This document shows positions 1 through 64,000 of a stretch of 64,000 bases of DNA, piece by piece. The notes below the pieces were generated by a model that was given only the letters and a program-made list of their open reading frames with translations, searched no databases and had not been told where the DNA came from. Positions within the stretch are counted from its first letter, which is position 1; each line of letters begins with the position of its first letter. The stretch comes from Pseudacidobacterium ailaaui (GTDB lineage: Bacteria; Acidobacteriota; Terriglobia; Terriglobales; Acidobacteriaceae). Both the position numbers and the translations under genes were made by a program. The stretch spans positions 2,015,001 to 2,079,000 of the forward strand of contig NZ_JIAL01000001.1 of NCBI RefSeq assembly GCF_000688455.1. Direction: 5' to 3'.

Positions 1-1
1 C

Positions 2-439
2 ATCGGTGAAGTGGAACCTTCTTTACGGGAAGAGGTTGTCTATTCGCAGGTACCTGCGTTTTCCGCCGGTGACCGGGGCATGATTGATCTGTTGGGGATC
101 ACCCGGTCTGGCCGCCTGGCCGTGCTTGAGGTCAAGGCCGATGAAGATCTGCACCTGCCCTTGCAGGCTCTCGATTACTGGATACGAGTGCGGAGTGTCC
201 ATGCCGATGGAGAGCTGCGCAGGCATGGGTATTTCCCGCAGCTTGAGATTGCGGACCGGCCGCCACTGCTGATCCTTGTCGCCCCGGCCTTGCGGATTCA
301 CCCCGCAAATGAAACGGTTTTGCGTTCTCTGAAACCCGAAGTCGAGTGGACTTTGGCGGCCCTGGATGAACACTGGCGGCAGCGACTGAAGGTCATTTTT
401 AGGAGGAAGAGCCATCCGCAGCCATTTCCGGATTGCTGA
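2..439 (+). CDS. C-terminal part of a PD-(D/E)XK nuclease-like protein (5' truncated by window edge)
   Basis: The reading frame is open to the left edge, so only the last 145 or so residues are visible. A GTG at 11 could in principle be a start, but the open frame upstream makes truncation more likely. The segment with an Asp in GMIDLLG followed about a dozen residues later by LEVKAD matches the D...ExK core of PD-(D/E)XK nuclease folds, followed by a helix (LPLQALDYWIRV) typical of such folds. No further domain can be named. It could be a DNA-repair or restriction-type nuclease, or a catalytically silent relative. The function is inferred from the motif only. Confidence 0.55.
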   Translation: MGEVEPSLREEVVYSQVPAFSAGDRGMIDLLGITRSGRLAVLEVKADEDLHLPLQALDYWIRVRSVHADGELRRHGYFPQLEIADRPPLLILVAPALRIHPANETVLRSLKPEVEWTLAALDEHWRQRLKVIFRRKSHPQPFPDC

Positions 440-590
440 AAACGGATGAAATTGGACAGAATTTCGATGTATACTCTTGCCAACAGCGGCAAACCGTTGT
501 GAGAGGTGCGTCTTCAGCAGTCGGCGTGTAGCACATCGGCTATCCGGGACTTCGGCGTGGAGAGCAATTGTACGCGTCCTGCGAAGTCCG

Positions 591-1415
591 ATGGACGACC
601 TGTGCTGCGCCTTGTTTCCCGCCTCCTGCCGCCTCTGTGGTGATCCTCTTACGCAATTTTCCCGCCTGCCTGTTTGTCATTCCTGTTGGAACCAGCTCCC
701 GCAACAATATGGAAACCTTTGTGCTGTCTGTGGTGAGGCCCTTGGTGCCCAGGGATTTGACTCCTCTGCCAGGGACCTTTTGTGCCGGCTGTGCCGAATG
801 GAGCAGCCCGCCTTTGTAAAGGCAGTGGCGCATGGTCTGTATCAAGGGCGGTTGCGGGAATTGATCCATCTCTTGAAGTATGAGGGGATGCGTCCGGTGG
901 CCGAGAGGCTGGGCGCTTTGATTGCCTTGCAGGTAATGCTTTTGGAAAATCTGCCCCAGCAGATGACGGTCGTGCCCGTGCCGCTTTTCGCAGCCAAGCG
1001 CAGACAACGGCGTTTTAATCAGGCCGAGCTGCTGGCCCATTCCGCTGTAAGGGTTTTAAAGCAACAACGTTCTGACGTGCACTGGACCATAGCTGCCGGC
1101 TTGCTGGAAAGGCGGCGAGCCACAGAAAGCCAGGCGGGGCTGACCCCGCACCAGCGTCGTGCCAACGTGCGCGGCGCTTTTTTTGTTGCGCAACCGGAAA
1201 AAGTAAAGGAGAAAGACGTTCTTCTGCTGGACGACATTTACACCACCGGGGCCACGGCACGGGCCTGTGCTCAGACTTTACGCCGTGCTGGGGCACGAAG
1301 TGTCTGGGTGGCCACAGTGGCCCGCGCACAGCGGCAAGAGATGGTGGAAGTCCCCATGCAGCAAGATGTGGCGTTCTGGAGTTCAGGTTTTGTTCCTGCG
1401 GCCCGCAGTGCCTAG
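591..1415 (+). CDS. comF: ComF family protein (phosphoribosyltransferase-like, competence)
   Basis: 274 aa from the ATG at 591. The N-terminus carries paired CxxC motifs (CRLCG, CHSC, CAVCG, CRLC) expected for the zinc-binding part of ComF, and the C-terminal half has the PRPP-binding signature VLLLDDIYTTGAT of type I phosphoribosyltransferases. ComF (GntX in E. coli) is linked to DNA uptake in competent bacteria, but its biochemical role is not settled. The frame stays open a further 38 codons to a TTG at 477. I prefer ATG 591 because the protein then starts directly before the Cys-rich domain, as in most homologues. A -10-like TATACT at 470-475 lies upstream without a clear -35. The next gene starts 47 nt downstream. 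Confidence 0.85.
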   Translation: MDDLCCALFPASCRLCGDPLTQFSRLPVCHSCWNQLPQQYGNLCAVCGEALGAQGFDSSARDLLCRLCRMEQPAFVKAVAHGLYQGRLRELIHLLKYEGMRPVAERLGALIALQVMLLENLPQQMTVVPVPLFAAKRRQRRFNQAELLAHSAVRVLKQQRSDVHWTIAAGLLERRRATESQAGLTPHQRRANVRGAFFVAQPEKVKEKDVLLLDDIYTTGATARACAQTLRRAGARSVWVATVARAQRQEMVEVPMQQDVAFWSSGFVPAARSA

Positions 1416-1462
1416 CACATCGGGCTGTCCTCATTTCATCTCTGGATTGACGGAGGAGAGAA

Positions 1463-2065
1463 ATGTCTTTGGGAAAGGCCATGATTCACGCGCGTAAACA
1501 GAAGCACGTCACTGTTCCACGTGAGGAGGTGCGGGTCCATGCCAGCAAGGTGATGCAGTCACCGGTACTGGTGCTGAACGCATCCTATGAGCCCATTAAC
1601 ATTTGCGGCGCGCGCCGGGCGCTGGTACTGGTCCTCAAGGGCGTTGCCAAAACGGAAGAAGAGCAGGGTGCCACGCTTCATGCAGCGCGTGTGCGTATGC
1701 CTCTGCCTTCGGTCATCCGTCTGCTCGAATACCGTCGCATTCCGCACCAGACCAGAGCGCTGTCGCGAAAAAATATTCTTCTGCGTGACCGGAACACCTG
1801 CCAGTATTGCGGCATTGTGCTGCCTGCCTCTGAGCTTACGCTGGACCATGTCATTCCGCGTTCGCGCGGCGGAACATCTACCTGGGAAAACCTGGTTGCA
1901 TGCTGCCATGCCTGTAACCGCAAAAAGGGAAATCTGCTGCTGCATGAGCTAGACGATATGAAGCTGCTGCGCGAGCCGCGCCCATTTACCTTGCACACAA
2001 GCAGACATATTATGCGGATGATCGGGCACAGCGATCTGAAGTGGAGAAAGTATCTCTACTACTAG
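1463..2065 (+). CDS. HNH endonuclease family protein
   Basis: 200 aa, ATG at 1463 preceded by a good ribosome site (GGAGGAG). The C-terminal half has a canonical HNH core: CQYCG, then [13 protein letters not shown], then [16 protein letters not shown], giving two zinc-binding CxxC pairs around the catalytic Asp-His. The N-terminal half ([26 protein letters not shown]) is the conserved leader of a widespread HNH family found in many bacterial phyla. Such proteins are predicted DNA nicking or cleaving enzymes, but this subfamily has no firmly established role. It follows comF, so a joint role in DNA handling is possible but unproven. It ends 54 nt before the convergent sugar kinase gene. Confidence 0.85.
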
Positions 2066-2119
2066 ACCAGCGGCGATATTGAGATTCGCCTGTGAAAGGA
2101 CCGTCATCCGCAGCGTCCG

Positions 2120-3055
2120 TCATTTCCCGGAGGCTTTACGGATCTCGTTTTTTATCTGCTCGGAAACATCCGCGGGTAGATCTGGCATGGCCCCGGGTTG
2201 CGAGGCGACCCATGCTCCCCAGCGGTTCCCCGCTTCGTTCAGAACCTGCAAAGGAGCACCCTGAAGGAAGTAATGTACCAGGGCTGCCGTGAATGCATCC
2301 CCTGCACCAACGGTGTCCCTTACATTTGCGGGAAGGCCGAAATGACGGTCATGTCCGTCGCGGGTCACCAGCAGGCTTCCTTCCGCGCCCATCGTAATGC
2401 AGACAAGCTGGAGCGGGAAATGGTTGAGTAGCAGCAGCGCTCCCCGGTGCAGGGAAGATTCGTCTGTACCGCTCTCAGCGGCAAGCCCCAGCAGAGACAG
2501 CACCTGCGGCATTTCTGCATCATTCAGCTTTACACAGGTCGCCTTTTCGAGCGAGCGGGCGATGACGGCTCCATCAAAAAAAGGTCTCCGCAGATTGACG
2601 TCAAAAATGCGCACGCACGTCGGCATCGTGGCATCAAGAAAGGCGTGAATGGTTTCCCGTGAGACAGGACTGCGCTGGGCCAGCGTACCAAAACACACTG
2701 CATGAACACGCCGGGCCAATGCACTCCACTCCGGAGTCCATTGCAGGTAGTCCCATGCGACGGGTTGGTGAATTACGTACTCCGGCTGTCCCTCGCGCAA
2801 AGCTACAGAGACAGTTCCGGTCGGATGGTCGGCATCGGTCTGCAGGTAGCTGGTATCAGCGGACAATGCTGCCAGACGCGACAAGGCCTCCTGTCCTGCT
2901 TCATCTGGGCCAATACTGCTGGCGATAATGCCGTGATTGCCAAGTCGTGCTGCCATCACGGCGAAATTTGCTGGCGCTCCGCCAAGCTGCCTCCCAGTCG
3001 GCAGCAGGTCCCATAGCAGCTCGCCTAGGCCTGCAATGCAATACTGCTGACTCAC
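2120..3055 (-). CDS. PfkB-family carbohydrate kinase (fructokinase-like)
   Basis: 311 aa, GTG start. ATP-dependent phosphorylation of a sugar or nucleoside in the cytoplasm is expected. Near the N-terminus GELLWDLLP and GGAPANFAV (about residues 11-32) form PfkB signature 1, and DTVGAGDAFTAAL (about residue 250) is signature 2 with the catalytic Asp. The motif pattern is closest to fructokinases and 2-keto-3-deoxygluconate kinases, but substrate cannot be read from sequence. Its GTG start overlaps the stop of the trehalase gene upstream (GTGA), so the two are translationally coupled. This suggests that sugars released by trehalase or transported alongside them are phosphorylated here. Confidence 0.88.
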   Translation of the reverse strand: MSQQYCIAGLGELLWDLLPTGRQLGGAPANFAVMAARLGNHGIIASSIGPDEAGQEALSRLAALSADTSYLQTDADHPTGTVSVALREGQPEYVIHQPVAWDYLQWTPEWSALARRVHAVCFGTLAQRSPVSRETIHAFLDATMPTCVRIFDVNLRRPFFDGAVIARSLEKATCVKLNDAEMPQVLSLLGLAAESGTDESSLHRGALLLLNHFPLQLVCITMGAEGSLLVTRDGHDRHFGLPANVRDTVGAGDAFTAALVHYFLQGAPLQVLNEAGNRWGAWVASQPGAMPDLPADVSEQIKNEIRKASGK

Positions 3056-4779
3056 TGCTTTTCTCCCGTAGAGGCAAGCAACTGCTGCATTTTCAGATAT
3101 ACCGCGTTGGTCCAGCCAAAACCGACCTGATTGCCTTTATAGCCTGTAGCAATGCTCATTTCCGAGGAGCCATGCACAACGTCATATTTTTCGCGCAGCG
3201 TGTGATCGCGGGCAAAATTTTCCAGAATCGTGCGGCTGAATTTTTCTGAGATGCGTCGGGCATCGGAGATGTCTCCCACCTTCTCCAGTCCGGCAATCGC
3301 AATCCATGTAGGAGGCGCCCAGCCATAGGGCAGGTCCCACTGCGTGCCGGAATCATACGTGCTCATGGCCAGGCCTCCGGACTGCTCAAACCAGTGCAGC
3401 GCCTTCTCTACCCCCTGTTGCTGGGTGGCGTCTGCCACTCCTGCCCATAGCGGATAAAAGGTCGTCAGATAGCGGTAAGTCGATTGCTGATGGGTTTCGA
3501 AATCGTAATCAAAATACATGCCCTCTTTCGCGTTCCAAAGGTATTTGTTCATGGCCGTCCTACGCCTCTCGGCCTGTGCATTCCATCGCTTGGCTTCGAC
3601 GGGGTTGCCCAGCTTTTGCGCCATCCAGGCCAGGTCGCGCTCGTATTTATAAAGCAGGCTGTTGAGGCAGACAGGCGCATAGTGATGTGTGGCGCCGCTG
3701 AACGGACCAAAGCGAAAGCTCGGATCATATCCAGATTCGCGCATGGCGCGGTCCCCTTTGTAAAAGTCTTTGGAGAGCCAGTGCCCCTCGACGTGGGCCC
3801 GCGCGCAAACCACTGACGCTTGCACATCGCAGCTGATGGCCGCAAGTTTCGCCTTCTCAGCAGCATCCGGGTGGTCCGGTGCTTCCACCAGAAAGTCGGT
3901 ATGTATCTCGGGATGCGCCAGGAGCCAGCGAATCACGTCGGGATAATAGGTGGAGTCATCTTCCTGTTCGGGCACCGGGCCTTCGCCGAGATCATCATAG
4001 CGGGCCAGGCCAGTATCTCCTGCGCGATGGAAGTCTTCAAGCCACAGGTCGTGGTCGCGCACAGCATAGGAGTATGCTCGTGCCAGCCATGTATCCCGTT
4101 GTTTTCCGGCCCTGTCCGCCTCGTAGACATCGCGAACCATGGAGGAGAGAAACGGTGGCTGGGAGCGCGTGAGATAGTATGTGCGGTTTGCATTCAGAAT
4201 GCTTCCGTAATGCTCGATCTCGTAAAAAAAGTTTTCTACCATGCCTCGGGCCAGGTCCACACGATGGTCGTGCAGCAGTCCCAGCAGAATGAAGTAGCTG
4301 TCCCACCCATACATCTCATTGAATCGTCCGCCGGGGACGACATAGGGGTTCGGCAGATACAGAAGTCCTGGCGTCCGGATCGAACGCGGATCAATTTCTC
4401 CGATATGGGTAATTCGCTTTGGCAGACGTTCCACATCGACGTTGCATTGTGTGTGAAGCGCTGCTACCTGGGCAGGCATCGGCACATCCTGAGGCAGGTA
4501 CAATACCGGTGCCGCCTTTACTTTTGGATCAACCAGAGAGTGGCAATCCAGCATCGAGCGGGTCAGTGTGTCCCACGTGTGCGCAATATAATCCTGGATC
4601 TGGGCGGCCTGCTGCTCAGGTTTCTCTTCCGTTAACTGTGCTGACAGGGGCGACAAGCAGAACAGCACCACAAACAGCAAAGTTCCCAGGCGCCTGGCAA
4701 CGCATCCAACACCGGGCCCAAAAGATGCCTCTAAGCATTGCGTGGACTGAAACAGTCGTGGAAAGGCCTTTACGTGCAA
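3052..4779 (-). CDS. treA: Secreted trehalase (GH37)
   Basis: 575 aa from a TTG at 4779. It hydrolyses alpha,alpha-trehalose to two glucose molecules. Trehalase signature 1 is present as PGGRFNEMYGWDSY (near residue 147) and signature 2 as QWDLPYGWAP (near residue 479). A hydrophobic stretch ending SPLSAQ about 48 residues from the start looks like a signal peptide, so the enzyme is probably periplasmic. Start choice: TTG 4779 has AAGAGGAG eight nt upstream, whereas the ATG at 4824 lacks a ribosome site. With either start the gene overlaps the 5' end of the divergent AsmA-like gene. Downstream it is coupled to the PfkB kinase. GH37 assignment is secure. Confidence 0.92.
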   Translation of the reverse strand: MHVKAFPRLFQSTQCLEASFGPGVGCVARRLGTLLFVVLFCLSPLSAQLTEEKPEQQAAQIQDYIAHTWDTLTRSMLDCHSLVDPKVKAAPVLYLPQDVPMPAQVAALHTQCNVDVERLPKRITHIGEIDPRSIRTPGLLYLPNPYVVPGGRFNEMYGWDSYFILLGLLHDHRVDLARGMVENFFYEIEHYGSILNANRTYYLTRSQPPFLSSMVRDVYEADRAGKQRDTWLARAYSYAVRDHDLWLEDFHRAGDTGLARYDDLGEGPVPEQEDDSTYYPDVIRWLLAHPEIHTDFLVEAPDHPDAAEKAKLAAISCDVQASVVCARAHVEGHWLSKDFYKGDRAMRESGYDPSFRFGPFSGATHHYAPVCLNSLLYKYERDLAWMAQKLGNPVEAKRWNAQAERRRTAMNKYLWNAKEGMYFDYDFETHQQSTYRYLTTFYPLWAGVADATQQQGVEKALHWFEQSGGLAMSTYDSGTQWDLPYGWAPPTWIAIAGLEKVGDISDARRISEKFSRTILENFARDHTLREKYDVVHGSSEMSIATGYKGNQVGFGWTNAVYLKMQQLLASTGEKQ

Positions 4780-6384
4780 GATCAAAACTCCTCTTACAAT
4801 TCTGTCCGGACAACAAAAAAGCATAGCCGCTCGCGGCGCATCTTGCTATGGTCCGGGATCATTTTTTTTCTCCTGCTTCTTTGTGCCGGCGTCGTCATTG
4901 AAGTCCTTCTTCACCGTTCTGGACCGGTTTTACGTCAGCGCGTGATCGAAACACTCAGCGCCCGTTTCGACAGCCGCGTTGAACTGGAGCAGTTTCATGT
5001 CTACTTTCTGAATGGGTTTCAGGTCCGCGGATCAGGGTTAAAACTCTGGCCTAATCAAGTCCCTGCAGACCAGCCGCTTTTTGCAGTGGAGGAATTCAGC
5101 TTCCATACCGGATGGACTGGGCTTTTCCATTCTCCAATGACGATTGGGCTGGTACACCTGAAAGGGCTTTCCATCCATCTTCCGCCCAAACAGGAAAGAC
5201 ACAACCTGCCCCGGATGTCCGGAGAAAACGCCAGTAAGACCAAAATTTTCGTGGAGAAAATCCAGGTAGACCGTGCCAGGCTTGTGCTGGGTACAAACAA
5301 GCCCGGCAAGGTCCCTCTTGATTTCGACATTCGGGACCTGCAATTGCTGTCCGTCGGTGCGGGACAACCGATGCACTTCCATGCGGTCCTGACGAACCCT
5401 AAACCGATCGGCGACATTGATTCCAGTGGGCATTTCGGCCCATTTCATGCGGACGACCCCGGCGATTCTCCGGTAGATGGCATTTATAGTTTTACTCACG
5501 CTGATCTGAACTCGATAAAAGGTATTGGCGGCATTTTGTCGTCGCATGGAAAATACGCCGGTACTCTCGACAACATCGTCGTAGATGGTGAGACCGACAC
5601 ACCCGATTTTGAAGTAGACAGCGGAAATCACCCCATGCCCCTGCACACGAAATTTCATGCCATTGTGGATGGGACCAACGGGGACACGTATCTACAACCC
5701 GTGGATGCGATGCTGGTCCGCACGCATATCCTTGCCCGCGGAGAGGTCGTAAAGGCCCCCCAGGGTGGTCACAATATCAGGCTCGACGTAGCCGTAGGCC
5801 CCGCGCACATGGAGGACGTCCTCAAGCTTGCAGTCAGCACCCTGCCTCCGTTGATGAGCGGTGATCTGAAGATGAAGACAAAATTCTTTCTGCCTCCTGG
5901 CCCTGACTCAGTGACACAAAAACTTCAGTTGAATGGGAACTTCTCAGTGTCCAATGTTACTTTTGCCAGCGACAAAGTACAGTCGAAAGTGGACGAACTG
6001 AGTTTGCGGAGCCAGGGCCGCGCAAAAGAAGCAAAGCAGGTCAGCAGTAACGGGCCTGAATCCATTCAGTCGCAGTTAAGTGGGCAGTTTCAACTTGCAA
6101 ATGGCAAAGCCATCTTTCCCAGCCTGAATTTCAATGTTCCCGGGGCCGCCATCAACCTTCAGGGACTGTATACGATGGATGGCAAAGAGTATGACTTTCA
6201 CGGGAAAGCGCGGCTGACTGCGAAGGTCTCACAGCTCACTACAGGCTGGAAGTCCATCCTGCTCAAACCCGTAGATCCCTTCTTTTCAAAAAATGGAGCA
6301 GGCACGGAGGTGCCCATCCGAATTACCGGTACGCGAAATTCTCCCAAGTTCAGCCTGGATTTTGGACACAAAGAGAAGCATTGA
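4774..6384 (+). CDS. AsmA-like membrane-anchored protein
   Basis: 536 aa from a GTG at 4774 (ribosome site GGAAAGG seven nt upstream; the frame stays open to a TTG at 4738). A basic N-terminus (KKHSRSRR) precedes one strong transmembrane helix at about residues 23-45. The rest is a long beta-rich periplasmic region with repeated segments such as LDFDIRDLQLLS and ATINLQG-like strands, as in AsmA/DUF748-type proteins. Bacterial AsmA-like proteins are implicated in lipid transport between membranes and outer-membrane assembly. Assignment rests on architecture rather than a diagnostic motif. Its 5' end overlaps the divergent trehalase gene. Confidence 0.6.
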   Translation: MQDQNSSYNSVRTTKKHSRSRRILLWSGIIFFLLLLCAGVVIEVLLHRSGPVLRQRVIETLSARFDSRVELEQFHVYFLNGFQVRGSGLKLWPNQVPADQPLFAVEEFSFHTGWTGLFHSPMTIGLVHLKGLSIHLPPKQERHNLPRMSGENASKTKIFVEKIQVDRARLVLGTNKPGKVPLDFDIRDLQLLSVGAGQPMHFHAVLTNPKPIGDIDSSGHFGPFHADDPGDSPVDGIYSFTHADLNSIKGIGGILSSHGKYAGTLDNIVVDGETDTPDFEVDSGNHPMPLHTKFHAIVDGTNGDTYLQPVDAMLVRTHILARGEVVKAPQGGHNIRLDVAVGPAHMEDVLKLAVSTLPPLMSGDLKMKTKFFLPPGPDSVTQKLQLNGNFSVSNVTFASDKVQSKVDELSLRSQGRAKEAKQVSSNGPESIQSQLSGQFQLANGKAIFPSLNFNVPGAAINLQGLYTMDGKEYDFHGKARLTAKVSQLTTGWKSILLKPVDPFFSKNGAGTEVPIRITGTRNSPKFSLDFGHKEKH

Positions 6385-6411
6385 AAGTTGGCAAGAAAGG
6401 ATAAATGCATT

Positions 6412-6432
6412 TTCTGTTCGGAATGGACAGAA
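6412..6432. promoter_or_regulatory. Imperfect inverted repeat upstream of the GH13 gene
   Basis: TTCTGTTC at 6412-6419 pairs with GGACAGAA at 6425-6432 with one G-T mismatch around a 5-nt centre. It lies 114 nt before the GH13 start and could be an operator. No regulator is encoded nearby. Confidence 0.3.
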
Positions 6433-6491
6433 CAAATTGCAACCGTCACCGGACCGATGAACCGTGGAGCTGGATACAAAGTAGAATGATG

Positions 6492-6516
6492 TTTCTCAGC
6501 CAATGTAGCTGAGAAA
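6492..6516. promoter_or_regulatory. Perfect 9-bp inverted repeat in the 5' region of the GH13 gene
   Basis: TTTCTCAGC (6492-6500) and GCTGAGAAA (6508-6516) are perfect inverted copies around a 7-nt loop, 29 nt before the GH13 start. It could be a dyad operator or an mRNA hairpin. The stem is too AT-rich and too close to the start to be an obvious terminator for the preceding gene, although a T-rich stretch follows. Confidence 0.45.
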
Positions 6517-6545
6517 GTAGAAATCTTTATTTTCGGGAGAGCCAG

Positions 6546-8279
6546 ATGGAACGTGTTACGAAAAAGATTCTGGGCCTGCTCATTGTTCTTGCATTGAGTA
6601 CGGGCCTTCAGGGGCAGACTTCATCCCCCAACCATACCCCATGGTGGAAAGGTGCAGTCTTCTATGAGATTTATCCACGCAGCTTCCAGGATTCGAACAA
6701 TGATGGCATCGGTGATCTGAATGGAATCACGGAACGCCTGGATTATCTGAAGTCTCTAGGAGTGGATGCCATCTGGCTAACACCCATCTATCCTTCTCCG
6801 CAGGTAGATTTTGGATATGACATCTCCAACTATGAAGATATTGATCCTCAATATGGCACTCTGAAGGACTTTGACCATTTGGTTGCAGAGGCGAAAAAGC
6901 GGAATATCCGCATCATCATGGACCTGGTGCTGAACCACACATCCGACAAGCATCCCTGGTTTATCGAGTCGAGCAGCTCAAAGACAAACCCGAAACGAGA
7001 CTGGTATGTTTGGCGCGACGGTAAGGGTCCGGGAGAGCCGCCGAACAACTGGGAATCGCTGTTTGGCCACTCGGCATGGCAATATGATCCGAAAACCGGG
7101 CAGTATTATTACCACAAATTTTACATTCAGCAGCCAGACCTGAACTGGAACAATCCAGAAGTACGCAAAGCCATGTATGACGTCGAGCGGTTTTGGATCA
7201 ATCGTGGAGTTGCCGGCTTCCGACTGGATGCTATTACTACTTTGTTTGAAGACCCACAGCTTCGCGATGAACAGGTCATCAAGGGTGCCGACGGCAGACC
7301 TGTGATCAACGCCTATGGTGATCCCGAGCTGGATGACGCCCGCACTAATAATCTTCCTGAGGTCCACGATGTTCTGCGCGAGCTTCGTGAGGTGGCTGAC
7401 AGTTACAAAGGCCGTGATGTTGTACTCATCGGAGAAACGTATCTTCGCAGTGTAGACGACCTGCGGAAAATGTACGGCACGCATCATGATGAGTTGCAGC
7501 TTCCGATGGACATGCAGATTGGCTTTATCAATAAGTTCGATGTTGCGCTGTTTCGTCAGCGCATCAATGAAGCGCAGAACGACATCGACGGGAACGAGCC
7601 GCTGATTGTTTTCGATAATCATGACAACCCACGCTGGGACCGCTACGGAGACGGCAAGTATCACGATGATATTGGCCGCGTCATCGCGACGGTGCTTTTT
7701 GCCACGCGGGGCAGCGCCATGTTCTATTACGGTGACGAAATCGGCATGGTCACGACTCCTCCTACACGGAAAGAGGACGTCAAGGACCCCATCGGCATCA
7801 CCGGATGGCCGAAGGAAAAGGGCCGCGATGGCGAGCGTACCCCCATGCAGTGGACGGACGGGCCGAACGCTGGATTCACCGGTGCAGACGTAAAACCCTG
7901 GCTGCCGATTCCGCCGAGTTACAAGACGGTGAATGTACAGGCCGAGTCAAAAGACCCAAATTCGATGCTGAACTGGTACAAGAAGATGATCGAGCTGCGG
8001 CGTACAGTTCCGGCACTGCGCTATGGCAACAACATCATGCTCAATCCCAGTGACAATCAGGTGCTCTCCTGGTTGCGAGTTGCACCGGGCCAGGCGCCGG
8101 TGGTCGTTGCGTGCAACTTTACGCCTAAGCCACAAAAGGTCCATTTCGACCTGACGGCACAGGGCATTGCGGGCAAACACGCAAAGACCCTCATCAAAAC
8201 ACCAGCAGCGGCCGATCCTTCTTCGCTGGACGACGTGGAATTACCGCCCTTCGGGGTCTATGTTGGAGAAGTCGAATAG
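6546..8279 (+). CDS. Secreted GH13 alpha-glucosidase / alpha-amylase family protein
   Basis: 577 aa, ATG with GGGAGAG upstream. A hydrophobic N-terminal signal peptide ends around LQGQ, placing the enzyme outside the cytoplasm. The (beta/alpha)8 GH13 motifs are intact: DLVLNHTS (region I), GFRLDAITTLF with nucleophile Asp228, LIGETYL with acid/base Glu297, and FDNHDNPR with Asp360. The start of the mature protein, WWKGAVFYEIYPRSFQDSN, is typical of oligo-1,6-glucosidase and alpha-glucosidase subfamilies rather than endo-amylases. It probably releases glucose from short alpha-glucans or sucrose-like sugars. Location next to trehalase suggests a glucoside-use locus. The exact linkage specificity is not determinable here. 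Confidence 0.9.
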   Translation: MERVTKKILGLLIVLALSTGLQGQTSSPNHTPWWKGAVFYEIYPRSFQDSNNDGIGDLNGITERLDYLKSLGVDAIWLTPIYPSPQVDFGYDISNYEDIDPQYGTLKDFDHLVAEAKKRNIRIIMDLVLNHTSDKHPWFIESSSSKTNPKRDWYVWRDGKGPGEPPNNWESLFGHSAWQYDPKTGQYYYHKFYIQQPDLNWNNPEVRKAMYDVERFWINRGVAGFRLDAITTLFEDPQLRDEQVIKGADGRPVINAYGDPELDDARTNNLPEVHDVLRELREVADSYKGRDVVLIGETYLRSVDDLRKMYGTHHDELQLPMDMQIGFINKFDVALFRQRINEAQNDIDGNEPLIVFDNHDNPRWDRYGDGKYHDDIGRVIATVLFATRGSAMFYYGDEIGMVTTPPTRKEDVKDPIGITGWPKEKGRDGERTPMQWTDGPNAGFTGADVKPWLPIPPSYKTVNVQAESKDPNSMLNWYKKMIELRRTVPALRYGNNIMLNPSDNQVLSWLRVAPGQAPVVVACNFTPKPQKVHFDLTAQGIAGKHAKTLIKTPAAADPSSLDDVELPPFGVYVGEVE

Positions 8280-8337
8280 GGCCAGGCAGCTGATTTCTTC
8301 TTAGCTTGTCGAGGATGCGCGTGGTGCGCGAATCATG

Positions 8338-8363
8338 CGGCTGTCATCGTGAGATGGCAGCCG
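8338..8363 (+). terminator. Rho-independent terminator after the GH13 gene
   Basis: CGGCTGTCAT (8338-8347) pairs with ATGGCAGCCG (8354-8363), one G-T pair, six-nt loop, followed by TTGTTTCTTT. Confidence 0.7.
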
Positions 8364-8406
8364 TTGTTTCTTTGGGACGTCTCCCGTCAAGGACCTCCAA
8401 AAAAAT

Positions 8407-8434
8407 TTGACAAGAACTAGACAGCAACTTAACG
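8407..8434 (+). promoter_or_regulatory. Possible sigma-70 promoter for the 8485 gene
   Basis: A perfect -35 box TTGACA is at 8407-8412. The best -10 (TTAACG at 8429-8434, 16-nt spacer) is weak. Position about 50 nt before the start is reasonable. Confidence 0.35.
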
Positions 8435-8484
8435 CCAGGCCTGCATACGGATGCGTACCTTTGCTTGCGTAGGGAGGAAACACC

Positions 8485-8877
8485 ATGCAGCCGATGACAA
8501 AAATGCTGGTCCTCGCGGCGGCTCTGGTCAGTACGAGCGCTGCTTTCGCATCCACGAACACAACTGTCAATATTCCCTTCAGCTTTGAGACACATGGCAG
8601 GACCTATCCGGCCGGCAAATATGAGGTCAGGCTTGATCTGAACCAGAATGTCATCACGCTCAGCAGCCGCACGGACACGAAATCCTCGTTGATGTGGACG
8701 GCTTCTCCCGCAGATTTTGGTCCGCAGATGCCCCTGTTGTCACTAAAGTTCGACAACAACGACGATGGCACACATGCACTGCAGCGCATCCGTTTGGGTT
8801 CGCGGACCACACCGGTACTGGACGCACGTGAGCATCACTCTGCCCAGCGCGAAGTGTCGATCACTGGCGGACGGTAG
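8485..8877 (+). CDS. Small secreted protein of unknown function
   Basis: 130 aa, ATG with GGGAGG upstream. A clear signal peptide (KMLVLAAALVSTSAAFA) is followed by a short beta-rich domain beginning VNIPFSFETHGRTYPAGKYEV. I recognise that pattern (a strand, then GRxYPAGxYxV) from abundant small secreted acidobacterial proteins of unknown function, but cannot name a characterised family. The gene is monocistronic, with its own candidate promoter and a strong terminator. No catalytic motif is seen. A structural or carbohydrate/protein-binding role would be speculation. Confidence 0.75.
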   Translation: MQPMTKMLVLAAALVSTSAAFASTNTTVNIPFSFETHGRTYPAGKYEVRLDLNQNVITLSSRTDTKSSLMWTASPADFGPQMPLLSLKFDNNDDGTHALQRIRLGSRTTPVLDAREHHSAQREVSITGGR

Positions 8878-8899
8878 TAGCAACCACCCCTTCCAGGAA

Positions 8900-8941
8900 A
8901 GGGCCTGTGTCTTCATGCTCCGATGCAGGCCCTCTTTTTTT
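8900..8941 (+). terminator. Rho-independent terminator
   Basis: AGGGCCTG (8900-8907) pairs with CAGGCCCT (8926-8933), followed by CTTTTTTT. It ends the 8485 gene just before the convergent aldo/keto reductase stop. Confidence 0.8.
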
Positions 8942-8943
8942 GC

Positions 8944-9930
8944 CTACAGGCCCCGCACCCTGGGAGCAAGATACTCCGGCCCTGCCGGATCCAAAACACA
9001 TTCCCGAACGATGTCCTCTATCGCTGCCATGGCGGCATCATCCAGCTTCCATCCCAGTACCTCCCGCACGGGCGACAGTTGTTCTGGACGCTTGGCGCCC
9101 CAAAGTGCTGCGCTGATTCCAGGACGGTCAAGCACCCAGCGCATGGCCAGGTGCAGCACGCGTTTGCCGTAATTTTCCTGAGCAAATTTGTCCAGGAGCG
9201 CCACAGCGTTCAGATACTGCTCGTAGCGCGGCTGCTGGAACTTCGGGTCTACCCTGCGAATATCTCCTACGGGAAATTCTGTGGATGCTGTAAGCCGCCC
9301 GGCAAGCAGGCTGCGACAAAGTGGACTGTAGACGATCAGAGCAACAGTATGCTCCCGGCACCAGGGCACAACCGTATGTTCGATTTCGCGCTCAAAAATG
9401 TTGTAGGGCGGCTGATTGGAGTGCAGCGGGGCGGCCTCGCTGAAGACCCGCATCTGTGCCGCTGAAAAATTACTGACGCCGATTGCGCGGATCTTTCCCT
9501 CCTCGTAGAACTCGCGCATCACTGCGGCTGGTTCTTCAACTGGCACCAGCGTGTCTGGCCAGTGAATCTGGTACAGATCAATGTAGTCGGTCCTCAGGCG
9601 GCGAAGTGAATCTTCCAGTTCCCTCCGCAGCCGCGCCGGTGTTGCATTGGCATAGACCCCGCTCTCGTTCCACTCCAGACCTGCTTTGGTGGCAACGTAG
9701 AATGTGTCGCGTTTTCCGTGCTGCCGTATGGCCTTGCCCACAATTTCTTCTGCGCGGCCGTGTCCATAAATGGGCGCCGTATCGATCAGGCGGATACCGC
9801 AGTCCAATGCGGTAAGACAAGTAGCGATTGCATCTTTCTCCGGGACATCACCCCACTCGCTGCCGCCAATCGCCCATGTGCCCAATCCGATGCGCGAAAC
9901 TGGCTGGTTGTTCAGAAGGAACTGTTCCAT
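8944..9930 (-). CDS. Aldo/keto reductase
   Basis: 328 aa from ATG 9930; a TTG two codons earlier is the less likely alternative. It is an NADPH-dependent oxidoreductase of carbonyl compounds, probably cytoplasmic. The catalytic tetrad is visible: Asp and Tyr in RLIDTAPIYGHGRAEE, Lys in VATKAG, and His in YQIHWPD. The C-terminal GISAALWGAKRPEQL segment matches the cofactor-binding region. The protein resembles the YajO/Tas-like AKR group. It diverges from a Tat-exported TIM-barrel protein with a 57-bp shared intergenic region, which suggests common control and perhaps a joint role in sugar oxidation or isomerisation. The substrate is unknown. Confidence 0.88.
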   Translation of the reverse strand: MEQFLLNNQPVSRIGLGTWAIGGSEWGDVPEKDAIATCLTALDCGIRLIDTAPIYGHGRAEEIVGKAIRQHGKRDTFYVATKAGLEWNESGVYANATPARLRRELEDSLRRLRTDYIDLYQIHWPDTLVPVEEPAAVMREFYEEGKIRAIGVSNFSAAQMRVFSEAAPLHSNQPPYNIFEREIEHTVVPWCREHTVALIVYSPLCRSLLAGRLTASTEFPVGDIRRVDPKFQQPRYEQYLNAVALLDKFAQENYGKRVLHLAMRWVLDRPGISAALWGAKRPEQLSPVREVLGWKLDDAAMAAIEDIVRECVLDPAGPEYLAPRVRGL

Positions 9931-9987
9931 AAGCAAACAGATTACAATGCCGTCGGGCGCGAAAACGCCTTCATCGAAGGAGGATAT

Positions 9988-10863
9988 GTGCAGGAGATCT
10001 CACGGCGGTCGTTTCTCAAGGCCGGTTGCGCAGCAGCGGCTGCGTTTGGAATGGGTGGGGCACGGGTATTTGCCAACCCGCTTGGATTGCCCATTGGGCT
10101 ACAACTTTACAGTGTGCGCGCTCTGCTTCCCAAAGATTACCTGGGAACGCTCAAGCAGCTTGCCGCCATCGGATACAAAGAAGTGGAAGCTGCGGGATTC
10201 TTTGATCATCGTGCTTTGGACGTAAAAAAGGCCATGGCCGATGCAGGACTGCGCTGCGTCAGCGCACATTACCCCATGCCGGTGCTGCAAAAAGACCCGG
10301 AGGGCACTCTGCACTACGCAAAGACACTGGGCCTTGAATATATTGTTTGTTCTTCGCCTTCTGTTGCAGATCCATCTGCCGGCAGGCATGAACTTACGGC
10401 CGACGACTGGCGCTGGAACGCTGAACAGCTTAACCGCTTTGGAAGACAATTCAAGGCAGAGGGCATTCGCATGGGATATCACAACCATACCCCTGAGTTC
10501 CGCGACCTTGGCGGGGGAAGGGTTGGTTACGATGTGCTGCTCAAGGACACCGACCCTGCTCTGGTGACATTTGAAATGGACTGCGCATGGGTCGTAGCTG
10601 GCGGAAGAAATCCAGTGGACTACCTGCATCAATATCCCGACCGCATTTCCATGCTGCATATCAAGGACTTGAAGCCCGTCATCGGAGATCCTATGCAGCG
10701 CACCTCGACCGTCCTGGGGAAGGGGACCATTGATTACAAACCCATCTTTGCCGCCGCGAAAAAAGCGAACATCAAGCATTATTTTGTGGAGCAGGAGGAG
10801 TTTGACGGCGATCCGCTCGACGAGCTTCGCCAGGACTATCGGTATCTGCACGATTTACACTAA
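9988..10863 (+). CDS. Tat-exported sugar phosphate isomerase/epimerase-like TIM-barrel protein
   Basis: 291 aa from GTG 9988, chosen because GAAGGAGG lies four nt upstream and the twin-arginine signal SRRSFLKAG follows at once. The mature part ([38 protein letters not shown]) is the AP endonuclease family 2 / xylose isomerase-like barrel, with metal-ligand-like residues in [17 protein letters not shown] and MLHIKD. Homologues are often called sugar phosphate isomerase/epimerase, though most are untested and exported forms are unlikely to act on phosphorylated sugars. It is divergent from an aldo/keto reductase and 34 nt upstream of ndk. Confidence 0.85.
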
Positions 10864-10897
10864 AACGAAAGCATCTTTTGCAAGGAGATTTCATCAG

Positions 10898-11314
10898 GTG
10901 TCCCAACGCACCTTCAGCATCATCAAGCCAGACGCGGTCCGCAAGGGCCATTCCGGGGCCATCCTCGCCGAGATTGAAAAGGCGGGGTTCAAGCTCATTG
11001 CCATTAAAAAGCTTTCCATCTCAAAGACCCAGGCGGAAGGCTTCTATTATGTCCACAAGGAACGCCCATTCTTTGGCTCCTTGACGGACTTCATGTCTTC
11101 AGGACCGATTTTCGTCATGGTGCTGGAGAAGGACAACGCCATCGCCGACCTGCGCAAACTGATGGGCGCAACCAACCCGGCGAACGCCGAGGAAGGGACC
11201 ATCCGCAAAAAGTTCGCGGCTTCGATTGAAGAAAACGCCATCCATGGGTCAGACGGAGAAGACACGGCCAAGTTTGAAATTGGCTACTTTTTTGCTGGTT
11301 ACGAACTCGTCTGA
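10898..11314 (+). CDS. ndk: Nucleoside diphosphate kinase
   Basis: 138 aa from GTG 10898 with CAAGGAG upstream. It transfers the gamma-phosphate from ATP to NDPs through a phosphohistidine. [13 protein letters not shown] at the N-terminus is the Ndk opening, and [20 protein letters not shown] holds the active-site His in the H-G-S-D signature. Length fits the ~140-aa family. The longer open frame upstream is only overlap with the preceding gene. A hairpin follows 18 nt after the stop. Confidence 0.95.
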
Positions 11315-11332
11315 AAAGAGACAGCCTTCCTG

Positions 11333-11361
11333 CGTCCCACATCTCGATGAGGTGTGGGACG
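11333..11361. terminator. Hairpin between convergent ndk and symporter genes
   Basis: CGTCCCACA (11333-11341) pairs perfectly with TGTGGGACG (11353-11361). The T-tract is poor on both strands, but placement between two convergent stops supports a (possibly bidirectional) terminator. Confidence 0.55.
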
Positions 11362-11365
11362 TACT

Positions 11366-12811
11366 CTATTCCACGGGCTTGTTAAAAAACATTGCGGCCT
11401 GTTCCGCACGCGGCGGCCGGGTAAAAGCGCTTACCAGGACCAGGCACAACACAGCCGCAATCAGGGCAGGAAAGATGGCATCGCGCTCGGCCAGGACTGC
11501 GGGCAGGTGATGGTGCACGAAGCCAGTGTCCCAGAAGACAGTGATAAAGGTTCCGGCAAAAATTGCGCTCACCGCTCCGGCAGCATTTGCTCTTTTGGAA
11601 TAGAAGGCCGCCAGGATCACCGGCGTGAGCGCGGCTGAATAGACCGTATAAGCGTAAAGCGTCTTTTGCAGGACAGATCCGGTATGCAGCGCCTGGTACA
11701 GCGCCCAGATTCCAAGAAACACCACCATCAGCCGCGAGATAATCAAAATGCGTTTGTTTGAGGCGTCCGGCGCAATGTAGCGCACAAAAATATCATTCAC
11801 AAGGTTTGTTGCCGGGGAAAAAAGAAAATTGTTTGCCGTGGAGATGATTTTGGCAAAGATTGCGCCCATCAGCAGTGCACCCAGCAGCCCGGGCAGACTG
11901 TGCAGAGCAGTAAAGGCCAGGATTGCACGAGGAAAGGGCGAAGCATGGTTTTTGATGGCCATCACATGGCCGAGCATGGCCAGCAGAACGATGACGGTTT
12001 CAAGGACCACTGTCCCGATGACCCATCCAACCACTGCAACTCGCGCATCCTTCTCTGACTTGGCCGAGAAAAATTTCTGATACATGGCCTGGTTTCCCAG
12101 CATCAGCAAGCAGGTTGGCAGAAACAACTCCATGGCGCGGAGAAAAGACCCGGAACCCAGAGGCCGGAAATGGGAGGCAGGCAGCGCGGTATGGAAGCCG
12201 CTCCACCCTCCAGCCATATGCAGCAGAACAGGAAATGCCATCAACAGGGTTACGGTCGCAAGCAGACCGATGACGACGTCCATATATGCCACAGAAGACA
12301 TTCCGGCAATTGCGGTAAACACAATGACAAAAATGGCAATGATGTATTTGCCCAGGTCCGGCGTAATGACTGTCGGGAAGATAAGGCTCAGGATATCTCC
12401 GCCGCCGATCAGCTGATAGCTGGTAATGGCGGTGTAGGCAAATAGTACGGCGATGACTCCGAGCACACGGGCCAGCTGGTTGTAGCGGGCCTCCAGCAGG
12501 TCGGGAATGGTGAACTGGGCCGACCTCCGCGCACGAGGCGCAATGAAATAAATCAGCAGCAGTCCGGCCCATCCGCCGGCGCCCTGCCATAGCGCCACAA
12601 TCCCGTTGTTATAGGCATTCTCCGCGCCGCCCAGCAGGGAACCAGACCCGATCCATGACGATAGCAGCGTGAAGATCAGCACAAATGCGGGCAGCGAGCG
12701 CCCGGCAACCAGATAATCAGCCTTTGTCTTCACTTTTCCCAGGCGCGTTAGCGAGACAACAAGCAGGGTAAGAATGATGGCGCCGACAATCGCGGCGTAC
12801 AGATGACTCAT
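11366..12811 (-). CDS. Sodium:solute symporter (SSS family)
   Basis: 481 aa, ATG preceded by AAAAGGAAG. The protein is almost entirely hydrophobic, with about 13 predicted transmembrane helices. The N-terminal segment TKADYLVAGRSLPAFVLIFTLLSSWIGSGSLLGGAENAYNNG is the typical first part of SSS transporters (TM1-TM2, with the substrate and sodium site region). Members import sugars, amino acids, pantothenate or organic acids with Na+. The substrate cannot be read from sequence. Divergent from an SDR gene, with which it may share regulation. Confidence 0.88.
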   Translation of the reverse strand: MSHLYAAIVGAIILTLLVVSLTRLGKVKTKADYLVAGRSLPAFVLIFTLLSSWIGSGSLLGGAENAYNNGIVALWQGAGGWAGLLLIYFIAPRARRSAQFTIPDLLEARYNQLARVLGVIAVLFAYTAITSYQLIGGGDILSLIFPTVITPDLGKYIIAIFVIVFTAIAGMSSVAYMDVVIGLLATVTLLMAFPVLLHMAGGWSGFHTALPASHFRPLGSGSFLRAMELFLPTCLLMLGNQAMYQKFFSAKSEKDARVAVVGWVIGTVVLETVIVLLAMLGHVMAIKNHASPFPRAILAFTALHSLPGLLGALLMGAIFAKIISTANNFLFSPATNLVNDIFVRYIAPDASNKRILIISRLMVVFLGIWALYQALHTGSVLQKTLYAYTVYSAALTPVILAAFYSKRANAAGAVSAIFAGTFITVFWDTGFVHHHLPAVLAERDAIFPALIAAVLCLVLVSAFTRPPRAEQAAMFFNKPVE

Positions 12812-12943
12812 GGTCTTCCTTTTTCAGGCGTAAGCGACAGTGTACGGGGAAATCCCGGGAAGAGGAAGCGAGGTGGATGGCAGAGGGCCTGTCCGGAGCA
12901 GAAAAGCTGCCGGCGCAGTTCTTTGCTGTACCATGTTGCGAGG

Positions 12944-13726
12944 ATGGAAACGCAGAAGGAAGATTGGTTTGCCCGTTATCCCAGTCTGCGTGGCAGGACG
13001 GTTCTTGTTACCGGCGGTGGCTCTGGCATTGGGGCTTCGATTGTGGAGCATTTTGCGTATCAGGGGGCCAGGACGGTTTTTCTCGATGTGGCCGAGCAGG
13101 CAGCGAAATCCTTGGCAGCTGCGCTGGCAACACGTGTAGAATACGCCCCGGTCTTCCTGCACTGTGATCTCACGAACATCCAGGCCTTGCAGGCGGCAAT
13201 CAAGAAGGCCGAAGAACTAGTGGGCCCGATCGAGGTCCTGGTCAACAATGCAGCGAATGATGAACGCCACAAGTGGGACGAGGTGACTCCCGCATACTGG
13301 GACAGAATGATGGACGTAAATCTCCGGCATCAGTTCTTCACCATGCAGGCAGTAGCGCCGGGCATGAAGTCGCACGGAAAGGGGTCCATGATTAATTTAA
13401 GTTCCATATCGTGGATGGTTCCCAGCACGGGCCTGCCCGTATATGTCACGGCGAAAGCAGGCATCGTGGGACTTACGAGGACGATGTCGCGCGAACTCGG
13501 TCCTTTCGGAATTCGGGTGAACTGCGTGCTGCCGGGCGCGATTCTCACCGAAAAACAGGTCCGTCTCTGGTGGACCTCGGAATACAGGGAGAAAATCATG
13601 ACCAGCCAAAGCATCAGGCGTCAACTTATGCCCGCAGATGTGGCCCGGCTTGTCCTTTTCCTGGCCTCGGACGACTCTTCGGCCATCACCGGTCAGAGCC
13701 ACATTGTAGACGGCGGCTGGGTCTGA
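12944..13726 (+). CDS. Short-chain dehydrogenase/reductase (SDR)
   Basis: 260 aa from ATG 12944. It is an NAD(P)-dependent oxidoreductase. TGGGSGIG is the Rossmann glycine motif, NNAAND the structural NNAG equivalent, Ser in NLSSISWM and YVTAKAG the catalytic Ser-Tyr-Lys set, and the C-terminus ITGQSHIVDGGWV is the usual FabG-like ending. The frame is open further upstream, but no better start was seen. Neighbouring the divergent sodium symporter, it may act on an imported sugar or polyol, by inference only. It ends 33 nt before the convergent RND pump stop. Confidence 0.88.
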   Translation: METQKEDWFARYPSLRGRTVLVTGGGSGIGASIVEHFAYQGARTVFLDVAEQAAKSLAAALATRVEYAPVFLHCDLTNIQALQAAIKKAEELVGPIEVLVNNAANDERHKWDEVTPAYWDRMMDVNLRHQFFTMQAVAPGMKSHGKGSMINLSSISWMVPSTGLPVYVTAKAGIVGLTRTMSRELGPFGIRVNCVLPGAILTEKQVRLWWTSEYREKIMTSQSIRRQLMPADVARLVLFLASDDSSAITGQSHIVDGGWV

Positions 13727-13759
13727 CCGGTATGGATCTGGCTGGTTTCAGTTGAAGGT

Positions 13760-16700
13760 CTATTTTTCTGTCCTCTGTGCAAATTCCTCACGCGAAGAGA
13801 ACTTGCGCACCAGCAGCGGCATGACGAACAGAATCGCAAAGACTGTTGTGAGCATTCCGCCCACCACCACACGGGCCAGAGGCTGTTGCGCCTGTGCTCC
13901 GATACCATTGGAGACGGCAGCGGGCAGAAGCCCAAGGCCGGCCGCCATGCACGCCATGACCACCGGACGCATCTCGTCCAGGCAGCCCTTTTCAAGGCCG
14001 TGGTCAAAGCCTTCTTCTCTCTGGGCGCGGCGGATTCCGGAAAGAAACACAACGGCTCCCAATGTGGCCACGCCAGTCAGAGACGTAAAACCAACGGCAG
14101 CCGAGATGCTGAATGAGGTGCGGGTAAGGAAGAGCGCAAGGATCCCTCCGATGGCCGCGAAGGGCAAAGTCGCCACCACGATGAAGGCATCGCGCCAGGT
14201 ACGAAACTGGATGTAAAGCAGCACCAGAATCACGCCCAGGCTGACCGGAATGATGTAAGCGAGGCGGCGCTGTTCCTTTTGCAGGCTGTCAAATTCGCCC
14301 GCCCAGGTGTAGTTATATCCGCTGGGCAGCTTTACCTTGTCGGCAAGCTGCTGTTTCAGGTCCTGCATCGTGCTGGCCAGGTCACGGCCGCGGACGCTGA
14401 ATTTAATTGGGATATAGCGTCGTCCGCCTTCGTGATAGATCATAAAAGCGCCATTCCGGATGCTGACATCGGCAATCATTCCAAGCTGCACCTGGCTTCC
14501 ATCCGGCGTAGGCAAAAGGATCTTGCTGATGGCTTCTGGCGTATCGCGGAACTGCGGAGAGTATCGTACTGCGAAGTCGAAGCGGCGGTCGCCATCAATG
14601 ATCTGTGTTACCGGAGCACCGCCGACCGCGGCTTGCACCACATTGTTCACATCCTGCGCCTGAAGCCCATATCGCGCTGCCTTGCTGCGATCGATCGAAA
14701 CCATCAGGCTGGGCTGGCCAGTGACCTTGAAGACGCCGATGTCGGTCACTCCCTGCACATGACTCATCACGTCTTCAATCTGGTTTGCAAGGCGTGTCAG
14801 TTCGTCAAAATCATTGCCAAAGAGCTTGAGTGAGTTCTCTCCCTTTACCCCGGACATCGCCTCTTCCACATTGTCCTGGATGTTCTGAGAGAAGTTGAAA
14901 TCCACCCCCGGATACTGCTCAAAGTCATGCCCGATGGCTGCTATCAGTTTTTCTTTGTCCCCATGAAACTGCGGACGCCACGCATCGGTAGGTTTCAGAC
15001 TGGCGAGAAATTCAATATTGTTAAAGGTGCTTACGTCTGTTCCATCATCGGGGCGGCCCATCTGAGAAACCACCTGGGTCACTTCAGGATAAGAACGCAG
15101 CGTGGCCCGGATCTTGTCAGCCAGCTTTTCTGACTGCTGAAAGGAGATGTCCTGTTGCAGCGTGGCGCGGATCCACAGATTGCCTTCTTCCAGAGCGGGC
15201 ATAAACTCACCGCCGACAAATTTGAAGAGAACAACGGCTGCAAGCAGTGATCCCAGAGCGACCATCCAGGCTGTCCTGCTGAATTTCAGAGCACGCCTCA
15301 GACCATGGTCATAATGCCGACGGAAGAACCCGCTGAGCCATGTTTCCTCCTTGGCATCGATTCTGGCCTCTTTCGGGACTGCAAAGGACCCGAGCACTGG
15401 GGCAAACACCAGTGCAAAAATCAGTGCTCCTGTCAGTGCAAAACCGTAGGTAACAGACATCGGGGCGAAGATCTTGCCGGGAACGCCCTGCATGGTAAAG
15501 AGCGGAATAAACGCAACAAGGATGATGAGCGTGGCAAAGAGGACCGGCTTGGCCGCATCCTCCACACCTTCCATGATGAGTTCGCCTGCTTCTTCTCCCG
15601 GTACCCGGCGTGAAATCTTGCGATAGACGCTCTCCAGCACGACGATCGATGCGTCGACCAGAATGCCGAAGTCAATGGCGCCAATCGAGATCAGGTTTGC
15701 CGAGTGGTCGGTGAGCACCATCATGGCGAAAGAAAAGAGCACCGCAAAGGGGATGGTGATGGCGGCAATCGCCGTGATGCGAAGGTCCCCCAGCATACTC
15801 AGGAGCACCAGGGTCACCAAAATCAATCCCGTGATGATGACGTGACGGACGGTCCTGGTTGTCGTGTTGATGAGGTTCGTTCGGTCGTAGATGGTCTGGA
15901 TCTTCATGCCCGGAGGCAGAAGGTTCCCCGTATTCAGCTCCTTGATCTTTTCCCGCAGCCCGGCCAATGCTGGAAGGGACTTTTCCCCTTTCTGGAGAAG
16001 AACAATGCCTTCTACGATGTCCGGCTGTTCGTCAAAGCCAACCTTGCCGAGGCGGGGCTGGTGCCCCTCCTCCACATTGGCAACATCTTTTAACAGGACG
16101 GGCACTCCGTTTCGTTCGGCGATGACGATGTTCTCCATATCGGCAATGGAGTGCAGCAGTCCTATGCCGCGCACGTTGACGCTCTGGCTGCCTAGGGTGA
16201 GGTAATTGCCGCCGGCATTCGCATTGCTGTTCTGGATGGCGTTGAGGACCTGGGTCATCGTCACGCCGTAAGCCAGCAGTTTGTTCGGGTCGACTTCCGC
16301 CTGGTATTGGCGAGTCGTGCCGCCAAACGTGGCCACGTCAATGATGCCCGGCACCTGCTTGATTTCGCGCACCACAAACCAGTCCTGTACGGCCTTTAGC
16401 TCATTGAGCGTATAACCAGGGCCTGTAAGCTGATAGCGATAAATCTCGCCAATGGGCGACTCGGGTGAAAGCTGGGGCTGCAGGTTGTTCGGCAGGTTTA
16501 CAGATTGCAGCCGGTTTAGCGCCTCCTGGCGGTCTGTAAAGTAATCGCTGTCAAAGGTGAAATAGAGTTTTACATCGCTCAGGCCGAAAATGCTGATGGA
16601 GCGTATCTGTTCAAGATGCGGCGTGCCATTCAGTCCTGCTTCAATAGGAATGGTGACCTGCTGCTCCATTTCTTCCGCAGACCAAGACGGGTTCTGCGTA

Positions 16701-16846
16701 ATAAACTCGACCATGGGCGGCGAAGGGTCCGGGTAGGCCTCAATATCGAGATGCAGAAACGCGATCGTTCCACCTGCCAGCGAGGTAATGAAGACGATAA
16801 GGACGATGTTGCGGTAACGCAGTAGAGTCCGGATAAGCCCCTGCAT
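13760..16846 (-). CDS. CzcA/CusA-type heavy-metal efflux RND pump
   Basis: 1028 aa. It is the inner-membrane proton-driven pump of a tripartite export system. Twelve transmembrane helices and two large periplasmic loops are apparent. TM4 contains AIDFGILVDASIVVLE with Asp392 and Asp398, the DFGxxxD pattern seen in CzcA/CnrA-type HME pumps (divalent cations such as Co, Zn, Cd, Ni) rather than the pattern of CusA or AcrB. The metal is not proven by this. Last gene of the operon small membrane protein - TolC - adaptor - pump; it starts 1 nt after the adaptor stop. Confidence 0.92.
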   Translation of the reverse strand: MQGLIRTLLRYRNIVLIVFITSLAGGTIAFLHLDIEAYPDPSPPMVEFITQNPSWSAEEMEQQVTIPIEAGLNGTPHLEQIRSISIFGLSDVKLYFTFDSDYFTDRQEALNRLQSVNLPNNLQPQLSPESPIGEIYRYQLTGPGYTLNELKAVQDWFVVREIKQVPGIIDVATFGGTTRQYQAEVDPNKLLAYGVTMTQVLNAIQNSNANAGGNYLTLGSQSVNVRGIGLLHSIADMENIVIAERNGVPVLLKDVANVEEGHQPRLGKVGFDEQPDIVEGIVLLQKGEKSLPALAGLREKIKELNTGNLLPPGMKIQTIYDRTNLINTTTRTVRHVIITGLILVTLVLLSMLGDLRITAIAAITIPFAVLFSFAMMVLTDHSANLISIGAIDFGILVDASIVVLESVYRKISRRVPGEEAGELIMEGVEDAAKPVLFATLIILVAFIPLFTMQGVPGKIFAPMSVTYGFALTGALIFALVFAPVLGSFAVPKEARIDAKEETWLSGFFRRHYDHGLRRALKFSRTAWMVALGSLLAAVVLFKFVGGEFMPALEEGNLWIRATLQQDISFQQSEKLADKIRATLRSYPEVTQVVSQMGRPDDGTDVSTFNNIEFLASLKPTDAWRPQFHGDKEKLIAAIGHDFEQYPGVDFNFSQNIQDNVEEAMSGVKGENSLKLFGNDFDELTRLANQIEDVMSHVQGVTDIGVFKVTGQPSLMVSIDRSKAARYGLQAQDVNNVVQAAVGGAPVTQIIDGDRRFDFAVRYSPQFRDTPEAISKILLPTPDGSQVQLGMIADVSIRNGAFMIYHEGGRRYIPIKFSVRGRDLASTMQDLKQQLADKVKLPSGYNYTWAGEFDSLQKEQRRLAYIIPVSLGVILVLLYIQFRTWRDAFIVVATLPFAAIGGILALFLTRTSFSISAAVGFTSLTGVATLGAVVFLSGIRRAQREEGFDHGLEKGCLDEMRPVVMACMAAGLGLLPAAVSNGIGAQAQQPLARVVVGGMLTTVFAILFVMPLLVRKFSSREEFAQRTEK

Positions 16847-16847
16847 C

Positions 16848-17924
16848 TTATTGCACTCCCGCTTCGCGCAGAAGTTCTGCGCCTGTGCTTACCACCATTT
16901 CGCCGTCTTGCAGGCCATGGGTTACTTCCACATCGTTCTGGTGCGTCTCGCCCAGTTCCACATCGCGCCGGGCATACTTGTGGTCTGGCGTGGCCACAAA
17001 GACATAGTTCTTTACCCCATCACGGATGACCGCCGTTGAGGGGACTACGATGGCTTCGCGTTTCAGGTTAGCAACGGAAATCGTTGCATACATCTGCGGT
17101 TTGTATTTGTGCCCCGGATTGGACAGCACGACCCGTACCTTCAAGGTAAGAGTTGTGGGGTCTACTGAATCGGAAATGTTGTCAATCACTCCGGTGCGCA
17201 CCTCTCCCGGATATCCATTGACGCGCACTTCCACAGGCTGGCCACGGCGCACCGCATCCACGTCGCGCGGATAAAGATCGCCGACCACCCAGATCGAATC
17301 AATGTTGGCAATGGTTGCGATGGCCGTGGCATTGTCCAGCGAACGCTGCATCTCTCCCGGAGCAGTGTCCACATCCAGCACAACGCCGCTGATCGGCGAG
17401 CGCAGCGGAAGGTCTGACGAGGTGTCATTTTCTGAAAAGCCAAGGTTATGCAGGGCTTGCCGTGTGCGCTCCAGCTCAGCATGGTCGGCATCATCCAGCG
17501 CCTTCATATCGTCATAGTCCTTCTGTGCCAGCACTTCGTGTTGGAGCAGCTCTTTGGCCCGTTGCAATTGCAGGTCGGCCCGGGCAGCTTCAATCCTGGC
17601 CTTTTCATAGTCGGAGCGCGCCTGCGCTGCGTCGCTGCTCTGGATGGTTCCGATTGGCTGACCTTTGCTGACTTCCTGCCCGGGCAGTACTTTCAGGCTC
17701 AGAATGCGTCCACTCACCGGCGGATACACATGCACTACATTGGTCGGGTTTGCCATCAGGCGGGCCGGCAGGTCCAGCCGGTCCGTGACCTGCTCCATAT
17801 GGACCGTCACCGTGTTGACGACATCTTTGCTCGGAGCAGGCGCAGGTCCCTGGGCCTCATCGGGATGCCTGCAGCCGGCAAGCGAAAGCGAGCAGAACAG
17901 CAAAAAGCAGATATTCTTTTTCAT
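16848..17924 (-). CDS. RND efflux periplasmic adaptor (membrane fusion lipoprotein)
   Basis: 358 aa from ATG 17924, chosen because it gives a clean lipoprotein signal (MKKNICFLLFCSLSLAGC, lipid-modified Cys18) and overlaps the upstream TolC stop as ATGA. It links the pump to the outer-membrane channel. The barrel-sandwich half-motifs (RLDLPARL...VHVYPPVSGRILSLKVLPGQEVSKGQPIG and LRSPISGVVLDVDTAPGEM) flank an alpha-helical hairpin rich in Ala/Arg/Glu, as in CzcB/CusB-type HlyD proteins. No His-rich metal-binding extension is seen. Confidence 0.92.
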   Translation of the reverse strand: MKKNICFLLFCSLSLAGCRHPDEAQGPAPAPSKDVVNTVTVHMEQVTDRLDLPARLMANPTNVVHVYPPVSGRILSLKVLPGQEVSKGQPIGTIQSSDAAQARSDYEKARIEAARADLQLQRAKELLQHEVLAQKDYDDMKALDDADHAELERTRQALHNLGFSENDTSSDLPLRSPISGVVLDVDTAPGEMQRSLDNATAIATIANIDSIWVVGDLYPRDVDAVRRGQPVEVRVNGYPGEVRTGVIDNISDSVDPTTLTLKVRVVLSNPGHKYKPQMYATISVANLKREAIVVPSTAVIRDGVKNYVFVATPDHKYARRDVELGETHQNDVEVTHGLQDGEMVVSTGAELLREAGVQ

Positions 17925-19159
17925 GGAACAATCTCCGTAGCGGCGGCAAAGCTGAGTTGGTGCACGGCAAGCCACACCTGCACATTGGCATTCAATGCAT
18001 CCAGGTGGACCTGCCGGTAGTCGCGCAGTGCATCCAGATAATCGAGCAAAGTGGCGCCTCCATGGCGGTAGCTGTATTCCAGGTTGTCGCGTACTCGCTC
18101 GGATTCCTGCACATAATGGCCGTTGTAACGCTGCGCTACATGCAAGGCCGCCTCATATGCGGCCCATGCCTGGTCCACATCGTTGATGACCTGGTTCCGC
18201 GCCGCAACCTCAGCAAAGCGGCTGGACTGTGCCTCATAGCGCGTGCGCTGCTTTTCTCCCTGATTTCGGTCGAAAATGCGCAGCGGAATACTCACCTGAA
18301 ATCCGGCGCTGTTATAGGTGCCGGACCTTTCATATTCACCCCCCAGCGTTGGGTCAGTCGTTGCCATGGCATCCGCAAGTTTCACATTGGCATCGGCCAG
18401 GTGTACGGACTGTTCCGCCGCCAGGTAATCTGGCCTGGACTGGAGCGCCTCCTGTTCAATCTGGGAGAGCGGCACAGTGATGGCCGGCGGGTCCAGCGTA
18501 CCCGTGATGTCGAAGGTATCGGTGGGCTTGTCTGCTCCCAGCAGTAGCTGGAGCTGGTCGCTCGCCTGGGTCAGATTGAGGCGGGCATTGTCATCATCGG
18601 CTTCAAACTCGGCCAGTTGTAAATCAATACGGTCAAAATCCGTTGCGCTGATGTCGCCTGCCTGCAGGCGCGCCCGGCTCAGCTCGACCGTTTTGCGATA
18701 GCTGTCCAGATTGTCTTCAGCAATTTTGTAGGCTGCTTTGGCTGCCAGCATCTGCGTAAAGGCCTGCTTGACGGCAAGAATGGTCTGCCGCTCCGCGTCC
18801 CGGTACTGGCTTTGGGTCACCTCGGTCGTGGAGCGGGCCACGTCCAGCCGCCAGCGCCTCTTCTCGCCGCGCTCAAAAAGGCGGCTGACGTTTGCTGCAT
18901 AGGAGTACGGACTGGCTGGATTACTCGCCGGCAGGCTCACGTCAGCGCCAGAAAGGGTAAAGCTAGGGTTCTGCCGCAGGCCGGCGGTAATTTCGCTGGC
19001 TTTGGTTGCCATCACATGCTGCTGTCCGGAAAGCAGAGTCGGATTTTTGGTGCGCGCAATGTCAATCGCCTGCTGTAAGGTCAAAGGCGCCGTCGGAGTC
19101 TGTGCCATCAGCAGCGTAGTCCATAGAAAAATCGCACTGCTGCCTAGAGATCGTTTCAT
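17921..19159 (-). CDS. TolC-family outer membrane efflux protein
   Basis: 412 aa with a signal peptide (MKRSLGSSAIFLWTTLLMAQ). Two outer-membrane efflux (OEP) repeats are present: LTLQQAIDIARTKNPTLLSGQ starts the first, and IEQEALQSRPDYLAAEQSV the second. It forms the trimeric exit duct for the RND pump. Length fits CzcC/CusC relatives, but no lipobox is seen. Its stop overlaps the adaptor start by four nt (ATGA), indicating translational coupling. Confidence 0.9.
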   Translation of the reverse strand: MKRSLGSSAIFLWTTLLMAQTPTAPLTLQQAIDIARTKNPTLLSGQQHVMATKASEITAGLRQNPSFTLSGADVSLPASNPASPYSYAANVSRLFERGEKRRWRLDVARSTTEVTQSQYRDAERQTILAVKQAFTQMLAAKAAYKIAEDNLDSYRKTVELSRARLQAGDISATDFDRIDLQLAEFEADDDNARLNLTQASDQLQLLLGADKPTDTFDITGTLDPPAITVPLSQIEQEALQSRPDYLAAEQSVHLADANVKLADAMATTDPTLGGEYERSGTYNSAGFQVSIPLRIFDRNQGEKQRTRYEAQSSRFAEVAARNQVINDVDQAWAAYEAALHVAQRYNGHYVQESERVRDNLEYSYRHGGATLLDYLDALRDYRQVHLDALNANVQVWLAVHQLSFAAATEIVP

Positions 19160-19237
19160 GCATACACCTGTTTGCCTGGATCGAATGCAACTTTCGTGAA
19201 GCTGAGGGAAGAAAGGTATCAGTAAGAGATAAGGAAA

Positions 19238-19648
19238 TCAGAAAGAGGACGGCGGAGGACGGTTGGCCATCTCGCGCAGGTTTCCATCAAGCGGCCGTGC
19301 CTCGGCATCGACTGGCCTGAGCCACGCCAAAATTCGTTGATGGGGAAAAGTATGGAGGTCCTGAAGCTGGATCAGCAGCAGGGCAAATTCCGCTGGCTGG
19401 TCGTGCATCGGCAGAATCTCTGTCCGTCTGCCCGTGTGCTCGATCTCAGACGATACCATCATCGCCTGCAAGTCGTCGGAGAGAGAAACAACCGGCAGCA
19501 AGACCAGGATAAGCATGCCCAGCGCGACACACTGAACGCGCAGACTAGGCATCCTGCACGAAGGGTGGCGTTTGCGGCTTCCCTTCAGCCACAGGAGCAG
19601 CAGCGCCATGGAGATGGCCATCCACGCCAGATTGAAAAAGATTTCCAC
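19238..19648 (-). CDS. Small two-helix membrane protein at the head of the RND operon
   Basis: 136 aa, GTG start with a weak ribosome site. Two hydrophobic helices (about residues 4-21 and 38-57) flank a short basic loop (KGSRKRHPS), followed by a soluble C-terminal half with several His and Met residues, which by the positive-inside rule would lie in the periplasm. I do not recognise the family. Position 78 nt upstream of the TolC gene and on the same strand suggests it belongs to the efflux operon, where a sensing or accessory role would be plausible. The start is uncertain. Confidence 0.55.
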   Translation of the reverse strand: MEIFFNLAWMAISMALLLLWLKGSRKRHPSCRMPSLRVQCVALGMLILVLLPVVSLSDDLQAMMVSSEIEHTGRRTEILPMHDQPAEFALLLIQLQDLHTFPHQRILAWLRPVDAEARPLDGNLREMANRPPPSSF

Positions 19649-19768
19649 GCGGCTAGCGTCATTCTACCTGAAGCTGTCCCTGCCTGCTGCAAATCCACCG
19701 GGAAGTAAAGTGTGCGACCTTCCCGCAAATCCGCATATCGGAGAAGGTATGTCGCAGGACGAAGACCA

Positions 19769-19804
19769 CAAAAAAGTGAAGGCCCCCGGACTTCAGGGGC
19801 CTTC
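19769..19804 (-). terminator. Rho-independent terminator of groESL
   Basis: On the minus strand GAAGGCCCC (19804-19796) pairs with GGGGCCTTC (19786-19778), followed by ACTTTTTTG. It lies 33 nt after the groEL stop. Confidence 0.85.
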
Positions 19805-19836
19805 GTACAGTAGAGTCAACCCTGTGCGGTAGGGGA

Positions 19837-21504
<1,668 letters not shown>

Positions 21505-21602
21505 TCAATTCTCCTTACAACTGGGAGCTGAGGCTCCGTTGAATTCACACATGTCGGGTCCAGGGGTGCGATGAAAACCGCCTCCTCCTGAACAGGGCAT
21601 TC

Positions 21603-21920
21603 CTACTTCTTGAGGATGCCGAGGACTTCGTCCTCACGCATGATCAGGAACTCCTCACCGTCAATCTTGATCTCGGTGCCGGAGTATTTGCCGAAGAGAA
21701 CGCGGTCGCCTGGTTTTACATCCAGCGGGAAGAGCTTCCCTTCTTCGTTCTGCTTGCCCTTGCCCACAGCGATGACCTCGCCTTCCTGGGGCTTTTCTTT
21801 CGCTGTGTCCGGGATGATGATGCCGCCCCTTACGGTCTCGGACTCTTCCACGCGCCGGACCAGGATGCGGTCATGCAGCGGAGTAAAGGTCGTGGCTACG
21901 CTAGCTGTTGCTGTTGCCAT
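21603..21920 (-). CDS. groES: Co-chaperonin GroES
   Basis: 105 aa from ATG 21920, preceded by AAAGGAG. It caps the GroEL chamber. [17 protein letters not shown] begins the fold, the mobile loop [20 protein letters not shown] is intact, and it ends [14 protein letters not shown]. The first ten residues (Ala/Thr-rich) are a slight extension compared with most GroES. The open frame extends far upstream of this start but has no family similarity and runs through the promoter/CIRCE region, so it is not coding. Confidence 0.97.
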
Positions 21921-22018
21921 TGCGGTGCTTCTCCTTTGCGCGAGGTTCGAATGCTCGCGGTTTTTTGAATGCTGAAATGACGTAATTCTTGAGAGTGGGC
22001 GATGTGCTGGCTGAAGTT

Positions 22019-22045
22019 TTAGCACTATCACTCTCCGACTGCTAA
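22019..22045. promoter_or_regulatory. CIRCE element (HrcA operator)
   Basis: TTAGCACTA, nine nt, GACTGCTAA. Compared with consensus TTAGCACTC-N9-GAGTGCTAA, one base differs in each arm. It sits about 100 nt before groES and touches the promoter -10 box, as expected for HrcA repression. hrcA is not in the window. Confidence 0.88.
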
Positions 22046-22073
22046 TGTAGAGAAGGAGCCGGTTGTTTGTCAA
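22044..22073 (-). promoter_or_regulatory. Sigma-70-type groESL promoter
   Basis: On the minus strand TTGACA (22073-22068), 18-nt spacer, TACATT (22049-22044). The -10 overlaps one CIRCE arm by two bases, so HrcA binding would block transcription. Confidence 0.75.
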
Positions 22074-22234
22074 GGCGGCTTGATTAAAATATGAGTCAAT
22101 TTCGCTCACATAATCTTCAAAAAGACGGCTGCCGCCCTGCTTGCCGATCACAACGCCACCTCCCATGCACCTCCCATGTCCGACCATAGGGGTGACTTCC
22201 GCGTGATTTTCGTAACATCGGCTCGTGATTTCTA

Positions 22235-22263
22235 TTGATTTTTGGATAAAAAATTCTTAAAAT
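22235..22263 (+). promoter_or_regulatory. Strong sigma-70 promoter candidate for the 22368 gene
   Basis: TTGATT (22235-22240), 17-nt spacer, TAAAAT (22258-22263), in a locally AT-rich stretch. It predicts a leader of about 100 nt before the start at 22368. Confidence 0.7.
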
Positions 22264-22367
22264 AAGAGAGTTTTGTGACTTCCCGGCGGGTCTGCTGGTA
22301 GCACGCTGTTCCTGCCTTCGCCGGAGATTCTGCACGTCACCTTACTTGCTAGGGGTAAAAATTAGAA

Positions 22368-22595
22368 ATGGCAAAACGTCGTGGCAATCCAAACTGGGGC
22401 AAACCAGAGCCCATCGGTCCGGTTGTGCCTACTGTGACTTCCTTCGAACAGATTGTGAAGGAATACAAGCTCACTCCAGACCAGTATGTTCGCTCGACTC
22501 GCCTGCGCGAGTGGGCGCGCCGCAACCGCAACTCGAAGTATATTCCTGAGGCGCTCCTGGAAGCCTGGGGTTTTGAGATCGAGTCTTCCTTGTAA
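22368..22595 (+). CDS. Small basic protein of unknown function
   Basis: 75 aa, ATG. The N-terminus is basic and Pro/Trp-containing (MAKRRGNPNWGKPEPIGP), followed by TSFEQIVKEYKLTPDQYVRS and LREWARRNRNSKYIPEALLEAWGF. No membrane segment or signal peptide is seen; it should be a soluble cytoplasmic protein. I do not recognise a characterised family. Evidence that it is real: it has its own strong promoter, codon use like neighbouring genes, and a near-perfect terminator 22 nt after the stop. The basic start and the predicted helices would suit nucleic-acid or ribosome association, but that is speculation. Confidence 0.75.
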   Translation: MAKRRGNPNWGKPEPIGPVVPTVTSFEQIVKEYKLTPDQYVRSTRLREWARRNRNSKYIPEALLEAWGFEIESSL

Positions 22596-22617
22596 GTCTG
22601 GAACCCAAAATATCTGG

Positions 22618-22644
22618 AAACGCCGCCCAACTGGGGCGGCGTTT
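22618..22644. terminator. Bidirectional terminator
   Basis: AAACGCCGCCC (22618-22628) pairs perfectly with GGGCGGCGTTT (22634-22644), loop AACTG. It can serve both the 22368 gene and the convergent GH116 gene, whose stop adjoins it. Confidence 0.85.
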
Positions 22645-22645
22645 C

Positions 22646-25093
22646 TCATTTCTGCCTGGGTTTCTTTTGCAGATTCAAAGCATACTCCATGGCCCAAATG
22701 GCCCCGGGACGCATATACATGCTTGCCCGGTACATGCCATCTTCATCGTAGGCCTCTGGCGTGCGGAAAAAGTATCCCCGGTCGCGCCACACCACATCGT
22801 ATACTCCCTGGGCGGTTTTGAAGGCCTCGTCCCTCATACCTTCTGTAATCATGTGGGAGGCAAGGCCAAAGGTCGTGCCCGTCCAAACTTCGCTGACCTG
22901 AGGATTACTCTTCAGCATCTCGCCATTTGCGCCAATCCCATTCACTGCTCCCATCTGTCCATTCCCGAAGAGCATGACGTTGTAGTTATACACACGTCTT
23001 AGCGCAGAGAGCCGCATCTTTTTGGGCACCAGGTCGCCCAGCCCCGTCAGGTTGGCGTACCATTGCCCGGCGAGCTGTTCTGCCATGATGTCGGTGTGAT
23101 ATTCACTGTTGGTGTCGTAGTTGAAATAAGTTCCGTTCCAGAGTTTCTTGATGTAGGCCGTCTGGGCCTTCTTAAACATTGCGTTGTATTGGGCTGCGCT
23201 TCCGGGGTCTCCTACTCTCTGCGCAATCTCGGCGGTCGCGCGCAGAGCGGCCAGATAGAGTCCGCCGCTATAGGCGCTTTCGCCGTTGGCAATCCAGTCG
23301 TCATAGGTCTGGTCCGGGAAGCCACCATTTTCAATCAGACCATCCCCGTCCTTGTCGTATTGCTGCAGGTGCTCCATGGCCTGCTGGATGGAACTCCATG
23401 CATACTGCAGCAAGGCCAGGTCCTTGCTGCCGGTCAGCACATAATCGCGCCAGAGCAGCAGCACGTACTTGCTGTTCAGGTCCCTCCAATTGGAAACGTC
23501 CTGGTAGTTGTATTGGTTGACGTTCACAAAAGGATCTTCCTGTGGCGCCCCAAGATCATGCGGGGCCGCTCCAGCGGTCTTTCGTTCCATGGTGACAAAT
23601 TTGTGCTCATGTTGCGCCTTCCATGCCCATAGGTACTTTTGCGGATTGCTTTCAGCGATCGTATCGGTGTATTCCCGCATGACCTGTTTCTCAATCTCCG
23701 GCCAGAACAGGATCAGAGGAAAAGACCCGTAGAACCGGACATCGAGTGTGCCATAAAACACGTAATCAAAGCACTCAAGAAAGCTGAAAGTGTCTTCATC
23801 TTTGGTGGCCGTGTGTGCCGGATTTCCGATGCCATCCAGTTCATGGGCCCAGACCGTCCCTCCGTCGGCGAGGATATACATTTCGTTGAAAAGTTCGCCG
23901 CGGTACCAGAGCGGTGTGGATTCGTCTTCCACATAGGGTTTTTGCCAGGCGTCAATGGCACGGCTCCAGTTTTCATCTTCGGCGAGGGCGGTTTTGGCAA
24001 TCTGCCAGGCATGCGTGCCCTCTGCGCCAAAGAACTTGGTGTAATGCCGCACCCATTTCCGGCCTCCGCCAAACTGGACCAAGGGAAGGTCCCAGGCCAC
24101 AGCCATCGGTACGATCTTTTTCTCCCCGGGAGCAAGCGTAAAGCGGACCGCAATGGCCCCGGCAATCTCTTCGCCGCTCGATGCCACGTCCGGAGCTGCA
24201 TTTGGGAGGCGTCCGTCTTCTGAAAAAGGCCGCCAGACCTCGGCCCCCGGACTCTGCGGGTAAAAGGTGGTCAGATAGGTCACTTCCATGTCGGGAGTGG
24301 TTTTTGCTGCAATGGCAAATTGTCCGTCCCACTCGTCGCGTACCGCCCCGCTGCGGATACGGTCAAAAACGATGCCTTCCACCGAACCCCCGGAGACATC
24401 TTCTGAGACATAGCGGTTTTTGTCTTGGTTGCTGAGTGCTCCGCTGAAGCCACCGGATACATCGCGGAACCAGCCCACCATGTTGGTCCAGGAAAAGAGC
24501 AGAGAGACAGTGACCGGCTTTTCCGAAGGGTTCTCGGCATACCAGTTGTAGAGGGCCACCGGATAACTGGATTCCTTGTAGTTGTTGGGAAGCAAGGGGG
24601 AAAACTGCTCGACGGTCAGCTGGATGCCCAGCTCTTTCGGATCATAGGTAAACCATGATTTCGGGTAGAGGGCTGCATATTCTCCCGCTCCAGCCGGATA
24701 GGACCAGTTCCAGGAGGAAAGCTCTCCGTGAAGCGGCTTCCCGGTAGAGAGGACGATGGCTTTTCCCGTCTCGCCTTCTGGTTGGACAAAGACAGCAAAC
24801 TGGTCTGCCGGCACATTTTCGTATTTATGGACCCCGGCTTTCACGTGCCATCGCTCGAAGTTGCCGCGATAACTACGGGAAAAGGTCCCGGCACCAAAGC
24901 CGCCCACTGGGGCCCCCTGCCAGTAACCGTCGTCAATCAGTGTGGGCAATGAGGGCTTTCTTCCACCGGGATTGGGAGGCGGCACACCGATGCCAATTTT
25001 CCAAGCGGCCTTTGGGACATGATCGTCTGCCTGCAAAGACAAACAGGTGACCAGGGCAAAAAATATCGTCCAGATAAAACGTTTGACTGACAT
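22646..25093 (-). CDS. Secreted GH116 beta-glucosidase/beta-xylosidase family enzyme
   Basis: 815 aa with a signal peptide (KRFIWTIFFALVTCLSLQA). The family includes human bile-acid beta-glucosidase GBA2 and archaeal/bacterial beta-glucosidases and xylosidases. The N-terminal beta-sandwich (GAPVGGFGAGTFSRSYRGNFERWHV) and the C-terminal (alpha/alpha)6 barrel are both present. LFNEMYILADGGTVW contains Glu404, the probable nucleophile by comparison with GBA2, and FPDQTYDDW (residues 593-600) contains the probable acid/base Asp. It should act on beta-linked glucose or xylose outside the cytoplasm. Monocistronic, ending at a shared terminator. Confidence 0.9.
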   Translation of the reverse strand: MSVKRFIWTIFFALVTCLSLQADDHVPKAAWKIGIGVPPPNPGGRKPSLPTLIDDGYWQGAPVGGFGAGTFSRSYRGNFERWHVKAGVHKYENVPADQFAVFVQPEGETGKAIVLSTGKPLHGELSSWNWSYPAGAGEYAALYPKSWFTYDPKELGIQLTVEQFSPLLPNNYKESSYPVALYNWYAENPSEKPVTVSLLFSWTNMVGWFRDVSGGFSGALSNQDKNRYVSEDVSGGSVEGIVFDRIRSGAVRDEWDGQFAIAAKTTPDMEVTYLTTFYPQSPGAEVWRPFSEDGRLPNAAPDVASSGEEIAGAIAVRFTLAPGEKKIVPMAVAWDLPLVQFGGGRKWVRHYTKFFGAEGTHAWQIAKTALAEDENWSRAIDAWQKPYVEDESTPLWYRGELFNEMYILADGGTVWAHELDGIGNPAHTATKDEDTFSFLECFDYVFYGTLDVRFYGSFPLILFWPEIEKQVMREYTDTIAESNPQKYLWAWKAQHEHKFVTMERKTAGAAPHDLGAPQEDPFVNVNQYNYQDVSNWRDLNSKYVLLLWRDYVLTGSKDLALLQYAWSSIQQAMEHLQQYDKDGDGLIENGGFPDQTYDDWIANGESAYSGGLYLAALRATAEIAQRVGDPGSAAQYNAMFKKAQTAYIKKLWNGTYFNYDTNSEYHTDIMAEQLAGQWYANLTGLGDLVPKKMRLSALRRVYNYNVMLFGNGQMGAVNGIGANGEMLKSNPQVSEVWTGTTFGLASHMITEGMRDEAFKTAQGVYDVVWRDRGYFFRTPEAYDEDGMYRASMYMRPGAIWAMEYALNLQKKPRQK

Positions 25094-25226
25094 GGTTCTG
25101 CTGTTTCCGATGCCGCCATCTTACAGGTTGTTTCCATGCCGGAGCCAGCCTGTGCACGGGCGCATGTGGATTAGGTGTCTCATATCGGGGCCGCAGCACG
25201 CAAGCTAATGAGAGAATTGTTTACGA

Positions 25227-25748
25227 ATGCTGTTCCGTTTTGTGACATTTGCAATCTGTTGCACATTCGTTGCCGGCTGCGGCTATCACACCCCGCAATC
25301 GGCCGCGCACCTCCCTTCCTCAGTCCATACTCTGGCTGTCCCCACGTTCGCCAATCATACGCAGTCCTTTCACACGGAAATTGCGTTTACGAACGCAGTG
25401 GTTCGGGAATGGACCAGCCGCACCTCATACCGCGTGCTGGCCACGGACAAGCCAGACGCCGGGGATGCGATTCTGGAGGGCGCCATTAACGATTTTCAGG
25501 TTGTTCCCCTCACTTATAATATTCAGACGGGCCAGTCATCCAGCTACCTGATTACCATCCGCGCCAGCGTAAAGCTCCTGGACCGCAACAAGCGCGTCCT
25601 CTATCAAAACAACCATTACACCTTTCGCCAGCAGTACCAGACCACGCAGGACCTGGTCAGTTTTATCCAGGAAGACCCCGCCGCCATCCAGCGTCTTGCG
25701 CGGGACTTTGCGCAGTCTCTGGTCTCGGATATTCTGGAGTCCTTCTGA
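25227..25748 (+). CDS. lptE: LPS-assembly lipoprotein LptE
   Basis: 173 aa. The signal peptide ends in FVAGC, giving a lipid-modified Cys18 and an outer-membrane lipoprotein. LptE plugs and assembles the LptD barrel that inserts lipopolysaccharide. GCGYHT right after the lipobox, VHTLAVPTFANHT and EGAINDFQVVPLTYN are in the order expected for LptE, and the length fits. Its stop is 1 nt from the holA start, the same lptE-holA order as in E. coli, which strengthens the assignment. Confidence 0.88.
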   Translation: MLFRFVTFAICCTFVAGCGYHTPQSAAHLPSSVHTLAVPTFANHTQSFHTEIAFTNAVVREWTSRTSYRVLATDKPDAGDAILEGAINDFQVVPLTYNIQTGQSSSYLITIRASVKLLDRNKRVLYQNNHYTFRQQYQTTQDLVSFIQEDPAAIQRLARDFAQSLVSDILESF

Positions 25749-25749
25749 C

Positions 25750-26886
25750 ATGGGTGCAGGCTTCGCTTCCACGGACCGCTTTCTCGCCGAAGTACGGAGC
25801 AACAAACTCCGCGCTGGATATGTGCTGATTGGCGATGAAATCTTCCTTTATGAGCGCTGTCGCCGCGCCGTGCTGAAGGCCTTTGTTCCGCCAGAGTTAC
25901 GCGATTTCTGCCTCTCAGAGATAGACCTCGGCGAGACGACGGTCTTTGCTGCTCTTGACCGCGCACAGACCCCCTCACTGATGGCCCCCTTTCAGGTGCT
26001 TTTTGTCCGTAACCTGAAGCAGCTCTACACGAGGGGGGCAAAAAAAGAGGAGTTTGCCGCGTTGGACGCCTATTTTCGCTCCCCCAATCCTCAGGCGGTA
26101 CTCCTTTTTGTGGCCGACCACATCCGCATCCCCTCGGACCCGCGCCGCATGGACATGGAAGACAAAAATCGATACGAGCGTATTCGAGAAACGCTGGGAG
26201 AGCATTGCGGCATGGTCGAATTGGCGCGGGTGGATGAGGCCGATGCCCTGCGCTGGCTCTTGTCAGAAGCCGCAAGCCAGCAGATCCATCTGGAACAGGA
26301 CGCGGCCCGCGAACTGGTAGACGCGCTTGGTGCGGACATGATGCTGATTGCCAATGAGTTTGAGAAGCTCGCGTTATATGTAGGTCTGAAAAAGCAGATC
26401 ACGCTGGGTGACGTGGAGACCATGGTGCTTGCCGCCAAGCAGCGGTCCCTTTACGAGTTGACCGATGCTATTTCCGCCAAGGACAAAAACCGGGCGTTGG
26501 CGTTGCTTGAAGGGTTGCTGAATGCATCCGATGGAGGGGAAGAATCAGCGATTGGGCATCTTTATATGCTGGCGCGGACCTTCCGTCAGATGCTGGTCAT
26601 TCTGGAAAAGAACGTCCGCGACCCGCGCGCCATCTGGCAGGCCCTGTGGCAGGGCTTCCGCATTCCGCCCTTTGCGGCGGAAGAACTTATCCGGCAGGCC
26701 CGCCGCTACAAATCCAAACGCGAACTGACTCGCGCCCTGCGCCTGATAGCCCGGGCGGATCTGGAGCTGCGCTCTCAGCCTCCAGACAAGAAGCTGGTGC
26801 TGGAAAGGCTGGTGATGGACCTGGCAAGTGCGTCGAAGGAGGCCTCTCCTGATGCGGCCTCCATCCAGTACGCCATGGACTTCTGA
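25750..26886 (+). CDS. holA: DNA polymerase III subunit delta
   Basis: 378 aa from ATG 25750; the open frame upstream only reads through lptE. HolA is the clamp-loader wrench that opens the beta clamp. Features: N-terminal YVLIGDEIFLYERCRRAV, the central segment RVDEADALRWLLSEAASQQIHLEQDAARELVDALGADMMLIANEFEKLALY, and the C-terminal domain beginning YELTDAISAKDKNRALALLEGLL. Order and length match HolA. It is tightly coupled to lptE. The stop is only 5 nt from the stop of the convergent MFS gene, and no terminator is visible between them. Confidence 0.92.
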   Translation: MGAGFASTDRFLAEVRSNKLRAGYVLIGDEIFLYERCRRAVLKAFVPPELRDFCLSEIDLGETTVFAALDRAQTPSLMAPFQVLFVRNLKQLYTRGAKKEEFAALDAYFRSPNPQAVLLFVADHIRIPSDPRRMDMEDKNRYERIRETLGEHCGMVELARVDEADALRWLLSEAASQQIHLEQDAARELVDALGADMMLIANEFEKLALYVGLKKQITLGDVETMVLAAKQRSLYELTDAISAKDKNRALALLEGLLNASDGGEESAIGHLYMLARTFRQMLVILEKNVRDPRAIWQALWQGFRIPPFAAEELIRQARRYKSKRELTRALRLIARADLELRSQPPDKKLVLERLVMDLASASKEASPDAASIQYAMDF

Positions 26887-26891
26887 AGTGT

Positions 26892-28484
26892 TCAGTGTCC
26901 CATCGCCTCGCCTGGAGGCTTCCTCATCGCAGGTGGTTTGCGCATGATGAAGGGCAGCGGAACCAGACAGGCAATGATGATACTGAGTCCCCAGAAGGCA
27001 TTCACGTAGCTGAGCATGGACGACTGCTGGACCAGCATCTGATAGGCGTGTCCCAAGGCAGCCTGTGTGGCCTGGTCGGAATTTTGCCCCAGTCGCATCA
27101 GGGACTGTTTTGTCGTTTCCAGGAAATCCAGATAGCGCGGGCTGCCCGCGACTACATTGGCCCCCAACGCCGACTGGTGCACCTGCTGCGTCCGCTGGAG
27201 AAATGTCGTCAGCAGCGCCGTGCCCACGCTTCCGCCCAGGTTCCTCGCGAAGTTGGAGAAGCTCGAAATCTGGTTGTTCTTATTGAACGGTACTCCAACA
27301 TAGTTCAATGTGCTGATGGGAATGAACACAAAGGCAAGCCCGCTCACTTGAAACATACGCCACAAAATGATCGTGCCAAAGCTGGTTTCAAGGTCCAGTC
27401 GCGTAAGGTTGTAAAGCCCTAGGGCCGTAATGGCGTAACCGATGGAGACAAGCAGGCGGGCGTCCATTTTGCTGACCAGTCGTCCGGCAATCGGCATCAT
27501 GACCATCATGACGAGCGCTGCCGGGGAGAGTGCCATCCCGGCCAGCTCGGCCGTATAGCCCATCAGCACCTGCAGAAACTGCGGAATCAGTACCGTAGTT
27601 CCAAAAAGCACCATTCCCAGGATGAACTGCAAAAAGATTGCGGTGCCGAAGTTACGGACCTTCAGCAGTTTCAGATCGACAACCGGGTCTTCATGGTTCC
27701 ATTCCCAGACGGCAAACGTGATCAGCGCACAGAGAGCAATGATGAAGAAAACCGTGATTTTCGTATCGCCAAACCAGTCCTTTTCCTGGCCCTTGTCAAG
27801 AACGAACTCCAGGCAACCGACTCCCAGGCAGATGAGGCCGAGTCCGACCGAATCCACTTTTCTGATTTTCTTTTGTTCTTCCTTAAGATACGGCGGATCT
27901 TCCACCATGCGCTGGCTCAGAAAAAGGGAAAGGGCGCCGAAGGGGATATTGATAAAGAAGATCCAGTGCCAATTGAAGTTGTCGGTGATCCATCCTCCCA
28001 GGGTCGGGCCGATGGCCGGCGCCACCACGACAGCCATCCCATAAACGGCAAAGGCCTGTCCCCGTTTGCTGACCGGAAAGGTGTCTGCCAGAATGGCCTG
28101 CTCGCTGGGAGCGAGTCCTCCACCTCCTGCGCCCTGCAGGACCCGGGCCAGAATCAGCATCGGGAGCGACTGGGCAATACCGCACAGGAAGGAACAGATC
28201 GTAAACAGCAGCACGCAGGCCATGTAAAAGCGCTTGCGTCCAAAGCGTGTGGCCAGCCAGCCAGAGATGGGCAGCACCACGGCACTCGAAACCAGATAAC
28301 TGGTAAGCACCCATGTCGCCTCCTCCTGGCTTGCACCCAGCGAACCAGCCATGTGCGGCAGCGCCACATTGGCAATGGAGGTGTCGAGCACCTCCATAAA
28401 AGTGGCAATCGTAACGGTGAGTGCTACCAGCCAGGGGTTATGCTTCGGCTTCCAGTTGTGATAGTCAATCTGGTGGTCAGACAC
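26892..28484 (-). CDS. DHA2-family MFS drug exporter (EmrB/QacA-like)
   Basis: 530 aa, GTG start, about 14 transmembrane helices. It is a proton-coupled multidrug exporter. The DHA2 motifs are present: LDTSIANVALPHMAGSLGAS in TM1 with the essential Asp, SGWLATRFGRKRFY (motif A), and GAGGGGLAPSEQAILADTFPVSKRG. No EmrA or TolC partner is adjacent, so an outer-membrane route would have to be supplied from elsewhere. An IR terminator for the upstream lipoprotein gene lies 107 nt before its start, so it is likely transcribed on its own. Confidence 0.92.
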   Translation of the reverse strand: MSDHQIDYHNWKPKHNPWLVALTVTIATFMEVLDTSIANVALPHMAGSLGASQEEATWVLTSYLVSSAVVLPISGWLATRFGRKRFYMACVLLFTICSFLCGIAQSLPMLILARVLQGAGGGGLAPSEQAILADTFPVSKRGQAFAVYGMAVVVAPAIGPTLGGWITDNFNWHWIFFINIPFGALSLFLSQRMVEDPPYLKEEQKKIRKVDSVGLGLICLGVGCLEFVLDKGQEKDWFGDTKITVFFIIALCALITFAVWEWNHEDPVVDLKLLKVRNFGTAIFLQFILGMVLFGTTVLIPQFLQVLMGYTAELAGMALSPAALVMMVMMPIAGRLVSKMDARLLVSIGYAITALGLYNLTRLDLETSFGTIILWRMFQVSGLAFVFIPISTLNYVGVPFNKNNQISSFSNFARNLGGSVGTALLTTFLQRTQQVHQSALGANVVAGSPRYLDFLETTKQSLMRLGQNSDQATQAALGHAYQMLVQQSSMLSYVNAFWGLSIIIACLVPLPFIMRKPPAMRKPPGEAMGH

Positions 28485-28590
28485 GCAGGAACCGCCATCT
28501 CCTCATGGAATGAATGCTCTTGGAGATTACACATAGACTAACAGGAGCCACCCTTGCCCCGTCTATGGCTGCGGGCCAAAGCAAAAGTCT

Positions 28591-28615
28591 GAAGGCCCGG
28601 ACTCCCCGGGCCTTC
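28591..28615 (-). terminator. Rho-independent terminator of the 28639 gene
   Basis: GAAGGCCCGG (28591-28600) pairs perfectly with CCGGGCCTTC (28606-28615). On the minus strand it is followed by AGACTTTTG. It lies 23 nt past the stop. Confidence 0.8.
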
Positions 28616-28638
28616 GTCACTCCGCACTTTCCCTCCAG

Positions 28639-30990
28639 TTATGTCGTCGGACGCGGCTGGACCGCGATGAACTGGGCAGGAACATAAGTCGTTGAGCTGC
28701 ACAGGTTGGTTCGCGTGCAGGAGGGCAATTGGGGATTGATCGTCTGCCCGGTGTCAGCCGGGGAGGACGTGGAGGTGTCCACAAAATGCACCAGGTTGTC
28801 GCCGGAGGTGCTCACGAAGAACGTCGAGCCGTCCGGACTGAAGGCCCCCGCAATCGGGGCCTGCGCTCCGCTTGCCAGCTGGATCTTCTGGACAGTTCCG
28901 GCCGATCCCGGAGTGCTCGGGATCTCATAAGCCGGTAGAATCCCGCTGGCATTGCTTGCGCTGTAGGTCACAAAAGCCAGCGAGGAATCCTGAGAGGGTA
29001 CGATGCCCGTGATTTCGGTGGGAGTAATACCCAGCGCTGCCTGCATCCATGTTGTGTTGAACTTCAGCGGTGCACCGGTAGTGGCATCCGGACACGCTCC
29101 CGTCGGCGGGCCGGGCGGTACTGAAGCGCTTCCCGATGCAGGGAACTGGATGTCTGTGATCTGCCCGGTGGAGGCCGCCGCGCCCAATACATGACTACCG
29201 TTATACGTGGAAGCCAGGTGGTCTGTGGCCGCAGCTACATTGTCTGCCGGCGGATAATAAGGCGCCTGTCCGTCCGTCGTATTTTTGTTGTAGCAGAAAC
29301 TCCGCGCCGTGGTGGCGGAAACCCCTGTCATATAAAAGCCCACGCTTGGAACTGTTACGGCAACATCCGGTGAACAGAAAGGGTCATAGCTTCCGCTGCC
29401 GTTGTTATTGTTCAGATTGCAATTGCCTCCCTGGCCGGAGGAAAGCGTGTAAGTGTGCCATCCGGTCTGGGTGTTGTAAATGTAAAGGTTGTTCGGCCCT
29501 ACCAGGTACAGGTTCTTTCCATCTGGAGAATATTTGGCCTTGGTCGCCAGACCCTGCGTGCTGGTAAAGGAGCTGCCGCTGCTGCTGTATTTATACAGAT
29601 AAATGATCTGGTTGATCTGGTCGTTGATGACCACCGTTGAGCTGTCGGGAGAAACAGCCAGCACGACGCCAGGAACATTGGGATCTTCTTTTGTCAGCGA
29701 GCTGGTTGTAGCGCTGACAATCATCAGTTCGTGATAACTGCCGAAGTACAGGTTTTGTCCATTCTGGTCCAGGACCATGGAGTTCGGGATGTAAGGCAGC
29801 TTCACCGGGGCTGGCGTTCCTGTGGCCACCAGGTCGACGGGGGTGAAGTATTGTGACTGCGAAGAAGCCAGCCAGAGTTTTGAACTGCTTCGTCCCGGGG
29901 TTTTCACAAACACAGGATTGCTCGTGACCGGCAGGCCTGTGCCAAGCTGGCCAATGATGTTAATGGGTGCCGGGTTGCAGGTTCCGGGCTGGCAGATGGC
30001 CGTGACCGTTGCCGTAGCCGGATAGCTGGGGGTAATTCCGCCTGCGCTGCTTACGCTGATGTCTTTGGGCTGTGTCGAGGCGAAATCCAGGGAAAGCCCT
30101 CCGATGGTCGCACCGGTTGTGTCCGTGATGGTTGTGCTGAGCGTCGGAACAGAGCTGGCGCTGACGCTCACAGGAGTGGGGTATCCCGTGGACCCATTCA
30201 GCGCGAGGGAGATGTTTTTGGGCGGGCAGGTGAAGAAGTATCCGGCTGCCGAGGTCACGCTCGAAAGCGTCGCGTTGATGACGGTTGATCCGGGCAGGTG
30301 CGCTGTGGCCACGCCGTTGACCGTGCCTGCGGCGGAAGTGTCGCTGATGTTGGTAATCGAGACGATCGTCGAATCCACCGGAGTGTAAGTGACGGTCCCC
30401 ACGTAACTGGAGTTGATTGGGTTGCCCTCACTGTCGTAAACCACAGTGCTGCTCGTCAGCGGCTCAGCCAGAGTGTTGTTCTGCGAAACGCAGGAGGTCT
30501 GTGATCCGATCGTGATAGCAGAAATCGGTGGGTGGACATAGACGTAGACCGGGTTGCTGGTCACAGCGGACGCGCTGGCAGTCACCTGGGCCACTCCCGG
30601 TTGTGTCGCCGGCGTGCAGATGGTGAAGTCCGGAATACCAGAGGGACTGTGGCGGTTCCAGGTGCCGGCGCAAAGCTGGCCTGTGCTCGGATTGATGTCC
30701 ACAAGGTTGAGATTTGTGGACCCATAAACATAGTGGGCAACACTGACCGTCCCGCCGTTGCAGTTATATCCGGTCGGAGAGTTTACCTGACCAATCTGTC
30801 CGTAGGAGAGCGAAATGCCAGTCGTGGCCGGTCCCAGGATGATATGGTCCAGGTCCGTGACCTTCTCACCGTATCCGTGTCCATTCTTGACGCAATAGTT
30901 GTTGGGATTCGTGCCACCACAGCCTGCAATGGAGATGCCGACAGGAACAGAAAAGACGATGACTGCAATCAGGGCGAAAAACCGCTGCAT
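28639..30990 (-). CDS. Large lipoprotein with Ig-like and beta-propeller-like regions
   Basis: 783 aa from ATG 30990 (GGGGAGG upstream; the longer open frame to 31146 has no better start). The signal peptide ends SIAGC, giving lipid-modified Cys24. The first half is Ser/Thr/Val-rich with repeating Ig-like segments (for example PISAITIGSQTSC and SLALNGSTGYPTPVSVSAS). The second half contains YncE-like propeller turns such as SPDGKNLYLVGPNNLYIYN and SPDGSTFFVSTSGDNLVHF. Function is unknown; cell-surface binding or structural roles are typical for such architectures. It has its own promoter and terminator, so it is probably monocistronic. Confidence 0.75.
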   Translation of the reverse strand: MQRFFALIAVIVFSVPVGISIAGCGGTNPNNYCVKNGHGYGEKVTDLDHIILGPATTGISLSYGQIGQVNSPTGYNCNGGTVSVAHYVYGSTNLNLVDINPSTGQLCAGTWNRHSPSGIPDFTICTPATQPGVAQVTASASAVTSNPVYVYVHPPISAITIGSQTSCVSQNNTLAEPLTSSTVVYDSEGNPINSSYVGTVTYTPVDSTIVSITNISDTSAAGTVNGVATAHLPGSTVINATLSSVTSAAGYFFTCPPKNISLALNGSTGYPTPVSVSASSVPTLSTTITDTTGATIGGLSLDFASTQPKDISVSSAGGITPSYPATATVTAICQPGTCNPAPINIIGQLGTGLPVTSNPVFVKTPGRSSSKLWLASSQSQYFTPVDLVATGTPAPVKLPYIPNSMVLDQNGQNLYFGSYHELMIVSATTSSLTKEDPNVPGVVLAVSPDSSTVVINDQINQIIYLYKYSSSGSSFTSTQGLATKAKYSPDGKNLYLVGPNNLYIYNTQTGWHTYTLSSGQGGNCNLNNNNGSGSYDPFCSPDVAVTVPSVGFYMTGVSATTARSFCYNKNTTDGQAPYYPPADNVAAATDHLASTYNGSHVLGAAASTGQITDIQFPASGSASVPPGPPTGACPDATTGAPLKFNTTWMQAALGITPTEITGIVPSQDSSLAFVTYSASNASGILPAYEIPSTPGSAGTVQKIQLASGAQAPIAGAFSPDGSTFFVSTSGDNLVHFVDTSTSSPADTGQTINPQLPSCTRTNLCSSTTYVPAQFIAVQPRPTT

Positions 30991-31036
30991 GAAACCTCCC
31001 CGTCTGTATATGGACTTGCCAGCCAGACGGTTGTCA

Positions 31037-31062
31037 CTGCCGGAAGCTGACGCCTCCGGCAG
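31037..31062 (-). other. Leader hairpin upstream of the lipoprotein gene
   Basis: CTGCCGGA (31062-31055 on the minus strand) pairs perfectly with TCCGGCAG, 10-nt loop, and CGTCTG/CAGACG (31001-31029) forms a second stem nearer the start. No U-tract follows, so these look like 5'UTR structure rather than a terminator. Confidence 0.45.
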
Positions 31063-31073
31063 CCCTCTTATGA

Positions 31074-31102
31074 AAGATAAAATCCTGAAGTTTGAGTGTA
31101 AA
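31074..31102 (-). promoter_or_regulatory. Sigma-70 promoter candidate for the 28639-30990 gene
   Basis: On the minus strand TTTACA (31102-31097), 17-nt spacer, TATCTT (31079-31074). It implies a leader of about 75-80 nt containing two hairpins. Confidence 0.6.
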
Positions 31103-31132
31103 AGCTGGCAGGAAGATGAGCAAGCGGCAGAA

Positions 31133-32623
31133 TCATGAAGAAGCAAGAGGCAATACCATCCGTACCACCGTGCCCTGGGCGATCCGGCTGCGTACCCGGA
31201 GCCAACCCCGGTGCCGGTCCACGATCTCTTTTGAGATCCAAAGCCCTAGTCCTGTGCCTACGTCTTTCTTGGTTGTAAAGAACGGCTCAAAGATTTTCTT
31301 CAGTACCTCCCGCGTCATGCCCTGGCCGCTGTCGGCGACCAGGACGGACACGCCATCTTCGCGGCTTCCGTTCCTGAAAAAAGCATTCTGCTTTACCCGG
31401 ATCCGAATCTCCCCGCCAGGTTTTGAGGCATCGGCCGAATTCATAATCAGGTTCGAAAGCACTTGCCGGATCTCGCCTGGAACTCCATTGATTTGAACGG
31501 GTTGCAGCTTCAAGGTGACGGAAAGGCCGCGGTTCCTCAAGTGGGGCGTTAAGATCGAGACCACCTGCTCCACCTCGGCCGCCAGGTCAAACTGCTGCGG
31601 CGAGAGAGGCGCGCGATAAAAATTCAGGGTCTGACGCGCAATATGGGCCACGCGCTGCAATTCCTGGTCTGCCCCGCTCAGCAGTTGTGCCAGCTCTCCG
31701 GTGGCCTGGCTCCGGGCAAGAAAAACCAGATTCGTCAACGCTTCCAGTGGATTATTAATTTCATGCGCTATCGTTGCCGCCAGTCTCCCCGCTGCTGCCA
31801 GCTTTTCGGTGCGCCGCAGCAGTTCTTCACTGCGCTTCTGGGTTGTCAGATCGGCCAGAAATACCGCCATCTGATAGTCTTCCGTCCGTCCATGCGGGTT
31901 CAGGACCGTGATGCCTGCGAGCACCTCAACCGTGGACCCGTCTTTTTTCGTGCAGGTGGTTTCAAACAGTTCGCGCTGCAGCGTGTGTTGCTGCAGGCCG
32001 GCGTGGGCCTTGCTGAGTGGCGGACAGATCGTCTGCAGTGTGCGCTTTTCTGATGCTAGGAGACCTGCCTCAAATCCCAGCATGTGCTCGGCCGCCTCAT
32101 TGGCATAGAGGACCTGTCCCTGGACGTCACAAAGGAACAGTCCCATCGGCATGGCCTCTACCAGCCGGTCAAACCGCTGTTTGCTGGTGCGCAGGGCCTC
32201 TTCCATGGCCCGCTGAGAGCGGCGTGTTGCCGCTTCACAGATCTCGCGCTGGATGGCAGGCACCAGTCTGGCGAGGTTCTGTTTGCTCACATAATCATTT
32301 GCGCCAGCACGCATGGCCTCCACCGCCGTCTCTTCTGAGATGACGCCGGACATCATGATGAAGGGGATGTCCTGGTCCAGAGAACGCAGCAGTTTCAGGG
32401 CCTCCGGGCCGCTGAAGCTGGGAAGCTTGTAGTCTGCTAAGACGATGTCCGGCGGAGAAGACTGGCGCAGCAGCTCTTCCATCTCCTGTGCCGTGTCTAC
32501 CCTCCGCAACCTTACGCTCAGGCCCTCTCGCTTCAGATGCCTTTCGAGAAGGAAAGCATCATCCGGGTTGTCCTCGACCAGCAGAATTGAAATGGGTCTC
32601 TGGTTTAACTCAGTGGCGGACAT
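31133..32623 (-). CDS. REC-PAS hybrid sensor histidine kinase
   Basis: 496 aa from ATG 32623, 19 nt inside the 3' end of the upstream regulator gene; a TTG at 32641 is an alternative start. Order of domains: N-terminal receiver (ILLVEDNPDD, phospho-acceptor Asp64 in VLADYKLP), a PAS domain (FDRLVEAMPMGLFLCDVQGQVLYANEAAEHMLG), then a dimerisation/histidine region with His287 in TIAHEINNPLEAL, and an ATP-binding domain (NLIMNSADAS, VADSGQGMT, GTGLGLWI). No transmembrane helix, so cytoplasmic. A receiver at the front of a kinase means its activity can be set by another kinase, most simply the one encoded at 33074. Confidence 0.9.
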   Translation of the reverse strand: MSATELNQRPISILLVEDNPDDAFLLERHLKREGLSVRLRRVDTAQEMEELLRQSSPPDIVLADYKLPSFSGPEALKLLRSLDQDIPFIMMSGVISEETAVEAMRAGANDYVSKQNLARLVPAIQREICEAATRRSQRAMEEALRTSKQRFDRLVEAMPMGLFLCDVQGQVLYANEAAEHMLGFEAGLLASEKRTLQTICPPLSKAHAGLQQHTLQRELFETTCTKKDGSTVEVLAGITVLNPHGRTEDYQMAVFLADLTTQKRSEELLRRTEKLAAAGRLAATIAHEINNPLEALTNLVFLARSQATGELAQLLSGADQELQRVAHIARQTLNFYRAPLSPQQFDLAAEVEQVVSILTPHLRNRGLSVTLKLQPVQINGVPGEIRQVLSNLIMNSADASKPGGEIRIRVKQNAFFRNGSREDGVSVLVADSGQGMTREVLKKIFEPFFTTKKDVGTGLGLWISKEIVDRHRGWLRVRSRIAQGTVVRMVLPLASS

Positions 32624-33030
32624 TCGTTCAGCACCAACCAATACATTCCCAGCTGCTGGGTCGCCTGGGCAAAATCTGCAAAATTTACGGGTTTGCGGAT
32701 GTAACTGTTCACGCCGAGCTGATAGCTGCGCACTACGTCCCGCTCTTCATCCGAGGAGGTCAGCACGACCACTGGAAGCATGCGTGTTGTGTCGCTTTCT
32801 CGGATCCGCCGGAGGACCTCCAGACCGTCTACCTTCGGCAGTTTCAGATCAAGCAGCACGACCTGCGGACGGACAGCGTCCTCTCCGAGCAGGACCTCGA
32901 TGGCCTCTTCTCCATCGCGGGCCACCCGGATTTCGTTGGCAATATTGGCCTTCTTCAGGGCGCGGATCGTCAACAACTCATGATCGGGGTCATCTTCAAC
33001 AAGCAGAATGGTTCGCATATTTGATGGCAT
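32605..33030 (-). CDS. Single-domain response regulator (Rcp1/CheY-like)
   Basis: 141 aa, nearly all one receiver domain: acidic pocket in LLVEDDPDHELL, phospho-acceptor Asp61 in VVLLDLKLPKVDG, the switch Thr in VVVLTSSDEE, and the conserved Lys in YIRKPVNF. No DNA-binding or enzymatic output domain. This type is usually partnered with phytochrome-like kinases and passes phosphate or acts by protein contact. It lies between a CHASE3 kinase and a REC-PAS kinase, overlapping the latter by 19 nt, which suggests a three-step relay. Confidence 0.92.
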   Translation of the reverse strand: MPSNMRTILLVEDDPDHELLTIRALKKANIANEIRVARDGEEAIEVLLGEDAVRPQVVLLDLKLPKVDGLEVLRRIRESDTTRMLPVVVLTSSDEERDVVRSYQLGVNSYIRKPVNFADFAQATQQLGMYWLVLNECPPLS

Positions 33031-33073
33031 AACGATTGTTTACCTGTTCGTCCGGGAATTGGGCAGATAGCAC

Positions 33074-34507
33074 TCAGGATAAGCTAAACCAGAAGGTCGC
33101 GCCACGGCCCACCTCCCCATGCGCGCGCATGTGTCCGTGATGGCGGCGGATGACGCGGGCGACCGTAGCCAGTCCAATACCGGAGCCTTTAAAGTCCTTG
33201 TCGCCATGAAGGCGGTTAAAGGCGCCAAAGAGACGGTCTGCATATTGCATGTCAAAACCGGCGCCATTGTCGCGGACAAACCAGGCTTGTTCCTGCTCGT
33301 CCCATCCGAACCGGATCTCTGCCACCGGGATCTTCGATGTAAATTTAACGGCATTGTCAAAAAGGTTCTCCAGGGCCACACGTACCAGTCGCGGATCTCC
33401 CTCGGCGGTCTTGCCTTCTTCGATGAAGAAATGTATCTCCCGGTTTGGATGCGCCTGCTGGAGGGTCTCAGCAATGGAATTTGCCATGGCGCTGATATCA
33501 AAGGGCTCGCGTACCAGCTCTGCGCGGGTCACCCGGGAAAGCTGGAGCAGGGCATCAATCAACTGGCCCATCCGCTGGACGCCCGTGCGTACGCGCCGGA
33601 TATAGTCCCGCCCCACGTCGTCCACGATTCCGGCATAGTCTTCTTCGAGCGCCAGGCTAAACCCATCGATGGTGCGCAGAGGAGCGCGCAGGTCATGGGA
33701 GACTGAGTAGCTGAACGCTTCCAGCTCGCGGTTGATGGTCTCTAGTTCGGCCGTACGGATTCTTACCCGCTCCTCCAGCGTCTCGTTCAGGCGCTGGATT
33801 TCCTCCGCCCGCTGCTCGCTCTCGCGGCGCGCCAGCGCTGCTTCCTCTGCCGCTGCTTCCGTCTGGATGCGCAGGTCCCGCTCCCGCGCAATATAACGGT
33901 ACAGTACGAGGGCCAGCAGAAGGTCCAGCAGGGAGGTGAAAGCAAAGCTCAGCCGCGCGCTCAGGATCGACCGTTGCCCCGAGGAAAGACGGTTGGCCAG
34001 CAAATGCTCTTCCTCGGCCAGCATGGCTTCAGAAAGCCGTCGAAACTTCCCCATGACCCTGGAGTCTGAAGCCAGAAAACTCTGTACTTCTTTCTCGCTG
34101 AGAGGGTGCGATTGGCGGGCAGAGATCATCGCCCCATAGGCCGCATTCATCTCATCGACAATGCCGCGCATCGCGGCCACATTTTGCTGCTGGACTGGGT
34201 TGTCGGCGGTAAATTCCTCGACCGTGGCCATCCCGTCAGGCAGGTCTTCCAGTGCGGAATGATAGGTTTGTACATAGCGCTGGTCTCCAGAAAGCAGGTA
34301 TCCGCGCACGGATGTCTGCACTTCATTCGCATCGGCCGAAAGTTTCTCCACCTGGCTGATGACCTGCCGCGTGTGCTGGATCCATGACTGGCTCCGCACG
34401 ACGACGTTCATCGAATAAAAGGCGATCCACGTGTTAAAGGCGATGATTGCAATGGCGGTAAATCCAATCGCGGGCGCTAAAACTCGGTTGGTCGGTTTTT
34501 TCTTCAT
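33074..34507 (-). CDS. CHASE3-domain membrane sensor histidine kinase
   Basis: 477 aa. Two transmembrane helices (about residues 11-32 and 180-200) flank an extracytoplasmic helical CHASE3 sensor region (VRGYLLSGDQRYVQTYHSAL is its hallmark). A coiled coil (AAAEEAALARRESEQRAEEIQRL) leads to the HisKA domain, ELEAFSYSVSHDLRAPLRTIDGF with His271, and an HATPase domain (LFDNAVKF, VRDNGAGFDMQYADRLFGAF, GSGIGLATV). The kinase core resembles those of bacteriophytochromes, although no chromophore domain is present. First gene of the three-gene signalling cluster. The signal sensed is unknown. Confidence 0.92.
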   Translation of the reverse strand: MKKKPTNRVLAPAIGFTAIAIIAFNTWIAFYSMNVVVRSQSWIQHTRQVISQVEKLSADANEVQTSVRGYLLSGDQRYVQTYHSALEDLPDGMATVEEFTADNPVQQQNVAAMRGIVDEMNAAYGAMISARQSHPLSEKEVQSFLASDSRVMGKFRRLSEAMLAEEEHLLANRLSSGQRSILSARLSFAFTSLLDLLLALVLYRYIARERDLRIQTEAAAEEAALARRESEQRAEEIQRLNETLEERVRIRTAELETINRELEAFSYSVSHDLRAPLRTIDGFSLALEEDYAGIVDDVGRDYIRRVRTGVQRMGQLIDALLQLSRVTRAELVREPFDISAMANSIAETLQQAHPNREIHFFIEEGKTAEGDPRLVRVALENLFDNAVKFTSKIPVAEIRFGWDEQEQAWFVRDNGAGFDMQYADRLFGAFNRLHGDKDFKGSGIGLATVARVIRRHHGHMRAHGEVGRGATFWFSLS

Positions 34508-34541
34508 GCGTAGGTTTCATTGTAGGGGTATGGAGATGCAG

Positions 34542-34576
34542 AAAAAACGGGTGACGGACACGCATCACGTCACCCG
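34542..34576 (-). terminator. Rho-independent terminator of the S53 peptidase gene
   Basis: CGGGTGACG (34576-34568 on the minus strand) pairs with CGTCACCCG (34556-34548), followed by TTTTTT. It separates the peptidase gene from the sensor-kinase cluster. Confidence 0.85.
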
Positions 34577-34593
34577 CATGTTGTGCTACAGAC

Positions 34594-36627
34594 TTACTTG
34601 GCTGCGGCAGCCGCGTTAATAAATGACAGTCCTTTGGGTATGCCCAGCCCAGTCACGTTGTCCCATCCCTGGGTGACCATCAGGGAGGTGTCTGTGCCAA
34701 AGCTCAGATCCACGATTTCTCCGGTCCCCTCCAGGTTCCACGCGGCACTGTAATACTGCGTGGTTGCATAGAGCGGCGCCAGAAGGGAGTCGGAAGAGTA
34801 GTAGGTGGCTCCCTGCGAATTAAAGATGATTCCCGCAACGTTTGTGGGGCTTGCGACGGGAACGATGTCCTGGATCGCCGACGAGGGCAGATGGTAGAGA
34901 AGAGGCGCCGCTTGTCCCAGCGACTTGCCCGCCTTCTGCTCTGCTATGGCCCAGATGGCGGAAAAGATAGGACAGGCAAGACTGGTACCGCCAATTCCGG
35001 CCTGCGCCTGTCCATTTTCTACAAACACCACACCGGTATAAGGATCGGCCAGCGCAGAGATGTCCGGTTCCTGCCGCCCTGTTCCGGAGAAAGACTTCTG
35101 CCACCAGGGTTTGCTGATGAAAGTGCTTTCGCCTCCGCCTGCTCCTCCTAAAAAGCCGTAAATCAGAGGCGGATCAAAAACGCTGTCCAGTGCCGCGGAG
35201 AGGATCGCGGCATTGTTTCCCCACCCGACTTCCGCGCCAGTCGTGCTTCCGTTGGGAATGCCGATGCTGGTGCCTCCGATGGCTGTCACGTATTCTGAGG
35301 TGGCCGGATACGACTGTCCACCCCCGCTCGGCGATCCGGTGCCTTCATCGCCCCCATCGCCGCTTGAAAAATTCACGGCAATTCCGGCAGCTGCCGCCGC
35401 TTTCAGGACCTGCTCAAACCCTGCAACGGTATGTGCACCGAAAAGCGCTTCAGGATACCCATAGCTGTTGGAAATGATGTTGCCCAGCTTGTGCGTCCGT
35501 GCATAGTCAATTCCATATTCGAGTTCCTCCCAGTCCTGCGTAGGCATGATTTCAATGATGATGTTTGCCTCAGGAGCGATGGAGTGCACCCATTCCACGT
35601 CCAGCGAAGCCTCACCCTGCCAGTTCTCGTACAACAGGGCCAGTTGCGTCGGCTTGCCGTCCGGATACACCACCTTAAAGTTCGATGAGGTGATCGCCGG
35701 CAGGCCGCTGAGCTGCGAGAACATCTTCAGGTCGCTGGTCAGCAGATTTCCGTCTGTCGGGCCGTCCACGATAACGATGGTTTGACCTTTGCCGGTGAGG
35801 CCGGCTTTGTAGGCGGCAGTGAGTCCGTAGTGCTGTTGCAGCTGCGATGGCGTCCAGCTGCAAATCAACCCATTCTGGGCGTACAGGTTGCCATAATACT
35901 GGCCCACGGGCAGGGACGCCCCCTTCGTCGTGAGCGTAATGGGAGCAGGATTTTGGAAGCAGTTGTTGGTGGCAATTGCAGCAAAGCCTCCCGTGCTGGC
36001 TTGTAAGGCTGCCATTCGTCTGGCTGGGAGCGTCCTTGCATTTCCCGTTCTGGGGTCGGTCTGAAATTTCACAAAAGGCCGCATGGGAAAGCCTGTCAGC
36101 CCGGTAATGCCCTCAATCAGGGCGCCAGCCGGACCTTGCAGCTGCGCCGAAGTCATATTGGCATGAAAGACCTGTCCCTGCCGCTCCAGCTCGTGGATCT
36201 GTGTGTGAAATGCACTCTCCACGCTCGATGCAGGGCCATGCACGCGAATGGAAAGATTGTCCGGACTGATGGAGAGAATGGACAACCCCTGGGCCTTTAA
36301 TTCTTTGGTCACAGTTTCCACATCTGCCGCAGAGGGGCCGTACTTTGCAATGTCGCTGTTGCTCAGCCATTGATGATAAGTGGGAGAGCCAGGCGTGTAG
36401 AGTCCCCGTAGCACTTGATCAAATGCGCCCTGGTTGCGCATCTTCAAATGCACGGTAAAAGTCAGAGGTTGTGTCGGTTGGACAGGGCCATGGTCGGAAG
36501 AAACGCGGACCACCTGTGGACGTTCGATGACGGCTTGTGAGTGGATCACTGGAGCAGACAGAACGGCGCTGCCAGCCAGCAGCACCCACGTGGGGAGGTG
36601 TGCTTTCTGCAACATAATGAGGTTCAT
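34594..36627 (-). CDS. Secreted S53 (sedolisin/kumamolisin-type) peptidase
   Basis: 677 aa with a signal peptide (TWVLLAGSAVLSAPVIHSQA), a pro-kumamolisin activation domain (about residues 40-190) and a catalytic domain. Acid-active serine-carboxyl endopeptidase. The four catalytic residues line up: Glu339 and Asp343 in GEASLDVEW, oxyanion Asp424 in FSSGDGGD, and Ser549 in GGTSLACP. The C-terminal LSFGTDTSL...GWDNVTGLG holds the calcium-site region. Such enzymes work at low pH and are frequent in acidophilic acidobacteria. It is followed by a strong terminator. Its neighbour is another secreted peptidase (S9). Confidence 0.93.
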   Translation of the reverse strand: MNLIMLQKAHLPTWVLLAGSAVLSAPVIHSQAVIERPQVVRVSSDHGPVQPTQPLTFTVHLKMRNQGAFDQVLRGLYTPGSPTYHQWLSNSDIAKYGPSAADVETVTKELKAQGLSILSISPDNLSIRVHGPASSVESAFHTQIHELERQGQVFHANMTSAQLQGPAGALIEGITGLTGFPMRPFVKFQTDPRTGNARTLPARRMAALQASTGGFAAIATNNCFQNPAPITLTTKGASLPVGQYYGNLYAQNGLICSWTPSQLQQHYGLTAAYKAGLTGKGQTIVIVDGPTDGNLLTSDLKMFSQLSGLPAITSSNFKVVYPDGKPTQLALLYENWQGEASLDVEWVHSIAPEANIIIEIMPTQDWEELEYGIDYARTHKLGNIISNSYGYPEALFGAHTVAGFEQVLKAAAAAGIAVNFSSGDGGDEGTGSPSGGGQSYPATSEYVTAIGGTSIGIPNGSTTGAEVGWGNNAAILSAALDSVFDPPLIYGFLGGAGGGESTFISKPWWQKSFSGTGRQEPDISALADPYTGVVFVENGQAQAGIGGTSLACPIFSAIWAIAEQKAGKSLGQAAPLLYHLPSSAIQDIVPVASPTNVAGIIFNSQGATYYSSDSLLAPLYATTQYYSAAWNLEGTGEIVDLSFGTDTSLMVTQGWDNVTGLGIPKGLSFINAAAAAK

Positions 36628-36978
36628 CTCCTGTGTAGATAGGGGACAGGCAATTACGTCTGCAAACGTGCATCGCCAGACGCAGGAAGAACAGGAAGAA
36701 CGATTTTCGGAACCTTGAGAATCGGCAGAAGGCCGGAAAGTACGACAACGAGAGACGTTGAAATTTCGTTTCTATCTCATTACAGCAGTGTGTATCACTC
36801 TGGCATAGCTATCGACAGGTCGTCAACTCTTCGGCGAGAAAGTGATGTGGTCTCCAACAGGGCCAAAAGATGGAGATAAGAAAAAGGTCTCAACCCCACG
36901 TTCAGCCCCTGAGAATCGGGACCATCCTGGCCCAGTCCGACAATAAGGCCAGTCCCTGACAATCGCCCCCCGTCTTGA
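36628..36978. other. Intergenic stretch between S53 and S9 peptidase genes
   Basis: 351 nt. On the minus strand GGGACTGGCC and GGCCAGGATGGTCCC (about 36961-36916) can form a bulged stem soon after the S9 stop, and TGAGACCTTTTTC lies further on, so it may contain a weak terminator for the S9 gene. The S53 promoter should lie at the other end but I see no convincing -35/-10 pair. No coding sequence is supported. Confidence 0.4.
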
Positions 36979-39042
36979 TTACTGCGCCGGCATGTATTTC
37001 TCAAACCATGCCAACGCGCGTTCAAGGACGTCAATTCTGTGTTCGCGTGAGACGAAGCCGTGGCCTTCATTGGGATAAACCACCAGCTCCGTCGGTACGT
37101 GCTCATCGCGCAGGGCGTGCCAGAACTCGAAGGACTGCGGCGCTGGGCATTCGCCATCGCGGTCCCCGACCACGACCAGCGTCGGCGTCTTTACCTTCTT
37201 GATGAAGTTAATGGCTGAGCTTTTGGCATAGACGGCCGGGTCGTCATAGACAGAGGCTCCAAAAAAGGGAATCATCCACTGATCAATGGAGTTCTCGCCA
37301 TAATAGCTCTGCCAGTTCGAGATGCCTGCCCCGGCAACGGCCGCCTGGAAGCGGTCTGTCTGCGTGACAGCGAACATGGTCATGAATCCGCCATAGCTCC
37401 ATCCGGTAATGCCAACGCGGTGGGGATCAATCGAATATTTCTTTGTGACGGTGTCCACTCCGGCAAGGATGTCGCGCAGATCGCCATAGCCGAAGTCCTT
37501 GCGGTTGGCCTGGGTAAACTTCTCACCCTGTCCATAGCTGCCCCGCGGATTCGGCATGAGCACAAAGTATCCCAGCGCAGAAAAAGGAGCTCCGCCAAAG
37601 CCTGCTCCAGGCCAGCGCGGGACCACTGCCGAGGAGGGCCCGCCGTGGACCATGACCACCAGAGGGTATTTCTTGCCTGGGTCGTAATTCGCAGGCTCAA
37701 TCAGCCAGCCCTGGATGTGGTAGCCCTCGTTGTCCCACTCCACGGAATCGGCCTTGCCCCACGCTGGTTTAAGGCCGTCATTGTAATGGGTGATCTGCTT
37801 CAGATTGTCCAGTGTGCCGGCCCACACCTCTGGTGGGTGTGAAAATGAGCTGCGTATCAGGGCGATGGGGTGGTCTTCTGTATCAGCGATAGAGAGGCTC
37901 ATCATCTGCTGCCCGGAGCCGATGCCATCTGGAAGCGTCAGGCTGTGGTCTTCCATGACCTGTTGCGAGTCCACATCATACGCAAAAAGATGCGAGGCCC
38001 CTCCGGTAATTTCTGTTACCCCCAGAATATTTCCCTGCACCCACTGGATCCATACCGGAGTCGCTTTGCGGTCCGGAGTCACATCTTTGGGCTCTCCTCC
38101 AGTTGAGGAAACAACATAAATGTCTCCACCTGTCACGCCCTGGTCGGACATCAGGCCGCTGATGAATGCGATCTGTGAGCCATCCGGCGACCAACGCGGA
38201 ACGGCAATCTGCAGACCGTGAATTGGGCTGGAGGCCTTGTCAGGGTCCACAAGGATGCTGGGGTCAAAGCCGGCACGGCCCCCTGCGACCGGACTGCTCC
38301 CGGGCATGAAAGGCTGGGTATAAAGCTTAGCTACCCACCAGTTGTTTTCTCCCGGAGGAGGCGCTGCAACATACGCCAGCCTCTTTGTGTCTGGAGACCA
38401 GTCAAACTCATAGACGTGCAGGTTGGCCGGGGTCACCTGCGAAAGCTCTCCGTTCTGGGCGTCCACGGCCGCCACACGCTGGATTTCAAGCCCCTCTACC
38501 CCAATCACCCCCGAAGGCGGTTTCATGGCCGCCAGCGCACCGGCTGGCCGAGTTGCTCCCTCTACATAAAGCAGGCTGACATACTTGCCATCCGGTGACC
38601 ATTGAAGATCATGGGCGAATCCATGAAGTGAAGCCAGCAGGTGCGCCGGAGTATTGGATCCTGGCTCGGCTAGATAGAGGCCTTCCTGATGCTCGCTGTT
38701 GCAATTAGAGAGAAATGCCAGTTTCTTTGAGTCCGGAGACCAGGCAATGTCGTTTTCGCTGCCTTTCTGGCCGCCAGCACATGCCGTAATGCGATGGACA
38801 GCTTCTGGATTGGAGAGCGGGGCGAAGTCTACCTCTGAGCCGCCTTCTTTGCTGCTGACCGTCCAGGCGATCCATTGGCCGTCAGGAGAAATGGCGGTCT
38901 GGCGTGGAGAGCGGACTGCCTCCAGCTGCGTGATGAGTTCCGTGATCCGCGGGTCCTGGGCCGGGGAACCCGGGGTCTTCTGGGCAAAAACTGTGGCTGA
39001 GGAGAGCAATACAAAGGCGGAAATCCACTTGCAAAAGGCCAT
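36979..39042 (-). CDS. Secreted S9 family peptidase (prolyl oligopeptidase/acylaminoacyl-peptidase type)
   Basis: 687 aa with a signal peptide ending near TVFAQ. The N-terminal half is a beta-propeller (repeated SPDGQWIAW, SPDSKKLAFLS, SPDGSQIAFIS), which gates access to the C-terminal alpha/beta-hydrolase. Catalytic triad: Ser549 in GWSYGGFM, Asp629 in VGDRDGECP, His661 in NEGHGF. It cleaves short peptides, often releasing N-terminal or dipeptide units, and could process products of the neighbouring S53 endopeptidase. Not translationally coupled to it (351 nt apart). Confidence 0.92.
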   Translation of the reverse strand: MAFCKWISAFVLLSSATVFAQKTPGSPAQDPRITELITQLEAVRSPRQTAISPDGQWIAWTVSSKEGGSEVDFAPLSNPEAVHRITACAGGQKGSENDIAWSPDSKKLAFLSNCNSEHQEGLYLAEPGSNTPAHLLASLHGFAHDLQWSPDGKYVSLLYVEGATRPAGALAAMKPPSGVIGVEGLEIQRVAAVDAQNGELSQVTPANLHVYEFDWSPDTKRLAYVAAPPPGENNWWVAKLYTQPFMPGSSPVAGGRAGFDPSILVDPDKASSPIHGLQIAVPRWSPDGSQIAFISGLMSDQGVTGGDIYVVSSTGGEPKDVTPDRKATPVWIQWVQGNILGVTEITGGASHLFAYDVDSQQVMEDHSLTLPDGIGSGQQMMSLSIADTEDHPIALIRSSFSHPPEVWAGTLDNLKQITHYNDGLKPAWGKADSVEWDNEGYHIQGWLIEPANYDPGKKYPLVVMVHGGPSSAVVPRWPGAGFGGAPFSALGYFVLMPNPRGSYGQGEKFTQANRKDFGYGDLRDILAGVDTVTKKYSIDPHRVGITGWSYGGFMTMFAVTQTDRFQAAVAGAGISNWQSYYGENSIDQWMIPFFGASVYDDPAVYAKSSAINFIKKVKTPTLVVVGDRDGECPAPQSFEFWHALRDEHVPTELVVYPNEGHGFVSREHRIDVLERALAWFEKYMPAQ

Positions 39043-39671
39043 GATGCGGAATGGTAGCAGAATCTGCCAGTCAGGGAGATAGAGCCAGGTCAGCAGGACA
39101 GTGAAATTGCGTTAATCTGAGCGTCCATCTGAGGGAGACAAGCGGTCCCCTGCCAGGATTTCTGCTCCAGAAAGAGGCCAGAGACCGAAGGTCGATCAGA
39201 AGAATGGGAAATCCGCTGAAAAATTCACATGTTTGTTGACGCCGCATTGGGGAATTGATACTCTAAGGAGGTTCTGTGAGTGTGTTTTCCAGTGCAGGTT
39301 GCCTGGAAAGCGCAAAGAAGCGATCCACCAGTTTTGCAGAGTTGGGGCCGCCAAAGGAAAGACAGGCCTGAGGTAAGATCTGCAGACCCCATCGAACTCA
39401 CAGGGATGGGCGAATCGCATCGGCGCCTGCGACACCTTTCGCCTTGAAAGGCCATGCGGGCCGGAACCAGCGAAACGGAATCGGCTTTCTTTCAGGGAAC
39501 GTGCGGTCACCGTCGCGGTTCTTGTCTGGGACGAACTAGAGCGGACGCGAAAACAGCAGCTTTGGGTCTGCGCGCGATGGGATGCGGGCTTTTCTTGCCC
39601 GAAGACAGGCATGCGCGCGGGGTTGTTGTGCGTCTGAAGGAAAGTTTTTTTGAGTTGGTAAGGAGTCTGGA
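39043..39671. other. Leader/promoter region of the str operon
   Basis: 629 nt without a supported gene. It holds the promoter candidate at 39236-39264 and then about 400 nt of leader up to rpsL. Several short G/C-rich inverted repeats occur but no known leader RNA was recognised. Minor open frames here lack any family pattern. Confidence 0.5.
39236..39264 (+). promoter_or_regulatory. Promoter candidate of the str-S10-spc-alpha supercluster
   Basis: TTGACG (39236-39241), 17-nt spacer, TACTCT (39259-39264). It is the best sigma-70-like match between the S9 gene and rpsL. Confidence 0.55.
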
Positions 39672-40070
39672 TTGCCTACATTCAGTCAGCTCGTGAGGAA
39701 AGGGCGCACTGCCCCGAAATATAAGACGGCCTCGCCGGCCCTGCAGGCCTGCCCGCAGCGGCGCGGCGTCTGCACCCGCGTTTATACGCAGACGCCCAAG
39801 AAGCCGAACTCGGCACTGCGCAAGGTGGCGCGTGTCCGCCTGACGAACGGCATCGAAGTGACCTCGTATATCCCCGGTGAGGGCCACAACCTGCAGGAGC
39901 ACTCGATTGTGCTCATCCGTGGTGGCCGTGTGAAGGACCTGCCGGGTGTGCGTTATCACATCATCCGCGGCACGCTTGACTCTGTCGGCGTGGCCAAGCG
40001 TACGCAGTCGCGCTCCAAGTATGGGGCCAAGCGCGCCAAGGGCGGCGCTGCTGCAGGCGGCAAGAAGTAG
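39672..40070 (+). CDS. rpsL: Ribosomal protein S12
   Basis: 132 aa. Decoding-site protein of the 30S subunit. The start is a TTG at 39672, fixed by homology ([11 protein letters not shown] follows at once) and by AAGGAG seven nt upstream. [18 protein letters not shown] and [25 protein letters not shown] are intact; the Lys and Pro positions where streptomycin resistance mutations arise are wild type. The C-terminus has a Gly/Ala/Lys tail. First gene of the supercluster. Confidence 0.98.
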
Positions 40071-40177
40071 GTCGGTCGCCCGGGCAGGTGCGCCTGGGGC
40101 GCAAGGGTTCAGTATGGATTTTCCCGGACGCCTGGCGTCAAGGGGTTTCCTGAAAGCGAAGAAGGTTAAAAGGTTTT

Positions 40178-40648
40178 ATGCCGAGAAAAGGTCACATTGC
40201 GAAGCGTGAGGTAGCGGCCGACCCGGTCTACAGCTCAACGCTGGTTACAAAATTCATCAACTCGATGATGTGGGACGGCAAGAAGTCCACGGCGCAGACG
40301 ATTTTCTATACCGCCATGAAGAACCTGGAGCAAAAGGGTGGCGATGAGGCCCTCAAGCTCTTCAAGAAGGCGGTAGAAAACTGCAAGCCTGTTCTGGAAG
40401 TGAAGACCCGCCGCGTGGGCGGCGCAAACTATCAGGTCCCGGTAGAGGTCAATCCGGACCGGCGTACTTCGCTGGCCATCCGCTGGCTGATTACCTATGG
40501 GCGTCAGCGCGGTGAAAAGGGCATGATCGACAAGCTGACCAATGAGTTGCTTGATGCTGCCAACGGACGTGGCGGCGCAATCAAGAAGAAGGAAGATGTG
40601 CACCGTATGGCCGAGGCCAACAAGGCCTTTGCTCACTACCGCTGGTGA
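40178..40648 (+). CDS. rpsG: Ribosomal protein S7
   Basis: 156 aa, ATG. Primary binder that organises the 3' domain of 16S r[43 protein letters not shown] is the standard start, and [20 protein letters not shown] the standard end. 107 nt separate it from rpsL, longer than usual for this operon. A second, 123-nt spacer with short hairpins (for example CGGACC/GGGTCCG near 40734-40751) leads to fusA. Confidence 0.98.
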
Positions 40649-40771
40649 GCGGCTGTTCGCGCTGTGCTGTGGCGCCTCTGGCGCATGAGGACGGGAGTCA
40701 AAGACGGCTCCCGGGAAAGAAATCTGAACCTCGGACCGCTTAGGGTCCGGGAGAACTAGAGAGAATTTACT

Positions 40772-42853
40772 GTGGCTCGCCAAGTACCGTTAACTCGTTG
40801 CCGGAACATCGGAATCATGGCGCATATTGACGCCGGAAAGACAACGACGACCGAGCGCATTCTGTTTTACACGGGCATTACGCACCGCATCGGCGAAGTG
40901 CATGAAGGCACGGCGACGATGGACTATATGGAGCAGGAGCAGGAGCGCGGAATCACCATTACTTCTGCCGCCACCACCTGCTTCTGGAACAACTACCGTA
41001 TCAATATTATTGATACGCCCGGACACGTGGACTTTACTGCCGAGGTGGAGCGGTCCCTGCGTGTGCTGGATGGTGCAGTCGCCCTGTTTGACTCGGTTTC
41101 CGGTGTCCAGCCCCAGACGGAAACGGTATGGCGCCAGGGTGATAAATACAAGGTCCCGCGGCTGTGTTTTGTCAATAAAATGGACAAGGCCGGCGCCGAC
41201 TTTGAGCATGTGATTGAGACCATCCGCAAGCGTCTCGGGGCCCGTCCGGTGGCGATTCAGATCCCGATTGGCGCAGAGTCGAACTTTAAAGGTGTAGTGG
41301 ACCTCATCGAGATGCGCGCCATTCTCTGGCACGATGAGACGATGGGCGCGAAATACTCAGTGGAACCGGTCCCTGCCGATCTTCAAAAGAAGGCCGAGGC
41401 CTTCCGCATGCAGTTGATTGAGACTGTCGCCGAGAATGATGACGACATGCTGCATAAGTTCCTTGAGGGAGAGACCCCGACCCCTGAGGAGCTGAAGAAG
41501 GCGCTGCGCAAGGCCACGATTGACATGAAGGTCTTCCCGGTCCTTTGCGGTTCGGCCTTTAAGAACAAAGGCGTGCAGACCCTGCTCGATGCTGTGGTGG
41601 ATTATCTGCCCAGTCCGCTCGATATTCCGCCGGTCCAGGGCGTAGACCCGCATGATACATCGGTGGTGTTGACCCGCGAGACCAGCGACGATGCTCCGTT
41701 TGCCGCGTTGGCCTTCAAGCTGATAAACGATCCATTCGGCAAGCTGAGCTTTATTCGTGTCTACTCGGGTTCGTTGAAGACCGGAGACACGGTCCTCAAC
41801 CCGCGCACGGGCAAGACCGAGCGCGTGGGGCGTTTGGTGAAGATGCATGCCAACAAGCGCGAGGACATTACGGAGATCCTGGCTGGCGATATCTGCGCCT
41901 GTGTTGGTCTGAAGGAGATCAAGACGGGTGACACGCTCTGCGTGCCTTCTGCTCCAATTGCGCTTGGTGCCATTGATTTTCCTGAGCCGGTGATTTCCGT
42001 TGCCATCGAGCCGAAGACCAAGGGCGACCAGGAGAAGATGGCTCTGGCGCTGGCCAAGCTGGCTGACGAAGACCCGACCTTCAAGGTCCGCACCGATCAG
42101 GAGTCGGGCCAGACCATCATCAGCGGTATGGGCGAGTTGCACCTGGAGATTCTGGTGGACCGCCTGAAGCGCGAGCATAAGGTGGAAGCCAATGTGGGCG
42201 AGCCGAAGGTCGCCTTCCGTGAGACCATCCGCAAGTCGGCTGAGGCTGAAGGGAAATACATTCGTCAGACCGGTGGCTCGGGCAACTACGGACACGTCAA
42301 GATCCGTATTGAGCCGAACGAGCCGGGCAAGGGCTACGAATTCATCGATGAAATTAAAGGCGGTGTTGTTCCCCGCGAGTATATCAAGCCGGTCGACCAG
42401 GGCATTCGCGAGGCCGCGCAGGGTGGTGTGCTGGCCGGTTATGAAATGGTGGACTTTAAGGTGACGCTGTTTGACGGCAGCTACCACGAAGTGGACTCCA
42501 ACGAAATGGCCTTCAAAATTGCCGGATCAATGGCCTTTAAAGAGGCGGCCAAGAAGGCAAACCCGGTGCTGCTTGAGCCGGTCATGGCCGTCGAGGTCAC
42601 GGTCCCGGAAGAGCATATGGGGACCATCATCGGCGACATCAACTCGCGGCGTGGCCGGATTGAGGGGATGGAACACGTAGGCGGATCGCAGGTCATCAAG
42701 GCCATGGTGCCGCTCAAGGAGATGTTCGGATACGTGAACGACATTCGCTCTTCGACGCAGGGCCGCGCTTCATACACCATGCAGTTTGCCCGCTATGAAG
42801 AGGCGCCACGCATGATTTCCGAGGAGATCATCGGGCGGAACCAGGGCAAGTAG
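40772..42853 (+). CDS. fusA: Elongation factor G
   Basis: 693 aa, GTG start. GTPase that drives ribosomal translocation. G1 is [11 protein letters not shown]2 region [11 protein letters not shown]3 DTPGHVDF and G4 NKMDKAGA; domains II-V follow, ending [24 protein letters not shown]. Length is that of canonical bacterial EF-G rather than an EF-G2 or mitochondrial-type paralogue. Codon use favours C- and G-ending codons equally, in contrast with the following tuf gene. Confidence 0.98.
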
Positions 42854-42934
42854 GTTTAAATTTCAGGCCGGACTGCATTTCGGGTCCGGTGAATTTTTGA
42901 GAAATCAGAGTCATACGAGAGAGGACGAAGGGAC

Positions 42935-44122
42935 ATGGCGAAGGAGAAATTTGACCGGTCGAAGCCGCACGTAAATGTAGGGACGATCGGGCACATTGAT
43001 CATGGGAAGACGACGTTGACGGCGGCGATCACGAAGGTGTTGTCGAAGCACAACCCGAACATCAAGTTCCGCTCGTTTGACACGATTGACAATGCTCCTG
43101 AGGAGCGGGAGCGAGGGATCACGATTGCGACGGCGCACGTGGAATATGAGACGCCGAACCGGCACTATGCGCACGTGGACTGCCCTGGTCACGCGGACTA
43201 CATCAAGAATATGATCACGGGTGCGGCGCAGATGGACGGTGCGATTCTGGTGGTGGCGGCGACCGACGGTCCGATGCCGCAGACCAAGGAGCACGTGCTG
43301 TTGGCGCGGCAGGTGGGTGTTCCGTACATTGTGGTGTTTCTGAACAAGTGCGATGCGGTAGAAGACCCGGAGCTGATTGATCTGGTGGAGATGGAAGTCC
43401 GGGAGCTGCTGAACAAGTACAACTTTCCTGGGGACGATGTACCGGTGATCCGTGGCTCGGCATTGGGTGCATTGAATGGGGAAGAGAAGTGGGAGAAGTC
43501 GATCGATGAGCTGATGGAGGCGGTGGACAAGAATGTGCCGCTGCCGCAGCGAGCGGTGGACCAGCCGTTTCTGATGCCGATAGAAGACATTTTTTCGATT
43601 TCTGGGCGTGGGACGGTAGTGACTGGAAGGATCGAGCGCGGGAAGGTGAAGGTAGGCGAGGAAGTGGAGATTGTGGGCTTCCGGGAGACGCGCAAGACGG
43701 TGGTGACGGGCGTAGAGATGTTCAAGAAGCAGCTGGATGAGGGGCTGGCTGGGGACAACGCTGGGTTGCTGCTGCGTGGCACGGCGAAGGACGAGGTGGA
43801 GCGAGGGATGGTGCTGGCCAAGCCGGGATCGATCACACCGCACACGAAGTTCAAGGCCGAGGTGTATGTGCTGTCGAAGGAAGAGGGAGGGCGGCACACG
43901 CCGTTCTTCAACGGGTATCGGCCGCAGTTTTACTTCCGGACGACGGACGTGACGGGGGTGGCGCATCTGCCAGCAGGGACCGAGATGGTGATGCCTGGGG
44001 ACAATATCGCGCTGGAGATTGAGCTGATTACGCCGGTGGCGATGGAGAAGGGCCTGCGGTTTGCGATCCGTGAAGGTGGACGCACGGTCGGTGCCGGCAC
44101 CATCACCGAGATCCTCCAGTAA
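42935..44122 (+). CDS. tuf: Elongation factor Tu
   Basis: 395 aa, ATG. GTPase that carries aminoacyl-tRNA to the ribosome. [40 protein letters not shown] and the C-terminal [21 protein letters not shown] are intact. Base use is unlike the neighbours: Gly is mostly GGG, Thr ACG, Ala GCG and Ser TCG, until about 44075, after which the last dozen codons return to C-ending forms (GCC, GGC, ACC, ATC, CTC). This may mean gene conversion with another tuf copy. 81 nt after fusA and 89 nt before rpsJ. Confidence 0.98.
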
Positions 44123-44166
44123 ATTTGCTCCTGCGGTTCTAAGACGGAAAATGAAGCAGAGTGAGT

Positions 44167-44189
44167 CGGCGAAGAGGACCTCTTCGCCG
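44167..44189 (+). other. Hairpin in the tuf-rpsJ spacer
   Basis: CGGCGAAGA (44167-44175) pairs perfectly with TCTTCGCCG (44181-44189), loop GGACC. There is no T-tract, so it is more likely an RNA processing/stability or attenuation element than a strong terminator. Confidence 0.55.
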
Positions 44190-44211
44190 GCTCAGAAAGA
44201 TTGAAGCGAAA

Positions 44212-44529
44212 ATGGTTGGACAGAGAATACGCATTCGGCTGAAGGCCTATGACTACCGGGTGCTCGATACCTCGACGGGCGAGATTGTAGACACCGCGAA
44301 GCGTACGGGTGCACAGGTGGCCGGGCCGATTCCCTTGCCGACGATCAAGAACAAGTATTGCGTGCTGCGTTCGCCGCACGTGGACAAGAAGTCACGCGAA
44401 GCCTTTGAGATCCGCACCCACAAGCGGCTGATTGACATTCTGGAGCCGACCCAGCAGACGGTAGATGCTCTGATGAAGCTGGACCTGCCTGCCGGTGTGG
44501 ATGTAGAGATCAAGGCGTTCGAAAAGTAA
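44212..44529 (+). CDS. rpsJ: Ribosomal protein S10
   Basis: 105 aa from ATG 44212, chosen by homology ([19 protein letters not shown]). 30S head protein that also acts as NusE in transcription antitermination. [35 protein letters not shown] is intact. The frame is open 17 codons upstream, but that stretch covers the hairpin at 44167. First gene of the classical S10 operon, here following tuf. Confidence 0.98.
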
Positions 44530-44634
44530 GGACTGGCCGTCCGGACGGCTGCCGGTCTGTAGCGCAGTTGGTGGACGAGTAAAAATGCCTTCAGTGGCTG
44601 CGCCTTTGCGCAGACATGATGGGGAGAGAAGACA

Positions 44635-45384
44635 ATGGCAGTTACAGGAATCATTGGCAAAAAGATCGGAATGACACAGGTCTTCGACGAGAAGGGCGAG
44701 GTCCATCCGATCACGGTTTTGCAGGCCGGTCCCTGCGTCATTACGCAGTTGAAGACGGCCGCCAGGGACGGATACGACGCGGCACAGATTGGCCTGGTGG
44801 AGTTTGTGAAGGCTTCCCGGGTAACCAAGCCGATGCAGGGGCACTTTGCGAAGAACAATGTTCCTCCGGTCAAGATCGTGAAAGAGGTCCCGGTGGAGTT
44901 GGCGGCCGCAAAGAAAGCCGAAGACGGCCAGGAGGGCGCCAACGGACCCAAGGCTGGCGACAAGGTCCTGGTGGACATCTTCGCAGACGAAAAGTATGTC
45001 GACGTGGTGGGGACCAGCAAAGGGCGAGGGTTTGCCGGTGTCGTTCGGCGGCATCACTTTGGGGGAGGCCCCAAGTCGCACGGGCACATGTTCCAGGTGC
45101 AGGGTTCCATCGGTGCGTCTTCATTTCCATCTCGGGTTTTCCCCGGCCAGCGTATGCCTGGGCATATGGGAGTGGACCGCGTGACGGTGCGCAATCTGCG
45201 CATTCGCGGGATTGACCTTGACGAAAACCTGATTATGGTTGAGGGCGCCGTGCCCGGGCCCCGCGATGGATACGTGGTGATTACCAAGGCCAAGGCCCCG
45301 CCGCGCGAGCGCCGTGGATTTGCCGGCTCGGGTACCGTGGATCCGCTGAAGGCGTCCAAGAAGGCTTCGGCAAAGAAGAAATAG
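44635..45384 (+). CDS. rplC: Ribosomal protein L3
   Basis: 249 aa, ATG with GGGGAGAG upstream. Early 50S assembly protein. [17 protein letters not shown] at the start; [23 protein letters not shown] holds the modified-Gln region. Longer than E. coli L3 because of an Ala/Lys/Gly insert in the middle ([21 protein letters not shown]) and a Lys/Ala-rich end ([11 protein letters not shown]). Confidence 0.98.
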
Positions 45385-45476
45385 CACTGGCCGTCGCTTA
45401 AGATGCGGCCCGCAGGTCGTATTTTGAGGACAGGCGCTAGCACCGGACCAGATGTCCGGGCTTGAAAGAGAAGACG

Positions 45477-46145
45477 ATGGCAAACATTGATGTTTTCGAT
45501 CTCGGTGGACAGAAAGTTGGCTCTCTGGAGCTGGCCGACGAAGTCTTTGCGCCGAGCAATGTAAATGAGGCGCTTCTATGGGAAGCGGTGAAGCATTATC
45601 GTGCTTCGCTGCGCCAGGGCACCCATGCGACGAAAAACCGCAAGCTCGTCTCGGGCTCAGGGAAAAAGCTCTGGAAGCAAAAAGGCACTGGCCGTGCGCG
45701 GATCGGTTCGATTCGTTCGCCTCTGTGGCGGCATGGCGGGACCGTGCATGGTCCGCAGCCCCGTTCCTACGACTACGCTTTCCCGAAGAAGAAGCTGCTG
45801 GGGGCCCTGCGCGCTGCGCTGGCGGCCAAGCTGCAGGATGGTCAGATTACAGTCGTCGAAAGCCTAGACCTCAAGGAGCCAAAAGCAAAGCTTTATCGCC
45901 AGGCCCTGAACAAGCTTGAGGCGAAGAAAACAGCGCTTCTGGTGGAGAACAGCAAAGAGCTCAGCCCGAACACGATTCTGGGCTCCCGGAATCTCAAGGG
46001 CGTGGAACTGGTGCTCAACAACGAAGTGCATCCCTATGATCTGCTTCGGTACGAACGGGCCATCTTTTCCCGGACTGCTCTTGAACAGTTGCAGGATGCG
46101 CTGAAAAAGACGGTCTCCCGGCGCAGAAAGGCGGAGGTAGCCTAA
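45477..46145 (+). CDS. rplD: Ribosomal protein L4
   Basis: 222 aa from ATG 45477 (a TTG five codons upstream is less likely, as homologues begin near MANIDVFD). RNA-binding 50S protein whose loop lines the exit tunnel; KQKGTGRARIGSIRSPLWRHGG is that loop. In E. coli L4 represses its own operon; no recognisable equivalent leader was seen here. The stop overlaps the rplW start (TAATG). Confidence 0.97.
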   Translation: MANIDVFDLGGQKVGSLELADEVFAPSNVNEALLWEAVKHYRASLRQGTHATKNRKLVSGSGKKLWKQKGTGRARIGSIRSPLWRHGGTVHGPQPRSYDYAFPKKKLLGALRAALAAKLQDGQITVVESLDLKEPKAKLYRQALNKLEAKKTALLVENSKELSPNTILGSRNLKGVELVLNNEVHPYDLLRYERAIFSRTALEQLQDALKKTVSRRRKAEVA

Positions 46146-46438
46146 TGCCGACAACTTATACAGTGATTCGCCGTCCGTTGATTACCGAGCGGGCGCTGGG
46201 CGCCAAAGAGACCGAAGACACTCTGGTCTTTGAAGTCGCGCCTAAGGCAACCAAGAACCAGATCAAGCAGGCTGTCGAGGCGCTTTTTAAGGTGAAGGTC
46301 TCTACAGTCAGAACGGCCAACTATCCGGGCAAGGAGCGCCGTCGTGGGCGGTTTGCCGGATATCGTCCGGACTGGAAGAAGGCATATGTTCGCCTCCAGG
46401 CCGGCGAGAAAATGCCAGAGTACATTGACAACCTGTAA
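46145..46438 (+). CDS. rplW: Ribosomal protein L23
   Basis: 97 aa, ATG overlapping the rplD stop by 1 nt. Exit-tunnel rim protein that docks SRP and trigger factor. VIRRPLITERALGAKE and KFKVKVSTVRT-like segments (FKVKVSTVRTANYPGKERRRGR) are intact. A 134-nt spacer with hairpins follows before rplB. Confidence 0.97.
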   Translation: MPTTYTVIRRPLITERALGAKETEDTLVFEVAPKATKNQIKQAVEALFKVKVSTVRTANYPGKERRRGRFAGYRPDWKKAYVRLQAGEKMPEYIDNL

Positions 46439-46549
46439 GAAAAGGCCGCCAGCTTGGAGCTTCTGGCTTTTCGCTGGTGCGCGGCCCATCAAAAATTTGA
46501 GTAGTTAGCAAGAAGAACGAGCTGCTGTCTCCGGATATTGGAGACCGGC

Positions 46550-46561
46550 AGCTAGAAGCTA
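46550..46561 (+). repeat. 12-bp spacer repeat, copy 1
   Basis: AGCTAGAAGCTA, identical to a copy in the rpsC-rplP spacer (49011-49022). Both sit in long intergenic gaps just ahead of a 50S protein gene. Confidence 0.5.
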
Positions 46562-46572
46562 AGAGCTTAAAG

Positions 46573-47397
<825 letters not shown>

Positions 47398-47417
47398 GGT
47401 TTCCAAGAGGACTTCAA

Positions 47418-47705
47418 ATGGCACGGTCAACGAAAAAAGGCCCGTTTGCAGACGGGCACCTGGTGGAAAAGATCGAAGCGATGAACCGGGCAAATGACAA
47501 AAAGGTCATTCGCACCTGGTCGCGCCGTTCAACGATCCATCCTGAGTTTGTGGGGCACACCATTGCAGTGCACAACGGGAAAAAGTTCGTCCCGGTTTAT
47601 GTGACGGAGAACATGGTGGGACATAAGCTGGGTGAGTTTGCGGCCACACGCACGTTCAAAGGCCACTCGGCAAAGGCTGCAGAAACGGCAGCCAAGGCGA
47701 AGTAA
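47418..47705 (+). CDS. rpsS: Ribosomal protein S19
   Basis: 95 aa, ATG, 20 nt after rplB. 30S head protein. [26 protein letters not shown]-like ([51 protein letters not shown]) are intact. Confidence 0.98.
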
Positions 47706-47729
47706 CTGAAGAAGGTTTGAGGCAAGCCA

Positions 47730-48239
47730 ATGCAATTGGACACACGGGAATTCCGGGCTGAAGCGCGCTTCCAGCGGGTATCGCCGCAAAAGGCGCGCCT
47801 GGTGCTCGATCTGATTAAGGGCCGTGGCGTCGAAGAGGCGCTGAATACGGTGGCCTTTACCAAGAAGGCTGTGGCTCCCATGGTGGAGAAGGTGCTGCGT
47901 TCGGCCATCCAGAACGCCAACTATCTGAGCCAGGAGCAGGGGCTTGATGTAGATGTCGATCATCTCTACGTCAAGCAGGCGATTGCGAACGAAGGTCCCC
48001 GCATGAAGCGGATCCGCCCGGCCCCCATGGGTCGCGCCTACCGCTATCAGCGGCGCCTGTCGCACATCATCATCTCTGTGGCGGAACGCAGGCAGGACGG
48101 CCTTGTGCAGACCGTAGAGGCCGAAGCCGCTCCGGCCGCTCCTGTGAAGAAAAAAGCGGCCAAGAAGTCCCCGGCCAAGAAGGCGGCCGCGAAGAAGGCT
48201 GTGACCAAAAAGGCTGCGGCAAAGAAAAAGGCGGAGTAG
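47730..48239 (+). CDS. rplV: Ribosomal protein L22 with a Lys/Ala-rich C-terminal tail
   Basis: 169 aa, ATG. The first 125 or so residues are normal L22 ([44 protein letters not shown], the tunnel hairpin). The remaining ~35 residues are a low-complexity tail of Lys, Ala and Pro (units such as [18 protein letters not shown]) resembling a histone-H1 tail. Such extensions occur in some GC-rich bacteria; a role in rRNA or nucleoid contact is possible but unproven. Confidence 0.96.
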
Positions 48240-48255
48240 GGGGCGAGAGGGAATT

Positions 48256-48927
48256 ATGGGACAGAAAGTCCATCCTTACGGATTTCGGATCGGCATTAAC
48301 AAGCCGTGGCGTTCACGCTGGTTTGTCGAGCGTGACTATGACAAGCTGCTCGTCGAAGATGTCCAGCTCAAAAAGGAGCTGAAGGAAAAGCTCAAGGCAG
48401 CGGGCGTCAGCTCCGTTGAGATCGAGCGTCCGGGCAACAAGCTGCGCATCATGATCCGCACCGCGCGGCCCGGCATCATCATCGGGCGCAAGGGTGCTGA
48501 GATCGAAAAGCTCAAGGTGGACCTGCAGAAGCGGACCAATCGTGAGGTCTTCATCGACATCCTTGAGGTGAACAAGCCTGAGCTGGACGCGCAATTGGTG
48601 GCTGAAAGCATTGCTCTTCAGCTGGAGAAACGCGTCGGCTTCCGCCGCGCCATGCGCAAGGCCGTGGATTCGGCGCTGCGCTTTGGCTGCAAGGGGATCA
48701 AGGTCCGCGTCTCTGGCCGCCTGAATGGCGCAGAAATCGCCCGCTCCGAGTGGTACCTGCAGGGCCGTCTGCCGCTGCACACCCTGCGCGCTGATATTGA
48801 TTATGGATTTGCCGAGGCGCGCACGACTTATGGTGTGATCGGCGTGAAGACATGGATTTATCGCGGCGACATCTATCAGCAGAGAAGGCGCGAACCGCAG
48901 GCGGTCGTGGGGACGTCGGTATTTTAA
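48256..48927 (+). CDS. rpsC: Ribosomal protein S3
   Basis: 223 aa, ATG, 16 nt after rplV. mRNA-entry helicase region of the 30S head. [17 protein letters not shown] at the start, the KH domain around [22 protein letters not shown], and the C-terminal [31 protein letters not shown] are intact. Followed by a 131-nt spacer. Confidence 0.98.
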
Positions 48928-49010
48928 AAGGCAGCTTTTCGCCCCTGGCTTTTAGCTGGACGTGGCCGGAAGGCTGATAGAAGCAGTGGAAGGAAAAGAT
49001 CAGCTGATAG

Positions 49011-49022
49011 AGCTAGAAGCTA
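49011..49022 (+). repeat. 12-bp spacer repeat, copy 2
   Basis: AGCTAGAAGCTA, matching 46550-46561. The flanking bases (CTGATAG before, GCGGCTAA after) are not shared. Confidence 0.5.
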
Positions 49023-49058
49023 GCGGCTAACAGCGAATCGCTATCTGAGGGTTTCATT

Positions 49059-49493
49059 ATGTTGATGCCAAAGAAGGTCAAGTATCGCAAGCAGCAGAAG
49101 GGCAAGATGCGTGGTAAGGCATGGCGTGGCTCCGAGCTGTCATTTGGGGACTATGGCCTGAAGGTGCTGGAGTGCGGTTACATTACCGACCGCCAGATTG
49201 AAGCAAGTCGTATTGCGATGACGCGCTTTATTAAGCGCGGCGGCAAGGTCTGGATCCGTATTTTCCCGGACAAGCCGATTACCAAGAAGCCGGCCGAAGT
49301 CCGAATGGGGTCCGGCAAAGGCCCACTCGACCACTGGGTAGCAGTCGTGCGTCCCGGGAAAATCCTGTTTGAGATGGAAGGGGTTGCGCCCGACGTGGCC
49401 GCTGAGGCCATGCGCCTGGCCGCCAACAAGCTGCCGCTGAAGACCCGTTTTGTGCAACGCCATTCGGTGCAGGCTGTAGTAGCGGCAAAGTAA
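49059..49493 (+). CDS. rplP: Ribosomal protein L16
   Basis: 144 aa, ATG. 50S protein near the A-site tRNA elbow. [33 protein letters not shown] and [27 protein letters not shown] are intact. A start two codons later (MPKK) is possible. Confidence 0.97.
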
Positions 49494-49550
49494 AGATTTT
49501 GGGGAGACGCGGCCTGCAGGGGCCGTTGTCCCGGAGAGAAGACGAAGAAG

Positions 49551-49823
49551 ATGGAACTCGAAAAGATTCGCAACCTGAGCGACAGCGAGCTGCGCGTCGA
49601 GGAGCAGAAGGCGGCCGAACAGCTGTTCCGCCTGCGCTTTCAGATGAAGCTCGGCCAGAACGAAGGCGTGAAGAAGCTGCGCGAACTGAAGAAAGACATT
49701 GCGCGCATCAAGACCATCGCCCGCGAGCGGGAGCTGGGCCTGCATGGCGCTGCTCCAAAGGCCGAGTCCAGTGCACCTGCCAAGCCGGCGAAAAAGAAGT
49801 CTACAAAGAAGGAGGCCCGCTAA
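49551..49823 (+). CDS. rpmC: Ribosomal protein L29 with a basic C-terminal tail
   Basis: 90 aa, ATG. The L29 two-helix core ([49 protein letters not shown]) is followed by about 22 extra residues rich in Ala, Pro and Lys. E. coli L29 is 63 aa, so the tail accounts for the excess. Ends 3 nt before rpsQ. Confidence 0.96.
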
Positions 49824-49826
49824 GTC

Positions 49827-50147
49827 ATGGCCACAGTCACCACACAGAGCGAGCCCCGCAGGGAATCACGCCGTCAGGAGAAGGTCGGCACAGTGGTTTC
49901 GACCAAGATGCAGAAGACGATTGTCGTCGAAGTGGAAGTGCGCAAGGCGCACCCAAAATATAAGCGCATCGTCCGGCTCAGCAAAAAGTTCTATGCGCAT
50001 GATGAGCAGAACTCGGCGCGCGTGGGCGATCTGGTCCGCATTCGCGAAACACGCCCGCTGAGCAAGTTGAAGCGCTGGCAGTTGGAAGAGATCATCCGGC
50101 GCTCCGCGCTGGCACAAGTTGAAGAGGAAGTCCCGGTCGCTGAGTAA
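49827..50147 (+). CDS. rpsQ: Ribosomal protein S17
   Basis: 106 aa, [43 protein letters not shown] and [20 protein letters not shown] are the S17 core. Extra residues at both ends (Thr/Arg-rich start, acidic end) make it longer than the ~85-aa norm. Confidence 0.97.
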
Positions 50148-50179
50148 GCGCCGCCACCAGGAAGTAAGGAGAGAACATC

Positions 50180-50551
50180 ATGGCAGTGCAGATGAGGACC
50201 ATGCTTGAGGTCGCCGACAATTCCGGCGCGCGCAAGCTGCAAATGATCCTGCCGCTCGGCGGCTCGACCGGCAGCAAGGCCGGACTCGGTGATGTAATCA
50301 CTGCGGCCGTCAAAGAGGCTTCGCCTGATGGACAGGTGAAAAAAGGTAAAGTAGTAAAGGCCGTGATCGTGCGCACGCGCAAAGAGACGCGCCGCCGCGA
50401 CGGGACCTACATCCGCTTTGATTCCAATGCCGCTGTGCTGATTAATGAAGCAGGCGAGCCTGTGGGAACGCGCGTCTTTGGCCCTGTGGCCCGCGAGCTG
50501 CGCGAAAAGAAATTTCTGAAGATTGTTTCGCTTGCCCCCGAAGTTCTTTGA
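50180..50551 (+). CDS. rplN: Ribosomal protein L14
   Basis: 123 aa, ATG with AAGGAGAG upstream. First gene of the classical spc operon. [23 protein letters not shown] and [28 protein letters not shown] are intact. Confidence 0.98.
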
Positions 50552-50581
50552 TCCGGGGCAGATGAGATAAAGAGGACCTTT

Positions 50582-50908
50582 ATGAGTTTGAACATTCAAC
50601 GCAATGACACGGTCGAAGTGATCGCGGGCAGCGACAAGGGAAAGCGCGGCCGCGTGCTGCGTGTCTTCCCGGACAAAGACCGCATTCTGGTGGAGCATGT
50701 GCGTGTGGTGAAGAAGAACGTGCGTCCCAACCCGCAGCGGAACATCAAGGGCGGGATTGCTGAGCAGGAAGCCCCCATCCACATCTCCAATGTGCTTTTG
50801 GTCTGTCCCGGCTGCGGCCCCACCCGTGTCGGGCACAAGTTTGAAGGCGAAACCAAAGTCCGGATCTGCCGCAAGTGCGGTCAGACGCTGGCGGTAAAAA
50901 AGAAGTAA
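50582..50908 (+). CDS. rplX: Ribosomal protein L24
   Basis: 108 aa, ATG. The KOW motif ([30 protein letters not shown]) and [15 protein letters not shown] are intact. The C-terminus retains CPGC and CRKCG, a four-Cys zinc-ribbon-like pair absent from E. coli L24 but common in other phyla. A 105-nt spacer follows. Confidence 0.97.
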
Positions 50909-51013
50909 GGCTTACCATTTCGGCAAAGCGCCCTGCGGGGCAATTGACTACCCTCCGTAACGGTATACGGCTGATGCCACTCCGAGACCGGAGAAGAAAG
51001 AGAAGAAGCAAAC

Positions 51014-51562
51014 ATGGCAGCAAGATTGAAAGAAAAGTACCAGAAGGAAATTAAGCCCGCCCTCCAGAAAGAGCTCGGGCTTGAAAACCCGATGGCGGTC
51101 CCGAAGATTGAAAAGATCGTCCTGAATATGGGACTGGGCGAGGCCACCCAGAACAACAAGCTGCTCGACCCGCTGGTTGCTGATCTGGCGGCCATCACCG
51201 GACAGAAACCGGTGCTGACCAGGGCGAAAAAGTCCATTGCCGCCTTCAAAGTCCGCTCGGGTATGGCCATAGGGGCCATGGTGACCCTGCGTGGCGATGC
51301 GATGTACGAATTTCTGGACCGTTTGATTACTGTCGCTCTGCCCCGTGTGCGCGACTTCCGCGGCGTCTCCACCCGCAGCTTTGATGGACGTGGCAATTAC
51401 ACGCTCGGCCTGCGCGACCAGTTGATCTTTGCTGAGATTGACTATGCGAAAGTAGAGAAGTTGAAAGGCATGAACGTCACCATCGTCACCACGGCGAAGG
51501 ACGACAACTCGGCGCGCGCACTGCTGCGGCAGTTCGGGATGCCGTTCCGCCAGACGGCGTAA
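51014..51562 (+). CDS. rplE: Ribosomal protein L5
   Basis: 182 aa, ATG. 5S rRNA-binding central protuberance protein. [40 protein letters not shown] and [17 protein letters not shown] are intact. Confidence 0.98.
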
Positions 51563-51582
51563 GAGAGTGAGGACCTAAGATT

Positions 51583-51768
51583 ATGGCAACGACCGCAAAG
51601 AGAGTCAAAGACGCGCGCAAGCCGAAGTTTTCTTCCCGCAAGCACAATCGTTGTAAGTTGTGCGGGCGTCCGCGGGCCTACCTGCGCAAGTTCGGGATGT
51701 GCCGTCTGTGCTTCCGTCAGCTTGCGCTCAAGGGAGAGATCCCCGGCGTCGTGAAGTCAAGCTGGTAA
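51583..51768 (+). CDS. rpsZ: Ribosomal protein S14, zinc-binding short type
   Basis: 61 aa, ATG, 20 nt after rpl[27 protein letters not shown] carries the two CxxC pairs of the zinc-containing (C+) form. A paralogous zinc-free S14 might exist elsewhere. Confidence 0.97.
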
Positions 51769-51900
51769 GGACGACGCGCCCTGCGCGATGCGTCTGCGAC
51801 GTAAACAAATTCTGACTGGTTGACGAAGAAGTCAACGGTCACAAACCATTCCCGCAGGTTCTCTGGGAATCCGGAGCGAACGGGGGATGAAGGAGAAACG

Positions 51901-52299
51901 ATGAGTTTTACCGATCCGGTAGCAGATTTTCTGACGCGTCTGCGCAATGCGATTCATGCGCGTCATCAGAAGCTGGATGTTCCGGCCTCAAAGCTGAAGA
52001 CGGAGATTGCCCGCATCCTTAAGGAAGAGGGCTATATCGCCAACTACAAGACCTCGGAGGAAAATGGCCGGGCTGTTCTGCGCGTGTACCTGAAGTATGG
52101 GGCAAACAACGAGGCTGCCATCCGGGACCTCACCCGTGTTTCCCGTCCGGGTTGCCGTGTCTATGTTGGCCGGGATGAGATCAAGCGTGTCCAGGGTGGT
52201 CTTGGCATCAACATTCTCACCACTCCTCGGGGGGTGATGACCGGCAAGCAGGCCCGCAAGGAAGGCGTGGGCGGCGAAATTCTCTGCGAAGTCTGGTGA
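51901..52299 (+). CDS. rpsH: Ribosomal protein S8
   Basis: 132 aa from ATG 51901 with AAGGAG upstream; the 27 codons open before it lie in the hairpin-rich spacer. DPVADFLTRLRNAIHARHQKLDVPASKLK and TPRGVMTGKQARKEGVGGEILCEVW are intact. In E. coli S8 represses the spc operon; no equivalent binding site was recognised. The longest spacer of the cluster (259 nt) follows. Confidence 0.98.
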   Translation: MSFTDPVADFLTRLRNAIHARHQKLDVPASKLKTEIARILKEEGYIANYKTSEENGRAVLRVYLKYGANNEAAIRDLTRVSRPGCRVYVGRDEIKRVQGGLGINILTTPRGVMTGKQARKEGVGGEILCEVW

Positions 52300-52390
52300 T
52301 TCTTGCCGGGACTGCGCACAACGCGCCAGAGTCACGCTTGGGCGCACTTCGGCCGGCTGCATCGGATGCTTGCAGAGGAATCGGTGCAGG

Positions 52391-52531
52391 ATGCGCGGAG
52401 TGAAAGCCGCGCGTGGAACGGGTAAAAGCACTGGACTTTTCGTCCGGTGATGAAGGTAGAGAGGGCTTTGGCCCCTAAGGCGGGCATGACCCGCCGGAGC
52501 TGCAGTGGAACGGATGGGCCAATCTCATCCG
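52391..52531 (+). ncRNA. Hairpin array in the rpsH-rplF spacer (possible structured leader)
   Basis: Successive stems in 141 nt: 391-398/407-414 (8 bp, one G-U), 430-436/442-448 (7 bp, one G-U, loop TTTTC), a weak bulged stem 462-466/471-476, 479-484/490-495 (GGCGGG/CCCGCC, perfect) and 511-516/526-531 (CGGATG/CATCCG, perfect), offsets from 52000. No open frame with family features overlaps it. A cis-acting RNA is the simplest reading; no known family is recognised. Confidence 0.35.
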
Positions 52532-52558
52532 GGACTCGCAAGCCATAAGGATTCAAAA

Positions 52559-53098
52559 ATGTCACGTATTGGAAAAAAGCCGATTCCATTGCCCCAGGGA
52601 GTCAAGTACTCCGTTCAGGGCAATGTTGTGGTTGTGGAGGGCCCCAAGGGGAGGCTCGAACAGCGGATTCCGGAAGGGATCAAGCTGCTGACCAAGGACG
52701 GTCACATCGTCGCAGAGCGCGAAAGTGAGGCGCAGGCAGCCATTCACGGACTTACCCGTGCCCTGGTCGCCAACGCGGTCGAAGGTGTGACCAAAGGATG
52801 GTCCAAAGACCTCGATATTGTCGGCATCGGTTACCGCGTCGAGATGAAGGGCAAGGACACGGTGGTCTTCACGCTGGGGTATTCGCACCCGATCGAGTTC
52901 CCGCTGCCATCAGGCATCACCGCTGCCATTGATCCAAAGCAGACCCGCATTACCATCAGCGGCATTGACCGTCAGAAGGTCGGCCAGGTGGCCGCCGACA
53001 TGCGTGCACTGCGCAAGCCTGACCCGTACAAAAACAAGGGTGTGCGCTATGCGGATGAGAAACTGAAGAAGAAGGCCGGAAAGGCCGGAGCGAAGTAG
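52559..53098 (+). CDS. rplF: Ribosomal protein L6
   Basis: 179 aa from ATG 52559, fixed by homology ([30 protein letters not shown]). Two repeated L6 domains; [56 protein letters not shown] completes the second. The last residues are Lys/Ala-rich. Confidence 0.98.
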
Positions 53099-53111
53099 CA
53101 GCTGACCGCCC

Positions 53112-53140
53112 GCTTCGGGCCGTGAACACGGCCTCGAAGC
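53112..53140 (+). other. Long hairpin in the rplF-rplR spacer
   Basis: GCTTCGGGCCGTG (53112-53124) pairs with CACGGCC-T-CGAAGC (53127-53140): 13 bp with one bulged T. A second perfect stem, GGCCGC/GCGGCC, lies at 53171-53185. Neither is followed by a T-tract. Confidence 0.6.
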
Positions 53141-53210
53141 CAAAGGCCGGTGGCTGATTCAACCGAACGTGGCCGCAGGGCGGCCCCGCTTTTAGGAAGG
53201 ACGAAAGACC

Positions 53211-53567
53211 ATGATTTCGCAAAAGAACAGGGACGAGATTCGTCGGCGCATCCATGCCCGCATCCGTGAGAAGGTGGCCGGTACGCCGGAGCGCCCTCGC
53301 CTCAGCGTTTACCGCTCGCTCAATCATATTTATGCTCAGGTCATTGATGACACCCAGGGTGTTACGGTGGCCTCGGCATCCAGCAAGGCGGCAAAGCTGA
53401 AGACCGGCGGCAATGTGGCTGCGGCCAAAGAAGTCGGGAAACTGGTGGCCGAACGCGCCCAGGAAAAAGGGATTAAAAAGGTTGTTTTTGACCGTGGCGG
53501 CTATCTCTATCACGGCCGCATCAAGGCGCTGGCGGATGCAGCGCGCGAGGCAGGGCTGGAGTTCTAA
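53211..53567 (+). CDS. rplR: Ribosomal protein L18
   Basis: 118 aa, ATG with AGGAAGG upstream. 5S rRNA binder. [35 protein letters not shown] and [28 protein letters not shown] are intact. Confidence 0.98.
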
Positions 53568-53660
53568 GGGGATACAGGTTCCTCGACTCCGCTCCGCTCG
53601 GGCAGCATGCAAGACAGCGCCCGGGATGACAGGGATTACAGGAAGGAAATCAGGAAGCGA

Positions 53661-54170
53661 ATGGCAACACTGAGAAAAAAATTGGATGCCGGGCAGTACA
53701 ACCTGAAAGACCAGGTGGTCGCCATTAACCGTGTGACCAAAGTGGTCAAGGGCGGTAAGAACATGTCTTTTGCTGCTCTGGTTGTCGTGGGTGACCCCGC
53801 CTCCGGCGTCGTGGGATACGGGTCCGGCAAAGCAAAGGAAGTGCCGCAGGCGATCCGCAAAGGCATTGAGTCGGCAAAGAAAAACCTGATCCGCGTCAAC
53901 CTGACCGAGACCACGATCCCGCACCAGGTGCTGGGGCGCTTCGGCTCCGGACAGGTGCTGCTCAAGCCTGCCCCGGAAGGTACCGGCGTGATTGCAGGAG
54001 GTGCGGTGCGCGCGGTGATGACTTCGGCTGGCGTGCAGAATGTGCTGACCAAGAGCCTGGGTACGGCAAACCCGCACAACGTGATCAAGGCCACCTTTGA
54101 CGCTCTGGCACAACTGCGCGACCGCCAGGAAGTGGCCCAGGTCCGCGGCAAGCAGGTTGAGGAGTTATAG
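53661..54170 (+). CDS. rpsE: Ribosomal protein S5
   Basis: 169 aa from ATG 53661 with CAGGAAG upstream. The frame is open earlier, but only through the spacer. [31 protein letters not shown] and [32 protein letters not shown] are intact. Ends 2 nt before rpmD. Confidence 0.98.
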
Positions 54171-54172
54171 TC

Positions 54173-54364
54173 ATGGCAGAGACCAAGGCAAAGATCAAAA
54201 TTCAGTACTACCGGTCGTCCATTCAGGCGCCTGTGAAGCATAAGAAGGTCGTCAAGGGCCTCGGCTTCACCCGCCTTCATCAGATTGTGGAGCGCGAGGA
54301 CACGCCTTCCATTCGGGGGATGGTCAAAGCGGTGCCGCATCTGGTACGAATCGTACAGAACTAG
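54173..54364 (+). CDS. rpmD: Ribosomal protein L30
   Basis: 63 aa, ATG. IKIQYYRSSIQAPVKHKKVVKGLGFTRLHQIVEREDTPSIRGMVKAVPHLVRIV is complete. A 139-nt spacer follows. Confidence 0.97.
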   Translation: MAETKAKIKIQYYRSSIQAPVKHKKVVKGLGFTRLHQIVEREDTPSIRGMVKAVPHLVRIVQN

Positions 54365-54503
54365 CCGTCCAGGCTAAAGATGCCTTCGGGCAAAAAACAA
54401 ATCCTTCGTAAGCACCCAGAACGGTATCCCGATGGAGTTGCGGAGGAAATACAATGCGAGTCGGTGCGAGGGCACACCTCCCCGGCGTATAGCGAGGACA
54501 CAG

Positions 54504-54944
54504 ATGAATCTTTCCAATCTCAGGGCGCCGAAGAAGGCGAACCGAAATCGCAAGCGTGTGGGGCGTGGTATGGGCTCCGGACATGGCAAGACCTCTACCC
54601 GCGGACACAAAGGCCAGGGCTCCCGTTCCGGTTCGAGCCTGATGCGTGGTTTTGAAGGCGGCCAGATGCCGCTCCACCGCCGTCTGCCCAAGCGCGGCTT
54701 TACCAACATCTTCCGTATCGAATACAACACGCTGAATTTGGACCGTCTGGTTGAGCTGGGCGAGACTGAGCTGACGCTGGAGTTTTTTGAGAAGAAGGGA
54801 CTGATTAAGAAAAAGAATGGTCTGCTCAAAATCCTGGGTAACGGCGAGCTGACCGGCCCGATTACCGTGCACGCCCATAAGTTCTCAAAATCTGCTCAGG
54901 AAAAGATTGAGAAAGCAGGCGGTAAGGCCATTCTGGTAGCCTAA
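54504..54944 (+). CDS. rplO: Ribosomal protein L15
   Basis: 146 aa from ATG 54504 (MNLSNLRAPKKANRNRKRVGRGMGSGHGKTSTRGHKGQ). Homology fixes this start; upstream frame is spacer. The C-terminal ITVHAHKFSKSAQEKIEKAGGKAILV is standard. Confidence 0.97.
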   Translation: MNLSNLRAPKKANRNRKRVGRGMGSGHGKTSTRGHKGQGSRSGSSLMRGFEGGQMPLHRRLPKRGFTNIFRIEYNTLNLDRLVELGETELTLEFFEKKGLIKKKNGLLKILGNGELTGPITVHAHKFSKSAQEKIEKAGGKAILVA

Positions 54945-54950
54945 AGAGCT

Positions 54951-54970
54951 GAGGGCCGGGTCCGGCCCTC
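54951..54970 (+). other. GC-rich inverted repeat between rplO and secY
   Basis: GAGGGCCGG (54951-54959) and CCGGCCCTC (54962-54970). It has the look of a terminator stem without a T-tract, directly before secY, and could dampen transcription or mask the secY ribosome site. Confidence 0.5.
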
Positions 54971-54985
54971 CGGGTGTCTGTATTC

Positions 54986-56383
54986 ATGCTTGAAAAATTC
55001 GCCAACATCTTCCGCATCCCTGACCTGCGCAAGCGAGTTCTGTTTACCATGGCCATGCTTGCCGTCTACCGCCTGGGATCGTTTATTCCTACGCCGGGTG
55101 TCAATACCACAGCGCTCGAGCAGTTCTTCGATCTGCAAGGGGGAAGCGCACTCGGCCTGGTCAACCTGTTCAGCGGCGGAAACCTGCGCCGCCTCACGGT
55201 CTTTGCCCTGGGCATCATGCCTTACATCACGGCCTCCATCATCTTCCAGCTGCTGACCGTGGTCTACGAGCCGCTGGCCCGCCTTCAGAAGGAAGGCGAG
55301 CTGGGCCGTCGCAAAATCACCCAGTGGACGCGCTATATGACTGTGGGGCTGGGCATTGTCCAGTCGCTCGCCATTGCGCTCACACTGTCGCACGGTGCTG
55401 GAGGATTGCAGCTGGTGCTCAATCCTGGCCCGGGGTTCGTTTTGATGACCGTCATTACCTTGACCACAGGCACTACCTTCATCATGTGGCTGGGTGAGCA
55501 GATTACCGACCGCGGCATCGGCAATGGGATGAGTCTGCTGATTTTTGCCGGTATCGTCGTCGGTCTCCCGCGTGGGATTCAAGAGCTGGTTGAGACGGCG
55601 CGCTCAGAAAAGTTTGGTCCCTTTACTGTGCCGGCGCTCGTTCTTCTGGTTGCGGCCATGGTCGCCGTTGTGGTCTTCATCGTTTTTGTAGAGCGCAGTG
55701 AGCGCCGCATCCCAGTGCAATATGCCAAGCGCATTGTCGGGCGCAGGATGATGGGTGGCCAGTCCACGCATTTGCCGCTGCGGGTCAACTCCGGTGGAGT
55801 GATGCCGATCATTTTTGCCGCATCCGTACTCTCGGCCCCGCTGCTCTTTGCTCAGTCCTCGTTCGTTCGTAACAGCGCGGTGTTGACGCGTATCTTTGAT
55901 GCCCTCCATGCAGGCGAGCCCTGGTATGAGTTTCTCTACATGGTCGCCATCATCTTCTTTGCATATTTTTATATTTCCATTGTCTTTCGTCCGGATGACA
56001 TTGCGGACAACATGCGAAAGTATGGGGGCTTTATTCCCGGAATTCGTCCCGGCAAGCGCACCTCGGATTTCATCAACGATATTCTTACCCGCATCACCCT
56101 GGTCGGCGCCCTTTACCTCATCGTGGTTGCAATCATTCCGCAGATCCTGATTAGCGGAATTCATCTCAACCACTTGTGGCTGGTCGGTCCGCTCTTCGAG
56201 CATATGCCGCTCTGGGTGACGAATGGCCTTGGCTTCAACTTCTATTTTGGCGGCACCTCGCTGCTGATCGTCGTCGGCGTTGCCATGGACACCGTCAATC
56301 AGGTGGAATCCCAGCTCATCATGCGCCACTACGAAGGCTTCACGCCGCGCAGCGGACGGATTCGCGGAAGGCGGGCCTGGTAA
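54986..56383 (+). CDS. secY: Preprotein translocase subunit SecY
   Basis: 465 aa from ATG 54986 (a GTG four codons earlier is possible). Ten transmembrane helices forming the Sec channel. FTMAMLAVYRLGSFIPTPGVN, GIMPYITASIIFQLL, IPVQYAKRIVGRRMMGGQSTHLPLRVNSGGVMPIIFAAS and the C-terminal RHYEGFTPRSGRIRGRRAW are intact. The stop is directly followed by the adk start. Confidence 0.98.
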   Translation: MLEKFANIFRIPDLRKRVLFTMAMLAVYRLGSFIPTPGVNTTALEQFFDLQGGSALGLVNLFSGGNLRRLTVFALGIMPYITASIIFQLLTVVYEPLARLQKEGELGRRKITQWTRYMTVGLGIVQSLAIALTLSHGAGGLQLVLNPGPGFVLMTVITLTTGTTFIMWLGEQITDRGIGNGMSLLIFAGIVVGLPRGIQELVETARSEKFGPFTVPALVLLVAAMVAVVVFIVFVERSERRIPVQYAKRIVGRRMMGGQSTHLPLRVNSGGVMPIIFAASVLSAPLLFAQSSFVRNSAVLTRIFDALHAGEPWYEFLYMVAIIFFAYFYISIVFRPDDIADNMRKYGGFIPGIRPGKRTSDFINDILTRITLVGALYLIVVAIIPQILISGIHLNHLWLVGPLFEHMPLWVTNGLGFNFYFGGTSLLIVVGVAMDTVNQVESQLIMRHYEGFTPRSGRIRGRRAW

Positions 56384-57109
56384 GTGGCGGTAGCCGTGGG
56401 TGAAAAGCACAGAGAAGTTGGAAAGTCGGGGACCGTCGTTCCCGGTCCTGTCCTGCTTCTTGGCGCACCGGGTGTTGGTAAGGGAACACAGGCCCAGGCC
56501 ATCATGGCGGCCTGGGGCATTCCGCAGATTTCCACTGGCGATATCCTTCGGTCGAACGTGTCCGGGGGCACCGAGCTGGGCAAAAAGGCCCGGGCCCTCA
56601 TGGATCGCGGAGAGCTTGTTCCCGACGACCTGGTCAACCAAATGGTTGCCGACCGCCTGCAGCTCCCCGACACGGCGAAGGGCTATATTCTGGATGGTTT
56701 CCCGCGCACGCTGGGCCAGGCAGAGTGGCTTGACAGTTATCTGGCGGAACGGTCCGGCGGACTGCCCGTGGTTGCTGTCAGTATCAAAGTAGGTTATACT
56801 CAGTTATTGCGCCGTATTACCGGAAGGCGCAACTGTCCAGTCTGCAAGAGCATTTATAACATCTACTTGCAGCCGCCCAAAGTGGATACGCTGTGCGATC
56901 TCGATGGCACGCCGCTGGCGCGGCGCTCGGATGACACTGAAGAGGTATTTGAGGAGCGGATGCGCACCTACGAGTCGCTGACTGCTCCGGTCATCGAGCA
57001 CTATCGTGCCTGCGGGCGTTTTCAGGAAGTGGACGGAGAATTGCCGGTGGACGCAGTGACGGCCGCAGTCATGGCTGCTGTTCTGCGCTTAAGAGGGGCA
57101 GCCAGCTGA
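56384..57109 (+). CDS. adk: Adenylate kinase, zinc-LID type
   Basis: 241 aa, GTG start immediately after the secY stop. Interconverts AMP + ATP and 2 ADP. P-loop GAPGVGKGTQ, ISTGDILRS, DGFPRTLGQAEWLD and the LID arginines are intact. The LID has Cys151, Cys154, Cys171 and Asp174, matching the C-x2-C-x16-C-x2-D zinc site of Bacillus adenylate kinase. The ~20-residue start before the P-loop (AVAVGEKHREVGKSGTVVPG) is longer than in E. coli; a start inside it cannot be excluded. Overlaps map by 1 nt. Confidence 0.96.
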   Translation: MAVAVGEKHREVGKSGTVVPGPVLLLGAPGVGKGTQAQAIMAAWGIPQISTGDILRSNVSGGTELGKKARALMDRGELVPDDLVNQMVADRLQLPDTAKGYILDGFPRTLGQAEWLDSYLAERSGGLPVVAVSIKVGYTQLLRRITGRRNCPVCKSIYNIYLQPPKVDTLCDLDGTPLARRSDDTEEVFEERMRTYESLTAPVIEHYRACGRFQEVDGELPVDAVTAAVMAAVLRLRGAAS

Positions 57110-57861
57110 TGGCCATCGTGATTAAGACTCCACAGGAAGTGGAGAAGATGCGGCGTGCAGGTGCAGTGGTCCGGGAGGTCCTGGAGTATGTCCGGGGTTT
57201 TGTGAAGCCTGGTGCTACCACGATGGATCTGGAGGGTGCGGCCGTCCGGAAGATGGAAGAGCTGGGCGTAAAGCCTGCTTTTAAGGGGTATCACGGATAT
57301 CCCTGCGTGCTCTGCACCTCGGTCAATAGTGAGGTGGTCCACGGGATTCCCTCGGCCAAGCGGGTCTTGCGCGAAGGCGACATTGTTTCGATTGATACCG
57401 GGGTGGTTCTGGACGGCTACTATGGCGATTCCGCAATCACGGTTCCGGTGGGTGAAAAGATTGCTCCCCGTGCCCAGCGCCTTCTGGATGTGACCAGGAC
57501 TTCGCTGGAGAGCGGGATTCAGGCAGTCAGGCCGGGGGCGACGCTGGGCGACATTGGCGCTGCGGTGCAGCAAGTGGTAGAGGCCGGTGGATTCAGCGTG
57601 GTGCGTGAATTTGTTGGCCACGGCATCGGCACCTCGCTTCACGAAGACCCCCAGGTGCCAAACTTTGGCCGCCGTGGGCAGGGTCTGAAGCTGCGGGAGG
57701 GGATGGTTCTTTGTATTGAACCGATGGTCAACTCCGGCAGTCCGGATGTGCAGGTGCTCGAAGACGGATGGACGGCGGTGACGCAGGACGGCAGTTTGAG
57801 CGCACATTTTGAGCACACAGTGGCGGTCACCAGTGATGGTGCTGTGGTGCTGACAGAGTAG
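57109..57861 (+). CDS. map: Methionine aminopeptidase, type I
   Basis: 250 aa, ATG overlapping the adk stop (TGATG). Removes the initiator Met from nascent proteins. The five metal ligands fit: Asp in SIDTGVVLDGYYGDSA (two Asp), His in EFVGHGIGTSLHEDP, Glu in LCIEPMV, Glu in SAHFEHTVAV. Type I because no insert is present. Confidence 0.97.
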   Translation: MAIVIKTPQEVEKMRRAGAVVREVLEYVRGFVKPGATTMDLEGAAVRKMEELGVKPAFKGYHGYPCVLCTSVNSEVVHGIPSAKRVLREGDIVSIDTGVVLDGYYGDSAITVPVGEKIAPRAQRLLDVTRTSLESGIQAVRPGATLGDIGAAVQQVVEAGGFSVVREFVGHGIGTSLHEDPQVPNFGRRGQGLKLREGMVLCIEPMVNSGSPDVQVLEDGWTAVTQDGSLSAHFEHTVAVTSDGAVVLTE

Positions 57862-57907
57862 GGATTCTTAGGTGCTGGCGAAAGGCCGGCAGAGGCGGGA
57901 TTAAGGA

Positions 57908-58126
57908 TTGTCCAAGGAAGACGCGATTGAGGTCATGGCAACCGTCCTTGAGACGTTGCCCAATGCGATGTTCAAGGTGGAGCTTGAAAACAAGCATCAG
58001 GTTCTGGCGCATGTCTCCGGCCGCATGAGAAAAAACTTTATTCGCATCCTTCCCGGAGACAGGGTGGCGGTAGAGTTGAGCCCCTACGACCTGACGCGTG
58101 GGCGTATTGTCTATCGATATAAATAG
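57908..58126 (+). CDS. infA: Translation initiation factor IF-1
   Basis: 72 aa from TTG 57908, fixed by homology ([52 protein letters not shown]...). OB-fold protein that binds the A site. TAAGGA lies just upstream. A TTG start limits expression. Confidence 0.96.
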
Positions 58127-58212
58127 CTTGAGGCCGTGGGCTTCTGGCCATTGGCCGGAGCAGGCGGCAGGAAGAAAATCAGGCCAAGTACTGAGAGCTG
58201 GGAGCTGGATTT

Positions 58213-58326
58213 ATGAAGGTTCGTGCATCCGTAAAGAAGATTTGTGACAAGTGCAAGATTATTCATCGCCGTGGCGTCGTGCGCGTGATTTGCGAAAACT
58301 CAAAGCACAAGCAGCGCCAGGGTTGA
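58213..58326 (+). CDS. rpmJ: Ribosomal protein L36, zinc type
   Basis: 37 aa, ATG at 58213. [20 protein letters not shown], then [17 protein letters not shown]: the CxxC...C...H zinc ligands are all there (the zinc-bearing C+ form). Shorter than usual gene-finder limits but certain by sequence and by place (infA-rpmJ-rpsM). Confidence 0.97.
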
Positions 58327-58336
58327 AGGGAAATAC

Positions 58337-58370
58337 GCCTCCCAGCCAGGGAAAGCTGAGGGCTGGAGGC
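58337..58370 (+). other. Hairpin in the rpmJ-rpsM spacer
   Basis: GCCTCCCAGCC (58337-58347) pairs with GGCTGGAGGC (58361-58370), 10 bp with one bulged C. The 201-nt spacer also contains the 16-bp palindrome ACTGCTCCGGAGCAGT at 58485-58500. No coding sequence seen. Confidence 0.55.
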
Positions 58371-58527
58371 AAACGCCAGGCAGGACCAGGAAGTGGTGGG
58401 GCTAGTTAGCCGGGAAAGGCTTGCGATGAACCCCATGGTCCATTCATGCCTGGAACCACTGCCGTGCTCGAAGAGGGCGGCATAACTGCTCCGGAGCAGT
58501 CGGGAGCATTTCTTAAAGAAGGGAACC

Positions 58528-58914
58528 ATGGCACGTATTGCAGGCGTTGATCTGCCCCGCCAAAAGCAGGCCAGGATCGCGCTCACTTACATCTACGGCA
58601 TCGGGAACCCTCGCGCGCTGAGAATTCTGGAAAAGGCGAACGTGGATCCGTTCAAGAAAATCCAGGACCTCGGCGAAGACGAGGTCAACCGCATCCGCCA
58701 GGTCATCGAAGACGAAGGCGCGGTCGAAGGCGACCTGCGCAAAGATGTCGCGATGCACATCAAGCGGTTGATTGACATTCAGTCCTATCGCGGACTGCGG
58801 CACCGCCGCAGCCTCCCGGTGCGCGGACAGCGCACACATACCAATGCCCGCACCCGTAAGGGGCCGCGTAAGGGCACGATAGCGAACAAGAAGAAAGCGA
58901 CGGCGAAGACCTAA
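58528..58914 (+). CDS. rpsM: Ribosomal protein S13
   Basis: 128 aa, [37 protein letters not shown] and [36 protein letters not shown] are intact. The stop overlaps the rpsK start (TAATG). Confidence 0.98.
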
Positions 58915-59330
58915 TGGCAAAAGCACAGCAGGGCGCCGGAAAGGCCGCCAAGAACAAGAAATTCAAGAAGCGCGAACGCAAGAATGTGCCCTATGGTGTG
59001 GTGCACATTCAGGCTTCGTTCAACAATACCATCGTTACCATTACCGACCAGCAGGGCAATACGCTCTCCTGGAAGAGCTCCGGTTCGCTGGGTTTTCGAG
59101 GGTCGCGTAAGGGCACGCCGTTTGCGGCCCAGCAGGCGGCCATCAACGCGGCCAATCAGGCCCGGGAACACGGCCTCCGTGCGGCCGATGTGCGCGTTGC
59201 CGGCCCCGGTTCTGGCCGGGAATCGGCCATTCGTGCGTTGGCAGCAGCAGGAATTGAGGTGCGCTCCATCCGCGACGTCACCCCGATTCCGCACAACGGC
59301 TGCCGTCCGCCCAAGCGCCGCAGAGTGTAA
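58914..59330 (+). CDS. rpsK: Ribosomal protein S11
   Basis: 138 aa, [49 protein letters not shown] and [18 protein letters not shown] are intact; the lysine-rich first 25 residues are a modest extension. A 180-nt spacer with stems (GGCATG/CATGCC about 59373-59399; GCCTGC/GCAGGC about 59397-59414) follows. Confidence 0.98.
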
Positions 59331-59510
59331 GCAGATCAACGCTGCGGACCCTGCAGCTACGATAAAATCCGGGCATGGGGACAAAACATCCTCATGCCTG
59401 CAAACCAGCAGGCAGGCGATCCAGGCAAATGCCGATCGCGGCCTGTGGACTGGGACGAAGCGCCTGCCAGCGCGTAAACCAGTCGGCCCCGAAATGGAAG
59501 GAGAAAAGAA

Positions 59511-60140
59511 TTGGCACGTTATACCGGTGCAGTTTGCCGCCTTTGCCGCCGCGAAGGCATGAAACTTTTTCTGAAGGGCACCAAGTGCACTTCAGACAAG
59601 TGTCCGATTGAAAAGCGCAATTTCGCCCCCGGCCAGCATGGCCGTGACCGCAAGGCGAAGGTCGTAGGCTACGGCCTCCAGCTTCGTGAAAAGCAGAAGG
59701 CCAAGCGGATCTACTTCACGCTTGAGGGACAGTTCCGTAAGTACTATGAGAAGGCCGCCCGCTCCCAGGGCGTCACCGGCGAACTGCTTTTGCAGCAGTT
59801 GGAGCGTCGTCTGGACAATGTTGCCTTCCGTCTTGGTTTTGCTGCTTCGCGCCGTCAGGCCCGCCAGCTTGTCCGTCACGGGCACATCGAGGTCAATGGC
59901 CGCAAGGTGAATATTCCGTCATTTCAGGTAAACGTGGGTGACGAAATCAAGGTGCGCCCCAACAGCCAGAAGCTGACAGTGGTGGAAACCTCGCGTGAGT
60001 TTGCCAGCCATCAGCCTGCTCCGGCTTGGCTCTCGGTCGACCACGCCAACCTTTCCGGAAAAGTACTGGCCCTGCCCAAACGGGAAGACATTCAGCTGCC
60101 GGTCAATGAACAGTTGATTGTGGAGTTGTATAGCAAGTAA
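59511..60140 (+). CDS. rpsD: Ribosomal protein S4, zinc type
   Basis: 209 aa from TTG 59511 (GGAGAAAAG upstream; [15 protein letters not shown] follows, as in homologues). CRLC and CTSDKC form the zinc site of C+ S4. The S4 RNA-binding domain [38 protein letters not shown] is intact. S4 represses the alpha operon in E. coli. A 149-nt spacer leads to rpoA. Confidence 0.97.
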
Positions 60141-60289
60141 AAGTAACAGGACCTTGTGCGTTCGTCTCTGCTGGAAGCAGCCTCATCCATCGGGGACAAA
60201 CGACTGAAACAAACACTCTTGAAGGAGAGAAAACAGACGTAGACATTGCAGAGTGCTTCGCAGGTCACGTCAGGAAGAAGCGAAACGAT

Positions 60290-61384
60290 ATGCTTTGGAG
60301 AGGATTTCAAAAGCCGAAACGGTTGGCGGTGGATACAGACACCCTGACCAACACCTATGGGAAGTTCAGCGCCCAGCCTTTTGAGCGGGGCTTCGGGACC
60401 ACCATTGGCAATGCTCTGCGCCGGACCCTGCTTTCCTCGATTGAAGGCGCAGCCGTTACCGCCGTCAAAATTGAAGGCGTCCTGCACGAGTTCCAGTCCA
60501 TTACCGGAGTCGTCGAGGATGCGACCGACATCATTCTGAACCTGAAGCAGATTCCCTTCAAGCTCAACGGCGAAGGCCCGAAGGCGCTTTATCTGCGCGC
60601 CGACCAGCCCGGGGTCGTTACTTCAGGCATGATTGAGGCCGACGGCGACGTGGAAATCCTCGATAAAGATATCTACATCGCGACGGTGAGCGAAGGCGGC
60701 AAGCTGGACATGGAAATGCGCCTGAAGCGTGGGCGCGGCTATGTCTCTGCCGACAAAAACTTTGACTCCGACCTTGGCATTGGATTTATCCCGGTCGACT
60801 CGGTCCACTCTCCTGTGCGCAAGGTCAACTTTACCGTGGATGCGGCGCGTCTCGGCCAGATTACGGATTACGACAAGCTCACCCTGGAAGTCTGGACGAA
60901 CGGCACTGTCCTTCCCGCCGATGCCATCGGCCTTGCAGCCAAGCTGCTCAAGGACCACATGAGCATCTTCATCAACTTTGAGGAAGAGATCGAGGCCGAG
61001 CAGCAGGCCGAAGAGGGCCGCGTGCAGTTGCGGAATGACAATCTGAACCGCTCGGTTGAAGAGCTGGAGCTGAGCGTGCGCAGCTACAACTGCCTGAAGA
61101 ACGCCAATATCCAGACCATCGGCGAGCTGGTGCAGAAGACCGAGGCCGAAATGCTGAAGACCAAGAACTTCGGCCGCAAATCTCTGAATGAGATCAAGGA
61201 AATCCTGGCTCAGATGGGACTTTCCCTTGGTATGAAGATTGACGAGCACGGGAACGCAGTACCGGGACCAACCAGTGTGTTGCCTTCCGCACAGCTTGCC
61301 GCCAGCCGCTACAACCGCTTTGACGAAGAAGAAGGGCTGGACGAGGCGGACATTCCGCTCCAGTCCGAACCCGAAAACTTTTAG
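60290..61384 (+). CDS. rpoA: RNA polymerase alpha subunit
   Basis: 364 aa, ATG. The N-terminal dimerisation domain ([36 protein letters not shown]) and the C-terminal promoter-UP-element domain ([48 protein letters not shown]) are intact. About 35 extra acidic residues lie at the C-terminus compared with E. coli ([18 protein letters not shown]). Confidence 0.98.
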
Positions 61385-61468
61385 TAGTTTTATCGTTTGC
61401 CCCCGGTCTGCCTTTTAAGGGCCGGGGACAAACTCTCAGAACGAATCACTGGATTTAGAGAGACAGCC

Positions 61469-61942
61469 ATGCGCCATCGCAATGCAGGATTTAAACTCGG
61501 ACGCAATACCAGCCATCGCCGCGCCCTTCTGCGCAACCTGGCTACGTCCGTCATTCTCGAAGACCGTGTAGAGACCACCGTAGCCAAGGCGAAGGCCGTG
61601 CGTCCACACGTCGAAAGACTCATTACTCTGGGCAAGAAGGGAGACCTGCACGCACGGCGTCAGGCCCTCGCTTATCTCCAGACCCGCGACGCGGTGACGC
61701 GTCTTTTTGACACTGTGGCTCCTCGCTACGGCGACCGTAACGGTGGCTATCTGCGCATTGTCCGCCGTGGCTTCCAGCGGGGTGATGGTGCAGAAAAGGC
61801 CTTCATCGAGCTTCTCGGCGCTGAAGCCGTTCTCGATGAAAAGCGCCAGAAGCGCGCCGAAGCCCGCCAGAAGCGCCGCGAAGAGCTGCAAAAGGCCATG
61901 GAGGCCGAGCAGCAGCAGTCCGAAGGCGGCGAGCAGGCATAA
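61469..61942 (+). CDS. rplQ: Ribosomal protein L17
   Basis: 157 aa from ATG 61469 (MRHRNAGFKLGRNTSHRRALLRNLATSVILEDRVETTVAKAKAVR). The C-terminal 40 residues are a Glu/Lys/Arg/Gln-rich helical extension. Last gene of the supercluster, followed by a strong terminator. Confidence 0.97.
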   Translation: MRHRNAGFKLGRNTSHRRALLRNLATSVILEDRVETTVAKAKAVRPHVERLITLGKKGDLHARRQALAYLQTRDAVTRLFDTVAPRYGDRNGGYLRIVRRGFQRGDGAEKAFIELLGAEAVLDEKRQKRAEARQKRREELQKAMEAEQQQSEGGEQA

Positions 61943-61973
61943 ACATCTCCTTCCTTCCGGAAGGTCCACACCC

Positions 61974-62003
61974 AACGCGCCCTCAAAAAAGGGCGCGTTT
62001 TTT
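61974..62003 (+). terminator. Rho-independent terminator of the ribosomal supercluster
   Basis: AACGCGCCCT (61974-61983) pairs perfectly with AGGGCGCGTT (61990-61999), followed by a run of six Ts (61998-62003). 31 nt after rplQ. Confidence 0.92.
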
Positions 62004-62034
62004 GTTCTGCTTGATGGTTGCTGACAGGCTTGTT

Positions 62035-63693
62035 CTAGACCGATACGGTTGCAAGCGATGCAATGACGCAGTTCCGCCCCCGGTGTTTGGCCGTATACAG
62101 GGCACGGTCTGCATTCCTTAGCAGGTCGACCAGAGAGGTGCCATTTTCGGGGTAGATCGCAATGCCAATCGAGACGGTAGTCTCCCGCAGGTTCTCTCCT
62201 CGGAAGCGCAGTTGCTGGTTCTGGACCCGCCGGCGGATCTGTTCCGCACGTTCCCGGGCCGCTTCGGCCCCGGTTTCCGGAAGAATAATGACAAACTCCT
62301 CGCCCCCATAGCGGCAGATAATGTCCTCCGCACGGACCGAGTTCCGGAAGATCTCCGCTGTTTCCCGCAGCACGTAATCTCCGGCATCGTGCCCATAGGT
62401 GTCATTAAAGTGTTTGAAGTGGTCCACATCAATCATCAGGACGGCCAGTTCGGTCCGGCTCCTTGCGGCCCGGCGGATCTCCCGGTCCAGCGAGATTTCC
62501 ATGAAATGACGGTTGAAAAGATTGGTCAGCCCATCGCGCACCGACTGGTGTTCCAGTCTGGCGCGCAGGGCGAGGCTGGCGAAGTAGAGCGCCGAGACCT
62601 TGGCGATACTTTTGAGCGCCTCCATGCGGGACTCCATCAGGCCCTCGTAGTCCTCGGAGACAGGTTCGACATAAAGGACGCCCAGCGTGTCTCCATGTGC
62701 CGCCAGCGGCATACAGAGATAGCTCTTCGGGGGTGGGCCGGCAAAGTGCTCGCATTCGATTTGTGAATGGGCATGACGCCGCCAGCGGTCTTGTCCGCTG
62801 CGCAGTCCGCAACAGGCGTTGGGTGGAAAACCTTCTAGGATATGGCCGGTTTCTCCTGAAGTTGCAGCCACCTCTACCAGTTGCCGGGAATTATTGATCA
62901 TCAGCAGGGCAATTTTCGCCGAGGGCAGAAGCTGAGAACACCAGCGCACGGCCACCTGATAGGCTTGCGTCAGATTGGTGCAGAGTTGCAGCTCTTCCCG
63001 CGCGGAAGCCAGAAGGCCTGCTTCGCGGGCACTTTGTTCCATCAGCCGTATGGTTGCAGACAACCGTGCATTGGTCTCGGAAATTTCCGCTTCGTACCGT
63101 AAGCGCTGCAAAGCATCGCGGATGAGCAGCAGAAAAAGCATCAGGACCACAACCAGAGAAACCAAAAGCAGCACCGCTCCCGCGCTCAGACTACGATACG
63201 CTCCCCGCTGGAAGTCGTCTCTCCTTTGTCGCAGCAGGGTGTTTTCATCCGCCTGCATCCGGACCATGGAGTCCCGGCAACTCAACAATTGGTCCTCTTC
63301 AGCCTTGCTTTGTGCCTCACTCGGGTCGGCTGGCAGGTCTTCAACAAGCTTTTTCAGATCTTCCGTACAGCGATGCAGCTCCCGGGCGCGCGCAGTTTGG
63401 GCCGGATTGTCCGCCACCAGGTCTTCCAGGTGGCCGGTTCCCGCCTCCAGCAGCCCGGCGGCGGCCTGTGCACCATGCAGGTTTGACTCATCTTTTGTGG
63501 CGAAATACAGCCTGCTCAGCAACTCCACCCGGTCCAGACGTTGTGCATTTCCCTGCAGTACTGAGAGCACTTCATGCGAATGCTCTTCCCAGTCGCGCGC
63601 AGCCAGAAGATGCTTGGAGGTAAGATAGGCAATTAACGCTGCCGCGCACAGGAAAAGAATGGCCCCCACTGCTCCCAGAATGAGCAGGATCAT
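62035..63693 (-). CDS. Membrane diguanylate cyclase (CHASE3-like/GAF-like/GGDEF)
   Basis: 552 aa from ATG 63693 (AAAGGACG upstream); a TTG at 63729 is an alternative giving a more basic N-terminus. Two transmembrane helices (about residues 1-22 and 170-190) enclose a helical periplasmic sensor region resembling CHASE3. A cytoplasmic GAF-like domain (about 225-380) with several Cys residues precedes the GGDEF domain: DGLTNLFNRHFM, IDVDHFKHFNDTYGHDAGD and an active GGEEF at 463-467. No inhibitory RxxD site is evident just before it. It makes c-di-GMP in response to an unknown signal. Convergent with rplQ. Confidence 0.9.
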   Translation of the reverse strand: MILLILGAVGAILFLCAAALIAYLTSKHLLAARDWEEHSHEVLSVLQGNAQRLDRVELLSRLYFATKDESNLHGAQAAAGLLEAGTGHLEDLVADNPAQTARARELHRCTEDLKKLVEDLPADPSEAQSKAEEDQLLSCRDSMVRMQADENTLLRQRRDDFQRGAYRSLSAGAVLLLVSLVVVLMLFLLLIRDALQRLRYEAEISETNARLSATIRLMEQSAREAGLLASAREELQLCTNLTQAYQVAVRWCSQLLPSAKIALLMINNSRQLVEVAATSGETGHILEGFPPNACCGLRSGQDRWRRHAHSQIECEHFAGPPPKSYLCMPLAAHGDTLGVLYVEPVSEDYEGLMESRMEALKSIAKVSALYFASLALRARLEHQSVRDGLTNLFNRHFMEISLDREIRRAARSRTELAVLMIDVDHFKHFNDTYGHDAGDYVLRETAEIFRNSVRAEDIICRYGGEEFVIILPETGAEAARERAEQIRRRVQNQQLRFRGENLRETTVSIGIAIYPENGTSLVDLLRNADRALYTAKHRGRNCVIASLATVSV

Positions 63694-63899
63694 GGTCCGT
63701 CCTTTCGAGGAAAAGGGGAGACGTTGCAAGGTCCAATCAATCCTGGCACAAGTTTATAGCACCTGACGCAGGCCAATACAGGAAATTTGGCCGTTTCCAT
63801 CGGACGCAAGGGCCGAATCGGGAAGTGTGTCCGGGCCCGATTTCAGTCTGGGAGGCAAAGGCCTCTTTGTACCCGGTGTTACACTGGAACGTTTTCCTT

Positions 63900-64000
63900 A
63901 TGGCCAAATCCGCATCTCTTCCGTCCGCCGGTCCCTTACGTGTTGCCGATGACATTACAAAGCTCATGGGGCAGACTCCCGTCCTGCGCCTGCGCCGCAT
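63900..64000 (+). CDS. Cysteine synthase-like PLP enzyme (3' truncated by window edge)
   Basis: ATG at 63900 begins a frame that runs to the window end (33 codons): MAKSASLPSAGPLRVADDI, then TKLMGQTPVLRLRR. The segment DDITKLMGQTPVLRLRR matches the N-terminus of CysK/CBS-type enzymes (DxTxLIGxTPxVRL), which make cysteine from O-acetylserine and sulfide. Only the N-terminus is visible, so cystathionine beta-synthase or a related PLP enzyme is equally possible. Divergent from the diguanylate cyclase; no clear promoter seen. Confidence 0.7.
   Translation, partial: MAKSASLPSAGPLRVADDITKLMGQTPVLRLRR

Follow-up and report, generated by a model that had tools for sequence, protein, structure and literature searches.

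The described systems closest to the locus considered here are the S8 operator of Escherichia coli and the ribosomal leaders that Eckert and Weinberg predicted in 2020. In E. coli, the spc operon is regulated by ribosomal protein S8, which acts at one site, located at rplE and very similar to the S8 site of 16S rRNA (PMC10931766). The same 2024 review calls spc control in Bacillus subtilis, or in species beyond E. coli and Vibrio, unknown, and L6 does not figure as an autogenous repressor in the portion of it considered here. Table 1 of Eckert and Weinberg (PMC7247131) has 20 motifs, none of them for rplF or for Acidobacteria, and the strings 'rplF' and 'Acidobacteri' are absent from the main text of that paper. 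Acido-1 (RF01686) and Acido-Lenti-1 (RF01687) are acidobacterial, but the relevant portion of their description rates them as not cis-regulatory (PMC2864571).

Here we describe an RNA hairpin, E3, that lies just before rplF in a window of 64,000 nucleotides (the whole stretch of DNA analysed) from Pseudacidobacterium ailaaui. There is strong support for E3 as a new structured RNA that is specific to one lineage. We found no description of it in the main text of open-licence PMC papers, and nothing matches it in the portions considered of PMC2864571, PMC2704228, PMC11109978 and PMC6429828. With a probability of about 0.68, we read E3 as a ribosomal leader through which a ribosomal protein would exert feedback on rplF; the binding and the repression we infer.

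The rpsH-rplF spacer and its hairpins

In the window, rpsH ends at 52299 and the ATG of rplF begins at 52559. The intervening 259 nt had been singled out in the original prediction as the largest gap of the cluster, and both the coordinates and a comparison of the 32 gaps measured from fusA to rplQ agree: it is the longest, followed by rpmJ-rpsM (201 nt) and rpsK-rpsD (180 nt). The features of the spacer are as follows.

52300..52558, + strand: rpsH-rplF intercistronic spacer, 259 nt, bounded by the gene ends
52429..52449, + strand: upstream hairpin CACTGGAC-TTTTC-GTCCGGTG, from folding and sequence
52463-52474: hairpin GGGC-TTTG-GCCC, a stem in the spacer sequence
52479..52495, + strand: P0 hairpin GGCGGG-CATGA-CCCGCC, directly 5' of E3, with a hairpin of at least 5 bp near E3 in relatives
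52498..52544, + strand: E3, conserved element of 47 nt, from comparative and folding evidence
52499-52506 with 52534-52543, + strand: P1 of E3, with bulges at 52537 and 52540
52507-52510 and 52532-52533, + strand: internal loop of E3, GGAA/GG in the window sequence
52511-52531, + strand: P2 of E3, apical stem and loop, covarying
52547..52552, + strand: Shine-Dalgarno-like AAGGAT, open when 87 nt are folded, paired in part when longer pieces are
52559..53098, + strand: rplF (L6), the gene under control if the leader reading is right

The five or six stems first noticed in this spacer are present, but they are unequal: those on the 5' side vary in sequence and number among relatives, and a nearly invariant core is confined to the last hairpin. 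The TTTTC-loop stem of that prediction, CACTGGAC-TTTTC-GTCCGGTG, has 8 bp including one G-U. The hairpins upstream of E3 carry two-sided changes in 12 of 17 predicted pairs in an alignment of 15 near relatives that does not include the window, a count that stands without a shuffle control. A hairpin of at least 5 bp ending no more than 5 nt from E3 occurs in 61 of the 79 spacers long enough to test (mononucleotide shuffles: mean 24.5, largest 34), and the sequence of the hairpin at the P0 position is free among relatives. The 5' hairpins are the less specific part of the stem array.

Folded as a whole, the spacer has an ordinary stability (z = -1.57, with 13 of 200 shuffles equally stable), as does its opposite strand (z = -1.49), and because this stability is not unusual we do not use it as evidence; the last 87 nt of the spacer are moderately stable (z = -2.07, 8 of 200 shuffles). 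It is the comparative evidence, and not the folding of a single sequence, that is decisive for E3. The impression that no known family matched is borne out by Rfam 15, which at gathering thresholds gives no match to any family in the whole window; with E values up to 10, the segment 52200-52700 gives two matches, both far below threshold, to snoZ119 (E 4.2) and ZFAT-AS1_1 (E 3).

In the minimum-energy fold of the 87-nt piece 52476-52562, P0 is followed by E3, and both the Shine-Dalgarno sequence and the ATG are open. Within E3 of the window the terminal bases 52498 (A) and 52544 (C) are unpaired. All eight P1 pairs form in this piece and in a piece of 163 nt; in the minimum-energy fold of the whole spacer, P0 and P2 form with none of the eight P1 pairs, and the P1 pair probabilities are 0.31-0.71. 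The probability that the Shine-Dalgarno sequence is unpaired is 0.33-0.89 in the whole spacer and 0.26-1.0 in the 163-nt piece. The open Shine-Dalgarno sequence therefore holds for the short piece only, since it is partly paired in the longer folds.

Conservation, covariation and distribution of E3

Relatives were collected in two sets, one from a search with the spacer DNA (61 genomes, of which 20 loci were kept) and one from a search with the L6 protein in a named genome collection, from which the best 80 of 549 L6 relatives were kept, a sample that leans toward near relatives. The loci of the L6 search carry names such as Acidobacteriaceae, Acidobacteria, Granulicella, Edaphobacter, Terriglobus and similar, with one Rhodanobacteraceae. 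Together with the window, these 100 loci gave 101 rpsH-rplF spacers, and 97 after four duplicates (L001, L030, L035 and L063) were dropped. The spacers range from 13 to 326 nt. At some loci (L064, L088, L089, L091, L098-L100 and others), parts of this spacer and of neighbouring ones are occupied, outside the cores, by inverted repeats (CACTGATCACTG and TAGCTTCTAGC are examples), and these look like dispersed repeats.

With carriers called by fuzzy anchors of up to four substitutions each, E3 stands just 5' of rplF in 82 of the 97 non-duplicate spacers and is absent from 15. The lower stem and the internal loop (GGCUGCAGUGGAA / NGACUCGCAAGCC) are nearly invariant; P2 above them is free in sequence and keeps its pairing. 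The pattern in relatives is GGCUGCAGUGGAAC, a variable stem-loop of 8-51 nt and then GNGACUCGCAAGCC, the left core having perfect letters in 73 of 82 carriers; 52 of the 82 have GGGACUCGCAAGCC as their right core and 20 have GCGACUCGCAAGCC. Among relatives P1 pairs GGCU-GC-AGU with ACU-C-GC-A-AGCC, with a single bulged C and a single bulged A, and the internal loop is GGAA/NG.

The original prediction hinged on whether the stems are conserved among relatives; those of E3 are, and P2 covaries. The first three P2 pairs are standard in 82, 80 and 79 of 82 rows, respectively, and the second and third each occur as several types of pair. Whereas these pair counts use all 82 rows, covariation was assessed on 50 of the 64 distinct sequences with an apical part of 8-22 nt (65 of the 82 rows). 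In these 50 sequences the 14-pair structure has 95.9% of its cells paired, against 83.8% in shuffled alignments, with 85 two-sided-change cells against 24.0 and a covariation score of 0.292 against 0.072, and for each of the three measures none of 500 shuffles reaches the observed value. Structures slid by one to three columns give at most 38.5% paired cells, 27 two-sided cells and a score of 0.081. Two further measures do not stand out, the number of pairs with two-sided change (5 vs 4.0 shuffled, 38 of 500 as high) and the number of further pair types (19 vs 17.7, 140 of 500 as high), and both have little room to do so because only five P2 pairs vary. RNAalifold, unaided, yields the identical fold for E3. 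Over the first five P2 pairs there are 22 G-U against 9 A-C, and this excess favours an RNA of the + strand, that of rplF.

P1 shows almost no covariation and rests on complementarity and invariance, because its pairs hardly vary. In one weak relative (L012, 16.6 bits) the pair C6-G8' has become A-U, and the pair A7-U6' is broken in that locus and in L009.

The covariance models of Rfam gave no match at gathering thresholds, and our own model, R2, gave a single match in each matching genome. At the level of the class, 81 of 399 genomes match, and 79 of these (all except G309 and G394) belong to one family, f1, whose named relatives are Acidobacteriaceae. Among 396 genomes of the phylum there are 38 matches, 37 of them in f1 and one (G475, E 0.096) inside a reading frame. 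The weak matches in G309, G394 and G475 were rejected as chance: all lie within reading frames, with no rpsH or rplF in the flanking 1.1-1.2 kb. In the G394 assembly neither the L6 protein nor rplF was detected, and because L6 was not found there the lack of E3 in this genome is uninformative. At least 20 of the f1 genomes listed are without a match, and the class search has 298 further no-match genomes beyond those listed, figures to be read with the stricter filters of large searches in mind, which can lose weak matches. Each of the best 30 R2 matches is flanked by rpsH and rplF (30 of 30).

A tree of the S8 and L6 proteins was built from 95 rows (81 carriers and 14 non-carriers; L012 and L025 were left out, as one protein is cut in each). 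On this tree two changes suffice to explain the carrier label (shuffles: 13.4), and 80 of the 81 carriers form one clade with a support of 99 and no non-carrier inside; L009 is the only carrier outside it. In this sample, leaning as it does toward near relatives, the tree is compatible with a single origin of E3 and no loss inside the clade. In viral contigs, 20 stretches match GCAGTGGAAC..GACTCGCA, where a rough estimate of the chance expectation is some tens; none has the outer CT..AGC stem letters, and we rejected them as candidates.

The analysis shows that E3 is structured and covaries, matches once in each matching genome, keeps a fixed position and is conserved within one family; it is very probably a structured, cis-acting RNA. 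The covariation, the single match per genome, the fixed position adjacent to the ribosome-binding site and the lack of an Rfam match at gathering thresholds together give good support to the suggestion of a new leader RNA here.

Possible feedback on rplF and candidate ligands

As a member of the class of ribosomal leaders, E3 has a conserved secondary structure that covaries in P2 only, P1 being nearly invariant, and a consistent position directly 5' of a ribosomal protein gene in 82 of 97 spacers. The distance from the end of E3 to the start codon of rplF is 12-21 nt in all 82 rows, and AGG or GGA lies within this linker in 76 of the 82. A sequence-specific hairpin beside the ribosome-binding site is compatible with control by steric block upon binding of a protein. 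E3 would then be a cis-acting mRNA element inside the spc operon. Without its ligand, rplF would be translated from its own start beside the E3 hairpin; an operon-encoded ribosomal protein present in excess over rRNA would bind the internal loop and lower stem, perhaps stabilising P1. As E3 ends a few bases 5' of the Shine-Dalgarno sequence, the bound protein could sterically block the loading of the 30S subunit, and less L6, and perhaps less of the products of the genes downstream of rplF, would be made. Our confidence in the leader reading was lowered from 0.7 to 0.68 because P1 and the open Shine-Dalgarno sequence depend on the length that is folded.

As the ligand we tentatively put forward L6, with the odds somewhat against it. 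We rank L6 first and S8 second because E3 abuts rplF and a different element precedes rpsH. By position L6 is the simplest choice, but Eckert and Weinberg, in the portion of their paper considered here, caution against taking the nearest gene as a guide (PMC7247131). L6 is described as contacting helix 97 of 23S rRNA and the sarcin-ricin loop (PMC4199504), and in a comparison of E3 with these contacts we saw nothing alike. A cmsearch with R2 of five rRNA loci (the readable part of the organism's own 23S rRNA, and the 16S and 23S regions of two genomes of f2, another family of the order) gave no significant match that would indicate mimicry, the best having 12.2 bits and E = 0.31.

It is unlikely, though not greatly so, that E3 is instead an S8 operator whose site has moved to the 3' side of rpsH, with S8 repressing rplF and the genes downstream. 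The attraction of this reading, beyond the role of S8 in the E. coli operon, lies in the letters: the S8 core of 16S rRNA, described as A595.(A596-U644), (G597-C643).641 and A642 within residues 595-598 and 640-644, has A596-G597-U598 and N641-A642-C643-U644 where E3 has AGU and GACU, and even an RNA that lacks the conserved motif can be bound by S8 (PMC4176348, from the portion on the S8 core). Judged by eye against helix 21 of relatives, E3 keeps letters equal to 16S positions 596-597 and 642-644 but not A595, and it has extra bases on the 5' side with respect to the S8 core. In the 16S core, position 598 pairs with 640; in E3 this partner of U598 is absent, the base being mostly G or C. Set by eye against helix 21 of 16S rRNA (from relatives and from E. 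coli) and against helix III of 5S rRNA, E3 has partial letter matches only. Further against S8, the R2 model has no significant match in the 16S loci searched, a different element (E2) precedes rpsH itself, and E3 precedes rplF, not rplE, where the E. coli site lies and where here a different element, E1, stands.

Improbable, too, is a role for E3 without any ribosomal protein ligand, as a processing or stability element, that is, an RNase site or a barrier that sets the half-life of the rplF mRNA. The stoichiometry of gene products can be tuned through mRNA processing, and several hairpins in a row between two cistrons would suit such a role; a nearly invariant internal loop beside a freely varying stem, however, is the pattern of specific recognition and not of a generic hairpin, and the position of E3 beside the Shine-Dalgarno sequence is fixed. 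Trapping of a mobile or REP-like repeat in the spacer, which the stretches of inverted repeat (e.g. CACTGATCACTG or TAGCTTCTAGC) in the spacers of some relatives might suggest, is highly improbable, as it is contradicted by the single R2 match per matching genome and by its place before rplF in 30 of the 30 loci checked; moreover, P2 covaries and the invariant core is free of the repeat-like stretches. Finally, the chance that the conservation reflects coding sequence, be it a short separate frame or extra N-terminal codons of rplF, is negligible: in the window a GTG-started frame (52505-53098) does cover the greater part of E3 and continue into rplF, but, in keeping with the absence of coding potential noted originally, none is conserved, since the lengths of the apical part (26 lengths, 8-51 nt) and of the linker (8 lengths, 12-21 nt) vary by non-multiples of three and no reading frame is kept across E3, the conservation tracking stems and not codons.

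Other elements of the cluster and comparison with known systems

The leader reading of E3 can be set beside seven further spacers of the S10-spc-alpha cluster with conserved structures of their own.

44588..44624, + strand: sister element before rplC (L3), conserved motif, covariation
50953..50993, + strand: E1, before rplE (L5), conserved and covarying, core AACGGUA..CCGNNACCG
51847..51889, + strand: E2, before rpsH (S8), conserved and covarying, core GGUU..CGAACG
53162..53196, + strand: E4, before rplR (L18), conserved and covarying, core CCGAACG..CGC..UAGG
58398..58434, + strand: sister element between rpmJ and rpsM, conserved motif, covariation
59448..59484, + strand: sister element before rpsD (S4), conserved motif, covariation
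60242..60266, + strand: sister element before rpoA, conserved motif, covariation

For each spacer of the spc part we counted the loci that share its commonest 8-mer: 94% of 78 for rpsH-rplF, 78% of 74 for rpsN-rpsH, 74% of 76 for rplF-rplR, 39% of 71 for rplX-rplE and 6% of 72 for rplR-rpsE. The conserved motifs before rplC, rpsM, rpsD and rpoA were seen in 20 longer regions and the window. All eight spacers covary, in that none of 200 shuffles reaches the observed number of two-sided changes in any of them, in alignments of 14-73 sequences that also served to derive the structures scored; counted by pairs, two-sided changes are near the shuffled mean for E3 (5 vs 4.0), rplC (5 vs 5.0) and rpoA (5 vs 4.3). 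The conserved cores of the eight spacers differ from gene to gene.

Searched with strict motif expressions, the carrier clade has the elements of rplC in 20 of 20 regions, rplE in 19 of 21, rpsH in 19 of 21, rplF in 20 of 21, rplR in 20 of 21, rpsM in 11 of 18, rpsD in 6 of 18 and rpoA in 14 of 14; for rpsM (11/18) and rpsD (6/18) further copies that the strict expressions miss are visible by eye. The corresponding figures for 20 regions without E3 are 7/19 for rplC, 4/20 for rplE, 5/20 for rpsH, 0/20 for rplF, 0/19 for rplR, 0/19 for rpsM, 6/19 for rpsD and 0/18 for rpoA. The rplC, rplE, rpsH and rpsD element types thus occur also in some genomes without E3. Not every long gap holds an evident element, because rplW-rplB (134 nt) and rpsC-rplP (131 nt) are less conserved: neither has comparable 8-mer conservation, the top 8-mers being found in 4/21 and 9/21, respectively.

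Before rplF itself, another possible element, B (AGACGAG-stem-CCGGAAGCCC), was seen at four loci (L175, L190, L193 and L194) from four genera without E3. A search of 299 genomes with the element B pattern gave matches in 67, a raw count of hits at scattered places.

The different conserved structures in the seven further spacers suggest gene-by-gene control. In the Acidobacteriaceae, at least eight spacers may each have their own element near the ribosome-binding site, with L6 (via E3), S8, L5, L18 and others each governing its own cistron and no single repressor of the operon, an arrangement that we consider possible but on balance doubtful. Different elements in one cluster would offer a natural experiment in how the stoichiometry of ribosomal proteins is achieved without a single master repressor. 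E3 itself is a small and precisely bounded RNA that is suited to in vitro tests, and should L6 prove to be its ligand, the known autoregulators would gain one more ribosomal protein.

Among known systems, the Rfam family Alpha_RBS (RF00140) gives a sub-threshold match that spans the rpsM start of the window (58483-58560; 20.9 bits, E = 0.37, against a gathering score of 38); this is the gene expected for that family, and the match is not to E3. We presume that this match may rest on shared rpsM coding sequence. The S8 operator of the E. coli spc operon resembles E3 in being intercistronic, inside spc and beside a start region, and the E. coli repressor, which acts on ribosomal protein genes downstream, is encoded by the operon. 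E3 differs from it in standing before rplF, in having no significant similarity to the rRNA searched and in being one of several different elements. With the leaders of Eckert and Weinberg (PMC7247131), as presented in the portion of that paper considered here, whose ligands are likewise putative, E3 shares its restriction to a lineage, its covariation and its place directly 5' of a ribosomal protein gene.
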